Positions 1 through 47,601 of a stretch of 47,601 nt of DNA are shown here, in pieces. The notes beneath the pieces are model-generated. The model was given only the letters and a program-made list of their open reading frames with translations, was not told the DNA's origin and searched no databases. The translations under genes were made by a program, and so were the position numbers. Origin of the DNA: Acetobacteraceae bacterium (GTDB lineage: Bacteria; Pseudomonadota; Alphaproteobacteria; Acetobacterales; Acetobacteraceae). Location: the NCBI GenBank assembly GCA_027487675.1, contig JAIYDD010000229.1, positions 1-47,601 on the forward strand, written 5' to 3'. Numbering within the stretch: the first letter of the stretch is position 1; every line of letters starts with the position of its first letter.

Positions 1-70
1 CCCCGGCAGGAACCTGATGTTCCTGCACCTCCCCTTAGTTATTGATATATCCCGTTAAATTTGGGGAAGG

Positions 71-125
71 TCCAGGAAACTCAGTTTCCTGGCGGGTGGG
101 TGCGGGAGGGCAGCGCCCTCCCGCC
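71..125 (-). repeat. Double-hairpin palindromic repeat, copy 1
   Basis: Two perfect stem-loops lie side by side. The first pairs 73-80 (CCAGGAAA) with 86-93 (TTTCCTGG). The second pairs 103-112 (GCGGGAGGGC) with 116-125. The linker is CGGGTGGG-like. The same architecture recurs at 14050-14107 in this orientation and at 273-376 and 13868-13945 in the opposite one. The stem bases differ between copies but pairing is kept. No host gene is visible around it. Confidence 0.75.
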
Positions 126-153
126 GCCTTCTTCAGCCGGCGAATTTCCGCAG

Positions 154-167
154 CCTGCTAGCAGGCC
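154..167. repeat. Perfect 14-bp palindrome
   Basis: GCCTGCTAGCAGGC is fully self-complementary. It lies between two double-hairpin repeats in a stretch without a gene, and is close to further short inverted repeats (172-186 and 217-231). Its role is unknown. Confidence 0.5.
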
Positions 168-267
168 GCGGGAAGCCGGCCTTCCGCCCGCATGGAGGGA
201 CTGCGCGCGCCGCGGGGCGTGAGGCACGCCCGGCGGACCAGGACCCGTGCCCCCACCACTGCCCCCG

Positions 268-347
268 CCTCCGTGGGAGGGGCGCCGCCCCTCCCACACC
301 CACCCGGCCTCCGTGGGAGGGGCGCCGCCCCTCCCATACCCACCCGG
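268..347 (+). repeat. Two tandem copies of a 40-bp hairpin unit
   Basis: Units 268-307 and 308-347 are identical except for one base near the 3' side of the hairpin (c at 297, t at 337). Each holds a palindrome (273-297 and 313-337) with 12-base arms around one central base. The second unit is continuous with the downstream hairpin of repeat copy 2, so this looks like a local duplication of one half of that element. Confidence 0.85.
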
Positions 348-376
348 CCAAGGGCCGAAAGGCCCCTGGACCCCAG
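273..376 (+). repeat. Double-hairpin palindromic repeat, copy 2
   Basis: This is the reverse-orientation counterpart of copy 1. The GGGAGGGGCG-type hairpin (present twice, see the tandem unit) is followed by an ACCCACCCGG linker. A second stem then pairs 348-356 with 361-369 around a GAAA loop, with one mismatch, and the element ends in GGACCCCAG. The order and spacing match the reverse complement of 14050-14107. Confidence 0.7.
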
Positions 377-560
377 GCATGGGCGCCGGAACGGGCCAGG
401 ACAGGCACATGCCGGCGGGCGGCGCGGGGATCGCGCTGGACATGCCGGCAAGATGGGAACATGATAGGAACACGGCCGCCAGCGGTCGCGCTCCTTGAAA
501 CCGTGCATCCGCCAGGCACCCCGGAAGCACCCGGATCCGCGAAAGGCACCGATTCGGCGT

Positions 561-707
561 AAATCGCCAAAATGGGCAAAGCAGCAAGGCACTTTACCGA
601 AAAAATCCCCTGGAAACAGGGCTCTGCCAGCCACCACCTCGCAACCACGCCGCGTCCGGGCCACGAAGACCGAAAATAAAGTGCGCAAATCCCCAAATGG
701 GCAAAGC
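561..707. repeat. Imperfect direct repeat flanking an inverted octamer
   Basis: AAATCGCCAAAATGGGCAAAGC at 561-582, and a near copy with one base fewer at 687-707, share the core AAATGGGCAAAGC. Between them GCACTTTA (589-596) recurs inverted as TAAAGTGC (677-684). The local base composition is clearly more AT-rich than the surroundings. The arrangement could be a regulatory array or the remnant of a small element; no function is assigned. Confidence 0.5.
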
Positions 708-720
708 GCTCAAGTGAGCG
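707..720 (-). terminator. Possible terminator of the YcjF-like gene
   Basis: CGCTCA and TGAGCG form a 6-bp stem with a 2-base loop 18 bases past the stop codon at 739. Read on the minus strand it is followed by CTTTGCCCATTT, which is only weakly T-rich. A second small GC stem (724-727 with 735-738) overlaps the end of the gene. Weak evidence. Confidence 0.3.
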
Positions 721-738
721 GCTGGCCGCCCCCCGGCC

Positions 739-1614
739 TCACGGCAGTATCCGGCACGCCCGCGACGCGGCGCGCGACAGCATCAGCATCCGCCGCGCCG
801 CCACCGCCCCCTTCCCGGCCTCCCCGGCCACCTTCTCCACCAGCGCGTTGCTGACCAGCCCGCGCATCAGCGCGTCGATCGCCACATCCGCCGCCGCCAC
901 CGTCCCGGCCTCCAGCACCGTCCGCCGCAGCAGCGCCAGCGTGCCCGCGATCCCCGGGCGCAACCCATGGATCGCCGCCACTTCCCGCACCAGCCGCACC
1001 CCGCGCCAGGCGAAGAACACCGCGTCCAGCGCCGGGGAGGGCACGACCGCCGTCGCCGCGAAGGCCTGCGCCGCCGCCGCCCGCCCCGCCGCCCCCGCCG
1101 CGCGGTCCAGTTCCGCCAGCGGCCCCGCCTCCAGCAGCCGGCGCAGGCTGTCGAGGTCGTTCGCCCCGCGCAGCGCCGGCAGCAGCGGCGCCGCCGCCGG
1201 CGTGCGCGCCGCCCAGGCCAGCACCGCCGACCGCGCCTCGGCATGGTCGCCGCGCGCGAAGGCCGCCCGCGTCCGGTCCACCGCGGAGAGCGTCCACAGC
1301 CCGCGCAATTCCCGCAGGAAGGCCCAGGCGATCAGCCCATAGCCCAGCACCGCCACCGCCAGCGTCGTCCAGCCCAGCCAGGCCGCGCGGGCGAACTGGT
1401 CGGTGACGAAGTTCGCCACATCCAGCGCGCCGAGCCCGAGCAGCAGCACCGCCAGCCCCGCCGCCGCCAGCCCCAGCGCCGACCGGCCGCCCGGCCGCGG
1501 CGGCGCCGTCGCCGGGGCCACCGACTGCTCCCAGCCGAAATCCAGCCGCGCCGCCGGCGCCTCGCCAGGCTCGGAGAGGATGCGCGGGCCCCGCGGCCCC
1601 GGTCGGTCGCTCAT
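739..1614 (-). CDS. TIGR01620/UPF0283-type membrane protein (YcjF-like, DUF697)
   Basis: 291 residues, starting MSDRPGPRGP. Two hydrophobic segments at about residues 46-70 and 79-102 are followed by a soluble helical C-terminal half, which fits the TIGR01620/DUF697 family (E. coli YcjF). It lies 25 bp after the YcjX-like ATPase gene on the same strand; this pairing is typical of the two families. In Enterobacteria the pair belongs to a stress (phage-shock-linked) regulon; whether that holds here is unknown. The frame stays open upstream inside ycjX, but those residues are low-complexity shadow, so the ATG at 1614 was chosen. The function in the inner membrane is not established. Confidence 0.8.
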   Translation of the reverse strand: MSDRPGPRGPRILSEPGEAPAARLDFGWEQSVAPATAPPRPGGRSALGLAAAGLAVLLLGLGALDVANFVTDQFARAAWLGWTTLAVAVLGYGLIAWAFLRELRGLWTLSAVDRTRAAFARGDHAEARSAVLAWAARTPAAAPLLPALRGANDLDSLRRLLEAGPLAELDRAAGAAGRAAAAQAFAATAVVPSPALDAVFFAWRGVRLVREVAAIHGLRPGIAGTLALLRRTVLEAGTVAAADVAIDALMRGLVSNALVEKVAGEAGKGAVAARRMLMLSRAASRACRILP

Positions 1615-1639
1615 GCCGGCCAGCGCCTCCGATGCCCCG

Positions 1640-3046
1640 TCACAGCAGGTCCCCCACCAGCCGCGCCAGCAGCGCGTCCATCCCGAGATGCGGCACCCCC
1701 AACCCGCCATCGGCCGCAAGCCGCGGCGGCTGGAAGACCGGCATCTCGAAGAAGGCGTGTTCCCAGAAGGCCGGGTCGGGCCGGCGCAGCGGCACCTCGC
1801 CGGGATAGACCCGTGCGCTGCGCCCGCTCTCCAGCAGCAGCCCGCGCACCGCGGCGACCGGCCGGCCCTCCAGCACCGCCACGTCGTCCTCCGTGCAGCG
1901 GATGGCCGCCACCGCATGGACCGAGGTCTCGGCACCCAGCGGCCCGGCCGGGTCGCGCCCCACCAGGTCGCCGAGCAGCCCGAGCAGCGCGTCGCGCGCC
2001 CGCCCCGGCACGTGGTCCGCCTTGGTCGCCGCGAAGGCGACGCGCCGCACCCCCTGCCCGGTCAGCAGGTCGAGCAGGCCGCCGCCGCCGCGCAGGCTGG
2101 ACGCGATCGCCGCCAGCGCCTCCGCCGTGTCGGCGAAGACCTCCTCCCCCGCATGCAGCGCGCCGAGCGCATCGACCAGCACCACCTGGCGGTGGAAGCG
2201 GCGGAAGAAGGGATCGAAGAAGCCGGCGCGCTGGTCGGCCAGGTAGGCGGCGTGGCGCCGCGCCATCAGCCCCGCCAGCTCGCCGCCCGAGGCATGCGGC
2301 AAGGGGAAGAACCACAGCAGCGGCGCCTCTCCGCGCGGGCCCGGCGCCAGCGCGCGGCCGGGCTGCAGGAAGCGGAAGCCCAGCCGGTCGCGGCAATCGC
2401 GCAGCGCGTCCCGGTAGAGCGCCCAGCCCTGCCGGACCAGCCCGTCCTCGGCCGGCGCGGTGGCGGGCAGCGCATCCGCGAAGGCCAGGAACCGTCCCGC
2501 CGCCGCCGCCCGCCTGCCGCGGCGCAGCCGCGCCAGGGTGGCGGCCGACCAGTCCGCGTAGTCCTGGCCGAGCATCGGCAGGTCCAGCAGCCATTCGCCC
2601 GGATAGTCCAGCACGTCCAGCGTCACGCTCCGCCCGCCGGTCAGCGTGTCGCGCAGCTTGCCGAGCAGGCCAGCGGGGTCCACCTCCAGCCGCAATTCCA
2701 GGCTGGCCAGGTCCTCGGTGCGCGCCGGCCAGCGCGGCGGGTCGGCAGCCAGCGCCGCGATGTGCCCCGGCGCGTCGAAGCGCGGCATCGCCTCGATGCC
2801 GGCGGGGACCAGCCGCGCCCCGCGCAGCCGCCCGCCGCAGGCCGCTTCCAGCGCCGGCAGGGTGCGCGCGCCGCGCCCCGCCGCCAGCAGGTTTGCCACC
2901 AGGGAGGTGAGGAACACCGTCTTGCCCGCCCGCGACAGGCCGGTGACGGCCAGCCGCACCCGGTCGCGCCCGGCCAGGCTGCGCGCGGCGTCGCCAAGCC
3001 CGGCCAGGGCGTCGTCGAGCGGGCCGAGGAAGCCGGGGCTGGTCAG
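1640..3046 (-). CDS. ycjX: YcjX-like P-loop ATPase (DUF463), probable CTG start
   Basis: A large soluble P-loop protein of the YcjX/DUF463 family. The Walker A motif GLSRAGKT lies at residues 36-43 if the upstream start is used. The first conventional start, GTG at 2959, would begin only seven residues before that motif, leaving 439 residues and no upstream ribosome site. The frame is open for 29 more codons to a CTG at 3044-3046. This CTG has GGAG eight bases upstream and restores a leader (SPGFLGPLDDALAGLGDAA...) and a 468-residue length close to the E. coli protein. No ATG, GTG or TTG occurs in that extension before the in-frame stop. The gene begins just after gloA and is followed by its usual partner, the YcjF-like gene. 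The family fit is strong; the start is inference. Confidence 0.85.
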   Translation of the reverse strand: MTSPGFLGPLDDALAGLGDAARSLAGRDRVRLAVTGLSRAGKTVFLTSLVANLLAAGRGARTLPALEAACGGRLRGARLVPAGIEAMPRFDAPGHIAALAADPPRWPARTEDLASLELRLEVDPAGLLGKLRDTLTGGRSVTLDVLDYPGEWLLDLPMLGQDYADWSAATLARLRRGRRAAAAGRFLAFADALPATAPAEDGLVRQGWALYRDALRDCRDRLGFRFLQPGRALAPGPRGEAPLLWFFPLPHASGGELAGLMARRHAAYLADQRAGFFDPFFRRFHRQVVLVDALGALHAGEEVFADTAEALAAIASSLRGGGGLLDLLTGQGVRRVAFAATKADHVPGRARDALLGLLGDLVGRDPAGPLGAETSVHAVAAIRCTEDDVAVLEGRPVAAVRGLLLESGRSARVYPGEVPLRRPDPAFWEHAFFEMPVFQPPRLAADGGLGVPHLGMDALLARLVGDLL

Positions 3047-3074
3047 GCCGGGCGCTCCGCGCGCGGGGTGGGGA

Positions 3075-3488
3075 TCAGCTCATCCTCTGGATCAGCTCGA
3101 TCTTGTAGCCGTCCGGGTCCTCGACGAAGGCGATGATGGTGGTGCCGAACTTCACCGGCCCGGCTTCCCGCGTCACCTTGCCGCCGCCCGAGCGCACCGC
3201 CTCGCAGGCCGCCGCCACGTCGGGGACGCCGACGGCCAGATGCCCGAAGGCGGTGCCCTGCTCGTACTTGTCCACGCCGTAGTTGTAGGTCAGCTCGATC
3301 TCGCCCTGGCCCTCGGCATTGCCCTCCCCGTAGCCGAGGAAGGCCAGCGTGTACTTGCCGTCCGGCACGTCGCGCCGGCGCAGCTCCTTCATCCCCAGCA
3401 GCTGGGTGTAGAAGGCGATGCTGCGATCGAGGTCGCCGACCCGGATCATGGTGTGCAGGAAGCGGCCCCGGGTCGCGTCGCTTGTCAT
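3075..3488 (-). CDS. gloA: Lactoylglutathione lyase (glyoxalase I)
   Basis: 137 residues, closely matching short bacterial GloA. It isomerises the hemithioacetal of methylglyoxal and glutathione to S-lactoylglutathione in the cytoplasm. The four metal ligands of the E. coli enzyme (H5, E56, H74, E122) correspond to H12, E65, H83 and E131, and the ELTYN and [10 protein letters not shown] signatures are intact. It has a seven-residue N-terminal extension compared with E. coli. Its ATG overlaps the lpxI stop as ATGA (3485-3488), so it is probably translated in the same operon although its role is unrelated to lipid A. Confidence 0.95.
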
Positions 3489-4369
3489 GTCGCGTATCCT
3501 TCCCTCTGGACGGATTGCAGGAACTCGGCCGGCCGCAGGGCGAGCAGGAACAGCCCCGCCGCATCGGCCGCCGCGATGGTCTCGGCGCGGTCCACCACCA
3601 GCGTGCCGGAATGGCCGGACTTCGCCTCGATGGCGATGCCCTCCAGCCCCGCCGCGGCGGCCGCGCGCACGGTATCGGGCCCGATCGTCGGCATGTCGAT
3701 GCCGGTGTGCTGGCGCGGCTTCACGAGCTTCACCAGCACGCCGCCCGGGCCGGCCCGCCGCAGGCCCGCGCAGCGCGCCAGCATCGCGTCGGTTCCCTCG
3801 ATCGCCTCCACCGCCAGCACCATGCCCTGCTGCACCACGCAGGCCTGGCCGATATCGGCCGCGCCCAGCTGCTGCAGCGCCTGCACGCCGCGCGCGATGT
3901 CCGCCCGCGCATCGGCCGAGGGCCCGAGGCGGGTGCGCACCCCTTCCTCGACCAGCAGCTCGAGCAGGATGTCCTGCACGCCGAGCGGGTTGAACCCCTC
4001 CGCCCGGATCACCCTGAGCACGGCGGAGAGCAGCCCGTCATCGCCGCCGAAGATCGCCGCCCGGCCGAGCTTCGCCACCAGCCGCGCGCCGTCCGCGTCG
4101 AAGCGGAAGGACAGCAGCGAGGGCCTGGTGACGCGCCCGGCCAGCACGAGGTCGCGGATGCGGCGCGACCGCAGCGCCCCCAGCATGCGCCCGATCTGGC
4201 CCAGCCTGACGACCTCGTGCGGGAAGCGCGCGAAGCCGGCGGGATCGGCATGGCCCTCGACCAGGATGCAGAAGACCGGCCGCCCGGCCTTGGCCGCGGC
4301 ATCGGCCAGCCGGATCGGCATCATCCCCCCGCCGGCGATCAGGCCGATGGGCTCCCCCGCGCCGCTCAT
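3485..4369 (-). CDS. lpxI: UDP-2,3-diacylglucosamine pyrophosphatase LpxI
   Basis: 294 residues, DUF1009/LpxI family. It hydrolyses UDP-2,3-diacylglucosamine to lipid X and UMP, the fourth step of lipid A synthesis, in bacteria that lack LpxH. The N-terminal [10 protein letters not shown] and the C-terminal DMPTIGPDT block are visible; the aspartate of the latter is residue 225, the position of the catalytic Asp in the Caulobacter enzyme. The ATG at 4369 gives the normal family start ([15 protein letters not shown]); upstream in-frame residues are arginine-rich shadow of lpxA. It sits 37 bp after lpxA. The expected next gene, lpxB, is absent and gloA follows instead. Confidence 0.93.
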
Positions 4370-4406
4370 GGCGCCCGCCCGGGGCGGACGGTCGCGTGCC
4401 GGCGGG

Positions 4407-5270
4407 TCACGCGGCCTCCGGCCCGTCCTCCTCCTCCGGCACGCGGCCGAAGGGGCAGAGGCCGTGGCGGCCGCGGACGCGCGCGAAGGCCAGGATCTCC
4501 TCGGCCAGCGCATTGCCGGCGACGGAGGCGGCCAGCGCCTCGGCCTGCTCCTCCGGCCGGCCGGTGCGGTAGAGGTCGTGCACCACGCGCGCCAGCACCA
4601 TCACCCCTTCCTTGGACAGGCCGAGCCGGCGCCGCAGCGCGATGGCGTTCAGCCCCGCCAGCTTGGCGCGGAAGCCCTTCACCCGGCCGAAGGGCAGCAC
4701 GTTGCGCTCCACCCCCGACATGCCGGCCACCAGCGCCATGCGGCCGATGCGCACGAATTGCTGGATCGCCGCCCCGCCCTGGATGACGGCGAAGTCGCCG
4801 ATCTCGACATGGCCGGCGAGCATCACGTTGTTCACCAGCACGACGCCGCTGCCGATCTGGCAGTCATGGCCCACATGCGCCACGCACATCACCAGGCAAT
4901 CGGCGCCGATGCGCGTCACGCCGCCGCCGCCCACGCTGCCGCGATGGATGGTGGCGTGTTCCCGCACCTGGGTGCGCGGCCCGATCACGACCGAGGTCGG
5001 CTCCCCCTTGTACTTCAGGTCCTGCGGCGGCAGGCCGATGGTGGCGAAGGGGAACACCTTCGCGCCGGCGCCGAGCCGGACATGCCCGTCCAGCACGACG
5101 TGGGACAGCAGGTCCACGCCTTCGTCGAGCACCGCGTCGGGCCCGACGACGCAGCCCGGGCCGATGCGGCAGCCGGCGGCGATGCTGGCGCCGGGGTCGA
5201 CATGCGCGGCCGGCGAGATGGAAGCAAGCGGCGAGATGCCGGCGCGCGGCGCCGGAGGGGTGGCGTCCAA
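4407..5270 (-). CDS. lpxA: UDP-N-acetylglucosamine O-acyltransferase LpxA
   Basis: 287 residues. It transfers a 3-hydroxyacyl chain from ACP to UDP-GlcNAc, the first step of lipid A synthesis. The N-terminal two thirds are hexapeptide repeats of a left-handed beta helix (IGPGCVVGPDAVL..., VRLGAGAKVFPFATIG), followed by the family's helical C-terminus. The AHVGHDC motif carries H132 and H135; H135 aligns with catalytic H125 of E. coli. The start is a TTG at 5268-5270, seven bases past the fabZ stop; no ATG or GTG is near, and a later start would cut the helix. Translation is probably coupled to fabZ. Confidence 0.94.
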   Translation of the reverse strand: MDATPPAPRAGISPLASISPAAHVDPGASIAAGCRIGPGCVVGPDAVLDEGVDLLSHVVLDGHVRLGAGAKVFPFATIGLPPQDLKYKGEPTSVVIGPRTQVREHATIHRGSVGGGGVTRIGADCLVMCVAHVGHDCQIGSGVVLVNNVMLAGHVEIGDFAVIQGGAAIQQFVRIGRMALVAGMSGVERNVLPFGRVKGFRAKLAGLNAIALRRRLGLSKEGVMVLARVVHDLYRTGRPEEQAEALAASVAGNALAEEILAFARVRGRHGLCPFGRVPEEEDGPEAA

Positions 5271-5277
5271 GATGCGG

Positions 5278-5763
5278 CTACCGATCCAGGATCATGGCGG
5301 CATAGGTGGCTTCCGCCACCACCTTCCCATCCACCTTCGCCTCGGCGGCGAACTTCCATATGTTGCCGCGCTGGCGTTCCTTGGTGACGTGCACGCGCAT
5401 CTGGTCGCCGGGGACCACCGGCTTGCGGAACTTCGCGCCGTCCACCGTCATGAAATAGACCAGCTTGCCCTGCGCGGAGGGGCCGAGCGTCGCCACCACC
5501 AGCACGGCCGCGGTCTGCGCCATGCTCTCGATGATCAGCACGCCCGGCAGCACCGGATGCTGCGGGAAATGGCCCTGGAAGAAATTCTCGTTGATCGAGA
5601 CGTTCTTGATTCCGATGGCCGAGCGGTCGGGGACGATGTCCACCACGCGATCGACCAGCAGGAAGGGAAAGCGATGCGGGATCGCCTGCATGATGCGGGC
5701 GATGTCATAGGCACCCACGCTGCCCGCCGGCGTCTCCGCCGCGCTGTCGGGGATCGCGTCCAT
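5278..5763 (-). CDS. fabZ: 3-hydroxyacyl-ACP dehydratase FabZ
   Basis: 161 residues, single hot-dog fold. It dehydrates (3R)-hydroxyacyl-ACP in fatty-acid synthesis and so competes with LpxA for the same substrate, which explains the fabZ-lpxA pairing. Catalytic H65 and E79 lie in GHFPQHPVLPGVLIIE, and the PHRFPFLLVDR signature is at 29-39. A strong GGAGG lies just before the ATG at 5763. This appears to be the first gene of its operon, since parC ends 279 bp away on the same strand. lpxD and bamA, often found upstream in alphaproteobacteria, are not here. Confidence 0.95.
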   Translation of the reverse strand: MDAIPDSAAETPAGSVGAYDIARIMQAIPHRFPFLLVDRVVDIVPDRSAIGIKNVSINENFFQGHFPQHPVLPGVLIIESMAQTAAVLVVATLGPSAQGKLVYFMTVDGAKFRKPVVPGDQMRVHVTKERQRGNIWKFAAEAKVDGKVVAEATYAAMILDR

Positions 5764-5844
5764 GGTCCTCCCTTCCGTCAGGACACGCGGGCCGCCACGC
5801 CCGACGCATCGAACACTGCTGTAGAACAGAACCGACGCGAGCGG

Positions 5845-5864
5845 AATCGCCCGCCGGGGCGATT
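5845..5864. terminator. Perfect 8-bp hairpin between parC and fabZ
   Basis: AATCGCCC and GGGCGATT pair around a GCCG loop. It lies about 180 bp past the parC stop and 80 bp before the fabZ start. Read on the minus strand it is not followed by a T run, so it may be a Rho-dependent pause or an attenuator-like structure rather than a classical terminator. The rest of 5764-6042 is GC-rich with no gene visible. Confidence 0.35.
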
Positions 5865-6042
5865 TTCGGGGAGGCAGGCGCCGGTGGCCCCCCGAGAAGG
5901 GCCATCACCGCGCCCGCACATCCCCCTGCCGCAGGTGCCGGGGGGGGGCGGCGCCGGGGGCTGGCCGGGGCGCCGGGGTCCGCTTCGCGCATCCGGGCCC
6001 GAGCCCCCGCCGGGCCACAAGGCGCCCACCCCCGACCCGCGC

Positions 6043-8274
6043 CTAGACCCCGAAGCGGCGGTCGCGGGGGAAGCCGGTCGGCAGGGTCTTGCCCGGACCG
6101 CCGCGGTTGCCGCGCCAGGGGCGGAGGTCGGTCTCCACGCGCGTGCCGTTGCCGTGGCGCCAGGCCAGGCCCTCCTTCAGGGCGAAGGTCTTGGCGTCCT
6201 TCAGCTCCCCGTCCTTCAGCGCGATCAGCTGCACGCCGCGCCCGCGCGTCATCTCCGGCAGCTGGTCGAGGGGGAAGACGAGCAGCCGCGCGTCGGTGGT
6301 CACCGCCACGCTGTCGCCGGCGGCGGGCACGCAGACCAGGGCTTCCTGCCCGCCTTCCACCAGCAGCACCTGCTTGCCGGTGCGCTTCTCCGCCAGCAGG
6401 TCCTCGCCCTTCGCCACGAAGCCCTTGGCGTCGGTGGAGGCCAGCAGCCAGCGCCGTCCCTCGGCATGGACGAACATGGTCACCACGGCGTCCTCGTTCG
6501 TCATCTCCACCATCAGGCGCAGCGGCTGGCCATCGCCCCGGCCGCGCGGGATGGCGTCGGCCTTCAGCGTGTAGGCGCGGCCGTTGGTGGCCAGCAGCAC
6601 GATGCGGTCGGTGGTCTGGGCGTGGATGGCGATCTGCAGCGCGTCGCCTTCCTTGAAGCGCAGTTCGGCATCCGCGCCGAGATGGCCCTTGGCCGCGCGG
6701 ATCCAGCCCTTCTCGGAGAGGATGACGGTGATCGGTTCCTTCTCGGCGAAGGCGAGCACGTCGACCACCGTATCGGGCAGCGCCACGCCGGGCGTGGTGC
6801 GCCGCTCGCCGAGCGGGCCCGCGCCGAATTTCCGGCCGATGGCTTCCAGCTCCCCGCCGATCGTCTCCCAGCGCTTCGCCTCGGACTTCATCAGCCCCTG
6901 CAGCTTCTTCTGCTCCGCGCTGAGCTTCCTGTGCTCCTTCCCGATCTCCATCTCCTCGAGGCGCCGCAGCGCGCGCAGGCGCATGTCGAGGATGGCGTTG
7001 GCCTGCACCTCGGACAGCGAGAAGCGCGCCATCAGCGCCTCCTTCGGCCTGTCCTCCTCCCGCACGATGCGGATCACCTCGTCCAGGTTCAGGTAGACGA
7101 TCAGGTAGCCGTCCAGGATCTCCAGGCGCCGCGCGATCGCCGCCAGCCGGTGTTCGGTGCGGCGCACCAGCACCACGTGGCGGTGGTCGAGCCAGGCGCG
7201 CAGCACCTCCTTCAGGCCCATCACCTTGGGCGTGCGGTCGGCGTCCAGCACGTTCATGTTGAGCGGGAAGCGGCTTTCCAGCGCGGTGGCGCGGAACAGC
7301 GTCTCCATCATCACCTTGGGATCGACGCTGCGCGACTTCGGCTCCAGCACCAGGCGGACCTTGTCGGTGCTCTCGTCGCGGACATCGCCGAGCAGCGGCA
7401 GCTTCTTCTCCTCCAGCAGCTCGGCGATCTGTTCGATCAGGCGCGACTTCTGGACCTGGTAGGGAATCTCGGTCACCACGACCTGCCAGGCGCCGCCCTT
7501 CAGCTTCTCCTCCGTCCAGCGCGCGCGGATGCGGAAGCCGCCGCGGCCGGTGGCATAGGCCTCGCGGATCGCAGCCGCGCTTTCCACCAGCAGGCCGCCG
7601 GTCGGGAAGTCGGGGCCCGGCATGTGGCGCAGCAGGTCGTCGAGCGTCGCCTTCGGGTTGCGCACCAGCTCGAGCGCCGCGGCGCACACTTCCCCGGCAT
7701 TGTGCGGCGGGATGGAGGTGGCCATGCCCACCGCGATGCCCGCCGCGCCATTGGCCAGCAGGTTCGGGAAGGCGGCCGGCAGCACCACCGGCTCGCGCTC
7801 CTCGCCGTCATAGGTGGCGCGGAAGTCGACGGCGTCCTCCTCGATCCCTTCGAGGAGGGCCTGCGCGACCTCGGTCAGCCGCGCTTCCGTGTAGCGCATG
7901 GCCGCGGCGTTATCGCCGTCGATGTTGCCGAAATTGCCCTGGCCATCGACCAGCGGGTAGCGCGCGGCGAAATCCTGCGCCTGGCGGACCAGGGCTTCGT
8001 AGATGCTGCTGTCGCCATGCGGGTGGTACTTGCCCATCACGTCGCCGACGATGCGGGCGCATTTCTTGAAGCCGGCCGCGGGGTCCAGCCGCAGCTGGTG
8101 CATCGCCCAGAGCAGGCGCCGGTGCACCGGCTTGAGGCCATCCCGCACATCGGGCAGGGACCGGCTGACGATGGTGGACAGCGCATAGGCGAGGTAGCGC
8201 TCGGACAGCGCATCGGCGAGGCCGGTCTCGCGGGAGGCATCGCCGGCGGCCGGGGGCGTCAGGTCGTCGGGCAT
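6043..8274 (-). CDS. parC: DNA topoisomerase IV subunit A
   Basis: 743 residues. It is the DNA-cutting subunit of topoisomerase IV and works with ParE to decatenate chromosomes. The active-site tyrosine is Y128 in [10 protein letters not shown]. The quinolone-determining region [16 protein letters not shown] is at 81-96, with S89 and E93 at the positions of E. coli ParC S80 and E84, so no resistance substitution is seen. The breakage-reunion domain is followed by a degenerate beta-propeller C-terminal domain ending in a basic [20 protein letters not shown] tail. The length and C-terminal region fit ParC rather than GyrA. The ATG at 8274 gives the usual start. Confidence 0.93.
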
Positions 8275-8394
8275 GGATTCGTGCTTCGTTCCTGTCCAGC
8301 GGCGGCATACACCGCCCGGCGCCGGGGCGCCACCGCGACGGCCGAAACCGGCGAAACGGCGTCCGGCTGTGCACCGGGCGAGACCTGTGCAATT

Positions 8395-8406
8395 CCTGGC
8401 GCCAGG
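8395..8406. promoter_or_regulatory. 12-bp perfect palindrome upstream of an unknown gene
   Basis: CCTGGCGCCAGG is fully self-complementary and centred 53 bp before the ATG at 8454, in the 179-bp gap between divergent parC and the unknown gene. The position suits an operator, but no regulator is adjacent and no clear -35/-10 pair is visible. Confidence 0.3.
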
Positions 8407-8453
8407 TCGCGCCGGAACCCACGCGGCGAGACGCGGAGGTTGGGGGCGCCTGA

Positions 8454-9062
8454 ATGTCGCTGGTCAGCAGGAATTTCAATCCGGGCAATGATTCGACGTT
8501 CGCCCGCCGCAAGAACATCTTCAAGGGCCGCACCAATGCACTCTCGGCCTATGTCGACTGGCTCGAGAAATCCAGCGGCTTCAAGCTGCACGAATATTGC
8601 GGTGTCGCGACCGATGTGGTGACGCGCTTCAACGCGGATTGGGGCAATGGCGGCACCGCCAGCGGGATCACCAGCGGGGTCTTCCACTGCCATCGGGCGC
8701 TCGGCCGCGTCTACAACACCTACCTGGCCAAGACGAAGCCCTCGGCGCCCATGATGGCGGCGCTTCCGCAGGCGCTGCACGGCGACCTGGAGATGATCTG
8801 GGAAGACATCACGATCATCTTCTTCCGCCGCTTCGGCAACCAGAGCGACGGGCTGAGCTTCGGCACCTCCGCCACGGCGAACGAGGTCTTCCAGTCCACC
8901 GGCCAGTCGCTTCTGGTCTGGGCCTATGGGCCGAAGGGCTTCGACTTCACCATCTCCAAGCATGGCTACGACGCGCCCTTCGGCGGCGCGAGCCCGCACT
9001 ACTACATCTGGCAGGCGCGGCTGAAGGGCGGGCCGGCGAAGGACGCGCTGGACGACTACTGA
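8454..9062 (+). CDS. Unrecognised 202-residue protein
   Basis: I do not recognise a family. The product is soluble-looking, with no signal peptide or membrane helix. It is rich in aromatic residues ([26 protein letters not shown]) and has a Gly/Thr/Ser-rich middle ([22 protein letters not shown]). It has typical high-GC3 codon use and is not low-complexity, which argues for a real gene. A GGAGG lies 14 bases before the ATG, farther than ideal. It is convergent with recO, overlapping by seven bases, and divergent from parC, so it stands alone between two housekeeping genes of the opposite strand. Confidence 0.7.
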
Positions 9063-9787
9063 CCGCCCAGCCCGGCCACCCGGTCCGCCAGCAGCACCCG
9101 CGCCGCCGGCAGCGGCCGGTGCTGGATGCCGAAGACGTCGCGCGCCAGGAAATGCCCGGTGAGCCTGAGGCCCGCCGCCCAGTCCGCCGGGGCTGACGGC
9201 CCCTGCCCCAGCAGGAAGGCCGGCAGCGGCAGCAGCCGGTCGCGCCATGCCCCCGCCGCGGCGGCGGAGACGGCGCGGCCGCTGCGCGGCGAGACGAAGG
9301 CGAGATCCTCCGCCGAGCCGGTGACGGCGCAGCGCGTCAGGTCGAGGCCGTAGCCCAGCTCGGCCAGCAGCTCGGCCTCCCACAGCACCAGGTCCGGCAG
9401 CGCGGCCTCCGGCCCGCGCGCCAGGGCGGCGACCAGCGCGACCAGGCCGCGGAACAGCCGCGGATGCGGCTCGCGTTCCGGCAGCGCGCCCTCGGCCAGG
9501 GCGGTCGCGGCGCGCAGCACGGCCAGCGCCAGCGCGTCTTCCATCGCCAGCGCGGCGGCGGGGTGCACCATCTCCCCCGAGATCGCGCCGAGCTGGTCGG
9601 CCAGCCGCGCCACCCAGCGCGCCTCCACCAGGTTCCCCGCCTGCCAGATCGCCGCCTGCGCGCGGGAGGCGCCGCCCTTGGCCAGGCCGGCATGCCGCCC
9701 ATGCGCCTCGGTCATCAGGCTGACCACGGCACCGCCCTCGCCATGCGGGCGGACATCCAGCACCACCGCGGGGGCCTGCCATTCCAT
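9056..9787 (-). CDS. recO: DNA repair protein RecO
   Basis: 243 residues from the ATG at 9787. The N-terminal OB-fold begins MEWQAPAVVLDVRPHGEGGAVVSLMTEAHGRH, the usual RecO opening, followed by the helical C-terminal domain with LAELGYGLDLTRCAVTG. RecO loads RecA onto SSB-coated gaps in the RecFOR pathway. Twelve extra codons are open upstream but read as basic shadow. In many alphaproteobacteria recO directly follows era; here a plus-strand gene lies between them. Confidence 0.92.
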   Translation of the reverse strand: MEWQAPAVVLDVRPHGEGGAVVSLMTEAHGRHAGLAKGGASRAQAAIWQAGNLVEARWVARLADQLGAISGEMVHPAAALAMEDALALAVLRAATALAEGALPEREPHPRLFRGLVALVAALARGPEAALPDLVLWEAELLAELGYGLDLTRCAVTGSAEDLAFVSPRSGRAVSAAAAGAWRDRLLPLPAFLLGQGPSAPADWAAGLRLTGHFLARDVFGIQHRPLPAARVLLADRVAGLGGQ

Positions 9788-9846
9788 GCGGCGCGGCGTC
9801 CCATATCGCCGCGGCCTCCGCAAGCGGCGCGCGGGGGCGCGGCGAC

Positions 9847-9887
9847 CTCGCGCGATCGTGGGCGGCGGCGGGTCGCGATCGCGCGAG
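9847..9887. promoter_or_regulatory. Spaced 12-bp perfect inverted repeat between divergent genes
   Basis: CTCGCGCGATCG (9847-9858) recurs as its exact reverse complement at 9876-9887, with a 17-base spacer. It is centred in the 139-bp gap between recO (minus) and the M15-type gene (plus). The symmetry and position would suit a dimeric regulator controlling one or both genes, or a hairpin in the leader of the recO message. No promoter elements were identified. Confidence 0.45.
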
Positions 9888-9926
9888 CGGGGCGGAGCGC
9901 GGGCGTCGGCGCCGGGTTAGCCCGCC

Positions 9927-10601
9927 ATGCACCGACGCTTGTTCCTGCTGGGCGGTGGCCTGGCGGCCGCCTGCCACCTGCCGCGCGACGCCCGCGCCGA
10001 AGCCCCGCCGGCGCCGCGGGGCGAAGCGCCGCGGGGCGAAGCGCCGCGTCGCGGCGAGCCGCGGGGCGAAGCGCCGCGTGGCGGCAACGCGGGCGGCGAG
10101 CCGCGGCGCCTGCTGCTGCGCCATGGCGGCACCGGCGCGCGCTTCGACGGCCCCTGGCACGACGGCACCGCCCCGGACCCGGTGGCGATGGCGGAGCTGT
10201 CGGCGGTGCTGGCCGATGCCGGCGTCGGCCCGCCACGGCCCTTCGACCCCGACGCCATCGCCATCCTGTGGGAAGTGGCGGCGCGCACCCGGCTGGGGAC
10301 GGAGATCCGGGTGAATTCCGGCTACCGCTCGCCCGGCGTGAACCGCGCCGCGCATGGCGCGGGGGACAGCCTGCACCTGCGCGCCGCCGCGCTCGACGTG
10401 GACGTGCCGGCGGGGCGGCTGCCGGCGGTGGCGGCGGCGGCGGTCGCGCTCGGCCGCGGCGGCGTCGGCGTCTATGCGCGCCGCGGCTTCATCCACCTGG
10501 ACAGCGGCCCGGTGCGGCACTGGAGGGAAGGCGCCGCGCGCGCCGCGGCGCCGCCGGAGGACCGGGTGGGCACGGTGGCGGCGGCCTGGGGGCGGCGGTG
10601 A
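9927..10601 (+). CDS. Exported M15/DUF882-type zinc peptidase (YcbK-like)
   Basis: 224 residues. The N-terminus MHRRLFLLGGGLAAACHL carries a twin-arginine-like export signal, usual for DUF882/peptidase M15 proteins that act on periplasmic peptidoglycan peptides. The predicted zinc site is H150 and D157 in SLHLRAAALD plus H190 in GFIHLD, and the substrate motif SGYRSPGVN is at 131-139. Between signal and catalytic domain is a low-complexity linker (residues 30-58) built of repeated PRGEA units. There is no good Shine-Dalgarno. It is transcribed towards era and away from recO. Confidence 0.82.
   Translation: MHRRLFLLGGGLAAACHLPRDARAEAPPAPRGEAPRGEAPRRGEPRGEAPRGGNAGGEPRRLLLRHGGTGARFDGPWHDGTAPDPVAMAELSAVLADAGVGPPRPFDPDAIAILWEVAARTRLGTEIRVNSGYRSPGVNRAAHGAGDSLHLRAAALDVDVPAGRLPAVAAAAVALGRGGVGVYARRGFIHLDSGPVRHWREGAARAAAPPEDRVGTVAAAWGRR
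10014..10090 (+). repeat. Short tandem repeats coding the PRGEA linker
   Basis: GCCGCGGGGCGAAGC recurs three times within a run of related units (GCGCCGCGTGGCGG and similar), all inside the M15-type gene and in frame. Unit number could change without breaking the reading frame, so linker length may vary between strains. Confidence 0.6.
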
Positions 10602-10656
10602 GGCGATTGCTGCCGCAAGATGGCGGGGCAATCGGTGAAGCCCCCACCCCGGGGCG

Positions 10657-10684
10657 TTCCCCCGCGGAAGCCGGGGAGGGGGAA
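10657..10684. terminator. Possible bidirectional hairpin between convergent genes
   Basis: TTCCCCC (10657-10663) pairs with GGGGGAA (10678-10684) in the 93-bp gap between the ends of the M15-type gene and era. It is GC-rich with no T tract, so only weak evidence of termination. Confidence 0.3.
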
Positions 10685-10694
10685 GCCGGCCTGC

Positions 10695-11762
10695 CTACCC
10701 GATATCCTCGAGGCCGAGCGCCCGGATCCGCCCGCGCTCCTCGTCCCAGCCCGGGCGGTCCTTGACGTTCAGGAACAGGTGCACGCGGCGTTCCAGCAGC
10801 GTCTCCAGCTCCGCCCGGGCGCGGCGGCCGATGTCCTTGATCTTCGCGCCGCCATCGCCGATCAGGATCGCCTTCTGCGTCGGCCGCTCGACATAGATCG
10901 TGCAGTCGATGCGCGCGCTGCCGTCCTTGCGTTCCTGCCAGCTTTCCGTCTCGACCGTCGCGTGGTGCGGCACTTCCTGGTGGGTCAGGCGCAGCACCTG
11001 CTCGCGCACGATCTCGGCGGCCAGCATGCGCTGCGGCAGGTCGGAGAGGTCGTCCTCGGGGAACAGCCAGGGGCCGGGCGGCACGGCGCCGGCCAGGCGG
11101 TCCAGCAGCCGGTCGAGCCCGCCCTTCGTCTGGGCGCTGACCATGAAGGTCTCGGCGAAGGGCAGCAGCGCGTTCAGCGCCTGCGCCAGCGGCAGCAGCT
11201 GCGGCGGCGACAGCAGGTCCACCTTGTTGAGCACCAGCCAGGCCGGGCGGCGGCCCTTGGCCAGGCCCTCCACGATGCTCCGCACCTCATCCGTCAGCCC
11301 GGCGCGGGCATCGACGATCAGCATGGCCAGGTCGGCATCCTGCGCGCCGCCCCAGGCGGCGGCGACCATGGCGCGGTCCAGCCGCCGGCGCGGGCGGAAG
11401 ATGCCGGGCGTGTCCACCAGCACGATCTGCGACGCGCCCCGCATGACCACCGCGCGGATGCGGAAGCGCGTGGTCTGCGGCTTGGGCGAGACGATGGTAA
11501 CCTTGGTGCCGGCCAGCGCATTGACCAGCGTGGACTTGCCGGCGTTCGGCGCGCCGACCACCGCGACCAGGCCGCAGCGCGTGGCGGCCGCAGGCGAGCC
11601 CGGCGCGGCGACATCCGCGGGCGATGCCCCGGCATCCGTCACGCCGGCCGCAGCCGCCGGCGCGGCGGCCTCTGCCAGCCCGGGTTCCGCGCCGGTCGCG
11701 GCAGCGTCGCGCGCCGGATCCTCCGCCCTGGCGCCCGGCCTGTCCCCGCCGCCGCCGCTCAT
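10695..11762 (-). CDS. era: GTPase Era
   Basis: 355 residues. A GTPase that binds the 3' end of 16S rRNA and aids 30S maturation. The G1 motif GAPNAGKST is at 70-78, followed by the G3 DTPG and G4 NKVD motifs, and a C-terminal KH domain with AILIGDGGAKIKDIG. About 60 Ala/Pro/Gly-rich residues precede G1, far more than the roughly ten usual in Era. The ATG overlaps the rnc stop as ATGA (11759-11762), which supports this start, but a GTG at codon 41 would give a more normal length. Confidence 0.93.
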   Translation of the reverse strand: MSGGGGDRPGARAEDPARDAAATGAEPGLAEAAAPAAAAGVTDAGASPADVAAPGSPAAATRCGLVAVVGAPNAGKSTLVNALAGTKVTIVSPKPQTTRFRIRAVVMRGASQIVLVDTPGIFRPRRRLDRAMVAAAWGGAQDADLAMLIVDARAGLTDEVRSIVEGLAKGRRPAWLVLNKVDLLSPPQLLPLAQALNALLPFAETFMVSAQTKGGLDRLLDRLAGAVPPGPWLFPEDDLSDLPQRMLAAEIVREQVLRLTHQEVPHHATVETESWQERKDGSARIDCTIYVERPTQKAILIGDGGAKIKDIGRRARAELETLLERRVHLFLNVKDRPGWDEERGRIRALGLEDIG

Positions 11763-12547
11763 GCGCCGAGGCGGGCGAGCAGCCCCTCCGCCGCCGCCTG
11801 CTCGGCCGCCCGCTTGCTCTCGCCCATGCCTTCCGCCTCCTGCCCCGCCGCCGCGACGCGCACGACGAAGATGGGGTTGTGCGACGGGCCGGAGGAGGAG
11901 ACCAGCACATAGGCCGGCAGCGGATGCCCCCTGCCCTGCAGCCATTCCTGCAGCCGCGTCTTCGGCGAGACCGGCGGACGGGCGGACGCCTCGACCAGCG
12001 GCAGCCATTCGCGCCGCACCAGCGCGCGCGCCGGATCGAGCCCGCCATCGAGGTAGAGCGCGCCCAGCAGCGCTTCCAGCGCATCGGCCAGCACGGAGGC
12101 GCGGTTGCCCACCCCCGCCCGCATCTCCCCCGGCGGCACGCGCAGGGCGGGCCCGAGGCCCATGCGTTCGGCGACCTGCGCCAGCGCCTCGGCCGAGACC
12201 AGCGCGCCGAGCCGCTTGCCGAGCGCGCCTTCGCGCTCCTCCGGGAAGCGCTCGGCCAGCCATTCGGCCATCACCAGCGCCAGCACGCGGTCGCCCAGGA
12301 ATTCCAGCCGCTCGTTCGAATCGAGCAGATGCCGGCGCGGGTCGGCGGCGGAGCGGTGGGTCAGCGCCTCGGCGAGCAGTTCCGGCCGGGCGAAGCGGTG
12401 CGGCAGCGTGACGGCCAGCGCCTGCAAGGCCTGGTCCTGCGCCGCGCGGCCGGCGGCGGCCTCCGCCTCGGCGCGGCGGCGGCGCGGGGCGCGCGGGGCC
12501 TCCGCCTGTGGGTCGGGCACCGGCCCCGGCTGAGGCCGGCCCTTCAC
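11759..12547 (-). CDS. rnc: Ribonuclease III
   Basis: 262 residues from a GTG start. It cleaves double-stranded RNA, including the 30S rRNA precursor. The signature NERLEFLGDRVL holds catalytic E82 and D86, and D155 and E158 lie in LADALEALLGALYLDGG. A double-stranded-RNA-binding domain forms the C-terminus (TRLQEWLQGRGHPLPAYVL...). The GTG shares its bases with the lepB stop (GTGA at 12544-12547), an argument for coupling. The first 40 residues are a basic, Pro/Ala-rich extension without family counterpart. Confidence 0.93.
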   Translation of the reverse strand: MKGRPQPGPVPDPQAEAPRAPRRRRAEAEAAAGRAAQDQALQALAVTLPHRFARPELLAEALTHRSAADPRRHLLDSNERLEFLGDRVLALVMAEWLAERFPEEREGALGKRLGALVSAEALAQVAERMGLGPALRVPPGEMRAGVGNRASVLADALEALLGALYLDGGLDPARALVRREWLPLVEASARPPVSPKTRLQEWLQGRGHPLPAYVLVSSSGPSHNPIFVVRVAAAGQEAEGMGESKRAAEQAAAEGLLARLGA

Positions 12548-13314
12548 CGGACCGCGCTGAACAGGCGCGACCAGCGGACGGCCATGGGCCAGGCCCAGAC
12601 CTCCCACCAGCTGGCGGAACCGTCCACGGAGAAGAAGATGAATTCCGCGCGCCCGACCAGGTTCTCCACCGGGATGAAGCCCACCGCGTTCTGGTCGCGG
12701 CTGTCGAGGCTGTTGTCGCGGTTGTCGCCCATGGCGAAGACATGCCCGGCGGGGACGCGGAATTCCGTGGTGTTGTCGAAGAACTGGTTGTCCGACATCT
12801 CCAGGATGAAATGCGCGTGCGGCTCCACGCCGGGCTGCGGCGGCAGGAGTTCCCGGAAGCGGGTGGCGACCATCCGGCCACCATCCTCGACCGTGAAGGG
12901 GCCGAGGGATTCACGCCGCACCGGCTGGCCGTTCAGGTGCAGGATGCCGCCCCGCACCTGCACGCGGTCGCCGGGCAGGCCGATGATGCGCTTGATGTAG
13001 TCGGTCGAGTTGTCGCGCGGCAGCTTGAACACCGCGACATCGCCGCGCTCCGGCAGGCTGCCGAAGATGCGCCCCGAGAACAGGTTCGGGCTGAACGGCA
13101 TGGAGTGCCGCGAATAGCCGTAGGAATACTTCGAGACGAACAGGTAGTCCCCCACCAGCAGCGTCGGGATCATGCTGCCGGACGGGATGTTGAAGGGCTC
13201 GAAGGCCACGGTGCGGATGCCGATGGCGATCAGCCCGGCATAGAGCACAGTCTTGATGGACTCGAGCCAGCCGCCCGACTTCTTCTTGGTCATGGAACGT
13301 GTTTTCGCGGACAT
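12544..13314 (-). CDS. lepB: Signal peptidase I
   Basis: 256 residues from MSAKTRSMTKKK. A membrane-anchored serine protease that removes signal peptides. One N-terminal membrane segment lies at about 20-37. The Ser/Lys dyad is S47 in PSGSMIPT and K108 in DYIKRIIGLPGD, and the GHVFAMGDNRDNSLDSR box is present. A second ATG seven codons later is possible; neither has a strong ribosome site. The stop overlaps the rnc start, and acpS ends 67 bp upstream, giving the conserved acpS-lepB-rnc-era order. Confidence 0.94.
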   Translation of the reverse strand: MSAKTRSMTKKKSGGWLESIKTVLYAGLIAIGIRTVAFEPFNIPSGSMIPTLLVGDYLFVSKYSYGYSRHSMPFSPNLFSGRIFGSLPERGDVAVFKLPRDNSTDYIKRIIGLPGDRVQVRGGILHLNGQPVRRESLGPFTVEDGGRMVATRFRELLPPQPGVEPHAHFILEMSDNQFFDNTTEFRVPAGHVFAMGDNRDNSLDSRDQNAVGFIPVENLVGRAEFIFFSVDGSASWWEVWAWPMAVRWSRLFSAVR

Positions 13315-13381
13315 CCTGGCTCGCCCGGCAACCCGGGGGCGGGCGCGCGCGCCCGGATAGAGCGCGGCCGGGCGCGGACTG

Positions 13382-13843
13382 TCAAGGAACGCCGCCCGCC
13401 GTCGCATCGGGCGGCACGGGCACGGCACTGATCAGCACCATGGCCTGCGCGTAGGGGTATTCGTCCGTCATCGTCAGCGCGACATGCGCGACATGCCCCG
13501 GCGGCGTGATCGCCGCCAGCCGCGCCGCGGCACCGCCCGTCATGCGCAGCGTGGGCTGGCCGGAGGGCAGGTTCACCACGCCGAGATCACGCATGAACAC
13601 GCCCGCATTGAAGCCGGTGCCGAGCGCCTTGGCCGCCGCCTCCTTCGCCGCGAAACGCTTGGCATAGGTGGCGGCGCGGATCTTCTCCGTCCGCCGCTCG
13701 GCCTTCGCACGCTCCACCGGCGTGAAGACACGCTCGATGAACCGCTCGCCATGCCGCTCGATCACCCGCTCCACACGCCGGATGTCGACGACATCACTGC
13801 CGAGGCCGAGGACGAGGCCGGAGGGTGCGGGGGTGAGCGTCAT
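13382..13843 (-). CDS. acpS: Holo-ACP synthase
   Basis: 153 residues. It transfers phosphopantetheine from CoA to apo-ACP. The magnesium-binding motif [13 protein letters not shown] is at the N-terminus, and the second motif [14 protein letters not shown] lies mid-protein. The C-terminus carries about 15 extra residues ([13 protein letters not shown]) beyond the usual domain. The ATG at 13843 was chosen over an upstream extension that reads through repeat DNA. In related genomes pdxJ commonly precedes acpS; here there is repeat-rich DNA and then rel. Confidence 0.93.
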
Positions 13844-13867
13844 GCGGGGGTCCTGCGCTGGTGGTTC

Positions 13868-13945
13868 CCGGGAGGGGCGCCGCCCCTCCCGGACGTCGCG
13901 GCAGTGCCGCGACCCCACCAGGTCCCGTGGCGGTCCCCGGACCCC
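13868..13945 (+). repeat. Double-hairpin palindromic repeat, copy 3
   Basis: 13868-13892 is a 25-base palindrome with the same GGGAGGGGCG core as 273-297 but with CC/GG instead of GT/AC as the outer pairs. An extra perfect stem follows (GTCGCGGC with GCCGCGAC, 13894-13912), then the ACCCCACC-type linker, a degenerate second hairpin and the terminal GGACCCCAG. It has the same orientation as copy 2. Confidence 0.65.
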
Positions 13946-13966
13946 AGCCGTGAGTTTTCAGTCGGT

Positions 13967-14029
13967 GTCCGAGGAGGGGGCCTCAAGGGCGCGCCAGCGG
14001 TACGGGCGCGCGTGGCCCCCTCTTCGGAC
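13967..14029. repeat. Long imperfect palindrome between two inverted repeats
   Basis: The 16-base arm 13967-13982 pairs with 14014-14029 with one G:T-type difference. Nested inside, GCGCGCC pairs with GGCGCGC. The 63-base structure lies exactly between copies 3 and 4 of the double-hairpin repeat, which face each other. The whole 13868-14107 block fills the gap between rel and acpS, and no gene is seen in it. Confidence 0.65.
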
Positions 14030-14049
14030 AACGACCAAACTGATGACGG

Positions 14050-14107
14050 GTCCAGGGGCGTCACGCCCCTGGCGGGTGGGGTCTGGGGAGGGCGGAGCCC
14101 TCCCCAG
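14050..14107 (-). repeat. Double-hairpin palindromic repeat, copy 4
   Basis: The stem CCAGGGGCG (14052-14060) pairs with CGCCCCTGG (14064-14072). CTGGGGAGGGC (14083-14093) pairs with 14097-14107. The linker is CGGGTGGGGT. Compared with copy 1, flanking and linker bases are the same while both stems changed on both sides, so pairing is preserved. It lies just past the rel stop codon and could also end rel transcription. Confidence 0.75.
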
Positions 14108-14138
14108 GGGCCCGCCGGCGCCGCACCACGCACCACCC

Positions 14139-16385
14139 TCACCCCCGCGACCGTTCGGCCTGGGCCACGCCGGGCAGGGCGCGGAGCGCGGCGATGATGT
14201 TGGAGAGGTGGCGGAGGTCCTTCACTTCCACGTCCACCGCGATTTCCTGGAAGTCGGGGCCGCGGTGGTGGATGCGCAAATTGTCGATGGCGCCGTCCTG
14301 GCGGGCAATCGCGTCGGTGATGGCGGAGACGGTGCCGCGGTCGGTCCCCGCGATCAGGTCGATGCGCCCGACATGCGCGGCGCCCGAGCCGCCTTCGTAG
14401 TCCCAGTCGATGTCGAGGAAGCGTTCCGGGCTGTCGGAGAAGCCCGACAGGTTCTGGCAGTCGGATTTGTGGACGGTGACGCCCTTGCCGGTGGTGACGA
14501 TGCCGACGATGCGGTCGCCGGGCAGCGGGCGGCAGCAGCCGGCGAAGTTCACCTGCATGCCGGCGACCAGGCCGGAGATGCCCATGGCGACGTCGCGGCG
14601 GCCGGGCCGGCCGGCGGGGCCGGGCGGGGCGACCCGCGGGCGCGATCGCGCCAGCGGCAGCGGGTCCGCGGCGCGCGGCGGGCCGCGCAGTTCCGGGTAG
14701 ACCGCGTGCACCACGTCGCGCGGCGAGACGGCGCCGGAGGCGACGACGATGCAGAGTTCCTCGAAGCCCGGCTGCTTCAGCGCCTTCAGCGCGGGCTCGA
14801 TCGCCTTCTCGGAGAATTCCACGCCTTCCTGGCGGAAGGCCTTGGCGATGGCGGCGCGGCCTTCCTGCTGCTGGACCTTGCGTTGTTCGGCGTGGACGAA
14901 GCGGCGGATGCGCGCGCGGGCCTTGCCGCTGACGACGAAGCGTTCCCAGGCCGGGTTCGGCGTGCCGCCGCGGGCGGTGATGATCTCTACCTGGTCGCCG
15001 TTCTCGAGCGGCGTGCGCAGCGGCTTGATGACGCCGTTGATCTTGGCGCCGACGCATTGGTCGCCGACCTGGCTGTGCACCTGGTAGGCGAAATCGACGC
15101 AGGTGGCACCGCGGGGAAGGGCGATCAGGTCGCCCTTGGGCGTGAAGCAGAACACCTCGTCGCGGTGCAATTCGAGCTTGGTGGCGTCCAGGAATTCCTG
15201 CGGCTCGGCGGCCTGTTCCAGGATTTCCAGCAGGGTCTTCACCCAGGGGAAGCGCTGGCTGTCGCGCGCGGCCGCGCCGCCCTGCTTGTAGATCCAGTGG
15301 GCGGCGACGCCGTATTCGGCGACCTCGTGCATCTCCCGCGTGCGGATCTGCACCTCGATCTTGGCATTGCGCTTTTCCGGCACCGTGACGCCGCTGTGCA
15401 GCGACTGGTAGCCGTTGGGCTTGGGCGTCGAGATGTAGTCCTTGAAGCGGCCGGGCACGACGCGATAGGCGGAATGCACGGCGCCGAGCGCCGCGTAGCA
15501 GGCCGCCTGGTCGGGCACGATCACGCGGAAGGCCATGATGTCCGAGAGCTGCTCGAACTCCACCTTCTTGCCGTGCATCTTGAGCCAGATCGACCAGGGC
15601 GATTTCTCGCGACCCGTCAGTTCCTGCACCTCCACGCCCGCGTCGCGCATCACGCGCGCCAGGTCCTCGCGGATCTCCTCGATCAGGTCGGCGCCCTGGC
15701 CGTAGAGGAAGGAGCGGCGCGCGGCGATGGTCTGGAAAGCGTCCGGGTCGAGCTCGCGGAAGGCGAGTGTCTCCAGCTCGGTCTTCAGGCCGTCCATGCC
15801 GATGCGCTCGGCGAGCGGGGCGAAGATCTCCATCGTCTCGCGCGCCGTCTTGCGGCGGCGTTCGGGCTGCGGGACGTAGTGGAGCGTGCGCATGTTGTGC
15901 AGCCGGTCGGCGAGCTTGACCAGCAGCACGCGGATGTCCTCGGACATGGCGAGGACCAGCTTGCGGAAGTTCTCGGCCTGCTTGGTGCGCTCGGATTGCA
16001 GTTCGAGGCGCGTCAGCTTGGTGACGCCGTCCACCAAGCGCGCGACTTCCTTGCCGAAGCGCTTCTCGATCTCGGCGAGGCCGGTCTTGGTGTCCTCCGC
16101 CACGTCGTGCAGCAGGGCGGTGGCGATGGAGGCGGTATCCAGCCGGTAGGAGGCGAGGATCTCGGCCACCGCCAGCGGATGGGTGATGTAGGGATCGCCG
16201 TTGTCGCGCAGCTGCCCGGCATGGGCGGCGTGCGCCACGGCCCAGGCCTGCTCGATCAGCGCGCCGTCGGAACGCGGGTCGTAGGCGGCGACCATGCGGG
16301 CGAGTTCGCGGCCCGTGCCCTCCGCGACGCCGCCGGCGAGCCCTTCCGGGGACTGGGCGGAGAGGGGCCAGGCCGCGCCGCTCAT
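14139..16385 (-). CDS. rel: Bifunctional (p)ppGpp synthetase/hydrolase (Rel/SpoT)
   Basis: 748 residues. It makes and degrades the stringent-response alarmone. The HD hydrolase domain shows H55, H93-D94 and E97-D98 (LLHDVAEDT) and RLHNMRTL. The synthetase domain shows RFKDYI (313-318), YQSLH (326-330) and EVQIRTREMH (344-353). A TGS domain (VFCFTPKGDLIALPRGATCVDFAY) and a C-terminal ACT domain follow. Both catalytic halves look intact, as expected for the single long Rel of alphaproteobacteria. Start choice is uncertain: ATG at 16385 or 16442, neither with a good ribosome site. rpoZ lies 106 bp upstream. Confidence 0.94.
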   Translation of the reverse strand: MSGAAWPLSAQSPEGLAGGVAEGTGRELARMVAAYDPRSDGALIEQAWAVAHAAHAGQLRDNGDPYITHPLAVAEILASYRLDTASIATALLHDVAEDTKTGLAEIEKRFGKEVARLVDGVTKLTRLELQSERTKQAENFRKLVLAMSEDIRVLLVKLADRLHNMRTLHYVPQPERRRKTARETMEIFAPLAERIGMDGLKTELETLAFRELDPDAFQTIAARRSFLYGQGADLIEEIREDLARVMRDAGVEVQELTGREKSPWSIWLKMHGKKVEFEQLSDIMAFRVIVPDQAACYAALGAVHSAYRVVPGRFKDYISTPKPNGYQSLHSGVTVPEKRNAKIEVQIRTREMHEVAEYGVAAHWIYKQGGAAARDSQRFPWVKTLLEILEQAAEPQEFLDATKLELHRDEVFCFTPKGDLIALPRGATCVDFAYQVHSQVGDQCVGAKINGVIKPLRTPLENGDQVEIITARGGTPNPAWERFVVSGKARARIRRFVHAEQRKVQQQEGRAAIAKAFRQEGVEFSEKAIEPALKALKQPGFEELCIVVASGAVSPRDVVHAVYPELRGPPRAADPLPLARSRPRVAPPGPAGRPGRRDVAMGISGLVAGMQVNFAGCCRPLPGDRIVGIVTTGKGVTVHKSDCQNLSGFSDSPERFLDIDWDYEGGSGAAHVGRIDLIAGTDRGTVSAITDAIARQDGAIDNLRIHHRGPDFQEIAVDVEVKDLRHLSNIIAALRALPGVAQAERSRG

Positions 16386-16491
16386 CGCATCGGGGCCGGG
16401 CGCGCGCGGGGGTGGGTCCGATGCGGCGCGCGGGCCCGGCATCGACAAGGCGCGGGGCGCCGCGCGGGCGCCCCGGGATGGCGTGGCGCGG

Positions 16492-16887
16492 TCAGCGCTT
16501 CCCGCCGAGCTCGGCGGCGATCGCCGCCTCGATGTCGTCGGCAGAGAGGTCTTCGAGGCCGCCGCCCTCGCCGGCCGGTTCCTCGTTGACGTCCATGACG
16601 CCGAAGATGTTCTCGTCGGTGGCGATGAGGTCCAGCACCTCTTCCTCGGCCGGCTCCGGCTCGGGCGCGCGCTGGAGGGACTTCACGACATCGGCTTCGA
16701 GGTTGGTCAGCTCGACGGTGCCGTCGGCGATCTCGCGCAGGGCGACGACGGGGTTCTTGTCGTTGTCACGCTCGATCGTCAGCTCCTCGCCGCGGCTGAT
16801 GTTGCGGGCGCGCTGGGCGGCGAGCAGGACAAGCTCGAAGCGGTTGGGGACCTTGAGGACGCAGTCCTCGACCGTCACGCGGGCCAT
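16492..16887 (-). CDS. rpoZ: RNA polymerase omega subunit
   Basis: 131 residues. The N-terminal [30 protein letters not shown] is the conserved omega core that clamps the beta-prime C-terminus. The acidic C-terminal extension ([13 protein letters not shown]..., [12 protein letters not shown]) is typical of alphaproteobacterial omega. The rpoZ-rel order is conserved in many proteobacteria and ties omega to ppGpp signalling. The 94-bp gap to folK contains a TAGATAGAG stretch that may hold the -10 region. Confidence 0.95.
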
Positions 16888-16981
16888 GGCGGGCTCCGAT
16901 CCAGATGCGGGAGGGAAGCCAGGGCCTGCCGGGCGAACGACGCCGCGGGCACACCCCCCCCTCCTGTGGTGAACCCTCTAT

Positions 16982-17503
16982 CTAGCCACCCGCCCCCGCT
17001 CCGGCAAGGACGCCGATCCCGGTCCGGTCCGCGGCCGCCAGCAGCGCCGCGACGGGCTGGCCAAGCGCCGGGTGCACCCAGCCCGGCGCCACGTCCAGCA
17101 GCGGCGCCAGCACGAAGGCGCGGAGCTGCAGCCGCGGATGCGGCAGGACCGGGTCCGGCGCGGCGCGGACCAGGCCTGACAGGTCCAGCAGGTCCAGGTC
17201 CAGCGTCCGCGGCGCATTGGGATAGGGGCGGACGCGGCCGAACGCCGCCTCGATCCGCTGCAAGGCGGCCAGCAGCGCGGCCGGGTCGGGCAGCGGCGCG
17301 CCGGGGGCGGGGTCCAGCCGCGCCACGCCGTTGACGTAGTCCGGCACGCCGGGGGTGGGGGGCACCGGCGCGGTGGCGTACCAGCGCGACAGCGCGCGCA
17401 GCCGAAGGCCCGGGATCGCGTCCAGCGCCGCGGCGGCGCGGCGGCAGGTCCCGATGGCCGGCGCGCCGTCCGGCCCGGGCAGGTTCGCCCCGATGCCGAC
17501 CAT
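16982..17503 (-). CDS. folK: 6-hydroxymethyl-7,8-dihydropterin pyrophosphokinase
   Basis: 173 residues from MVGIGANLPGP. It transfers pyrophosphate from ATP to the pterin in folate synthesis. Family motifs are the N-terminal GIGANL, RWYATAPVPP, DYVNGVARL, the RVRPYPNAPRTLDLDLL signature, and LPHPRLQLRAFVLAPL. A GTG two codons upstream is an alternative start. It is divergent from the NYN-domain gene, with 56 bp between starts, and lies upstream of rpoZ on the same strand. Confidence 0.93.
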   Translation of the reverse strand: MVGIGANLPGPDGAPAIGTCRRAAAALDAIPGLRLRALSRWYATAPVPPTPGVPDYVNGVARLDPAPGAPLPDPAALLAALQRIEAAFGRVRPYPNAPRTLDLDLLDLSGLVRAAPDPVLPHPRLQLRAFVLAPLLDVAPGWVHPALGQPVAALLAAADRTGIGVLAGAGAGG

Positions 17504-17559
17504 GATCACAGCCGCGTGGGCATCGATGCGTGGGTGTAGCATTCCGCTTGCAACCGCCT

Positions 17560-18219
17560 ATGGTCCGCTCGATTGCAGTGGAAGATCCAGCCGTGCATTT
17601 CGATCCCCAGGAGAGGCTCGGCCTCTTCATCGATGGCGCCCATCTCTATGCCGCCTCCCGCAACCTCGGCTTCGAGGTGGACTACAAGAACCTTCTCGGC
17701 GTCTTCCGCCGCCAGGCGCGGCTGGTGCGCGCCGCCTACTATACGGCGCTGCTGGAGAACGAGGAGTATTCGCCGCTGCGCCCGCTGGTCGATTGGCTGG
17801 GCTACAACGGCTATTCCGTCGTCACCAAGCCGGCGCGGGAATTCACCGATGCCGCCGGCCGACGCCGCGTGCGCGGCAACATCGAGGTGGAGCTGGCGGT
17901 CGACATCCTGATGCTGGCCCCACGGCTCGACCACGTGGTGCTGGTGGCGGGCGATGGCGATCTGCGGCGGCTGGTGGAGGCGGTGCAGCAGCAGGGGCTG
18001 CGCGTGACGGTGATGTCCACCATCCGCAGCCAGCCGCAGATGATCGCCGACGAGCTGCGCCGCCAGGCCGACCAGTTCATCGACCTGATGGATGCCGCGC
18101 CCGACTTCACCCGCCGACAGGTGGAGCCCCGGCCCCGCCCGGTGCCGGCCCGCGCGCCGCAGGCGGCCCGCCCGACGCCGGCCGAGCCCTTCCGCGACTC
18201 GGTCGACATCCCCGAATAG
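17560..18219 (+). CDS. NYN/LabA-like (DUF88) nuclease-domain protein
   Basis: 219 residues. The NYN (PIN-like) fold is shown by RLGLFIDGAHLYAASRNLG with D25, the mid-domain ELAVDILML with D115, and LVAGDGDLRRLVE with D132 and D134. These acidic residues would bind the metal of an RNA-cleaving site. The C-terminal 40 residues are Pro/Arg-rich and probably disordered. Such proteins are widespread in alphaproteobacteria next to rpoZ/folK or smpB; the target RNA is not known. A GTG start at 17530 would add ten residues; the ATG at 17560 is preferred but lacks a strong ribosome site. Confidence 0.88.
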   Translation: MVRSIAVEDPAVHFDPQERLGLFIDGAHLYAASRNLGFEVDYKNLLGVFRRQARLVRAAYYTALLENEEYSPLRPLVDWLGYNGYSVVTKPAREFTDAAGRRRVRGNIEVELAVDILMLAPRLDHVVLVAGDGDLRRLVEAVQQQGLRVTVMSTIRSQPQMIADELRRQADQFIDLMDAAPDFTRRQVEPRPRPVPARAPQAARPTPAEPFRDSVDIPE

Positions 18220-18266
18220 GCTGCCCTGCCCCGGCACCGGGCCGGGTGGAGGAGGAGCCCTGACCC

Positions 18267-18908
18267 ATGCCCGAGCCGATCGCCGAGCCGGGCCATGACT
18301 GCCCGCTCTGCCCCCGTTTGGTGGCGTACCGGCTGGCGAACCGCGCCGCCTGGCCTGGCTGGCACAACGGCCCGGTGCCGTGCTGGGGCCCGCGCGAGGC
18401 GAAGCTGGCGGTGATCGGGCTCGCGCCCGGCGTGAAGGGCGCCAACCGCACCGGGCGGCCCTTCACCGGCGACCATGCGGGGAAGCTGCTCTATGCCACG
18501 CTGCTGAAGTTCGGGCTGGCCACCGGGGACTACCGGGAGGATCCACAGGACGGCATGGTGCTGGCCGGCGTGCGCATCGTGAATGCCGTGCGCTGCGTGC
18601 CGCCGCAGAACCTGCCGACGCCGGCGGAGATCGCCACCTGCAACCGCTTCCTGAAGGCGGAACTGGCGGCGATGCCGGGGCTGCGCGCCGTGCTCTGCCT
18701 TGGCGGCGTGGCGCACACCGCGGTGCTGAAGGCGCAGGAGCTGAAGGCCGCGCATGCGAAGTTCGCGCATGGCGCCGTCCACGCGCTGCCGTCCGGCCTG
18801 CTGCTGGCCGACAGCTACCATGTCAGCCGCTACAATACCCAGACGGGGCGGCTGACGACGGCGATGTTCGAAGCGGCGATGCAGGCGATCCTGGCGCGGA
18901 TCAACTGA
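18267..18908 (+). CDS. Family 5 (UDGb-type) uracil-DNA glycosylase
   Basis: 213 residues. It removes uracil and other deaminated bases from DNA to start base-excision repair. Motif 1 is GLAPGVKGANRTGRPFTGD (51-69). It lacks the Asp/Asn of family 1 and has the GANRTGR string of family 5. Four cysteines, C12, C15, C110 and C125, fit the 4Fe-4S cluster of families 4 and 5. The late motif HVSRYNTQTGRLT is present. GGAGGAGG lies just upstream of the ATG. It follows the NYN gene by 47 bp on the same strand and converges on the glycosidase gene with 16 bp between stops. Confidence 0.9.
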   Translation: MPEPIAEPGHDCPLCPRLVAYRLANRAAWPGWHNGPVPCWGPREAKLAVIGLAPGVKGANRTGRPFTGDHAGKLLYATLLKFGLATGDYREDPQDGMVLAGVRIVNAVRCVPPQNLPTPAEIATCNRFLKAELAAMPGLRAVLCLGGVAHTAVLKAQELKAAHAKFAHGAVHALPSGLLLADSYHVSRYNTQTGRLTTAMFEAAMQAILARIN

Positions 18909-18924
18909 CCGGGCCGGGCGCGCC

Positions 18925-21669
18925 TCAGGCGACCGCGGCGGCGTCCACGGGCGCCAAGCGCAGGTCGTTCAGCCCCGCATAGTTCAGCAGGTTGAGCACG
19001 TACCAGCCGCCGGTCACCGGCTCGACCATGGTGCTCGGCAGGGGTTCGCGGGTGGACCAGTCCACGCCCTCGCCCGGCGGCATGAACCCCTCCCCGTACA
19101 TCGCGGCGGTCCATTGCAGGCTGCCGAGTGCCCAGTCCGCGTCGCCGGCATATTCCTTGGCCATGCCGACATAGCTCGTCATCTGCGGCCACACCGCCTC
19201 GTCCACCCGGCTCTCGAAGGTGCCGCCGGGGCTGTAGGGGGAGGAGGAGTAGAAGGTGTCGCCGTCGTAGCGGGAGATGCCGTAGCCGTCGCGCCCGGTC
19301 TCCTCGATCGCGCCCTGGATCTGTCGGATCGCGCGCGGGTCGTTTGCGTCGAGCAGGCCGGTGACGATGGCGAGGTTCGCCGAATTCTCCCGCCGGTCCA
19401 CCACCGTCTCGCCATCCGGCGTCAGGCCCCAGGCGAAATAGCCTTCCTCCTCGTTCCACAGGCCGGGCCGGTCGGCGGTGGTCGGGCGCAGGATGGCGTC
19501 GCGGATCGTCGCCGCGCCGTCCGCCCAGGCGGCCGCGCGGTCGCCGGCACCCAGTTCCTCCGCCATCCGCGACGCGGCGTTCAGCCCCTGGCTGTAGGTG
19601 ACCTGGGTGTAGATGTTGTAGAGGAAGAACTCCTCCCAGATCGAGAATTCGGGCGGACCGAAGCCGGTCTCGTCGATGTTCTCCGCGATGAAGTCTGCGC
19701 TGTCCACCAGCGCCTCGCGCACCACCGGGTCCGCCAGGAAGGCGTCCGCGTCATCCTCCCGCCCCGCCGCGCGCAGCCCTTCGGCGTGGCGGAAGGCGCC
19801 GATCAGGAACAGGCCCTGCGCATCCCATTCGGGCTGCACGAAGTCGATGCCCTGGTCGGCCTCGAAGAAGGAATAGTTGGTGTAGAAGGTGCCATCGACG
19901 AATTGCGGGTTCCGGTCGTCGCCGTCCTCCTCCACGCTCGCCATCCAGCGCCAGTAGCGGCCGGCATCGTCGTACAGCCCGGCGGCGTCCAGGCTGATCG
20001 CGGTCACCGCCGAATCGCGCGGCCAGACCTTGAACTCGTAGGCCGGGTTGGTGGCGGCGACGAAGCTGCCGTATTCGGGCTGCTGGCTCTGGAGGATGGT
20101 CACCAGGGAACGGTCATAGGCCTCGGCCAGCGCCGGGTCGGTGATGGCGCGCTCGCCCGTCTCGGGCAGCGCCTTGGCCTGCGCCAGCCGGTCCTGCCAG
20201 GCGGCGGCGGTCTGCTCGAACCAGAAGGTGGGCGAGCCGGCGACGCTGGTGCCCTGCGGGTTCTGCGCGGTGGCGATGTTCGCCTCCAGCGCCTCCCGGC
20301 TCTCGGCCATGGTCGTGTAGAAATAGAGCTCCACCGGCCGCGTCGGGTAGAGCTCGACATCCTCCCGCACCATGCCCAGCCGCACCCCCTGCCCTTCGGC
20401 CGAGATATCGTCCGTGCCGATCGCCTCGCCGGCGGCGAAGCGGCCGATCACGCCCTCGCCCCCCTGCTGCGCGGCGCCGGGGTCCTCGGCATAGGGCAGT
20501 CGGAAGCCGTCATTCGCGCCGGCACCGGCATCGTCGGCCTGCTGGCCGTCCATCTCCTGGAAGGCACCCCAGGCGAGCCAGAGCGGAGCCTTGCCGTTGC
20601 CGCGGTCGATCTCGACGATCCAGGTCTCGCGCCGCTCGTCCCACTCGGCGCGCTGCGTCAGCGCGCCGGAGAGGTCGAGCGTCGGCATCATGTCCCAGGT
20701 CACCAGCTTGTCGCCGACCTCGGTCTGGTTGGTCAGCGTCCAGCGCTCCACCAGCAGCGGCTGGCCGGGCACCATGGCGTAGTCGCGCTCGATCGCGACG
20801 GCCAGCGCCTCGCCGGTCGGCAGGTAGTCGCCATAGGTGACGTTCATGATGCCATCGGCATCGAAGTTCAGCGTGCTGTCGAAGGCCGGCGCCAGCACGC
20901 GGCCGGCCTGCCCGCCCGTGGTGTCGCGGAACCAGGCGGTGCCGCTTTCCACGTGGTCGACCGTCCAGTCGGAACGGTGGCGCAGCTGCGCCAAATAGGG
21001 GCCGAAGCCCTGCGTGTCCTTGGCCGCGGTCAGCGCGCTTTCATGGATGGCGATCAGGTCGGTGCCGTTGTTCATCAGCAGCGACCGCGCGCTGGTCTCG
21101 GCGGAGGGCGCGGTGCCCTCCGTCACCGTCAGGCTGTCGAGCGCGAAGGCCGTGCCCTCCGTGCCGATGCCGACGGTGCTGTCGCCGAGATCGGCGGTCA
21201 GCGTGATCTCCCGCGGGCCGGCCTGCAGCTCGACGCGCTGGCGGCCTTCGCCCCAGACATCGGCGGCGAAGAGGTTGGGAAAGGTGACGGCGCCGTTGAC
21301 CGGCGCGCCGTCGATCAGCAGGCCGCGCGTCGCGTCGCTGGTGCCGCCCAGCGCATGGGCGAAGTCGAGCGTGTAGAAGCCGGTGCGCGGGACATCGACG
21401 GTGAAGGTCACGGCCGCGTCCTCGGCCGGCAGCGCCACGTAGCGGTCGCCGGACGCGCCGCCGATGCCATCCGCCACGACCGCCCCGCCGGAGAGCGCCG
21501 CGGCCTCGGCTTCCAGGGTGGTGGCGAAGCGCGCGGCGCGGGTGGGCGGCAGGCTCGGGCCGGCGCTGCCGGTCGTGCCTGCCGGCGCGGCGGCGGCACC
21601 CATCCCCGGCCCGGCGGCAGGATCGATGGCGGGGTCGATGACGGGATCGAGGGCGATGGTGGCGGACAT
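18925..21669 (-). CDS. GH15-like (alpha/alpha)6 glycosidase with N-terminal CBM35-like module
   Basis: 914 residues. Residues about 48-185 resemble a CBM35/CBM6 beta-sandwich (TLEAEAAALSGG..., GDRYVALPAEDAAVTFTVDVPRTGFYTLDFAHALGG). A beta-rich domain follows, and then, from about 490, an alpha-barrel like glucoamylase/glucodextranase: FKVWPRDSAVTAI (547-559), QPEWDAQGLFLIG (612-624), IWEEFFLYNIYTQ (677-689) and YGEGFMPPGEG. The WEE glutamate near 679 is the likely general acid by analogy with GH15. The substrate is probably an alpha-glucan, but this is not shown. Extracellular family members have a signal peptide; none is seen here, as the N-terminus MSATIALDPVIDPAIDP is not hydrophobic enough. 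No strong ribosome site. Confidence 0.8.
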   Translation of the reverse strand: MSATIALDPVIDPAIDPAAGPGMGAAAAPAGTTGSAGPSLPPTRAARFATTLEAEAAALSGGAVVADGIGGASGDRYVALPAEDAAVTFTVDVPRTGFYTLDFAHALGGTSDATRGLLIDGAPVNGAVTFPNLFAADVWGEGRQRVELQAGPREITLTADLGDSTVGIGTEGTAFALDSLTVTEGTAPSAETSARSLLMNNGTDLIAIHESALTAAKDTQGFGPYLAQLRHRSDWTVDHVESGTAWFRDTTGGQAGRVLAPAFDSTLNFDADGIMNVTYGDYLPTGEALAVAIERDYAMVPGQPLLVERWTLTNQTEVGDKLVTWDMMPTLDLSGALTQRAEWDERRETWIVEIDRGNGKAPLWLAWGAFQEMDGQQADDAGAGANDGFRLPYAEDPGAAQQGGEGVIGRFAAGEAIGTDDISAEGQGVRLGMVREDVELYPTRPVELYFYTTMAESREALEANIATAQNPQGTSVAGSPTFWFEQTAAAWQDRLAQAKALPETGERAITDPALAEAYDRSLVTILQSQQPEYGSFVAATNPAYEFKVWPRDSAVTAISLDAAGLYDDAGRYWRWMASVEEDGDDRNPQFVDGTFYTNYSFFEADQGIDFVQPEWDAQGLFLIGAFRHAEGLRAAGREDDADAFLADPVVREALVDSADFIAENIDETGFGPPEFSIWEEFFLYNIYTQVTYSQGLNAASRMAEELGAGDRAAAWADGAATIRDAILRPTTADRPGLWNEEEGYFAWGLTPDGETVVDRRENSANLAIVTGLLDANDPRAIRQIQGAIEETGRDGYGISRYDGDTFYSSSPYSPGGTFESRVDEAVWPQMTSYVGMAKEYAGDADWALGSLQWTAAMYGEGFMPPGEGVDWSTREPLPSTMVEPVTGGWYVLNLLNYAGLNDLRLAPVDAAAVA

Positions 21670-21916
21670 GGCGTTTATTCCCGCGTCTCGCCGGCACGGG
21701 TGGTGCCGGCCTTGCGGGCGCAGCGCCCCGGCAACCGCGGCGGTTCATGCGCGGACCGGGACAAGCGGGGGTAGATGCCGGGCGGGAAGGATGCCGGGGC
21801 GCGACCGTGACGCGGCCCATCCTGCCAACAAGCGCGGCGGCGCGCGCCTCAGCCGGCGCGGCGCCGCCGGGCCGCCGCGGCGATGACCCTTTGGAGAGCG
21901 GGGGCCGGGCGGGCGG

Positions 21917-22474
21917 TCAGGCCAGCGGCCGCCCCTCCAGCGCCGCTTCCACCGCCCGCACCAGCACCGGCGCGTCGGGCGCGACGTTGGTCGGGAAGGC
22001 CCGCACGCCTTGCCCGTCCCGCGCCACCACGAATTTGTGGAAGTTCCAGCGCGGCGGCCCGCCGGCGCGGGCGGCGAGGAAGCCGAACAGCGGATGCGCG
22101 GCATCGCCCCGCACGCGGCTCAGCGCCGCCATCGGGAAGGTGATGCCGTACATCGAATCGCAGAACTGGCGGATCGCCCGGTTGTCCGTGGCTTCCTGGT
22201 TGAAGTCGTTGGACGGCACGCCGATCACCGCGAAGCCGCGCGCCGCGAAGCGGTCGTGCAGCGCCTGCAGCGCGGCGTATTGCGGGGTGAAGCCGCAGAA
22301 GCTCGCGGTGTTCACCACCATCAGCGCGCTGCCGCGAAAGGCGGCCAGCGCCAGGTCGCCGCCTTCCAGCGCCGGCAGGGTGAAGTCGAACACGCTCCGG
22401 GCCTGCGCCGCGGCGGGGCCGGCGGTCATGGCCAGGGCGCCGGCGAGCAGGGCACGGCGGCGGGGCTCAGCCAT
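21917..22474 (-). CDS. Exported glutathione-peroxidase-family thiol peroxidase
   Basis: 185 residues. The N-terminus MAEPRRRALLAGALAMTAGPAAAQA is a twin-arginine-like signal, so the enzyme acts in the periplasm. The peroxidatic cysteine is C60 in NTASFCGFTPQY. The rest of the tetrad is Q93 in SNDFNQEA and W143-N144 in RWNFHKF. C105 in QFCDSMYGITFP is in the place of a resolving cysteine, which favours a thioredoxin-type reductant over glutathione. The gene overlaps the upstream molybdoenzyme gene by eight bases and is probably co-transcribed with it. Confidence 0.92.
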   Translation of the reverse strand: MAEPRRRALLAGALAMTAGPAAAQARSVFDFTLPALEGGDLALAAFRGSALMVVNTASFCGFTPQYAALQALHDRFAARGFAVIGVPSNDFNQEATDNRAIRQFCDSMYGITFPMAALSRVRGDAAHPLFGFLAARAGGPPRWNFHKFVVARDGQGVRAFPTNVAPDAPVLVRAVEAALEGRPLA

Positions 22475-23138
22475 AGCGCTCCTCCATCCAGGGATCGCCG
22501 CGGTTGTGGTAGCCGCGCACCTCCCAGAAGCCCGGGCGGTCCTCCCGCAGCAATTCCACCCGCGTCACCCATTTCGGCGACTTCCAGAAATAGAGGTGCG
22601 GCACCACCAGCCGCACCGGCCCGCCATGGCGGCGTTCCAGCGGCGCGCCGGCCCAGGCGTGCGCGAACAGGTTCTCCTCGCGCGCGAAATCGTCGAGCGA
22701 GAGGTTGGTGGTGTAGCCGTCGTAGCAGGTCAGCGAGACGAAGCGCGCTTCCTCCTTCGGCCGCGCCATCTCGAGCAGCGTGCGGACCGCCACGCCCTGC
22801 CAGTCATTGTCGTAGCGCGACCATTGCGTCACGCAGTGGATGTCGTTGCGGCGTTCCGCCTGCGGCAGGGCGCGGAATTCTTCCAGTGTCAGGCGGACCG
22901 GCGCGGCCACCAGCCCCTCGATGCGCAGGCGCCAATTGGCCGGCGTCACATCGGGCTGCACGCCGAGGTCGAGCACCGGGAAATCCTGCACCAGGCGCTG
23001 CCCTGGCGGCAGGCGGTCGCGCGTTGGATCGCCATGGGTGCCGGTCAGCAGCCGGCCCTCCCGCGCCCAATCCTGCTTGGTCTCCACCAGCTTGTCCCGG
23101 ACCTTGCCGGTCAGCGGCACCGCGTTCTCGTCGTCCAT
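22467..23138 (-). CDS. Sulfite-oxidase-family molybdopterin oxidoreductase (YuiH-like)
   Basis: 223 residues. A single oxidoreductase molybdopterin-binding domain (COG2041). The Mo-ligating cysteine lies in NDIHCVTQWSRYDNDW, followed by FVSLTCYDGYTTNLSL, HGGPVRLVVPHLYFWKSPKWV and the family C-terminus FWEVRGYHNRGDPWMEERYG. There is no export signal and no dimerisation domain, as in the short YuiH-like group, whose substrate is unknown. GAGGAG lies 8 bases before the ATG at 23138. Downstream it overlaps the peroxidase gene; upstream is the PL5-like gene, 32 bp away. Confidence 0.88.
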   Translation of the reverse strand: MDDENAVPLTGKVRDKLVETKQDWAREGRLLTGTHGDPTRDRLPPGQRLVQDFPVLDLGVQPDVTPANWRLRIEGLVAAPVRLTLEEFRALPQAERRNDIHCVTQWSRYDNDWQGVAVRTLLEMARPKEEARFVSLTCYDGYTTNLSLDDFAREENLFAHAWAGAPLERRHGGPVRLVVPHLYFWKSPKWVTRVELLREDRPGFWEVRGYHNRGDPWMEERYG

Positions 23139-23170
23139 GCGGGGCTCCTCGCCAGCGAGTAGGTGCGCGG

Positions 23171-24259
23171 TTACGGCCGGGATGCAAGTGGCGCGCCGCC
23201 CCAGAGCAGCGTGACGCCGCCGCCGAGCCAGCGCGCGCGGAACGGCCGGTGCGCGGCCAGCGCCGCCAGGATGACCGGATCGCCGCGCCAGACCTCGAGC
23301 CCCGCCCCGCCGCCACCCGACAGCCAGGGCCGCGGCGGGGTATCGAGCATGCCCTGTTCCGCCCCGGCCAGCGCCGCGATGCGCGACGGATCGGCGGCCT
23401 GGGCGAAGCTGAAGCGCGCCAGCCGGTCGAGCGCCGCCAGCTCCTCCGCGCCGAAGGGCTCTCCCGCGGCGGCGCCGAGCCGCGCCAGCGCCGCCGACGG
23501 CTGCAAGGCGAAGAAATGGTAGTGCAGCGCCATGCGGCCGCGGGCGAGTTCCTGCGGGTGCGCGCCCTCTGCCGTGACGCCGGCCAGGAAGGTGCGCCCG
23601 GCCTGCATCCCCCAGCGCAGCAGCGCGCGATCCTGCGCCGCGACGCCGGCCGCGCCGACCGCCAGCCCTGCCCAGGCCATGTGGTTGTTGCGCAGCTCGC
23701 TGAGCCCTGTGCCCCGCGGCGCCGGCCGGTCGTAGTGGCGCCGGACCTCCTGCGCGACCTCGGCCATCCAGGCGCCGATGCGGGCCTGGCGCTCCGGCGT
23801 CGCGGCGGGGGCGTCGCGCAGCGCCAGCCAGGCCAGCGCGGCGCCGGCCAGCGTCCATTTCCGCCGGTAGCCGCCCTGCCGGTTGAAGCTGCCGAGGAGC
23901 GCGCGCTGCGCCGCCCAGGCCTCGATCAGCCCGATCGCGCATTCGGCCTGGGCCGGGTCGCGCAGCGCCACCCAGCGCTCGGTCGGGCGCTGGATGGCGT
24001 CCAGCCAGTCGTTGAGCGGCCGCGCCGCCGCGTTGTCCGCGGCCAGCAGCGCCGGGTCGTGCCGGGTCGCGTTGCGGTCGACGTAGAAGGGCACGCCGTC
24101 CAGGTCGCGCAGCGGCGGGGGCGGCGCGGGGCAGGGCCGGGCGGAAAGCGGCGCGGCCGGGCCGGGCGCGGCGAAGGGGCCGGGCATGGGTGGCCCCGCC
24201 GGCTCGGCCCGCGCGCAGCACGCGGCGAGAAGCAGCAGCGGGAGGACGAGCCGGCGCAT
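23171..24259 (-). CDS. PL5 alginate-lyase-family lipoprotein
   Basis: 362 residues. The N-terminus MRRLVLPLLLLAACCARA contains a lipobox (L11-A-A-C14), so the product is probably a lipoprotein. PL5 (AlgL) landmarks are SFNRQGGYRRKWTLAGAALAWL (124-145), the catalytic NNHMAWAG at 191-198 (N192, H193), and GRMALHYHFFALQP (241-254) with Y247 as the likely catalytic base. The reference enzyme cleaves beta-D-mannuronate polymers by beta-elimination. No alginate synthesis genes are in the window, so the true substrate may be another uronic-acid polymer. The low-complexity Pro/Ala stretch after the lipobox resembles a spacer. Confidence 0.82.
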   Translation of the reverse strand: MRRLVLPLLLLAACCARAEPAGPPMPGPFAAPGPAAPLSARPCPAPPPPLRDLDGVPFYVDRNATRHDPALLAADNAAARPLNDWLDAIQRPTERWVALRDPAQAECAIGLIEAWAAQRALLGSFNRQGGYRRKWTLAGAALAWLALRDAPAATPERQARIGAWMAEVAQEVRRHYDRPAPRGTGLSELRNNHMAWAGLAVGAAGVAAQDRALLRWGMQAGRTFLAGVTAEGAHPQELARGRMALHYHFFALQPSAALARLGAAAGEPFGAEELAALDRLARFSFAQAADPSRIAALAGAEQGMLDTPPRPWLSGGGGAGLEVWRGDPVILAALAAHRPFRARWLGGGVTLLWGGAPLASRP

Positions 24260-24593
24260 CAGCGCGGGGTCGGGCGCGCGGCGATAGCGGCGCGGCCACG
24301 GCGGGTCGGCATGGACCGGACCTCCCGGAGTTCGCGTGCCCCAGCCTCGCGTCCCGGCCGAGCTTGCGTCAACCGTGCCTCGTCCCGATCGTCTTCGCAG
24401 GTCCCGTCGCGACCGGCTGATCCCGGCCGTGCCGATCCTGGCCGCAGGCATCCCCGGCCGGCCCAGGATCGGGGGGAGGCCGGCGCTGCGTGACCCGGGC
24501 GGCGACCGCAGCGCGCCAGGCGACGGCATCCGACCGCGGCGCGATGGGCCGGTCTTCGGGGACAGGCCAGGGCGGCCCGCGCCCGCCGCGCCC
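24260..24593. other. Gene-free gap between the PL5 gene and smpB
   Basis: 334 bases with no credible coding frame. The stretch is GC-rich and would contain the promoter of the PL5-molybdoenzyme-peroxidase run and the end of the dapA-smpB message. I could not pick a convincing promoter or terminator; a few short GC inverted repeats are present but nothing stands out. Confidence 0.5.
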
Positions 24594-25079
24594 CTACCCC
24601 TTGTCCCGCATCAGCCGCGCCTTGTCGCGCTGCCAGTCACGCTCGGCGATCGCCGCGCGCTTGTCGTGCTTCTTCTTGCCCTCGGCGAGGCCCAGCAGCA
24701 CCTTGGCCATGCCGCGGTCGTTGAAGTGGATCTGCATCGGCACCAGCGTCGCGCCTTCGCGCGTGATGCTGCCGGTCAATTCCCGCACCTGCTTGCCGTG
24801 CAGCAGCAGCTTGCGCGGGCGGCGGGGTTCGAACTTCGCGGCGAAGCTTCCGGCCTGCCATTCGGGGATATAGGCGTTGAACAGCCACATCTCGCCGTCC
24901 CGCTCGCCGGCCCAGGCCTCGGACAGGGTGGCGCGGCCGGCGCGCAGGCTCTTCACCTCCGGCCCCACCAGCGCGATGCCGGCCTCGATCGTCTCGTTGA
25001 TCTTGTAGTCGAAGCGCGCCTTGCGGTTCTGCGAGGCGATGCCGTGGCTGATCAGGCCCTTCTTGCGGGGTTCGGCCAT
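24594..25079 (-). CDS. smpB: SsrA-binding protein
   Basis: 161 residues. It binds tmRNA and brings it to stalled ribosomes. Conserved blocks are NRKARFDYKINETIEAGIALVGPEVKSLR near the N-terminus, AYIPEW, RPRKLLLH and the C-terminal basic tail KKKHDKRAAIAERDWQRDKARLMRDKG that enters the mRNA channel. It starts seven bases past the dapA stop, so the pair is probably one transcript. Confidence 0.95.
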   Translation of the reverse strand: MAEPRKKGLISHGIASQNRKARFDYKINETIEAGIALVGPEVKSLRAGRATLSEAWAGERDGEMWLFNAYIPEWQAGSFAAKFEPRRPRKLLLHGKQVRELTGSITREGATLVPMQIHFNDRGMAKVLLGLAEGKKKHDKRAAIAERDWQRDKARLMRDKG

Positions 25080-25086
25080 GCGGGTC

Positions 25087-25965
25087 TCAGTTCAGCAGGC
25101 CGGCGCCCACCATGGCGTCGCGCACGCGGGCTGCGCTGGCGTCGGCGATCGGCGCCATGGGCAGGCGGCAGGTGGCGGTGCCGTGGCCGAGCAGGCTGGC
25201 GGCGAACTTCACCGGGCCCGGCGAGGTCTCGCAGAACATCGCGTCATGCACCGGCACCAGCCGGTCCTGGATCGCCATCGCATCGGCGATGCGCCCCTCG
25301 GCCCAGGCATCGTGCATCTGCCGGCAGAGCCGGGGCGCGATGTTGGCGGTGACGGAGATGCAGCCATGCCCGCCGGCGGCCAGGTAGGACAGCGCCGTGT
25401 GGTCCTCGCCCGAGAGCTGGCAGAAATCGGGGCCGCAGGCGGCCCGCGTGTGCAGCGGCCGCGTCAGGTTCGCCGTCGCGTCCTTCACGCCGACGATGTT
25501 CGGGTGCCTGGCCAGCTTCGCCATGGTCTCGACGGTCATGTCGATCACGCTGCGGCCGGGGATGTTGTAGATCAGGATCGGCAGCGCCACGGCATCCGCG
25601 ATCGCCATGAAGTGGCGATACAGCCCCTCCTGCGTCGGCTTGTTGTAGTAGGGGGTCACCACCAGCGCGGCATCGGCGCCGGCCTGCTTGGCGTGGCGCG
25701 TCAGCGCGACGGCTTCCGCGGTGGAATTGCTGCCGGTGCCGGCGATGACCGGCACGCGGCCGCGCGCGGCGGCGATGCAGGCCTCCACCACGACATGGTG
25801 TTCGTCATGCGTCAGCGTCGGGCTCTCGCCCGTGGTGCCGACGGGGATCAGCCCCTGCGTGCCCTCCGCCACCTGCCACTCGACGAAGTCGGCGAAGGCC
25901 TTCAGGTCCAGGGCGCCATCGGCCTGCATGGGCGTCACCAGCGCCACCAGCGATCCCCTGAACAT
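25087..25965 (-). CDS. dapA: 4-hydroxy-tetrahydrodipicolinate synthase
   Basis: 292 residues from MFRGSLVALVTPM. It condenses pyruvate and aspartate semialdehyde in lysine/diaminopimelate synthesis. The Schiff-base lysine is K161 in IVGVKDAT; Y133 in IYNIPGRSV and T44-T45 in VGTTGES complete the active site. An upstream start would add 27 Arg-rich residues without family support. It is divergent from the lytic transglycosylase gene, with a 137-bp shared promoter region; both serve the cell wall. Confidence 0.95.
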   Translation of the reverse strand: MFRGSLVALVTPMQADGALDLKAFADFVEWQVAEGTQGLIPVGTTGESPTLTHDEHHVVVEACIAAARGRVPVIAGTGSNSTAEAVALTRHAKQAGADAALVVTPYYNKPTQEGLYRHFMAIADAVALPILIYNIPGRSVIDMTVETMAKLARHPNIVGVKDATANLTRPLHTRAACGPDFCQLSGEDHTALSYLAAGGHGCISVTANIAPRLCRQMHDAWAEGRIADAMAIQDRLVPVHDAMFCETSPGPVKFAASLLGHGTATCRLPMAPIADASAARVRDAMVGAGLLN

Positions 25966-26102
25966 GTTTGTGCGCAGCCCCGTGCCGTGTCGGACCGCGG
26001 AAGCTAGGCGCGCGGGGGTCGCGCGGCAAGGCCGCCCGAGCGGCACGTCGTAACCGCCTTGCCCTGCACGGGGCGGCGCGGGGCTGCTAGGCTGCGGCCC
26101 GC

Positions 26103-28070
26103 ATGCGCCGCGCCCTCCTGCTGCTCCCCCTGCTTCTCCTCGGCACGCCGCTCGCCGCCCAGCCCTGGGCGAGCGACGCCGCCCGCGCCGCCGGCCGCCA
26201 GGCGCTGGCCGCCGCCCAGGCCGGCCGCTTCCCGGAAGCCGAGGCGCTGGCCCGCAACGCCGATCCGCTGGCGCGCAAGGTCACCGCCTGGATGCGCCTG
26301 CAGGTCCGCGGCCCGGGCACGAGCGCGGCCGAGCTGCTCGGCTGGCTCGCCGACAACCCCGACTGGCCGCTGCCCGAGACCATGGCCCGCCGCGCCGAGG
26401 AAGCGCTCGCCGCCGAGGCCGATGACGCGATGGTGCTGGCGCATTTCGCCCGCCGCCCGGCGCGCACGCTGGATGGCGCGCTGCGCCATGCCGCCGCGCT
26501 CGGCCGCGCCGGCCGCCCCGCCGAGGCCGCCGCGGCGATCCGCGAGGCCTGGCGCCAGGCCCCGCCCTCCGACCCCGCCGAGGCCGCGGTGCTGGAACGC
26601 CACGCCGCCGCCCTCTCGGCGGAGGACCATGCGAGGCGCTTCGACCGGCTGGTCTGGGAAGGCCAGGCCGGCGCCGCATCGCGCCTGCTGCCGCGGCTCG
26701 ACCCTGCCCGGCGCGCCGTCGCCGAGGCGCGGCTGGCCTTCCGGGCGGAGCGCGAGGTCGCCCTCCCCGCCAATGCCCGCGACATCGGCCTGGCCTATGA
26801 ACGCGCCCGGTTCCTGCGCCGGCGCGACCGCGACGCCGAGGCCGCTGCCGCCTGGGCCACGGCCGAGCCCCTGCAGCGCGACCTGCCGCCGGAAGCCGCC
26901 CGCGCCGTCTGGGCGGAACGCCAGCTGCTGGCGCGCAAGCTGCTGCGCCTCGGCGATCCCGCCGCCGCCTATCGGCTGGCGGCGAACCATGGCGTGGCGG
27001 AGGCCGGGGAGCCGCGGCAGGAGGCGGAATTCCTGGCCGGCTTCCTGGCGCTGCGGCGCCTGGGCGACCCCGCCGCCGCGCAGCGCCATTTCGCGCGGGT
27101 GGACGACGAGAGCCGCAGCGTCATCACCCGGGCCCGCGCCGCCTATTGGGAAGGCCGCGCACTGGCGGCGCTGGGACGCGACGCCGAGGCCCGCGCGCGA
27201 TGGGACGCCGCGGCCGGCTTCCCCACCGCCTTCTATGGCCAGCTCGCCAGCCTCGCACTCGGCGAGCCGCCCGCGCGGCTGTCGGAGCGCATCGCCGCCA
27301 CCGCCCTGCCCGTCCCGCCGCGCGACGTCGCCGATGGCTTCGGGCTGCGGGAACTGGCGCGGGTGGTGGTGACGCTGGCCGATCTCGGCCAGTCCGACCG
27401 CGCGCGGCAATTCCTGCTGCGGATGGAGGATCTCTCGCCCGACGCCGCCGATCGCTGGCTGATCGCGCGGCTTGCCGTGCTGGTCGGCCGGCCCGACCAC
27501 GCCGTCTGGGTGGCGCGCCGCGCCGGCGCGGACGGGGTGGTGCTGCTGGAGGATGGCTGGCCCACGCCCTACCCCGCCCCGGACGGGCTGGCGGAACCCG
27601 CGGTGGTGCACGCCATCACGCGGCAGGAGAGCAATTTCGAGCTCGGCGCCGTCTCCTCGGCCAATGCGCGCGGGCCGATGCAGCTGCTGCCGGCGACCGC
27701 GCAGGGGGTGGCGCGGCGGCTCGGCATCCCGCACACGACCGCGATGCTGACGAGCGACCCCGCGCACAACCTCCGCCTCGGCTCGGCCTATATCGCCGAG
27801 CGGCTGGACCGCTTCGGCGGCGCGCTGCCGCTGGCGGCGGCCGCCTACAATGCCGGCAGCGCGCGGGTGGATGACTGGCTGGTGACCTATGGCGATCCGC
27901 GCACGCCGGACGGCCCGCACATCCTGGACTGGATCGAGCAGATCCCCTTCGGCGAGACGCGCAACTACGTCCAGCGGGTGATCGAGAACGTGCTGGTCTA
28001 CCGCGCCCGGGACCCTGCCACGGCCGCCCTGCCCCACCCGCTGGCGCCGCTGCTGGAGGGCCGCCGATGA
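26103..28070 (+). CDS. slt: Soluble lytic murein transglycosylase
   Basis: 655 residues. The signal peptide MRRALLLLPLLLLGTPLAAQ exports it to the periplasm, where it cleaves glycan strands with formation of 1,6-anhydromuramic acid. Residues about 25-450 are an alpha-helical superhelix of the Slt70 U-domain type. The catalytic domain begins near 495, with catalytic E509 in AITRQESNFELGAVSSANARG and the GPMQLLPATA and AYNAG motifs. The stop overlaps the next ATG (28067-28070). Confidence 0.92.
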   Translation: MRRALLLLPLLLLGTPLAAQPWASDAARAAGRQALAAAQAGRFPEAEALARNADPLARKVTAWMRLQVRGPGTSAAELLGWLADNPDWPLPETMARRAEEALAAEADDAMVLAHFARRPARTLDGALRHAAALGRAGRPAEAAAAIREAWRQAPPSDPAEAAVLERHAAALSAEDHARRFDRLVWEGQAGAASRLLPRLDPARRAVAEARLAFRAEREVALPANARDIGLAYERARFLRRRDRDAEAAAAWATAEPLQRDLPPEAARAVWAERQLLARKLLRLGDPAAAYRLAANHGVAEAGEPRQEAEFLAGFLALRRLGDPAAAQRHFARVDDESRSVITRARAAYWEGRALAALGRDAEARARWDAAAGFPTAFYGQLASLALGEPPARLSERIAATALPVPPRDVADGFGLRELARVVVTLADLGQSDRARQFLLRMEDLSPDAADRWLIARLAVLVGRPDHAVWVARRAGADGVVLLEDGWPTPYPAPDGLAEPAVVHAITRQESNFELGAVSSANARGPMQLLPATAQGVARRLGIPHTTAMLTSDPAHNLRLGSAYIAERLDRFGGALPLAAAAYNAGSARVDDWLVTYGDPRTPDGPHILDWIEQIPFGETRNYVQRVIENVLVYRARDPATAALPHPLAPLLEGRR

Positions 28071-28909
28071 CGCCGCAAGCCTTGCGCATCTCCGCCCGCG
28101 ACGGGCTGGCGCTGGCCGTCGCCGACTGGCCGGGGCCGGAAGGCCGCACGCCGATCCTGTGCCTGTCGGGCCTGACGCGCAGCGCGCGGGATTTCGACGC
28201 GCTCGCGGCGCGCCATGCCGGGCGCCGCCGCGTGCTGGCGATCGACCATATCGGCCATGGCGACAGCGCCCGGCCGGAGGAGCCGGCGCGCTACGGCTTC
28301 GAGGGCTCGCTGCGCGACGTGCTGGACGTGATGGCGGCGGTGCATTGCGCGCGCGCCGTCGTGGTCGGCACCAGCTTCGGCGGGCTGCTCGGCATGGTGA
28401 TGGGCGTGCTGCGGCCGACCGCGCTGGCGGGCCTCGTGCTGAACGATGTGGGCCCGGTGCTGGAACCGGTGGGCCTCGGCTTCGTGCAGGATTTCGTGGG
28501 CCGCGACCCGGCGCTGCCGGACCTCGCTGCCTGCGTCGCGCATCTGCGCAAGAGCCTGCCGCCGCTGCTGATGGACGACGCCGGCTGGGCGCGCTTCGCG
28601 GCGAACACCTTCGCGCCCGGCAAGGACGGGCGCTGGCACCCGCGCTGGGACACCCGCATCGCGGAGGTGATGCGCGGCGCCGGCCCGATGCCGCCGCTGT
28701 GGGGCGCCTTCGGGGCGCTGGCGCACCTGCCGCTGATGCTGGTGCGCGGCGAGGTGTCGGAACTGTTGTCGCCGGCCACCACCGCGCGGATGCGGCGCGA
28801 GCGGCCGGACATGGCCTTCGTGAACCTGCCCGGCAGCGGCCACGCGCCGACGCTGGAGGAGGATTTGGTGGCGGACGCGCTCGACCGCTTCCTGGATGCC
28901 ATCCCGTGA
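28067..28909 (+). CDS. Alpha/beta hydrolase
   Basis: 280 residues. A cytoplasmic alpha/beta-hydrolase fold: oxyanion strand LCLSGLTRS, the AIDHIGHGDS turn, nucleophile S103 in GTSFGG, and H259 in GSGHAPTL. The acid is probably an Asp/Glu after strand 6 (LVRGEVSELLS). The substrate is unknown; an esterase or lactonase are the usual outcomes. It is coupled by ATGA to the transglycosylase gene upstream and by GTGA to pgpA downstream. Confidence 0.88.
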   Translation: MTPQALRISARDGLALAVADWPGPEGRTPILCLSGLTRSARDFDALAARHAGRRRVLAIDHIGHGDSARPEEPARYGFEGSLRDVLDVMAAVHCARAVVVGTSFGGLLGMVMGVLRPTALAGLVLNDVGPVLEPVGLGFVQDFVGRDPALPDLAACVAHLRKSLPPLLMDDAGWARFAANTFAPGKDGRWHPRWDTRIAEVMRGAGPMPPLWGAFGALAHLPLMLVRGEVSELLSPATTARMRRERPDMAFVNLPGSGHAPTLEEDLVADALDRFLDAIP

Positions 28910-29349
28910 CGCCGGCGATGGCGGTGGCCACCCTCGGCGGGGCGGGGCTGCTGAAGCCGGCGCCCGGGACCTGGGGCTCCGCGGTGGTGCTGCCGCTGGT
29001 GCTGGCCGGTCCGGCGGCGTGCCTCGTCGGGGCGGTGCTGCTGCTCGCCGGCGGATACTGGGCGGCCGGCCAGGTGATGCGGGAGGGCGACGATCCCGGC
29101 TGGTTCGTGGCCGATGAAGGTGCCGGGATGCTGCTGGCGCTGGCGGCGCTGCCCTCGGCGGGCATCCCGGGCGTGCTGGCCGCCTTCGCGCTGTTCCGGC
29201 TTTTCGACATCGCGAAACCCTGGCCGGTCTCCTGGGCGGATCGCCAGCCGGGCGCCTTCGGGGTGATGGCGGACGATGTGCTCGCGGGGGCGATGGCGGC
29301 GGCGCTGCTGCTGGCCGCCCAGGCCGGCTTCCCCGGGGTGCTGGCGTGA
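28906..29349 (+). CDS. pgpA: Phosphatidylglycerophosphatase A
   Basis: 147 residues. It dephosphorylates phosphatidylglycerol phosphate in the inner membrane. Family motifs are LLKPAPGTWGS, DEGAGML, FRLFDIAKPWPVSWADR and GVMADDVLAG; three or four hydrophobic helices are visible. The GTG at 28906 overlaps the hydrolase stop (GTGA); an ATG four codons later is an alternative. Confidence 0.92.
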   Translation: MTPAMAVATLGGAGLLKPAPGTWGSAVVLPLVLAGPAACLVGAVLLLAGGYWAAGQVMREGDDPGWFVADEGAGMLLALAALPSAGIPGVLAAFALFRLFDIAKPWPVSWADRQPGAFGVMADDVLAGAMAAALLLAAQAGFPGVLA

Positions 29350-29401
29350 TGCGGCGCGCCGAGGCTCCGGCGCGAACCGCCTTCCCGGAGGTGCCCGCGT
29401 G

Positions 29402-29893
29402 ATGCTGCCCGACGAGACACTGGCGGAGGCCGCCGCGCTGCTGGCCGAGCTGCAGGCGCGCGATGTCACGCTCGCCACCGCCGAGAGCTGCACCGGCGGG
29501 CTGATCGCCGCGGCGCTGACCGCGATCCCCGGCTCCTCCGCCACCGTGCTCGCCGGCTACGTCACCTACTCCAACGCGGCCAAGACCCGCATGGTCGGCG
29601 TGCCGGCGGCGATGCTGGCGGAACACGGCGCCGTCTCCGCCCCCGTCGCCCAGGCGATGGCGGAAGGCGCGCTGCGCGATGCGGGCGCGGGCGTCGCGGT
29701 CGCCTGCACCGGCATCGCCGGGCCCGGCGGCGGCAGCGCCTTCAAGCCCGTCGGCCTGGTGTTCCTCGGCTGCGCGCGGCGCGGCGCGCCGGCGCTGGTC
29801 GAGCGCCATGTCTTCCCCGGCGACCGCACGGCCATCCGCGCGGCAACCGTGGCCGCCGCCTTCGCGCTGGTGCGTCGCGCCCTGGCCGGATAG
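29402..29893 (+). CDS. pncC: CinA C-terminal-type nicotinamide-nucleotide amidase
   Basis: 163 residues. It corresponds only to the C-terminal domain of CinA (PncC), which deamidates nicotinamide mononucleotide for NAD recycling. Motifs are TAESCTGGLIAAALTAIPGSS, GYVTYSNAAKTRMVGV, and VACTGIAGPGGGS. GGAGG lies 13 bases before the ATG. The stand-alone short form is common in proteobacteria, so this is not a truncation. It follows pgpA by 52 bp, an arrangement often seen in alphaproteobacteria. Confidence 0.93.
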   Translation: MLPDETLAEAAALLAELQARDVTLATAESCTGGLIAAALTAIPGSSATVLAGYVTYSNAAKTRMVGVPAAMLAEHGAVSAPVAQAMAEGALRDAGAGVAVACTGIAGPGGGSAFKPVGLVFLGCARRGAPALVERHVFPGDRTAIRAATVAAAFALVRRALAG

Positions 29894-29921
29894 CCGCGCC
29901 CTTTCAAGGAGCATCCTTCGC

Positions 29922-31310
29922 ATGGACCCCACCCCCCGCCTCATCGAGGCGCTGGATGCCGACCGCGACGGCGCCGTGGCGCGGCTGACGGAATGGCTGC
30001 GCATCCCCTCGGTCAGCGCGCAGCCGCAGCATGCCGCCGATTGCGTGCGCGCCGCCGAATGGCTGCGCGACCAGCTCTCCGGCCTCGGCTTCACCGCCGG
30101 CCTGCGCCAGACGCCGGGCCATCCGGTGGTCGTCGCCCACCACCCCGGCACCAACCCCGCCCTGCCCCGCCTGCTCTACTACGGCCATTACGACGTGCAG
30201 CCGGCCGAGCCTTTCGAGCTCTGGACCACCCCCGCCTTCGAACCGACGCTGTTCGAGGGCCCGAACGGCCCGCGCATCCGCGCCCGCGGCGCGGTGGACG
30301 ACAAGGGCCAGGTGATGACCTGGCTGGAAGCGATGCGCGCCTGGCACAGCATCGCCGGCGGCCCGCCCTGCCCCGTCACCGTGGTGGTGGAGGGCGAGGA
30401 GGAGGTCGGCTCCCCCAACCTCGACGCCTTCCTGCGCGACGCGGCGGCCGAGCTTGCGGCCGATGTCGCGGTGATCAGCGACACCAACATGTGGAACGCC
30501 GACACGCCGGCGCTGTCCACGCGGCTGCGCGGCCTCTGCTACGTGCAGCTCGACATCCGCGCCGCCAGCCGGGACCTGCATTCGGGCATGTATGGCGGCA
30601 GCGCGCTGAACCCGATCAACCTCATCACCCGCATCCTGGGCGAGCTGCACGACGACCAGGGCCGCATCCGCATCCCGGGCTTCTACGACGGCGTGCCGGA
30701 GCTTTCGGCCGAGCAGCGCGCCGCCTGGCAGGCGCTCGGCTTCTCCGAGCAGGATTTCCTCGGCGAGATCGGGCTTTCCGTGCCGGTGGGCGAGAAGGAC
30801 CGCGGCGCACTGGAACGGCTCTGGGCGCGGCCGACGGCCGACATCAACGGCATCTGGGGCGGCTATGCGGGCGTGGGCAGCAAGACCGTGATCGCGGCCG
30901 AAGCCCACGCCAAGGTCTCCTTCCGCCTGGTGCCCGGCCAGGACCCGCAGAAGGTGGTGGACGGCTTCCGCGCCTTCGTCACCGCCCGCCTGCCGGCCGA
31001 TGCCAAGGCCGAGCTGCAGGTCTTCGGCCTGGGCCACGGCATCGAGGTGCCGGCCGACAGCCGCTTCATCCGCGCCGCCCAGGCGGCGCTGGCCGAGGAA
31101 TATGGCCGCCCGGCCGCGCTGATCGGCTGCGGCGGATCGATCCCCGTGGTGTCCAGCCTGAAGACGCTGCTCGGCCTCGACAGCGTGCTGATGGGCTTCG
31201 GGCTGGAGGACGACCAGGTGCACAGCCCGGACGAGAAGTTCGACCTGCGCTGCCTGCACCAGGGCGCGCGCAGCCATGCGCGGCTGCTGGCGAAGCTGGC
31301 GGCGGGGTAG
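29922..31310 (+). CDS. M20 family dipeptidase
   Basis: 462 residues. A zinc metallopeptidase of the M20 carnosinase/CPG2-like group. Metal ligands are visible in LLYYGHYDVQPAEP (His, Asp), RGAVDDKGQ (Asp), VEGEEEVGSPN (catalytic Glu and a metal Glu) and SDTNMWN (Asp), with the last His near the C-terminus in DDQVHSPDEKFDLRC. The lid domain begins about residue 205 (LDIRAASRDLHSGMYGG). The ATG at 29922 has AAGGAG ten bases upstream. It ends five bases from the convergent wecB stop. Confidence 0.92.
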   Translation: MDPTPRLIEALDADRDGAVARLTEWLRIPSVSAQPQHAADCVRAAEWLRDQLSGLGFTAGLRQTPGHPVVVAHHPGTNPALPRLLYYGHYDVQPAEPFELWTTPAFEPTLFEGPNGPRIRARGAVDDKGQVMTWLEAMRAWHSIAGGPPCPVTVVVEGEEEVGSPNLDAFLRDAAAELAADVAVISDTNMWNADTPALSTRLRGLCYVQLDIRAASRDLHSGMYGGSALNPINLITRILGELHDDQGRIRIPGFYDGVPELSAEQRAAWQALGFSEQDFLGEIGLSVPVGEKDRGALERLWARPTADINGIWGGYAGVGSKTVIAAEAHAKVSFRLVPGQDPQKVVDGFRAFVTARLPADAKAELQVFGLGHGIEVPADSRFIRAAQAALAEEYGRPAALIGCGGSIPVVSSLKTLLGLDSVLMGFGLEDDQVHSPDEKFDLRCLHQGARSHARLLAKLAAG

Positions 31311-31315
31311 CCCCG

Positions 31316-32443
31316 CTACTCCGCGGCCATCGCCGGCGCCACCAGCGCGCAGCGGCAGAGCGCCGCGATCCGCGCCGCCGCCTGGCCATCGCCGAAGGGG
31401 GACCCGCCGCGCGTCATCCGCGCGGCCTCCGCCGGGTCGTCGAGCAGCGCGGACGCGGCGGCCACGATCCGCCGCCGGTCCGTGCCGACCAGGCGCGCGA
31501 CGCCGGCTTCCACCGCCTCCGGCCGTTCCGTCTCCTCCCGCAGCACCAGAACCGGGCGGCCGAGGGCGGGCGCTTCCTCCTGCACCCCGCCGCTGTCGGT
31601 CAGCACGAGCGAGGCGCGCAGCAGCAGCCCGACGAAGCGGTCGTAATCCGCGGGCGGGACGAGGTGCACGCGGTCCAGCCCGCCGAGCAGCGGCCGCACC
31701 ACCGCCGCCACCCGGGGGTTGGGGTGCACCGGCCAGGCGAATTCCACATCCGGGAAGCGCGCGTGCAGGTCGAGCACGGCGCGGGAGATGGCGCGCAGCT
31801 TCTCGCCCAGCGTCTCCCGACGATGCGCCGTCACCAGCACCAGGCGGCGGCCCGGCGCGATCGGCAGGTCGCAGGCGGGTTGCTGGCGCGCCACCGCCAG
31901 CAGCGCGTCGATCACCGTGTTGCCGGTGACATGGATCGCCGAGGGAGCCACGCCCTCGCGCAGCAGGTTGTCGCGCGCGCCGGCGGTCGGGGCGAAGTGC
32001 AGCGCGCTCGCCAGGCTGGCGATGCGGCGGTTCATCTCCTCCGGGAAGGGGCGGTCGATGTCATGGGTGCGCAGGCCGGCCTCGACATGGCCGACCGGGA
32101 TGCGCCGGCAGAAGCCCGCCATGGCGCCGGCCATGACGGAGGTGGTGTCGCCCTGCACCAGGATCATGTCCTGCGGGGCCGCCGCCAGATAGGCATCGAG
32201 CCGCGCCAGCACGCGCGCCGCCAGCCCGGCGAGGCTCTGGTCCGGCTGCATCACGTCCAGGTCCACGTCGAGGTCGATGCCGAACAGCGACAGCGCCTGC
32301 CGCGCCATGTCCCGGTGCTGCCCGGTGCCGAGCACCGTCACCCGCGCGAAGCCCGCGGCGCGCAACGCCAGCACCACCGGGGCCATCTTGATCGCCTCGG
32401 GCCGCGTGCCGATCAGGCAGAGGATGCGGCGCGGCCCGGCCAT
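31316..32443 (-). CDS. wecB: UDP-N-acetylglucosamine 2-epimerase (non-hydrolysing)
   Basis: 375 residues, two Rossmann domains of the GT-B-like fold. It interconverts UDP-GlcNAc and UDP-ManNAc for surface polysaccharides. Signatures are GTRPEAIKMAPVV at the N-terminus, QGDTTS, GHVEAGLRT, RPFPEEMNR, the TDSGGVQEEA nucleotide-binding loop, REETERPEAVEAG and GDGQAAARI. No glycan cluster surrounds it in the window. The 149-bp region upstream of the ATG is AT-richer than its surroundings and likely holds the promoter. Confidence 0.93.
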   Translation of the reverse strand: MAGPRRILCLIGTRPEAIKMAPVVLALRAAGFARVTVLGTGQHRDMARQALSLFGIDLDVDLDVMQPDQSLAGLAARVLARLDAYLAAAPQDMILVQGDTTSVMAGAMAGFCRRIPVGHVEAGLRTHDIDRPFPEEMNRRIASLASALHFAPTAGARDNLLREGVAPSAIHVTGNTVIDALLAVARQQPACDLPIAPGRRLVLVTAHRRETLGEKLRAISRAVLDLHARFPDVEFAWPVHPNPRVAAVVRPLLGGLDRVHLVPPADYDRFVGLLLRASLVLTDSGGVQEEAPALGRPVLVLREETERPEAVEAGVARLVGTDRRRIVAAASALLDDPAEAARMTRGGSPFGDGQAAARIAALCRCALVAPAMAAE

Positions 32444-32592
32444 CAGCGTCGCGCCCGCCCGGGCGGAGCGCGGCCGGGGCCGGCGGTCCGATCGGTATGC
32501 CCGGGGCGGTCATCGCGTCCAGGTTGCATGACACGAATCAGTAAACGCCCCGCGTGACAAACGCTAGGGTTGATTAAGTCCTGCCTGTTTTT

Positions 32593-32808
32593 CTATCCCA
32601 GGCGCCGCAGCCGCGCCCGCAGGCGTGCCACCGCGCCTGCGCGGGTCATGCCCGGCCGGGCCTTCCGCTGCTCCTCCGCCACCAGCCAGTCCAGCTCGGC
32701 CTTGGCGATTCCGGGCAGCTTCGCGGGCTCGCGCCGGAACCAGCCGCGCAGCACGGCCAGAAGCCGCGCAGGGGCCAGGGGCGCCAGGTGGCCGGCGGGC
32801 GGCCGCAT
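32593..32808 (-). CDS. Small basic protein of unknown function
   Basis: 71 residues from the ATG at 32808, or 79 from a GTG at 32832. No family is recognised. The sequence is basic and helical, with WFRREPAKLPGIAKAELDWLVAEEQRKARPGMT followed by an Arg/Leu-rich tail. Codon use matches neighbouring genes. It lies between wecB and the aromatic flavoprotein gene on the same strand, 84 bp after the latter. Confidence 0.45.
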   Translation of the reverse strand: MRPPAGHLAPLAPARLLAVLRGWFRREPAKLPGIAKAELDWLVAEEQRKARPGMTRAGAVARLRARLRRLG

Positions 32809-32892
32809 GGGGTCACGCTTCCGTGGTGTCACGTCCCCGTCATCGCATGGCGATGCGGTCGCGATCCAGTCCGGAAACGTCCGCCGCTTCGG

Positions 32893-35247
32893 CTATTCGG
32901 CGGCGCGCGACGCCGGCGCCGGGTCCGGCGCGTGGCTGCGCGGACGTGCCTTCAGGCGCAGCTCCCGCAGATCGGCCTGGTCGCGCGCGGCGTTGCGCAT
33001 CAGCGCATCCTTGCCCCAGAGGTATTGCGGCGGGCAGGCGATGTCCTTGACGCCGTATTGCGCCGCGGCCTGCATGGCGAAGAAGGGGTTCGTCAGGTGC
33101 GGCCGCGCCAGGGCCACAAGATCCGCGCGGCCGGCGGCGAGGATGGTGTTGGCCTGGTCGGCGGTGGTGATGTTGCCGACGCACATGGTGGCGATGCCGG
33201 CCTCGTTGCGGATCATGTCGGACCAGGGCACCTGGAACATGCGGCCATAGACCGGCTCCGCATCGTGCACGGTCTGGCCGGTGGAGACGTCGAGCAGGTC
33301 CGCGCCCTCGGCCGCGAAGGCGCGGGCGATGGCGATGCAGTCGTCTTCCGAAAGCCCGCCCGCCTTCCAGTCGGTGGCGGAGATGCGGACCGACATCGGG
33401 CGGTCGGCGGGCCAGGCGGCGCGCATGGCGCGGAACACTTCGAGCGGGAAGCGCAGGCGGTTCGCGACGCTGCCGCCATATTCGTCGGCGCGGATGTTGG
33501 TCAGCGGCGAGAGGAAGCTGGCCAGCAGGTAGCCATGGGCGCAGTGCAGCTCCAGCATGTCGAACCCGCAGTCGACGGCGCGGCGCGTGGCGGCGACGAA
33601 ATCCTCGCGCACCGCATCCATGTCGGCGCGCGTCATCTCGCGCGGCACCTGGCTTTGCGTGAAATAGGGGATCGGGCTGGCGGAGACGATCGGCCAGCCG
33701 CCGTCTTCCAGCGGCTGGTCGATGCCGTCCCACATCAGCTTCGTCGCACCCTTGCGCCCGGCATGGCCGAGCTGCAGGCAAAGCTTCGCCGCCGAATGGC
33801 GATGCGCGAAGTCCACGATGCGCGTCCATGCCGCCTGCTGCGCGTCGTTCCACAGGCCGGTGCAGCCGCGCGTGATGCGGCTGTCCGGGGAGATGCAGGT
33901 CATCTCGGTGAAGACCAGCCCCGCCCCGCCCAGGGCGCGGGAGGTGTAGTGCTGGAAGTGGAAATCGCCGGGCACGCCCTCCTCGGCCGAATACATGTCC
34001 ATCGGCGAGACGACGATGCGGTTCGCGAGCTGCATGCCGCGCAGGGCGAAGGGCTGGAACAAAGGCGGCTTCCGGGGCGAGGCCGGCAGGCCCTTCGCCT
34101 GCGCGTCGGCGGCGAAGACCTGCTGGGTTTCCTGCACGAAGCCCGGCGCGCGCAGCGCGAGGTTGTCCCAGGTGATGGCCTTCGACCGCGTCATCACGCC
34201 GAAGGCGAAGCGCGTCGGGTCGAAATGCCAGAAGCGCTTCACATGCTCGAACCAGACCAGCGAGACATCGGCCGCGTGCTGCGTCTTCTCCACATCCTCG
34301 CGGCGCGCGGTCTCGAAGCGCGTGAGGCATGCGGCGACGTCGCCGCCGGCCTGGAAGGCCTGGTGAAGGGCGATCGCGTCCTCCATCGCCAGCTTGGTGC
34401 CGGAGCCGATGGAGAAATGCGCGCTGGCCTTGGCATCGCCGAGCAGCACGACATTGCCGCGCGTCCAGCGCGCGCAGCGGATCATCGGGAAGCGGCGCCA
34501 CAGGCTGCGGTTGGTGATCAGCCGGTGGCCTTGCAGATCCTCGGCGAAGACGGATTCGAGGAAGCGCGCGCTGTCCTCCTCGCCCATCGAAGCCAGGCCG
34601 GCGCGGGCAAAGGTCTCGGGGTCGGTTTCCAGCACCCAGGTGCTGGCGCCAGCCTCGTACTGGTAGGCATGCGCGATGAAGATGCCTTCCGGGCGTTCGC
34701 GGAAGCAGAAGGTGAAGGCATCCAGCGGCCGCGTGCTGCCCATCCAGGCGAAGCGGTTGGGGCGCAGGTCGGTCTCAGGCTGGAAGTGGTCGCGCCAGCG
34801 CTCGCGGATGGGGGAGTTGATGCCGTCGGCCGCGACGATCAGGTCGGCGTCGGGGAAGTCCTCCGGCTGGGCTTCGCGGCGGAATTCGAGTTCCACGCCC
34901 AGCGCCCGCGCCCGGTCCTGCAGCAGCATCAGCAGCGTGCGGCGCGAACACCCACAAAAACCGTTGCCGCCGATGCGGTGGCGGCCCTGTTCGGCGCCAT
35001 CCACGCCGCGGCGGATGATCTCGATGTCGTCCCAATAGGCGAAGCTGCGCGCGATGGCGCGGTAGGAAGGCTCGTCCGCGGCCTTGAAGGCGTCCAGCGT
35101 CGCGTCGCTGAACACCACGCCGAAGCCGAAGGTGTCGTCCGGGCGGTTGCGCTCCACCACCGTGATGCGCGCGCCGGGGTGGTCCCGCTTCATCAGGATG
35201 GCGAAATAGAGCCCCGCCGGGCCGCCGCCGATCACCGCGATGCGCAT
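32893..35247 (-). CDS. Fused aromatic-CoA monooxygenase / Old Yellow Enzyme reductase (2-aminobenzoyl-CoA monooxygenase/reductase type)
   Basis: 784 residues with two flavin domains. Residues 1 to about 390 form a group A FAD monooxygenase: dinucleotide motif GGGPAG at 7-12 and the [22 protein letters not shown] motif. From about 395 to 760 is an Old Yellow Enzyme-type FMN barrel ([58 protein letters not shown]). The same fusion is known as 2-aminobenzoyl-CoA monooxygenase/reductase in Azoarcus evansii, which hydroxylates and reduces the aromatic ring of 2-aminobenzoyl-CoA. Related proteins are annotated as bifunctional salicylyl-CoA 5-hydroxylase/oxidoreductase, so salicylate is an alternative substrate. 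It is divergent from the operon holding the matching CoA ligase. The ATG at 35247 has GGGGTG upstream. Confidence 0.9.
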
Positions 35248-35369
35248 GCTTCGCACCCCCTGTCCAAGGCCGGATTAGTTTAGGCTTCAAAGATTGGTCC
35301 GTCCACCGGATTGCAAGGTTGCGCCGGGGCCGAGCGATGCTTTAAGCATGAAGCAATTGCGGAGGCGGG
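35248..35369. promoter_or_regulatory. Divergent control region of the aromatic-CoA cluster, with candidate MarR operator
   Basis: 122 bases between the start codons of the flavoprotein gene (minus) and the SDR gene (plus). It is AT-richer than both genes. ATGCTTTAAGCAT (35337-35349) is a near-perfect inverted repeat with a single central base. GCAATTGC (35353-35360) is a perfect palindrome ending at the GGAGG of the SDR gene. The operon encodes a MarR protein, a family that binds such short palindromes and often responds to aromatic acyl-CoA. No -35/-10 pair was identified with confidence. Confidence 0.45.
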
Positions 35370-36104
35370 ATGGCGGACGGGACGCTCAGCGGGCAGGCGG
35401 CGCTGGTCACCGGCGGCGGCAGCGGCATCGGCGCCGCCTGCGCGGCCGCGCTGACCCGGGCCGGCGCCCATGTGACCGTGATGGGACGGCGGGAGGCGCC
35501 GCTGGCCGCCATGGTCGCGCGCGGGGATGCCGCGGCGTGGCTTGCGGGCGACGTCACCGCGCCCCCTGCCCTGCCGCGCGTGGCGCTGCTGGTGCATGCC
35601 GCCGGCGCGGCCGAGAGCGCGCCTTTCCTGGCCAGCGACGACGCGCTGTTCGAGCGGATGTGGCGCGTGAACCTGATGGGCGCGGTGGCCGTCACGCGCG
35701 CGGTGCTGCCGGGGATGCTGGAGGCGGGGTTCGGGCGCGTGGTGCACATCGCCTCCACCGCCGCGCTGAAAGGCTACCCTTACGTCAGCGCCTATGTCGC
35801 GGCGAAGCACGGGCTGCTGGGCTTCACCCGCGCGCTGGCGCTGGAAGTGGCGCGCAAGGGCGTCACCGTGAACGCCGTCTGCCCCGGCTTCACGGACACG
35901 GAGATCGTCGCCGAGAGCGTGGCGCGCGTGGTCGCCAAGACCGGCCGCAGCGAGGCCGAGGCGCGGGCGGAATTCACGAAGCACAACCCGCAGGGCCGCC
36001 TGGTGCGGCCGGAGGAAGTGGCCGCCGCCGCGCTGATGCTGTGCGGGCCGGGCGCGGCCGCGATCAACGGCCAGGCGATCGCGGTGGATGGGGGCGAGAC
36101 ATGA
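35370..36104 (+). CDS. SDR-family 3-hydroxyacyl-CoA dehydrogenase-like enzyme
   Basis: 244 residues, classical short-chain dehydrogenase. The NAD(P) motif TGGGSGIG is at 14-21, N101 in VNLMG, S129 in HIASTAA, Y142 and K146 in YVSAYVAAKHG. In the aerobic 2-aminobenzoyl-CoA route a 3-hydroxyacyl-CoA dehydrogenase acts on the ring-derived thioester; this is the natural candidate. GGAGG lies five bases before the ATG. First gene of the nine-gene operon; its stop overlaps the marR-type start as ATGA. Confidence 0.88.
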   Translation: MADGTLSGQAALVTGGGSGIGAACAAALTRAGAHVTVMGRREAPLAAMVARGDAAAWLAGDVTAPPALPRVALLVHAAGAAESAPFLASDDALFERMWRVNLMGAVAVTRAVLPGMLEAGFGRVVHIASTAALKGYPYVSAYVAAKHGLLGFTRALALEVARKGVTVNAVCPGFTDTEIVAESVARVVAKTGRSEAEARAEFTKHNPQGRLVRPEEVAAAALMLCGPGAAAINGQAIAVDGGET

Positions 36105-36628
36105 CGCCGCCGGACGACATCGTCCCGATTACCGTGGACGCCGAGACGGCGCTGGCCCATGCGCCGCCCGGCCACAAGGATGAGCTGCGCCTGTGGCTGC
36201 GGCTGCTGACCTGCACGACGCTGATGGAAGGCGAGATCCGCGCGCGGCTGCGGCGCGACTTCGACACCACCCTGCCGCGCTTCGACCTGATGGCGGCGCT
36301 GGACCGCGCGCCGCAGGGCATGACGCTCGGCGAGGTCTCGCGCCGGATGATGGTCAGCAACGGCAACGTGACGGGGCTGGCGGCGCGCCTGGAATCGGAA
36401 GGGCTGGTGGAACGCCGCGCCATGCCGGGCGACCGCCGCGCGCAGCTGCTGCGCCTGACCGCGCGCGGCCGGCGCGAATTCGCGCGGCAATCGGCGGCGC
36501 ATGAAGGCTGGATCGCGGAGCTGCTGGGCGGGCTCGATCCGGCGGAGCGTGCGCAGCTGTTCCGGCTGCTCGGCCGCGCCAAGGCGGGCGTGCGCGCCGC
36601 GCTGGCGCCGGAGGGGGAGACGGCATGA
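36101..36628 (+). CDS. MarR-family transcriptional regulator
   Basis: 175 residues. The winged helix-turn-helix core is clear: [68 protein letters not shown]. The DRRAQ wing carries the usual DNA-contacting Asp-Arg. It lies as the second gene of the operon it probably represses, overlapping both neighbours by ATGA, so it is autoregulated if its operator is in the divergent region upstream. The ligand is presumably the aromatic acid or its CoA ester. Confidence 0.92.
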
Positions 36629-37452
36629 TCACCGCCATCACAGGGCCGCTCGGCGCGTATCGCGCGCAGCACCTGAAGCTGGAGGTCGCGGGCGGGGTCG
36701 CGACGCTGACGCTCGACAGGCCCGAGCGCAAGAACCCGCTCACCTTCGACAGCTATGCCGAGATGGCGGCCATCCTGCGCGCGGCGGTGCATGACGACAG
36801 CGTGCGCGCCTTCGTCGTCACGGGATCGGGCGGGAATTTCTGCTCGGGCGGCGATGTGCACGAGATCATCGGGCCGCTGCTCGACCGCGACACCAAGGGG
36901 CTGATGCAGTTCACGTCCATGACCGGGGAGCTGGTGAAGGCGATGCGCGCCTGCCCGCAACCCATCATCGGCGCAGTGGATGGCGTGGCGGCCGGCGCGG
37001 GCGCCATCGTCGCGATGGCGTCCGACCTCAGGCTCGGCACGCCGCGCGCCAAGGTGGCCTTCCTGTTCAACCGCGTCGGGCTGGCGGGCTGCGACATGGG
37101 GGCGTGTGCGATCCTGCCGCGCATCGTGGGCCAGGGGCGCGCTTCGGAACTGCTCTATCTCGGCCGCAGCCTCGGCGGGGAGGAAGGCCTGGCCTGGGGC
37201 TTCTTCAACCGGCTGCACGCGCCGGAAGAGTTGCAGGACGCGGCCGCGGCGCTGGCGCGGGAGATCGCGGAAGGCCCCGGCTTCGCCCATGCGATGACCA
37301 AGCGGATGCTGCAGATGGAATGGGCCATGTCGATGGACCAGGCCATCGAGGCGGAGGCGGTGGCGCAGGCGCTCTGCATGACCACGCAGGACTTCCGCCG
37401 CGCCTACGACGCCTTCGTGGCGAAGCGGCGCCCCGTCTTCGAGGGCAATTGA
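36625..37452 (+). CDS. Enoyl-CoA hydratase/isomerase family protein
   Basis: 275 residues, crotonase fold. The CoA-binding strand [17 protein letters not shown] and oxyanion segments [12 protein letters not shown] and [19 protein letters not shown] are present. The classical catalytic glutamate pair is not obvious: the segment reads [21 protein letters not shown], as in the crotonase subgroup with a GxDMG motif. It would hydrate or hydrolyse the ring-derived cyclohexene-carboxyl-CoA intermediate. Coupled by ATGA to the regulator; the dehydrogenase gene follows two bases after its stop. Confidence 0.88.
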
Positions 37453-37454
37453 CC

Positions 37455-38642
37455 ATGCCCGACACGTCCTTCCTCGACTGGCCCTTCTTCGAACCCCACC
37501 ACCGCGACTGGGCGCGGGAGGTGGAGGAATGGGCCACCGCGCAGGCCGAGGCGCTGGCCGACGAGCACGACGCCGACGCCAGCACGATCCGCCTGGCCCG
37601 CGCGATGGGCGAGGCCGGGCTGCTGCGCGTGCCCTGCCCCGCCGATGGCAGGCTCGACGTGCGGTCGCTCTGCATCGCGCGCGACATACTGGCGCGGCAT
37701 GCGGGGCTCGCGGATTTCGCCTTCGCCATGCAGGGGCTGGGCACCGGGCCGGTCACGCTGTTCGGCACGGCCGCGCAGCGCGACGCCGTGCTGCCCGGCG
37801 CGCGCGCGGGGACGGCGCTGGCGGCCTTCGCGCTGTCCGAGCCCGAGGCGGGCAGCGATGTCTCGGCGCTGGCCACCGTCGCGGAGCGCGACGGCAACCG
37901 CCATTACCGCCTGACCGGCCGCAAGACCTGGATCAGCAATGGCGGCATCGCCGCGACCTACATCGTCTTCGCGCGCACCGGCGAAGCGCCGGGCGCCAAG
38001 GGCCTCTCGGCCTTCCTGGTGCCGGCCGAGACGCCGGGGCTTTCCGTCGAAGCCCGCATCGACGTGACCGCGCCGCATCCGCTGGCGACGCTCGGCTTCG
38101 ACGCGGCGCGCATCCCGGCGGATGCCATGCTTGGCAAGCCGGGCGAGGGTTTCAAGGTGGCGATGGCGACGCTCGACGTGTTCCGCGCCACCGTCGGCGC
38201 CGCGGCGCTCGGCTTCGCCCGCCGCGCGCTGGACCTGACGGTGGACCGCGCGACACAGAGGAAGCTGTTCGGCGCGACGCTGTTCGACCAGCAGATGTCG
38301 CAGGCGGCCATCGCCGACAGCGCCACCGATGTGGAAGCCGCGGCGCTGCTGGTCTATCGCGCCGCCTGGCTCAAGGATGCCGGCACGCCGCGCGTGACGC
38401 GCGAAGCCTCCATGGCCAAGCTCTTCGCGACCGAGGCCGCGCAGCGCGCCGCCGATCGTGCGGTGCAGATCCATGGCGGGCTCGGCGTGACGCGGGGCCA
38501 CAAGGCCGAGGAGCTCTACCGGGAAGTCCGGGCGCTGCGCGTCTATGAAGGCGCCTCGGAGGTCCAGCGCGTGGTGATCGCCCGCGCCGAGCGCGAGAAG
38601 CGCCAGGACCAGGAACACGCAGGTCGCACACCGGGCACATGA
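37455..38642 (+). CDS. Acyl-CoA dehydrogenase
   Basis: 395 residues, full-length flavoprotein. FAD/substrate motifs are [15 protein letters not shown] and [12 protein letters not shown] in the middle domain, [32 protein letters not shown] near the end, and the catalytic base E365 in YEGASE. It would oxidise the alicyclic acyl-CoA formed from the aromatic ring. The stop overlaps the ligase start as ATGA (38639-38642). Confidence 0.92.
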
Positions 38643-40285
38643 CACGGGAGAGCGGCATGGACGGCATGATCGGCGGCGCGGCCAGCGCCCATCAGGACAG
38701 CTTCGCGCGCGACAATCTGCCGCCGCGCGCGGATTGGCCGGTCTTCCTGCTCGACCGGCCGGACTACCGCTATCCGCCGCGGCTGAACTGCGCGGTGGAG
38801 CTGCTCGACCGCAACATCGAACGCGGCCGCGGCGACCACCCCGCCCTCGTGACGCCGGCGGAGACGCTCACCTACCGGCAGCTCGCCGCGCGCGTGAACC
38901 GCATCGCGAACGTGCTGGTGCATCGGCTGGGTATGGTGCCCGGCAACCGGGTGCTGCTGCGCAGCGCCAACAATGCCTGGATGGTCGCGGCCTATTTCGC
39001 GGTGCTGAAGGCGGGCGGCGTCGTCGTCGCCACCATGCCGCTGCTGCGCGCCAAGGAACTCGGCCAGATGTTTTCCAAGGCGCGCATCACGCATGCCTTC
39101 TGCGACGCGCGCCTGGCGGACGAAGCGCGCAAGGCCAATGCCCCCGATCTGCGCCACCTGGTCACCTGGGGCGATGGCGCGCTGGAGGCGATGTGCGCCG
39201 CTGCGTCGGCCGAGTTCGACGCCTGCGACACCGCGGCGGATGATGTCTGCCTGATCGGCTTCACCTCCGGCTCCACCGGCGAGCCGAAGGGCACGCTGCA
39301 TTTCCACCGTGACATGCTGGCGATCTGCGACGGCTACGGCATGCAGGTGCTGCGCCCCGAGCCCACCGATGTGTTCATCGGATCGCCGCCGCTGGCCTTC
39401 ACCTTCGGGCTCGGCGGGCTGGTGCTGTTCCCGTTCCGCGTGGGTGCGACCGCCGTGCTGCTGGAGAAGGCGCCGCCCGAGGAACTGCCGGCCGCGATCG
39501 AACGCCATCGCGCGACGGTCTGCTTCACCGCGCCCACGGCGTATCGCGTGATGGCGGGGCTTGCCGCGCAGCACGACCTGTCCTCCTTGCGCAAATGCGT
39601 CTCCGCCGGCGAAGCCCTGCCGAAGCCGGTCTTCGAGGCATGGCAGGCGGCGACAGGCCTCAAGCTGATGGACGGCATCGGCGCGACCGAGATGCTCCAC
39701 ATCTTCATCGCCGCGCGCGAGGACCAGATCCGCCCCGGCGCCACCGGCCTGCCCGTGCCGGGCTACGTCGCGAAGGTCGTGGACGAGCACGGCACGGAGG
39801 TGCCGCGCGGCACGCCCGGGCGGCTGGCGGTGCAGGGCCCCACGGGCTGCCGCTACCTCGCCGATCCGCGCCAGGCGCAATACGTGCAGCATGGCTGGAA
39901 CATCACCGGCGACACCTATGTCCAGGACGAGGACGGCTATTTCTGGTACCAGGCGCGCAACGACGACATGATCATCTCGGCCGGCTACAACATCGCCGGG
40001 CCGGAGGTGGAAGCGGCGCTGCTGTCGCATCCCGCCGTGCGCGAGTGCGGCGTGGTCGGCGCGCCGGATGCGGAACGCGGCATGGTGGTGCGCGCCTATG
40101 TCGTGCTGCATCAGGGCCAGGCGGCGGACGGCGCCACGGCGAAGGTGCTGCAGGACCACGTGAAGCGCGAGATCGCGCCCTACAAGTATCCGCGCAGCGT
40201 CGTCTTCGTGGAGACGCTGCCGCGCACGGAAACCGGCAAGCTGCAGCGCTTCGCGCTTCGGAAGCGCGCCGGCGAGGAACCCTGA
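38639..40285 (+). CDS. 2-aminobenzoate/benzoate-type CoA ligase
   Basis: 548 residues, ANL superfamily. P-loop [10 protein letters not shown] at 209-218, [11 protein letters not shown] motif, hinge region [22 protein letters not shown] and catalytic K534 in [10 protein letters not shown]. The N-terminal block ([32 protein letters not shown]) and the ATEMLHIF string are those of the benzoate/2-aminobenzoate-CoA ligase group. It activates the aromatic acid with ATP and CoA, producing the substrate of the divergent flavoprotein. An ATG is shared with the preceding stop. A TGATG joins it to the RidA-like gene. Confidence 0.9.
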
Positions 40286-40686
40286 TGCCCGACATCCTGA
40301 CCGCGCTGCACCCCGAAGGCTGGCCCGCGCCGCGCGGCTATTCCAACGCGATGATGGGGCGCGGGCGCCTCGTGCTGGTCGGCGGCCAGGTGGGCTGGGA
40401 CGCGGAGGGGCACTTCCCCGCCGGCTTCGTGCCGCAGGTGCGCCAGGTGCTGCGCAACATCCTGGCCGTGCTGGCGGCTGGCGGCGCCGGGCCGCAGCAT
40501 GTCGCGCGGCTGACCTGGTATGTCGTCGACATGGACGAATACCGGTCCAGCCTGAAGGAACTCGGCCCGGCGTATCGCGAGGTGATGGGCAAGCACTTCC
40601 CCGCGATGGCGCTGGTGCAGGTGGTCTCGCTTGTCGAGCCCGAAGCGCGGGTCGAGATCGAGGCGACCGCCATCATCCCGGACTGA
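40285..40686 (+). CDS. RidA-family protein lacking the usual catalytic arginine
   Basis: 133 residues, YjgF/YER057c/UK114 fold. The family C-terminal VEIEATAII is intact. In E. coli RidA the segment FPARSCVEVARL carries R105, which holds the imino acid carboxylate; here it reads FPAMALVQVVSL, so that arginine is replaced. The protein therefore belongs to a Rid subgroup without R105 and may act on a thioester enamine or bind a ligand rather than deaminate free imino acids. Its place right after the CoA ligase suggests a role on the 2-amino-cyclohexene-carboxyl-CoA intermediate, whose amino group must be released. Confidence 0.85.
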   Translation: MPDILTALHPEGWPAPRGYSNAMMGRGRLVLVGGQVGWDAEGHFPAGFVPQVRQVLRNILAVLAAGGAGPQHVARLTWYVVDMDEYRSSLKELGPAYREVMGKHFPAMALVQVVSLVEPEARVEIEATAIIPD

Positions 40687-40729
40687 CCGCGGCCGCCGGG
40701 GCCGCGTTGCAAGAACAGGAGAGACAACC

Positions 40730-41722
40730 GTGACCAGCATCGCCCTGCCCCGCCGCGGCGCGCTTGCCGCGCTGGCGGTCCTCGCCGCGCCGCGCCTCGT
40801 CCAGGCGCAGCCGCGCCCGGCGGTGGACCGCACCGCGCGGATGATCGTCGGCTACCCGCCGGGCGGCCCGACCGACACCATCGCGCGCCTGGTCGCCGAA
40901 AGGCTGCGCGGCAGCTACGCGCCGCAGGTGATCGTGGAGAACCGCCCCGGTGCCGCCGGGCGCCTCGGCGTGGAAGCCGCCAAGGCCGCGGCACCGGACG
41001 GCACGACGCTGCTGATGACGCCAGCGACCGTGATGACGATCTTCCCGCATGTCTATCCGCGCACCACGCGCTACGACGCGCTGGCGGATTTCGTGCCGGT
41101 CAGCCCGGTCTGCGCCTCGCCCTATGCCTTCGCCGTGCGCGCGGACCATCCGGCGCGCGACATCGCGGGCTTCGCAGCCTGGGCGCGCACGCAACGCGAC
41201 GGCGCACATTTCGGCAGCCCCGCCGCCGGCGCCGGCCCGCATTTCGTGGGCGAGAAGCTGGCGCGCAACCTCGGCGTCAGGCTGACCCATGTGCCCTATC
41301 GCGGCACCGCGCCGCTGCTCCAGGACGCGCTGGCCGGCCAGGTGCCGGCGATCTGCCTGCAGGTGGGCGACGCGGCGGAACTGCACCGTGGCGGCCAGCT
41401 GCGCATCCTCGGCGTCACCGCGGAAGCGCGCCTGCCCACGCTGCCCGACGTGCCGGTCTTCGCCGAACTCGGCCAGCCCGACATGACCGGCGAGGAATGG
41501 TTCGGCATCCTTCTGCCCGCGCGCACGCCGCAGCCGATCGTCGAAGGGCTGCACGCCGCGATCCTGTCGGCCACCGCGACGCCGGAACTGCGTGACGCAC
41601 TGGCGCGGCAGATGTTCCGCATCTTCACCACCACGCCCGCCGCCTTCGCCGAGCTGATCCGCACAGAGCGCGCGGCCTGGGCGCCGGTTGTCCGCGCCTC
41701 CGGCTTCACCGCGGACGAATAG
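40730..41722 (+). CDS. Tripartite tricarboxylate transporter (TctC/Bug) substrate-binding protein
   Basis: 330 residues from a GTG start with AGGAGAG seven bases upstream. The signal sequence MTSIALPRRGALAALAVLAAPRLVQAQ exports it to the periplasm. The Bug motifs VGYPPGGPTDTIARLVAERL, VENRPGAAG and THVPYRGTAPLLQDALAGQV are clear. No TctA or TctB membrane partner is in the window, so it must share a transporter encoded elsewhere or act as a sensor. Its place in the cluster suggests binding of the aromatic or dicarboxylic substrate. Confidence 0.9.
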   Translation: MTSIALPRRGALAALAVLAAPRLVQAQPRPAVDRTARMIVGYPPGGPTDTIARLVAERLRGSYAPQVIVENRPGAAGRLGVEAAKAAAPDGTTLLMTPATVMTIFPHVYPRTTRYDALADFVPVSPVCASPYAFAVRADHPARDIAGFAAWARTQRDGAHFGSPAAGAGPHFVGEKLARNLGVRLTHVPYRGTAPLLQDALAGQVPAICLQVGDAAELHRGGQLRILGVTAEARLPTLPDVPVFAELGQPDMTGEEWFGILLPARTPQPIVEGLHAAILSATATPELRDALARQMFRIFTTTPAAFAELIRTERAAWAPVVRASGFTADE

Positions 41723-41732
41723 GCGCCACGCC

Positions 41733-42941
41733 ATGACGCAGCCCGCGGAGATCCCCTATGGCAGCTGGTGGTGCACGCCCTTCGCGAAGTGGCAGGGCGG
41801 CCTCTCGCACCTGCATGCGCTGAAGTTCGCGGCGGCGACGGCGCGCGCGGCGCTCGACAGGATCGGCCTGCCGGCGGAGGCGATCGATCTCGGCGTGCTC
41901 GGCACCACCGTGCCGCAGGAAGCGTCCTTCTACGGGCTGCCATGGCTCACCGGCATGATGGGGCTGCCGGGCGTCGCGGGGCCGACGGTGGCGCAGGCCT
42001 GCGCCACCTCCGCGCGCTGCCTGTCGCTGGCCGCCGGCGCGGTGGCGACCGGGGAGGCGCGCTGCGTGCTGGTGGTGGCGGCCGACCGCACCTCCAACGG
42101 GCCGCATCTCTACCACCCGGATCCGCACGGGCCGGGCGGGACGGGGGCGAAGGAGGATTGGGTGCTCGACAACTTCGGGCGCGACCCCTTCGCGGATGCG
42201 GCGATGGTGCAGACGGCCGAGAACGTCGCGCGGCGCTACGACATCGGCACCGCGGAGCAGCACGCGATGGTGCTGCTGCGCGATGCGCAGTACCGCAGCG
42301 CCCTGGCGCATGACCACGCCTTCCAGCGCCGCTACATGACGCTGCCCTTCCGCGTGCCCGGCCCGCGCGGCAAGGGCGAGGTGGTGCTGGCGGGCGACGA
42401 GGGCGTCACCGCCTCCACCGCGGAAGGTCTGGGGCGGCTGCGCCCCGTGCTGCCCGGCGGCACCGTCACCTTTGGCGGCCAGACGCATCCGGCGGATGGC
42501 AATGCGGGGTTGCTGGTGGCGGATGCGGCGCGCGCGGCGGAGCTTTCGCGCGACCGCGCCATCCGCGTGCGCCTCCTCGGCTTCGGCCAGGCGCGCGTCG
42601 AGCCCGGGCACATGCCGATGGCACCCGTGCCCGCGGCGCGTCGCGCGCTGGACGCCGCGGGAATCGGGATCTGTGACGTGGACGCCGTCACCACGCACAA
42701 CCCCTTCGCGGTGAACGACATCGTCTTCGTGCGCGACACCGGCTTTCCGGCCGGGCGCATGAACCAGCGCGGATGCTCGCTGATCTGGGGGCATCCGCAG
42801 GGCCCGACCGGGCTGCGCGCGACGATCGAGCTGATCGAGACGCTCGCCGAACGCGGCGGCGGCATCGGCCTCTTCGCCGGCTGCGCCGCCGGCGACACCG
42901 GCATGGCGCTGGTGCTGCGCGTCGAGGATGCGCGCCGATGA
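41733..42941 (+). CDS. Thiolase-family protein
   Basis: 402 residues. The acyl-accepting cysteine is C90 in VAQACATSARC. H354 in IWGHPQGPTG and C384 in AGCAAGDTGMA are the other catalytic residues. The usual NEAF block is HNPF (H322), a variant seen in divergent thiolases. It could perform the last thiolytic cleavage of the ring-opened product, or condense acyl-CoA units. It lies 11 bp after the binding-protein gene, and its stop overlaps the second synthetase start as ATGA. Confidence 0.88.
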   Translation: MTQPAEIPYGSWWCTPFAKWQGGLSHLHALKFAAATARAALDRIGLPAEAIDLGVLGTTVPQEASFYGLPWLTGMMGLPGVAGPTVAQACATSARCLSLAAGAVATGEARCVLVVAADRTSNGPHLYHPDPHGPGGTGAKEDWVLDNFGRDPFADAAMVQTAENVARRYDIGTAEQHAMVLLRDAQYRSALAHDHAFQRRYMTLPFRVPGPRGKGEVVLAGDEGVTASTAEGLGRLRPVLPGGTVTFGGQTHPADGNAGLLVADAARAAELSRDRAIRVRLLGFGQARVEPGHMPMAPVPAARRALDAAGIGICDVDAVTTHNPFAVNDIVFVRDTGFPAGRMNQRGCSLIWGHPQGPTGLRATIELIETLAERGGGIGLFAGCAAGDTGMALVLRVEDARR

Positions 42942-44470
42942 CGCCCGCGATGCCGGCCATCCACCCGACCGTCGTGCACATGCTGGCCGCGGCGGCGGAG
43001 GCCGCGCCCGACCATGACGCGCTGGTCTGCGGCGCGGAGCGGCTGAGCTACGCGGCGTATGCGCGCTGCGTCGCCGCCTTCGCGCGGGAACTGGTGGCGA
43101 TGGGCGCGCGCGGCGAACGCGTGGCCGTGGTGCTCGGCAATTCGCCGGACATCGCCATCGCGACCTTCGCCGCCCATGCCGCGGGCGCGCAATGCGTCGC
43201 GCTGAACCCGGCCTACACGCGGCACGAGCTGGCGCCGATCCTGGCGGATGCCGCGCCGCGCATCGCGGTCGTGGAGGCCGGTGGCACGGCCGACGACGCG
43301 GCGCTGCTGGACGGTGCCGGCCTGCGCCACGTGGTGCGCGTCGGCGCCGGCGCGCGGCGCCTGACCGCGTGGCGAGACACATCGCTGCCCGGCCTGACAC
43401 CGGACCTTCTGCCCGACCCCGACGCGCTGGCGACGCTGCAATTCACCGGCGGCACAACCGGCCGGTCGAAGGGCGTGGAGCTGACGCACCGCGCCGTCAG
43501 CACCAACATCGCGCAGCGGGAGGCGCTGCTGCCCACGCGCCCGGGCGCGGAACGCGTGCTGTCGGTTGCACCGCTCTACCACGTCTATGCGGTCGCGATG
43601 GGGCTGCACCTGGCGGCCCATGCGCGTTCCACGCTCGTCATCATGCCGCGCTACCGTGCCGACGACCTGCTCGCGCTGCTGGAGGCGGAGCGCATCACCC
43701 TCTTCGCCGGCAACCCGACGCTGTTCACCGGGCTGATGGCGTCACCGCGCTTCGCCACGCTCGACGCACCGTCGCTTCGCCTTTGCTATTCAGGTTCCGC
43801 CGCGCTGCCGGAAGCGACGCTTCGCGCCTTCGAAGCCGCAACCGGCGTGCCGATCTGCGAAGGCTATGGCCAGACAGAGGCCGGGCCGGTGCTGACCTAC
43901 AACCCTGCCGAGGGCCTGCGCAAACCCGGGAGCGTCGGCATCCCCCTGCCGCTGACCGAGGTGCAGGTGGTGGACATCGAAACCGGCACGCGCGTGCTGC
44001 CGCCAGGCGAGGCCGGGCAGATCCGCGCCCGCGGCCCGCAGATCATGTCCGGCTATCGCGGCCTGCCGGCCGAGACCGAGGCGGCGCTGCGCGATGGCTG
44101 GCTCTGGACCGGCGATGTCGGCGTCTTCGACGCCGACGGCTACCTGACGATCCGCGACCGGCTGAAGGAGATGATCATCTCCGGCGGCTTCAACGTCTAT
44201 CCGCGCGAGGTGGAAGAGGTGCTGCACCGCCACCCCGACGTGCTGGAAGCCGCGGTCTATGGCCGCCCCGACGCCTACCGTGGCGAGGCGGCGGAGGCGG
44301 TGGTGGCGCTGCGCGCGGGCGCGGCTGCCTCGGCCGAGGAACTGCTGGCGCATCTCCGCGACCATCTGGCGCGCTACAAGGTTCCGGCGGCGCTGCATGT
44401 CGTGGACAGGCTGCCGCGCACCGCGATCGGCAAGGTGGACAAGCTGGCGCTCAGGCGCCGCGGCGGCTGA
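42938..44470 (+). CDS. Second AMP-forming acyl-CoA synthetase
   Basis: 510 residues, ANL superfamily. P-loop TGGTTGRSKG at 170-179, YGQTEAGPVLTYNP, WLWTGDVGVFDADGYLTIRDRLKEMIISGGFNVYPREVEEVL and catalytic K499 in RTAIGKVDKLAL. The sequence is closer to medium/long-chain or general fatty acid-CoA ligases than to the first ligase of the cluster, so it likely activates a different acid, for example a ring-cleavage product or a related side-chain acid. Last gene of the operon. Confidence 0.9.
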   Translation: MTPAMPAIHPTVVHMLAAAAEAAPDHDALVCGAERLSYAAYARCVAAFARELVAMGARGERVAVVLGNSPDIAIATFAAHAAGAQCVALNPAYTRHELAPILADAAPRIAVVEAGGTADDAALLDGAGLRHVVRVGAGARRLTAWRDTSLPGLTPDLLPDPDALATLQFTGGTTGRSKGVELTHRAVSTNIAQREALLPTRPGAERVLSVAPLYHVYAVAMGLHLAAHARSTLVIMPRYRADDLLALLEAERITLFAGNPTLFTGLMASPRFATLDAPSLRLCYSGSAALPEATLRAFEAATGVPICEGYGQTEAGPVLTYNPAEGLRKPGSVGIPLPLTEVQVVDIETGTRVLPPGEAGQIRARGPQIMSGYRGLPAETEAALRDGWLWTGDVGVFDADGYLTIRDRLKEMIISGGFNVYPREVEEVLHRHPDVLEAAVYGRPDAYRGEAAEAVVALRAGAAASAEELLAHLRDHLARYKVPAALHVVDRLPRTAIGKVDKLALRRRGG

Positions 44471-44474
44471 GCGC

Positions 44475-44497
44475 CGCGTCGCGACCCCTGCGACGCG
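44475..44497 (+). terminator. Hairpin after the last gene of the catabolic operon
   Basis: CGCGTCGC and GCGACGCG form a perfect 8-bp stem around a 7-base loop, starting five bases past the TGA at 44470. There is no T run, so Rho may be needed. The rest of 44498-44710 holds no gene I can support. Confidence 0.45.
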
Positions 44498-44710
44498 CGC
44501 GCGCCATGGCGAACGGCGCGCATTGCCTGCGGCATCAGCCGGTGCGCCGGCCAGCACGGGAACGCGCCCGGGACGCTCGTCTTCCGCTCGGCCAGGACGC
44601 GGACCGACCGGCCGCCTTCCTGCGAGGGCGCCGGGACGACATCGAAACTGCGTGTCGCGGCGATGGCGGCGGAGGGCGCGCCCGGACTGACCGCGGCCGC
44701 CCAGCCCGGG

Positions 44711-44917
44711 TCAGGCCGCCGGCGCGTCCATGCCCGGCTCGCCCGCAGGCGGCACCGCCTCGGCCTCGGCGCCCGCGCGCCACCCCTTGCGTTCCTCCCA
44801 CATCCGCTTGCCGACCAGCGCGGCGCCGACCGCGCCGGCCCCCAGCGTCAGCCCGGCGGCGAGGCCGGTGGCGAAGACCATGCCCGTCATCATGCGGGTC
44901 GCGCAGCGGATCAGCAT
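44711..44917 (-). CDS. Small single-helix membrane protein
   Basis: 68 residues, no family recognised. One long hydrophobic segment (about 9-35, [28 protein letters not shown]) is followed by a charged stretch [17 protein letters not shown] and an Ala/Pro tail. Codon use is like the neighbours. It lies 26 bp after the small zinc-ribbon-like gene on the same strand. Confidence 0.5.
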
Positions 44918-44943
44918 GCCGATATGTCCTGTCTGTCGGCCCC

Positions 44944-45105
44944 TCACCTGGGGCGCGTCGGGTCGGGGGCAAGCGGTGGCAGCGCCCGTTCCGCCGCACA
45001 AGAGCAGACCAGGCTGCCATCGGCCAGCAGGTTCGGCATCGTCGCCTCCCCGCAATGGGGGCATTCGACGGGCTCCCGCCGGGGGGAGAGGGGCGTCACG
45101 CTCAT
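44944..45105 (-). CDS. Small zinc-ribbon-like protein
   Basis: 53 residues starting [26 protein letters not shown]. Four cysteines in the pattern CxxC...CxC ([16 protein letters not shown]) could bind one zinc, as in short rubredoxin-like or zinc-ribbon proteins. No family assignment. It is divergent from icd and upstream of the small membrane protein; the two could be co-transcribed. Confidence 0.45.
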
Positions 45106-45274
45106 GCCCCGGCAGGTTGCCCCGGCGCGCCCTTCCGGCAAGCCATCCATGCAGGACCGGGGCGCGAATGATGCGCGGCGGGCCGTCTGGACGCCCCGTC
45201 CCGGGCTTGTCATCTTCCGGCGCGACCCATGCGGCCGCCCAAGGCCGCGGGCACGCAAGGCATTGGGGACAGGC

Positions 45275-46492
45275 ATGGCCAAGATCAAGGTGAAGGAACC
45301 CGTCGTCGAGATGGACGGGGACGAGATGACCCGCATCATCTGGGGGTTCATCAAGGAGCGTCTGATCCTCCCCTATCTCGACATCGACCTGAAGTACTAC
45401 GACCTGGGCATCGAGCACCGCGACGCGACCGATGACCAGGTGACGGTCGATTCGGCGCTGGCCACCCGGCAGTACGGCGTCGCGGTGAAGTGCGCGACCA
45501 TCACCCCGGACGAGGCGCGGGTGAAGGAATTCGGCCTGAAGAAGATGTGGCGGTCGCCCAACGGCACCATCCGCAACATCCTGGACGGCACGATCTTCCG
45601 CGAGCCGATCATCTGCAGGAACGTGCCGCGCCTGGTGCCGCACTGGTCCAAGCCGATCGTCGTCGGCCGCCACGCCTATGGCGACATCTACCGCGCGGTG
45701 GAGATGAAGGTCCCCGGCGCCGGCAAGGTCACGATGACCTACACGCCCGAGGGCGGCGCGCCGCAGGAGATCGGCGAGTTCGCCTTCAAGGGCGGCGGCG
45801 TCGCGATGATGCAGCACAACCTGAACGCCTCGATCGAGGGCTTCGCCCGCGCCAGCTTCAACTACGGCCTCGCGCGCGGCTATTCGGTGTACTTCAGCCA
45901 CAAGAACACGATCCTCAAGGCCTATGACGGCCAGTTCAAGGACATCTTCCAGGCGGTCTTCGACGCCGAGTTCGCGGACCGCTTCAAGGCCCGCGGGCTG
46001 GTCTACGAGCAGCGGCTGATCGACGACATGGTCGCCTCCGCGCTGAAGTGGGAAGGCGGCTACATCTGGGCCTGCAAGAACTACGATGGCGACGTGCAGT
46101 CCGACATCGTGGCGCAGGGTTTTGGCAGTCTCGGCCTGATGACCTCGGTGCTGCTGTCCCCGGACGGCAACACGGTGGAGAGCGAGGCGGCGCACGGCAC
46201 CGTGACGCGCCACTACCGCGAGCACCAGAAGGGGCGGGAGACGTCCACCAACCCGATCGCCTCGATCTTCGCCTGGACGCGCGGGCTGGCCTATCGCGGC
46301 AAGTTCGACGGCACGCCGGACGTGGTGGGCTTCGCCGAGGCGCTGGAGCAGGTCTGCGTCGAGACGGTGGAGAGCGGCTTCATGACCAAGGACCTCGCCA
46401 TCCTGATCAGCCGGGACCAGCCCTGGCTCAACACCCAGGCCTTCCTGGCCAAGCTGGACGAGAACCTGAAGACGAAGATGGGCATGGCCTGA
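45275..46492 (+). CDS. icd: NADP-dependent isocitrate dehydrogenase (eukaryote-like type)
   Basis: 405 residues. It oxidises isocitrate to 2-oxoglutarate in the TCA cycle. Motifs are [13 protein letters not shown] at the N-terminus, the substrate loop [23 protein letters not shown]-like [19 protein letters not shown] and [10 protein letters not shown] with [15 protein letters not shown]. This is the type II, mitochondrial-like NADP enzyme common in alphaproteobacteria rather than the E. coli type. The ATG at 45275 is chosen over a long open upstream stretch that reads through non-coding DNA. A strong hairpin terminator follows. Confidence 0.95.
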
Positions 46493-46519
46493 TCGGCCGG
46501 CCCCATCGACGGCGCCGCG

Positions 46520-46549
46520 CGGCCGCCCGGGGACACCCGGGCGGCCGTT
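46520..46549 (+). terminator. Strong hairpin terminator after icd
   Basis: CGGCCGCCCGGG (46520-46531) pairs perfectly with 46536-46547 around a GACA loop, starting 27 bases past the icd stop and followed by TTGCGCTT. The 12-bp GC stem is the clearest terminator in the window, though the T tract is short. Confidence 0.7.
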
Positions 46550-46571
46550 GCGCTTGCAGGGGGTGCCGAGC

Positions 46572-47252
46572 ATGCTGACCTGGCTGGACTGGACGGCGCT
46601 GGCGGTCTTCGCCGCCTGCTGGCTGGGCTATGCGACGGTGGTGGACCGCGTGCCCGCGATCCGCGCGCGCAGCACCATCGCGGCGATGGACGCCCAGCGC
46701 CGGCGCTGGATGGTCGAGACGCTGAAGCGCGACAACCGCATCGCCGACATCGCCGCGATCGGCAACCTGATGCAGTCCACCGGCTTCCTCGCCACCACCT
46801 CGATCCTGGTGCTGGGCGGCCTGGTGGCGATGCTCGGCGCCTCCGAGATGGGGCGGCAGGTGGTGGCGACGCTGCCCTGGTCGGCGCCGCAGGACGCGGT
46901 GGCGTGGGAGATCAAGATCACCCTGCTGCTGCTGATCTTCGTCAACGCCTTCTTCGAGCTGACCTGGGCGCTGCGCCAGTTCAACTACGGCTCGATCCTG
47001 GTGGGCGGCATGCCCAACCCGCCCGGCGGTCCCGACGGAGAGGCGCAGGCGGAAGCCGCGGCGCTGGTGCTGAACCGCGCCGCGCGGCATTTCACGACCG
47101 GGCTGCGCAGCTACTATTTCGGCCTGGCGGCACTGGCCTGGATCATCCACCCGCTGGCACTGGTCGCCGCCAGCCTCTTCGTGCTGTGGGAACTGCACCG
47201 GCGGGAATTCCGCTCCGCCGTGCGCCGCGCGCTGACGCGGCGCCAGGGCTGA
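46572..47252 (+). CDS. DUF599 family membrane protein
   Basis: 226 residues with four predicted membrane helices at about 4-23, 73-89, 116-134 and 187-212, matching the DUF599 family. The conserved RRRWMVETLKRDNRIADIAAIGNLMQS segment follows helix 1. Function is unknown. AGGGGG lies about 9 bases before the ATG at 46572. The gene converges on the J-domain-like gene at the right edge, with 22 bp between stops. Confidence 0.88.
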   Translation: MLTWLDWTALAVFAACWLGYATVVDRVPAIRARSTIAAMDAQRRRWMVETLKRDNRIADIAAIGNLMQSTGFLATTSILVLGGLVAMLGASEMGRQVVATLPWSAPQDAVAWEIKITLLLLIFVNAFFELTWALRQFNYGSILVGGMPNPPGGPDGEAQAEAAALVLNRAARHFTTGLRSYYFGLAALAWIIHPLALVAASLFVLWELHRREFRSAVRRALTRRQG

Positions 47253-47274
47253 GGCGCGCGCCGGGCCCCTGCCT

Positions 47275-47601
47275 TCAGCCGTCGCGCTCGATCCGGCGCA
47301 GTTCCAGCCAGTATTCCCGGAACACGGCGACCCGCAGCGGCCGGTCGCCGGCGTCGTCCGGCACCCGGTCGGGGTGGAAGCGCCGCGCGAATTCGCGCTT
47401 GGCGCGGGCGAAGCGGTCATCCCGGGCAGCCCCGTGCGGCAGCCCGGGGCCGCCCCCCTGCGCGGACAGCCGCGCGAGCGCCGCATCGCGTTCCGCCCGC
47501 GCCAGCCGCAGCGCCGCGCGCAGGTGCCGCAGCTCCGCCGTCGCGGCGGCGGCGCGGGCCTCGGCGGCGCGGGCGCGGGCCTCGGCGGCGCCGGCGGCTA
47601 C
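47275..47601 (-). CDS. J-domain-like protein, 3' end only
   Basis: The last 108 codons plus TGA of a gene whose start is beyond the window. The visible part begins with an Ala/Arg-rich, heptad-like helical stretch (AEARARAAEARAAAATAELRHLRAALRLARAERDAAL). It ends in DRFARAKREFARRFHPDRVPDDAGDRPLRVAVFREYWLEL, which carries the HPD motif of a C-terminal J domain. Such proteins would recruit DnaK. The frame is open to the edge. Confidence 0.7.
   Translation of the reverse strand, partial: VAAGAAEARARAAEARAAAATAELRHLRAALRLARAERDAALARLSAQGGGPGLPHGAARDDRFARAKREFARRFHPDRVPDDAGDRPLRVAVFREYWLELRRIERDG

Follow-up and report, generated by a model that had tools for sequence, protein, structure and literature searches.

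A probable anthranilate-degrading gene cluster of the CoA-thioester type in an Acetobacteraceae bacterium

Described systems and the layout of the cluster

The ligase and monooxygenase/reductase reactions of the 2-aminobenzoyl-CoA pathway are established for relatives in the literature; its late steps are, to our knowledge, unassigned. The Azoarcus evansii cluster of Schuhle et al. (2001) reportedly consists of a ligase, a fused monooxygenase/reductase and three β-oxidation-type enzymes, and the 2001 abstract is said to add a MarR-like regulator, a substrate-binding protein and an L-PSP (‘translation inhibitor’) protein. The anthranilate-CoA genes of Arthrobacter sp. Rue61a are actinobacterial and resemble the present ones by description; passages of the paper report two ligases whose activity with anthranilate was shown in extracts of E. 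coli, together with growth on anthranilate and none on salicylate (PMC3534580). In Cupriavidus metallidurans CH34, which carries predicted abm genes, salicylate supports growth and anthranilate does not; the authors of that work found none of the known salicylate pathways in this strain.

The window, a stretch of 47,601 nucleotides from an Acetobacteraceae genome of 5.18 Mb in 288 contigs (G000), contains a cluster of ten genes. ORF calls and domain profile searches of the window identify all ten as uninterrupted reading frames with the expected domains, located where the preliminary description had placed them. The gene of a fused FAD monooxygenase/OYE-type reductase (FMO-OYE; 32893-35256, minus strand) diverges from nine co-directional plus-strand genes, and adjacent genes of the plus strand overlap by 1-4 bases or are separated by gaps of 2-43 bases. 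The fused protein, of the 2-aminobenzoyl-CoA monooxygenase/reductase type, carries PF01494 (residues 5-301) and PF00724 (residues 399-732) on one chain, perhaps starting at ATG 35247 instead of GTG 35256. The plus strand encodes an SDR dehydrogenase (35370-36104; PF13561/PF00106), a MarR regulator (36101-36628; PF12802/PF01047), a crotonase of the PRK08258 type (36625-37452; NF006107, 458 bits against a cutoff of 330), an acyl-CoA dehydrogenase (37455-38642; PF00441, PF02770, PF02771), an aryl-CoA ligase, probably a 2-aminobenzoate-CoA ligase (ligase 1; 38639-40285), and a Rid (L-PSP) protein (40285-40686; PF01042). Downstream lie a Bug/TctC binding protein (40730-41722; PF03401), a thiolase (41733-42941; PF00108/PF02803) and a second AMP-forming acyl-CoA ligase (ligase 2; 42938-44470; PF00501).

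By gene list, the cluster shares the reported content of the A. evansii cluster, including the one-chain FMO-OYE fusion, and the SDR, crotonase, acyl-CoA dehydrogenase, MarR, L-PSP/Rid and binding-protein types are all present. It differs in adding a thiolase and a second ligase, and its binding protein sits in a tail that is not conserved in relatives. The preliminary description had pointed out a MarR regulator and a Bug protein of the cluster's own; because both types, as well as L-PSP, reportedly occur in the A. evansii cluster already, none of them is distinctive.

Two operator-like sites occupy the divergent intergenic region. Site 1 (35275-35294) scores 37.3 bits with a 43-site matrix that includes site 1 itself, and site 2 (35337-35356), which is outside the 43 training sites, scores 25.8 bits; the best score outside the intergenic region is 0.9. 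A further indication of site 2 is the pattern TTTARGCWTSAA, which matches twice in the window against 0.05 expected. The MarR protein is predicted to bind both sites and probably regulates the cluster. Operator-like sites also occur between the genes of tryptophan 2,3-dioxygenase (TDO) and of a kynureninase-like protein (KYNU_C) in two relatives (L044 and L046), and a matrix scan of the corresponding pair in the window’s own genome found none.

The conserved unit and the genes downstream of it

The order SDR, MarR, crotonase, acyl-CoA dehydrogenase, ligase 1 and Rid is kept in five congener loci. Near the fused gene, an SDR gene is found in 36 of 40 loci from the order, a MarR gene in 32/40, a crotonase gene in 25/40 and an acyl-CoA dehydrogenase gene in 20/40. 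The neighbour counts, covering 40 order, 7 plasmid and 80 genome_contigs loci (127), use identity thresholds of our choosing, so some absences may be under-detection. Since the synteny is conserved in related genomes, a chance grouping of FMO-OYE with the genes from SDR to Rid is untenable. Within the order the fused gene is no rarity: 41 of 250 genomes, the window’s own counted, have it in full length. No A. evansii locus is among the 80 loci returned.

Compared with the congener loci read, only the window has the Bug-thiolase-ligase 2 segment (40730-44470) after Rid. The nine plus-strand genes, previously described as an operon, are indeed co-directional, but they do not form one conserved unit, because these three are absent there in the congeners. 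No Bug homologue of at least 45% was found in the 40 order loci. Across the 14 other genomes of the genus, none has the thiolase at E 1e-80, and none has ligase 2 at E 1e-120 among up to 25 candidates scored per genome. The three genes appear to be a later addition to the cluster, with no visible link to the pathway. Their G+C content (0.73-0.74) falls inside the range of the other seven genes (0.70-0.76), so composition shows no sign of recent transfer. A role for them in the pathway, for example in converting aroylacetate to anthraniloyl-CoA, is improbable: Bug lies on the strand of Rid, 43 bases downstream, and the three other thiolase-bearing genomes all have FMO-OYE too (fragmented in G274), but the tail genes are missing from the equivalent place in congeners.

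The thiolase and ligase 2 were also considered as feeders of the pathway and left as unlikely: 19 loci with the thiolase or ligase 2 were fetched, several of them short contigs, and FMO-OYE was found in none. A ligase-2-like gene sits next to the thiolase in some such loci (53% for both L204 and L205, 34% for L180; recognised by eye in L181). A weak test bears on whether the pair matches IadG/IadF, auxin pathway proteins whose roles are taken from passages of one paper (PMC12633357): three ORFs picked by size from L060, L061 and L069 gave no match to the window proteins, and at least two of them do not resemble thiolases.

Substrate of the cluster

The MarR-controlled cluster probably degrades anthranilate aerobically via CoA thioesters, as in A. 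evansii, a reading to which we give a probability of about 0.78. The preliminary description proposed an anthranilate-type pathway and named salicylate as the main rival. What favours its proposal is the gene content, the similarity of the ligase, the neighbours in relatives, the shared operator motif and the contrast with unfused homologues. Ligase 1 scores 384 bits against TIGR02262 (cutoff 375). Its best solved relative is 4wv3, deposited as an anthranilate-CoA ligase (339 bits), ahead of benzoate-CoA ligases at 258-266 bits; 5oe3, the other anthranilate-CoA ligase listed, reaches 157 bits, below the benzoate ligases, and counts against anthranilate. The family and the nearest solved relative fit the 2-aminobenzoate-CoA ligase expected of an A. 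evansii-type pathway. A ligase homologue (59%) on a Streptomyces plasmid lies one gene from anthranilate synthase component I.

The neighbourhoods of the fused gene point in the same direction. A TDO gene lies within 15 kb in 2/40 order, 2/7 plasmid and 5/80 genome_contigs loci, and also near the fused gene in Rhodococcus. Genes for isatin hydrolase and/or an IOR-like 2-oxoacid oxidoreductase are found in 15 of the 127 loci, 12 of them having no ligase-1 homologue in the stretch examined. Most loci examined have neither context nearby, which speaks against anthranilate. In the window’s own genome the TDO and KYNU_C genes are adjacent; the label ‘kynureninase-like’ is Pfam-based, and NCBIfam gave no kynureninase match for the KYNU_C protein at E 1e-5. 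For the KYNB_ab query, an alpha/beta hydrolase with a role guessed from its neighbour, the weak matches were disregarded. A profile search of the same genome found no anthranilate dioxygenase over cutoff. Passages on Arthrobacter sp. Rue61a (PMC3534580), and others from an indole review and an aromatic amine review, also count toward anthranilate. The CH34 growth data count against a simple anthranilate reading and support salicylate instead.

With salicylate as substrate, ligase 1 would form salicylyl-CoA, the flavoprotein would hydroxylate C5, and gentisate would be cleaved by a dioxygenase encoded elsewhere. This route is unlikely, although the NCBIfam equivalog NF006101, matched at 1102 bits (cutoff 1078), is named “salicylyl-CoA 5-hydroxylase/oxidoreductase”, and the 30 plasmid rows listed contain 14 annotated places, 13 of them so called. 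A model name is no test of substrate, and the automatic name probably misleads. The genome does encode a gentisate dioxygenase (505 bits against a cutoff of 442), and in one locus (L150) the fused gene is paired with a gentisate-dioxygenase-like gene; however, the genome’s own copy lies on another contig (C216), and none of the 40 order loci has such a gene within 15 kb. The OYE half, Rid and the β-oxidation genes would, moreover, be superfluous for a gentisate route. Five loci with unfused homologues, chosen by their labels out of a spread list rather than at random, were opened on plasmids; their ligases are distant, and two of the five have gentisate-pathway-type genes. These two, from Phaeobacter (L192) and Agrobacterium vitis (L193), are presumably linked to SdgC and combine an unfused, salicylyl-CoA 5-hydroxylase-like FMO with a CoA ligase and a thioesterase. 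Their FMO is homologous to that half of the window protein (39-40% identity, tblastn) and adjoins a benzoate-CoA-ligase family gene, but the OYE half is missing, FAH and maiA genes are present (with a gentisate-dioxygenase-like gene in L193), no Rid, crotonase or acyl-CoA dehydrogenase match was found in either locus, and the ligases are just 33-36% like ligase 1.

It is also quite doubtful that the window’s clade of FMO-OYE acts on an anthranilate bearing a substituent or on a different ortho-substituted benzoate. The clade comprises 37 rows on a stem branch of 0.42, in a quick tree that leaves 36 of its 125 inner branches open; one long row (L084) joins the clade doubtfully. Such a change of substrate would fit this stem and the 33 positions, 26 of which lie at or before residue 370, that separate the clade from the other 91 rows. 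Both the TDO/KYNU_C and the isatin hydrolase/IOR contexts nevertheless occur inside the clade, indicating plain anthraniloyl-CoA.

Proposed pathway and the Rid protein

Under the anthranilate reading, ligase 1 would convert 2-aminobenzoate, perhaps supplied from tryptophan via kynurenine, into 2-aminobenzoyl-CoA. The FMO half of the flavoprotein would hydroxylate the ring, and the OYE half would reduce the product to 2-amino-5-oxocyclohex-1-ene-carbonyl-CoA. Rid may then free the amino group, with SDR, crotonase and acyl-CoA dehydrogenase carrying out ring opening and β-oxidation. We infer each of these reactions in the host, as well as the order of the late steps and the role of Rid.

The Rid columns were given their probable E. 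coli RidA numbers by way of an alignment to RidA-type chains. On this numbering, the window protein has Met at the Arg105 position, as do all 104 loci with a Rid match; the Glu120 position is Glu in 103/103 readable matches, and the Tyr17 position is Tyr in 104/104 rows. The protein belongs to the Pfam family of the RidA imine deaminases and keeps their Tyr and Glu, but differs from them in having Met in place of the carboxylate-binding Arg. According to passages of PMC4433059, Arg105 holds the free carboxylate of the substrate, and changing the Tyr or Glu position to Ala has little effect; by the published criterion, deaminase activity is not expected without this Arg.

Tentatively, at somewhat less than even odds, the cluster Rid is a dedicated deaminase of a CoA-bound cyclic enamine, either 2-amino-5-oxocyclohex-1-ene-carbonyl-CoA or its reduced form. 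In such an enzyme, Arg would be replaced by an invariant Met, with Glu and Tyr retained, because the carboxylate of the substrate is a thioester. The Arg criterion and the mild effects of the Tyr and Glu changes in RidA argue against this role.

In conclusion, the comparative context links the fused family to anthraniloyl-CoA, whether its source is tryptophan, a precursor of the isatin type or free anthranilate. Lacking the residue on which the chemistry of its family usually depends, the Rid protein is a candidate for an unassigned step; invariant and Arg-less, it offers a concrete, testable one for a late step of this pathway. If the proposed role is true, the step that releases nitrogen in the 2-aminobenzoyl-CoA pathway would be assigned, and a group of Arg-less Rid proteins hydrolysing enamines would be defined.

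Gene content and the conserved unit

The fused FMO-OYE gene (flavin monooxygenase and OYE-type reductase in one chain, 32893-35256, minus strand) and nine divergent, co-directional plus-strand genes are all present in the window by ORF and domain/family searches: SDR, MarR, ECH (crotonase), ACAD (acyl-CoA dehydrogenase), ligase 1, Rid, Bug, thiolase and ligase 2. Four-base overlaps join SDR/MarR, MarR/ECH, ACAD/ligase 1 and thiolase/ligase 2, and one base (TGATG) is common to the ligase 1 and Rid ORFs; because five junctions overlap by 1 or 4 bases, cotranscription is plausible. Four residues of the OYE half that correspond to catalytic residues of YqjM-type enzymes (His571, His574, Tyr576 and Tyr422) are near-invariant in an alignment of 128 sequences. 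Downstream of the fused gene, an ORF (31316-32443, minus strand) resembles UDP-N-acetylglucosamine 2-epimerase by eye.

At E 1e-100, the fused gene has matches in 44 of 250 genomes of the order. Counting the window's own genome, 41 of these are full length, and the other 3 are confined to the OYE half; all 14 other same-genus genomes examined carry it. A quick 128-row tree places the window in a clade of 37 rows, all from same-family genomes (SH-aLRT 100), containing two TDO (tryptophan 2,3-dioxygenase) and five isatin/IOR (2-oxoacid oxidoreductase-like) loci. Of the 33 positions that separate this clade from the other 91 rows, 26 lie no further along than residue 370.

Neighbours were surveyed in stretches from 40 other order genomes with a full-length fused gene, using identity thresholds of our choosing. 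SDR and Rid lie near it in 36/40 each, MarR in 32/40, ligase 1 and ECH in 25/40 each and ACAD in 20/40; the four stretches without Rid (L033, L068, L071, L072) end within a few kb. Across all groups, 65 loci have 9 kb or more of sequence on each side; in these, ECH and ACAD occur in 62 each, Rid in 58, ligase 1 in 52, MarR in 48 and SDR in 42. Five congener loci (L034-L036, L038, L039) keep the full order SDR-MarR-ECH-ACAD-ligase 1-Rid, two of them with a thioesterase-like gene ahead of Rid. A 4HBT_2-type thioesterase gene, absent from the window, lies near Rid in 11/40 same-family loci (e.g. L041:7196-7666).

The preliminary description had proposed a nine-gene operon; all nine genes are there, and the last three are absent at this place in the congener loci read, with thiolase and ligase 2 each found in 0 of the 14 other same-genus genomes and no Bug homologue of at least 45% identity in the 40 order loci. 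In L034 and L035, the two examined, the next conserved large ORF past Rid starts like the window ORF behind ligase 2, presumably isocitrate-dehydrogenase-like. The simplest reading of these sequences is that Bug, thiolase and ligase 2 were gained in the window's own genome, and they should not count as part of the anthranilate-CoA cluster. In L204 and L205, a thiolase and ligase-2-like pair (56% and 53%) stands behind genes resembling molybdenum hydroxylase subunits by eye.

Anthranilate or salicylate as substrate

Ligase 1 scores narrowly above the benzoate-CoA-ligase family cutoff (384 vs 375); its best solved relative is the anthranilate-CoA ligase 4wv3 (339 bits), with benzoate-CoA ligases at 258-266 bits and a second anthranilate-CoA ligase, 5oe3, at only 157. 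On a Streptomyces plasmid (L086:9821-15572), a 59% homologue lies one gene from anthranilate synthase component I; paaABCD-like genes are nearby, and the locus looks biosynthetic.

Genes within 15 kb of the fused gene were counted in 127 loci: 40 from the order, 7 from plasmids and the best 80 of 588 confirmed genome_contigs matches, which lean to Betaproteobacteria because the first query row was betaproteobacterial. The order loci hold TDO in 2, KYNU_C-type (kynureninase-like) genes in 2, isatin hydrolase in 7, IOR alpha-like genes in 7, beta-like in 8 and a gentisate-dioxygenase-like gene in 0/40. The plasmid loci hold TDO in 2, an IOR alpha-like gene in 1, and isatin hydrolase and gentisate-like genes in none of the 7. 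The best 80 of 588 hold TDO in 5, isatin hydrolase in 2, IOR alpha-like genes in 4 and a gentisate-like gene in 2 (L103, partial, 35%; L150, 40%). With that selection included, TDO totals 9/127 and isatin hydrolase and/or IOR 15/127, and the remaining loci have neither. TDO also adjoins the fused gene in Rhodococcus. The isatin hydrolase assignment is based on a match to solved isatin hydrolase A (E 4e-107).

A ligase-1 homologue is missing from the examined stretch in 12 of the 15 isatin hydrolase/IOR loci (the L068 stretch is only 3.4 kb). Since isatinate is a 2-oxoacid, an IOR-type enzyme could make anthraniloyl-CoA from it directly. IOR-like genes, mostly with isatin hydrolase, stand by the fused gene in L064-L066, L060, L069, L070 and Azospirillum L032, stretches without a ligase-1 homologue, where such a ligase-free entry is possible. 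According to PMC9613470, the iad auxin loci contain IOR genes and encode a route through isatin to anthranilate; a 2025 preprint (PMC12633357) revises the route. The literature listings searched contained no report of the direct step to anthraniloyl-CoA.

The rival reading, a salicylyl-CoA to gentisate route, draws on annotation: among 30 listed of the 95 plasmid records matching over at least 80% of the fused protein, all 30 at 50-53% identity, 13 of 14 annotated matches are named salicylyl-CoA 5-hydroxylase. For contrast, six plasmid records were chosen by label among 50 listed out of 180 that contain the FMO half, and two more were examined. Five of the six (L190-L193, L195) lack the OYE half; their ligases are 27-36% identical to ligase 1, Rid, ECH and ACAD have no match, and SDR has one partial match, in L192. 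Both L192 and L193 carry FAH and maiA; L193 also has a maleylpyruvate-isomerase-type gene and encodes a protein 34% like gentisate dioxygenase. In the sixth, Haladaptatus L194, a 41% match over 722 aa is accompanied by ligase (44%), Rid, ACAD, SDR and ECH. This haloarchaeal version (L194:6387-15086) also has an LLM-class oxidoreductase and MaoC. On a Rhizobium beringeri plasmid (L195:7001-9742), the unfused-type FMO and a benzoate-CoA-ligase-like part form one annotated ORF. In Paraburkholderia ferrariae (L150:5761-13451), IOR alpha/beta-like, thioesterase, FMO-OYE and gentisate-dioxygenase-like genes stand in a row, with no match to SDR, ECH, ACAD or Rid; this is perhaps a variant ending in oxygenolytic ring cleavage.

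The window's own genome has adjacent TDO and KYNU_C genes (contig C71) and a gentisate dioxygenase (C216); its best anthranilate dioxygenase match, at 104 bits, stays below the cutoff of 672. Among the 41 genomes with the fused gene, TDO exceeds its cutoff in 18 and gentisate dioxygenase in 15, near the fused gene in 2 and 0, respectively. The strongest published point for salicylate is Cupriavidus CH34 (PMC8879955): this strain, in which abm genes are predicted, grows well on salicylate and not on anthranilate, and no known salicylate pathway was found in it. For anthranilate, two ligases active with it are described in Arthrobacter Rue61a, which grows on anthranilate and not salicylate (PMC3534580), and a review reports genetic and proteomic proof that anthranilate degradation depends vitally on a 2-aminobenzoyl-CoA cluster (PMC6221969). 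The anthranilate-type assignment made earlier is supported by gene content, the closeness of ligase 1 to 4wv3 and the TDO/isatin neighbours of relatives; the cluster is a further member of an already known type.

Operator-like sites and the Rid protein

An operator-like core was chosen by eye from an alignment of divergent regions, and 26 of 31 regions, own included, have at least one site with at most two mismatches. Scores are 37.3 and 25.8 bits for the two sites in the window and 0.9 for the next-best place outside. The pattern TTTARGCWTSAA, partly derived from these two sites, occurs twice in the window against 0.05 expected, and these are its only exact matches in the own genome; only this exact pair is informative, because one-mismatch matches (6) do not exceed those of the reversed control (7). 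The divergent KYNU_C and TDO genes of L044 and L046 also have such a site between them, at 34.3 and 27.4 bits respectively; at the C71 pair, no site reaches 5 bits. The sites would be bound by the cluster's MarR.

Where RidA has its Arg, the window's Rid has Met, as do 104/104 loci with a Rid match (E below 1e-3), even in a lone match of only 31% identity (L131); 23 further fused-gene loci, many truncated, have no match at that threshold. The residue is also Met in Rhodococcus and is Leu in Haladaptatus. PMC4433059 reports that RidA Arg105 binds the substrate carboxylate, that Arg-to-Ala almost abolishes activity, and that Rid4-Rid7 lack Arg105: Rid4 and Rid7 have Trp in its place, and the residue varies in Rid5 and Rid6. 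By that criterion, the cluster's Rid should not be a deaminase. That it is one acting on a substrate without a free carboxylate is a tentative idea, to which we give somewhat less than even odds. We regard Rid as the most interesting part of the cluster.
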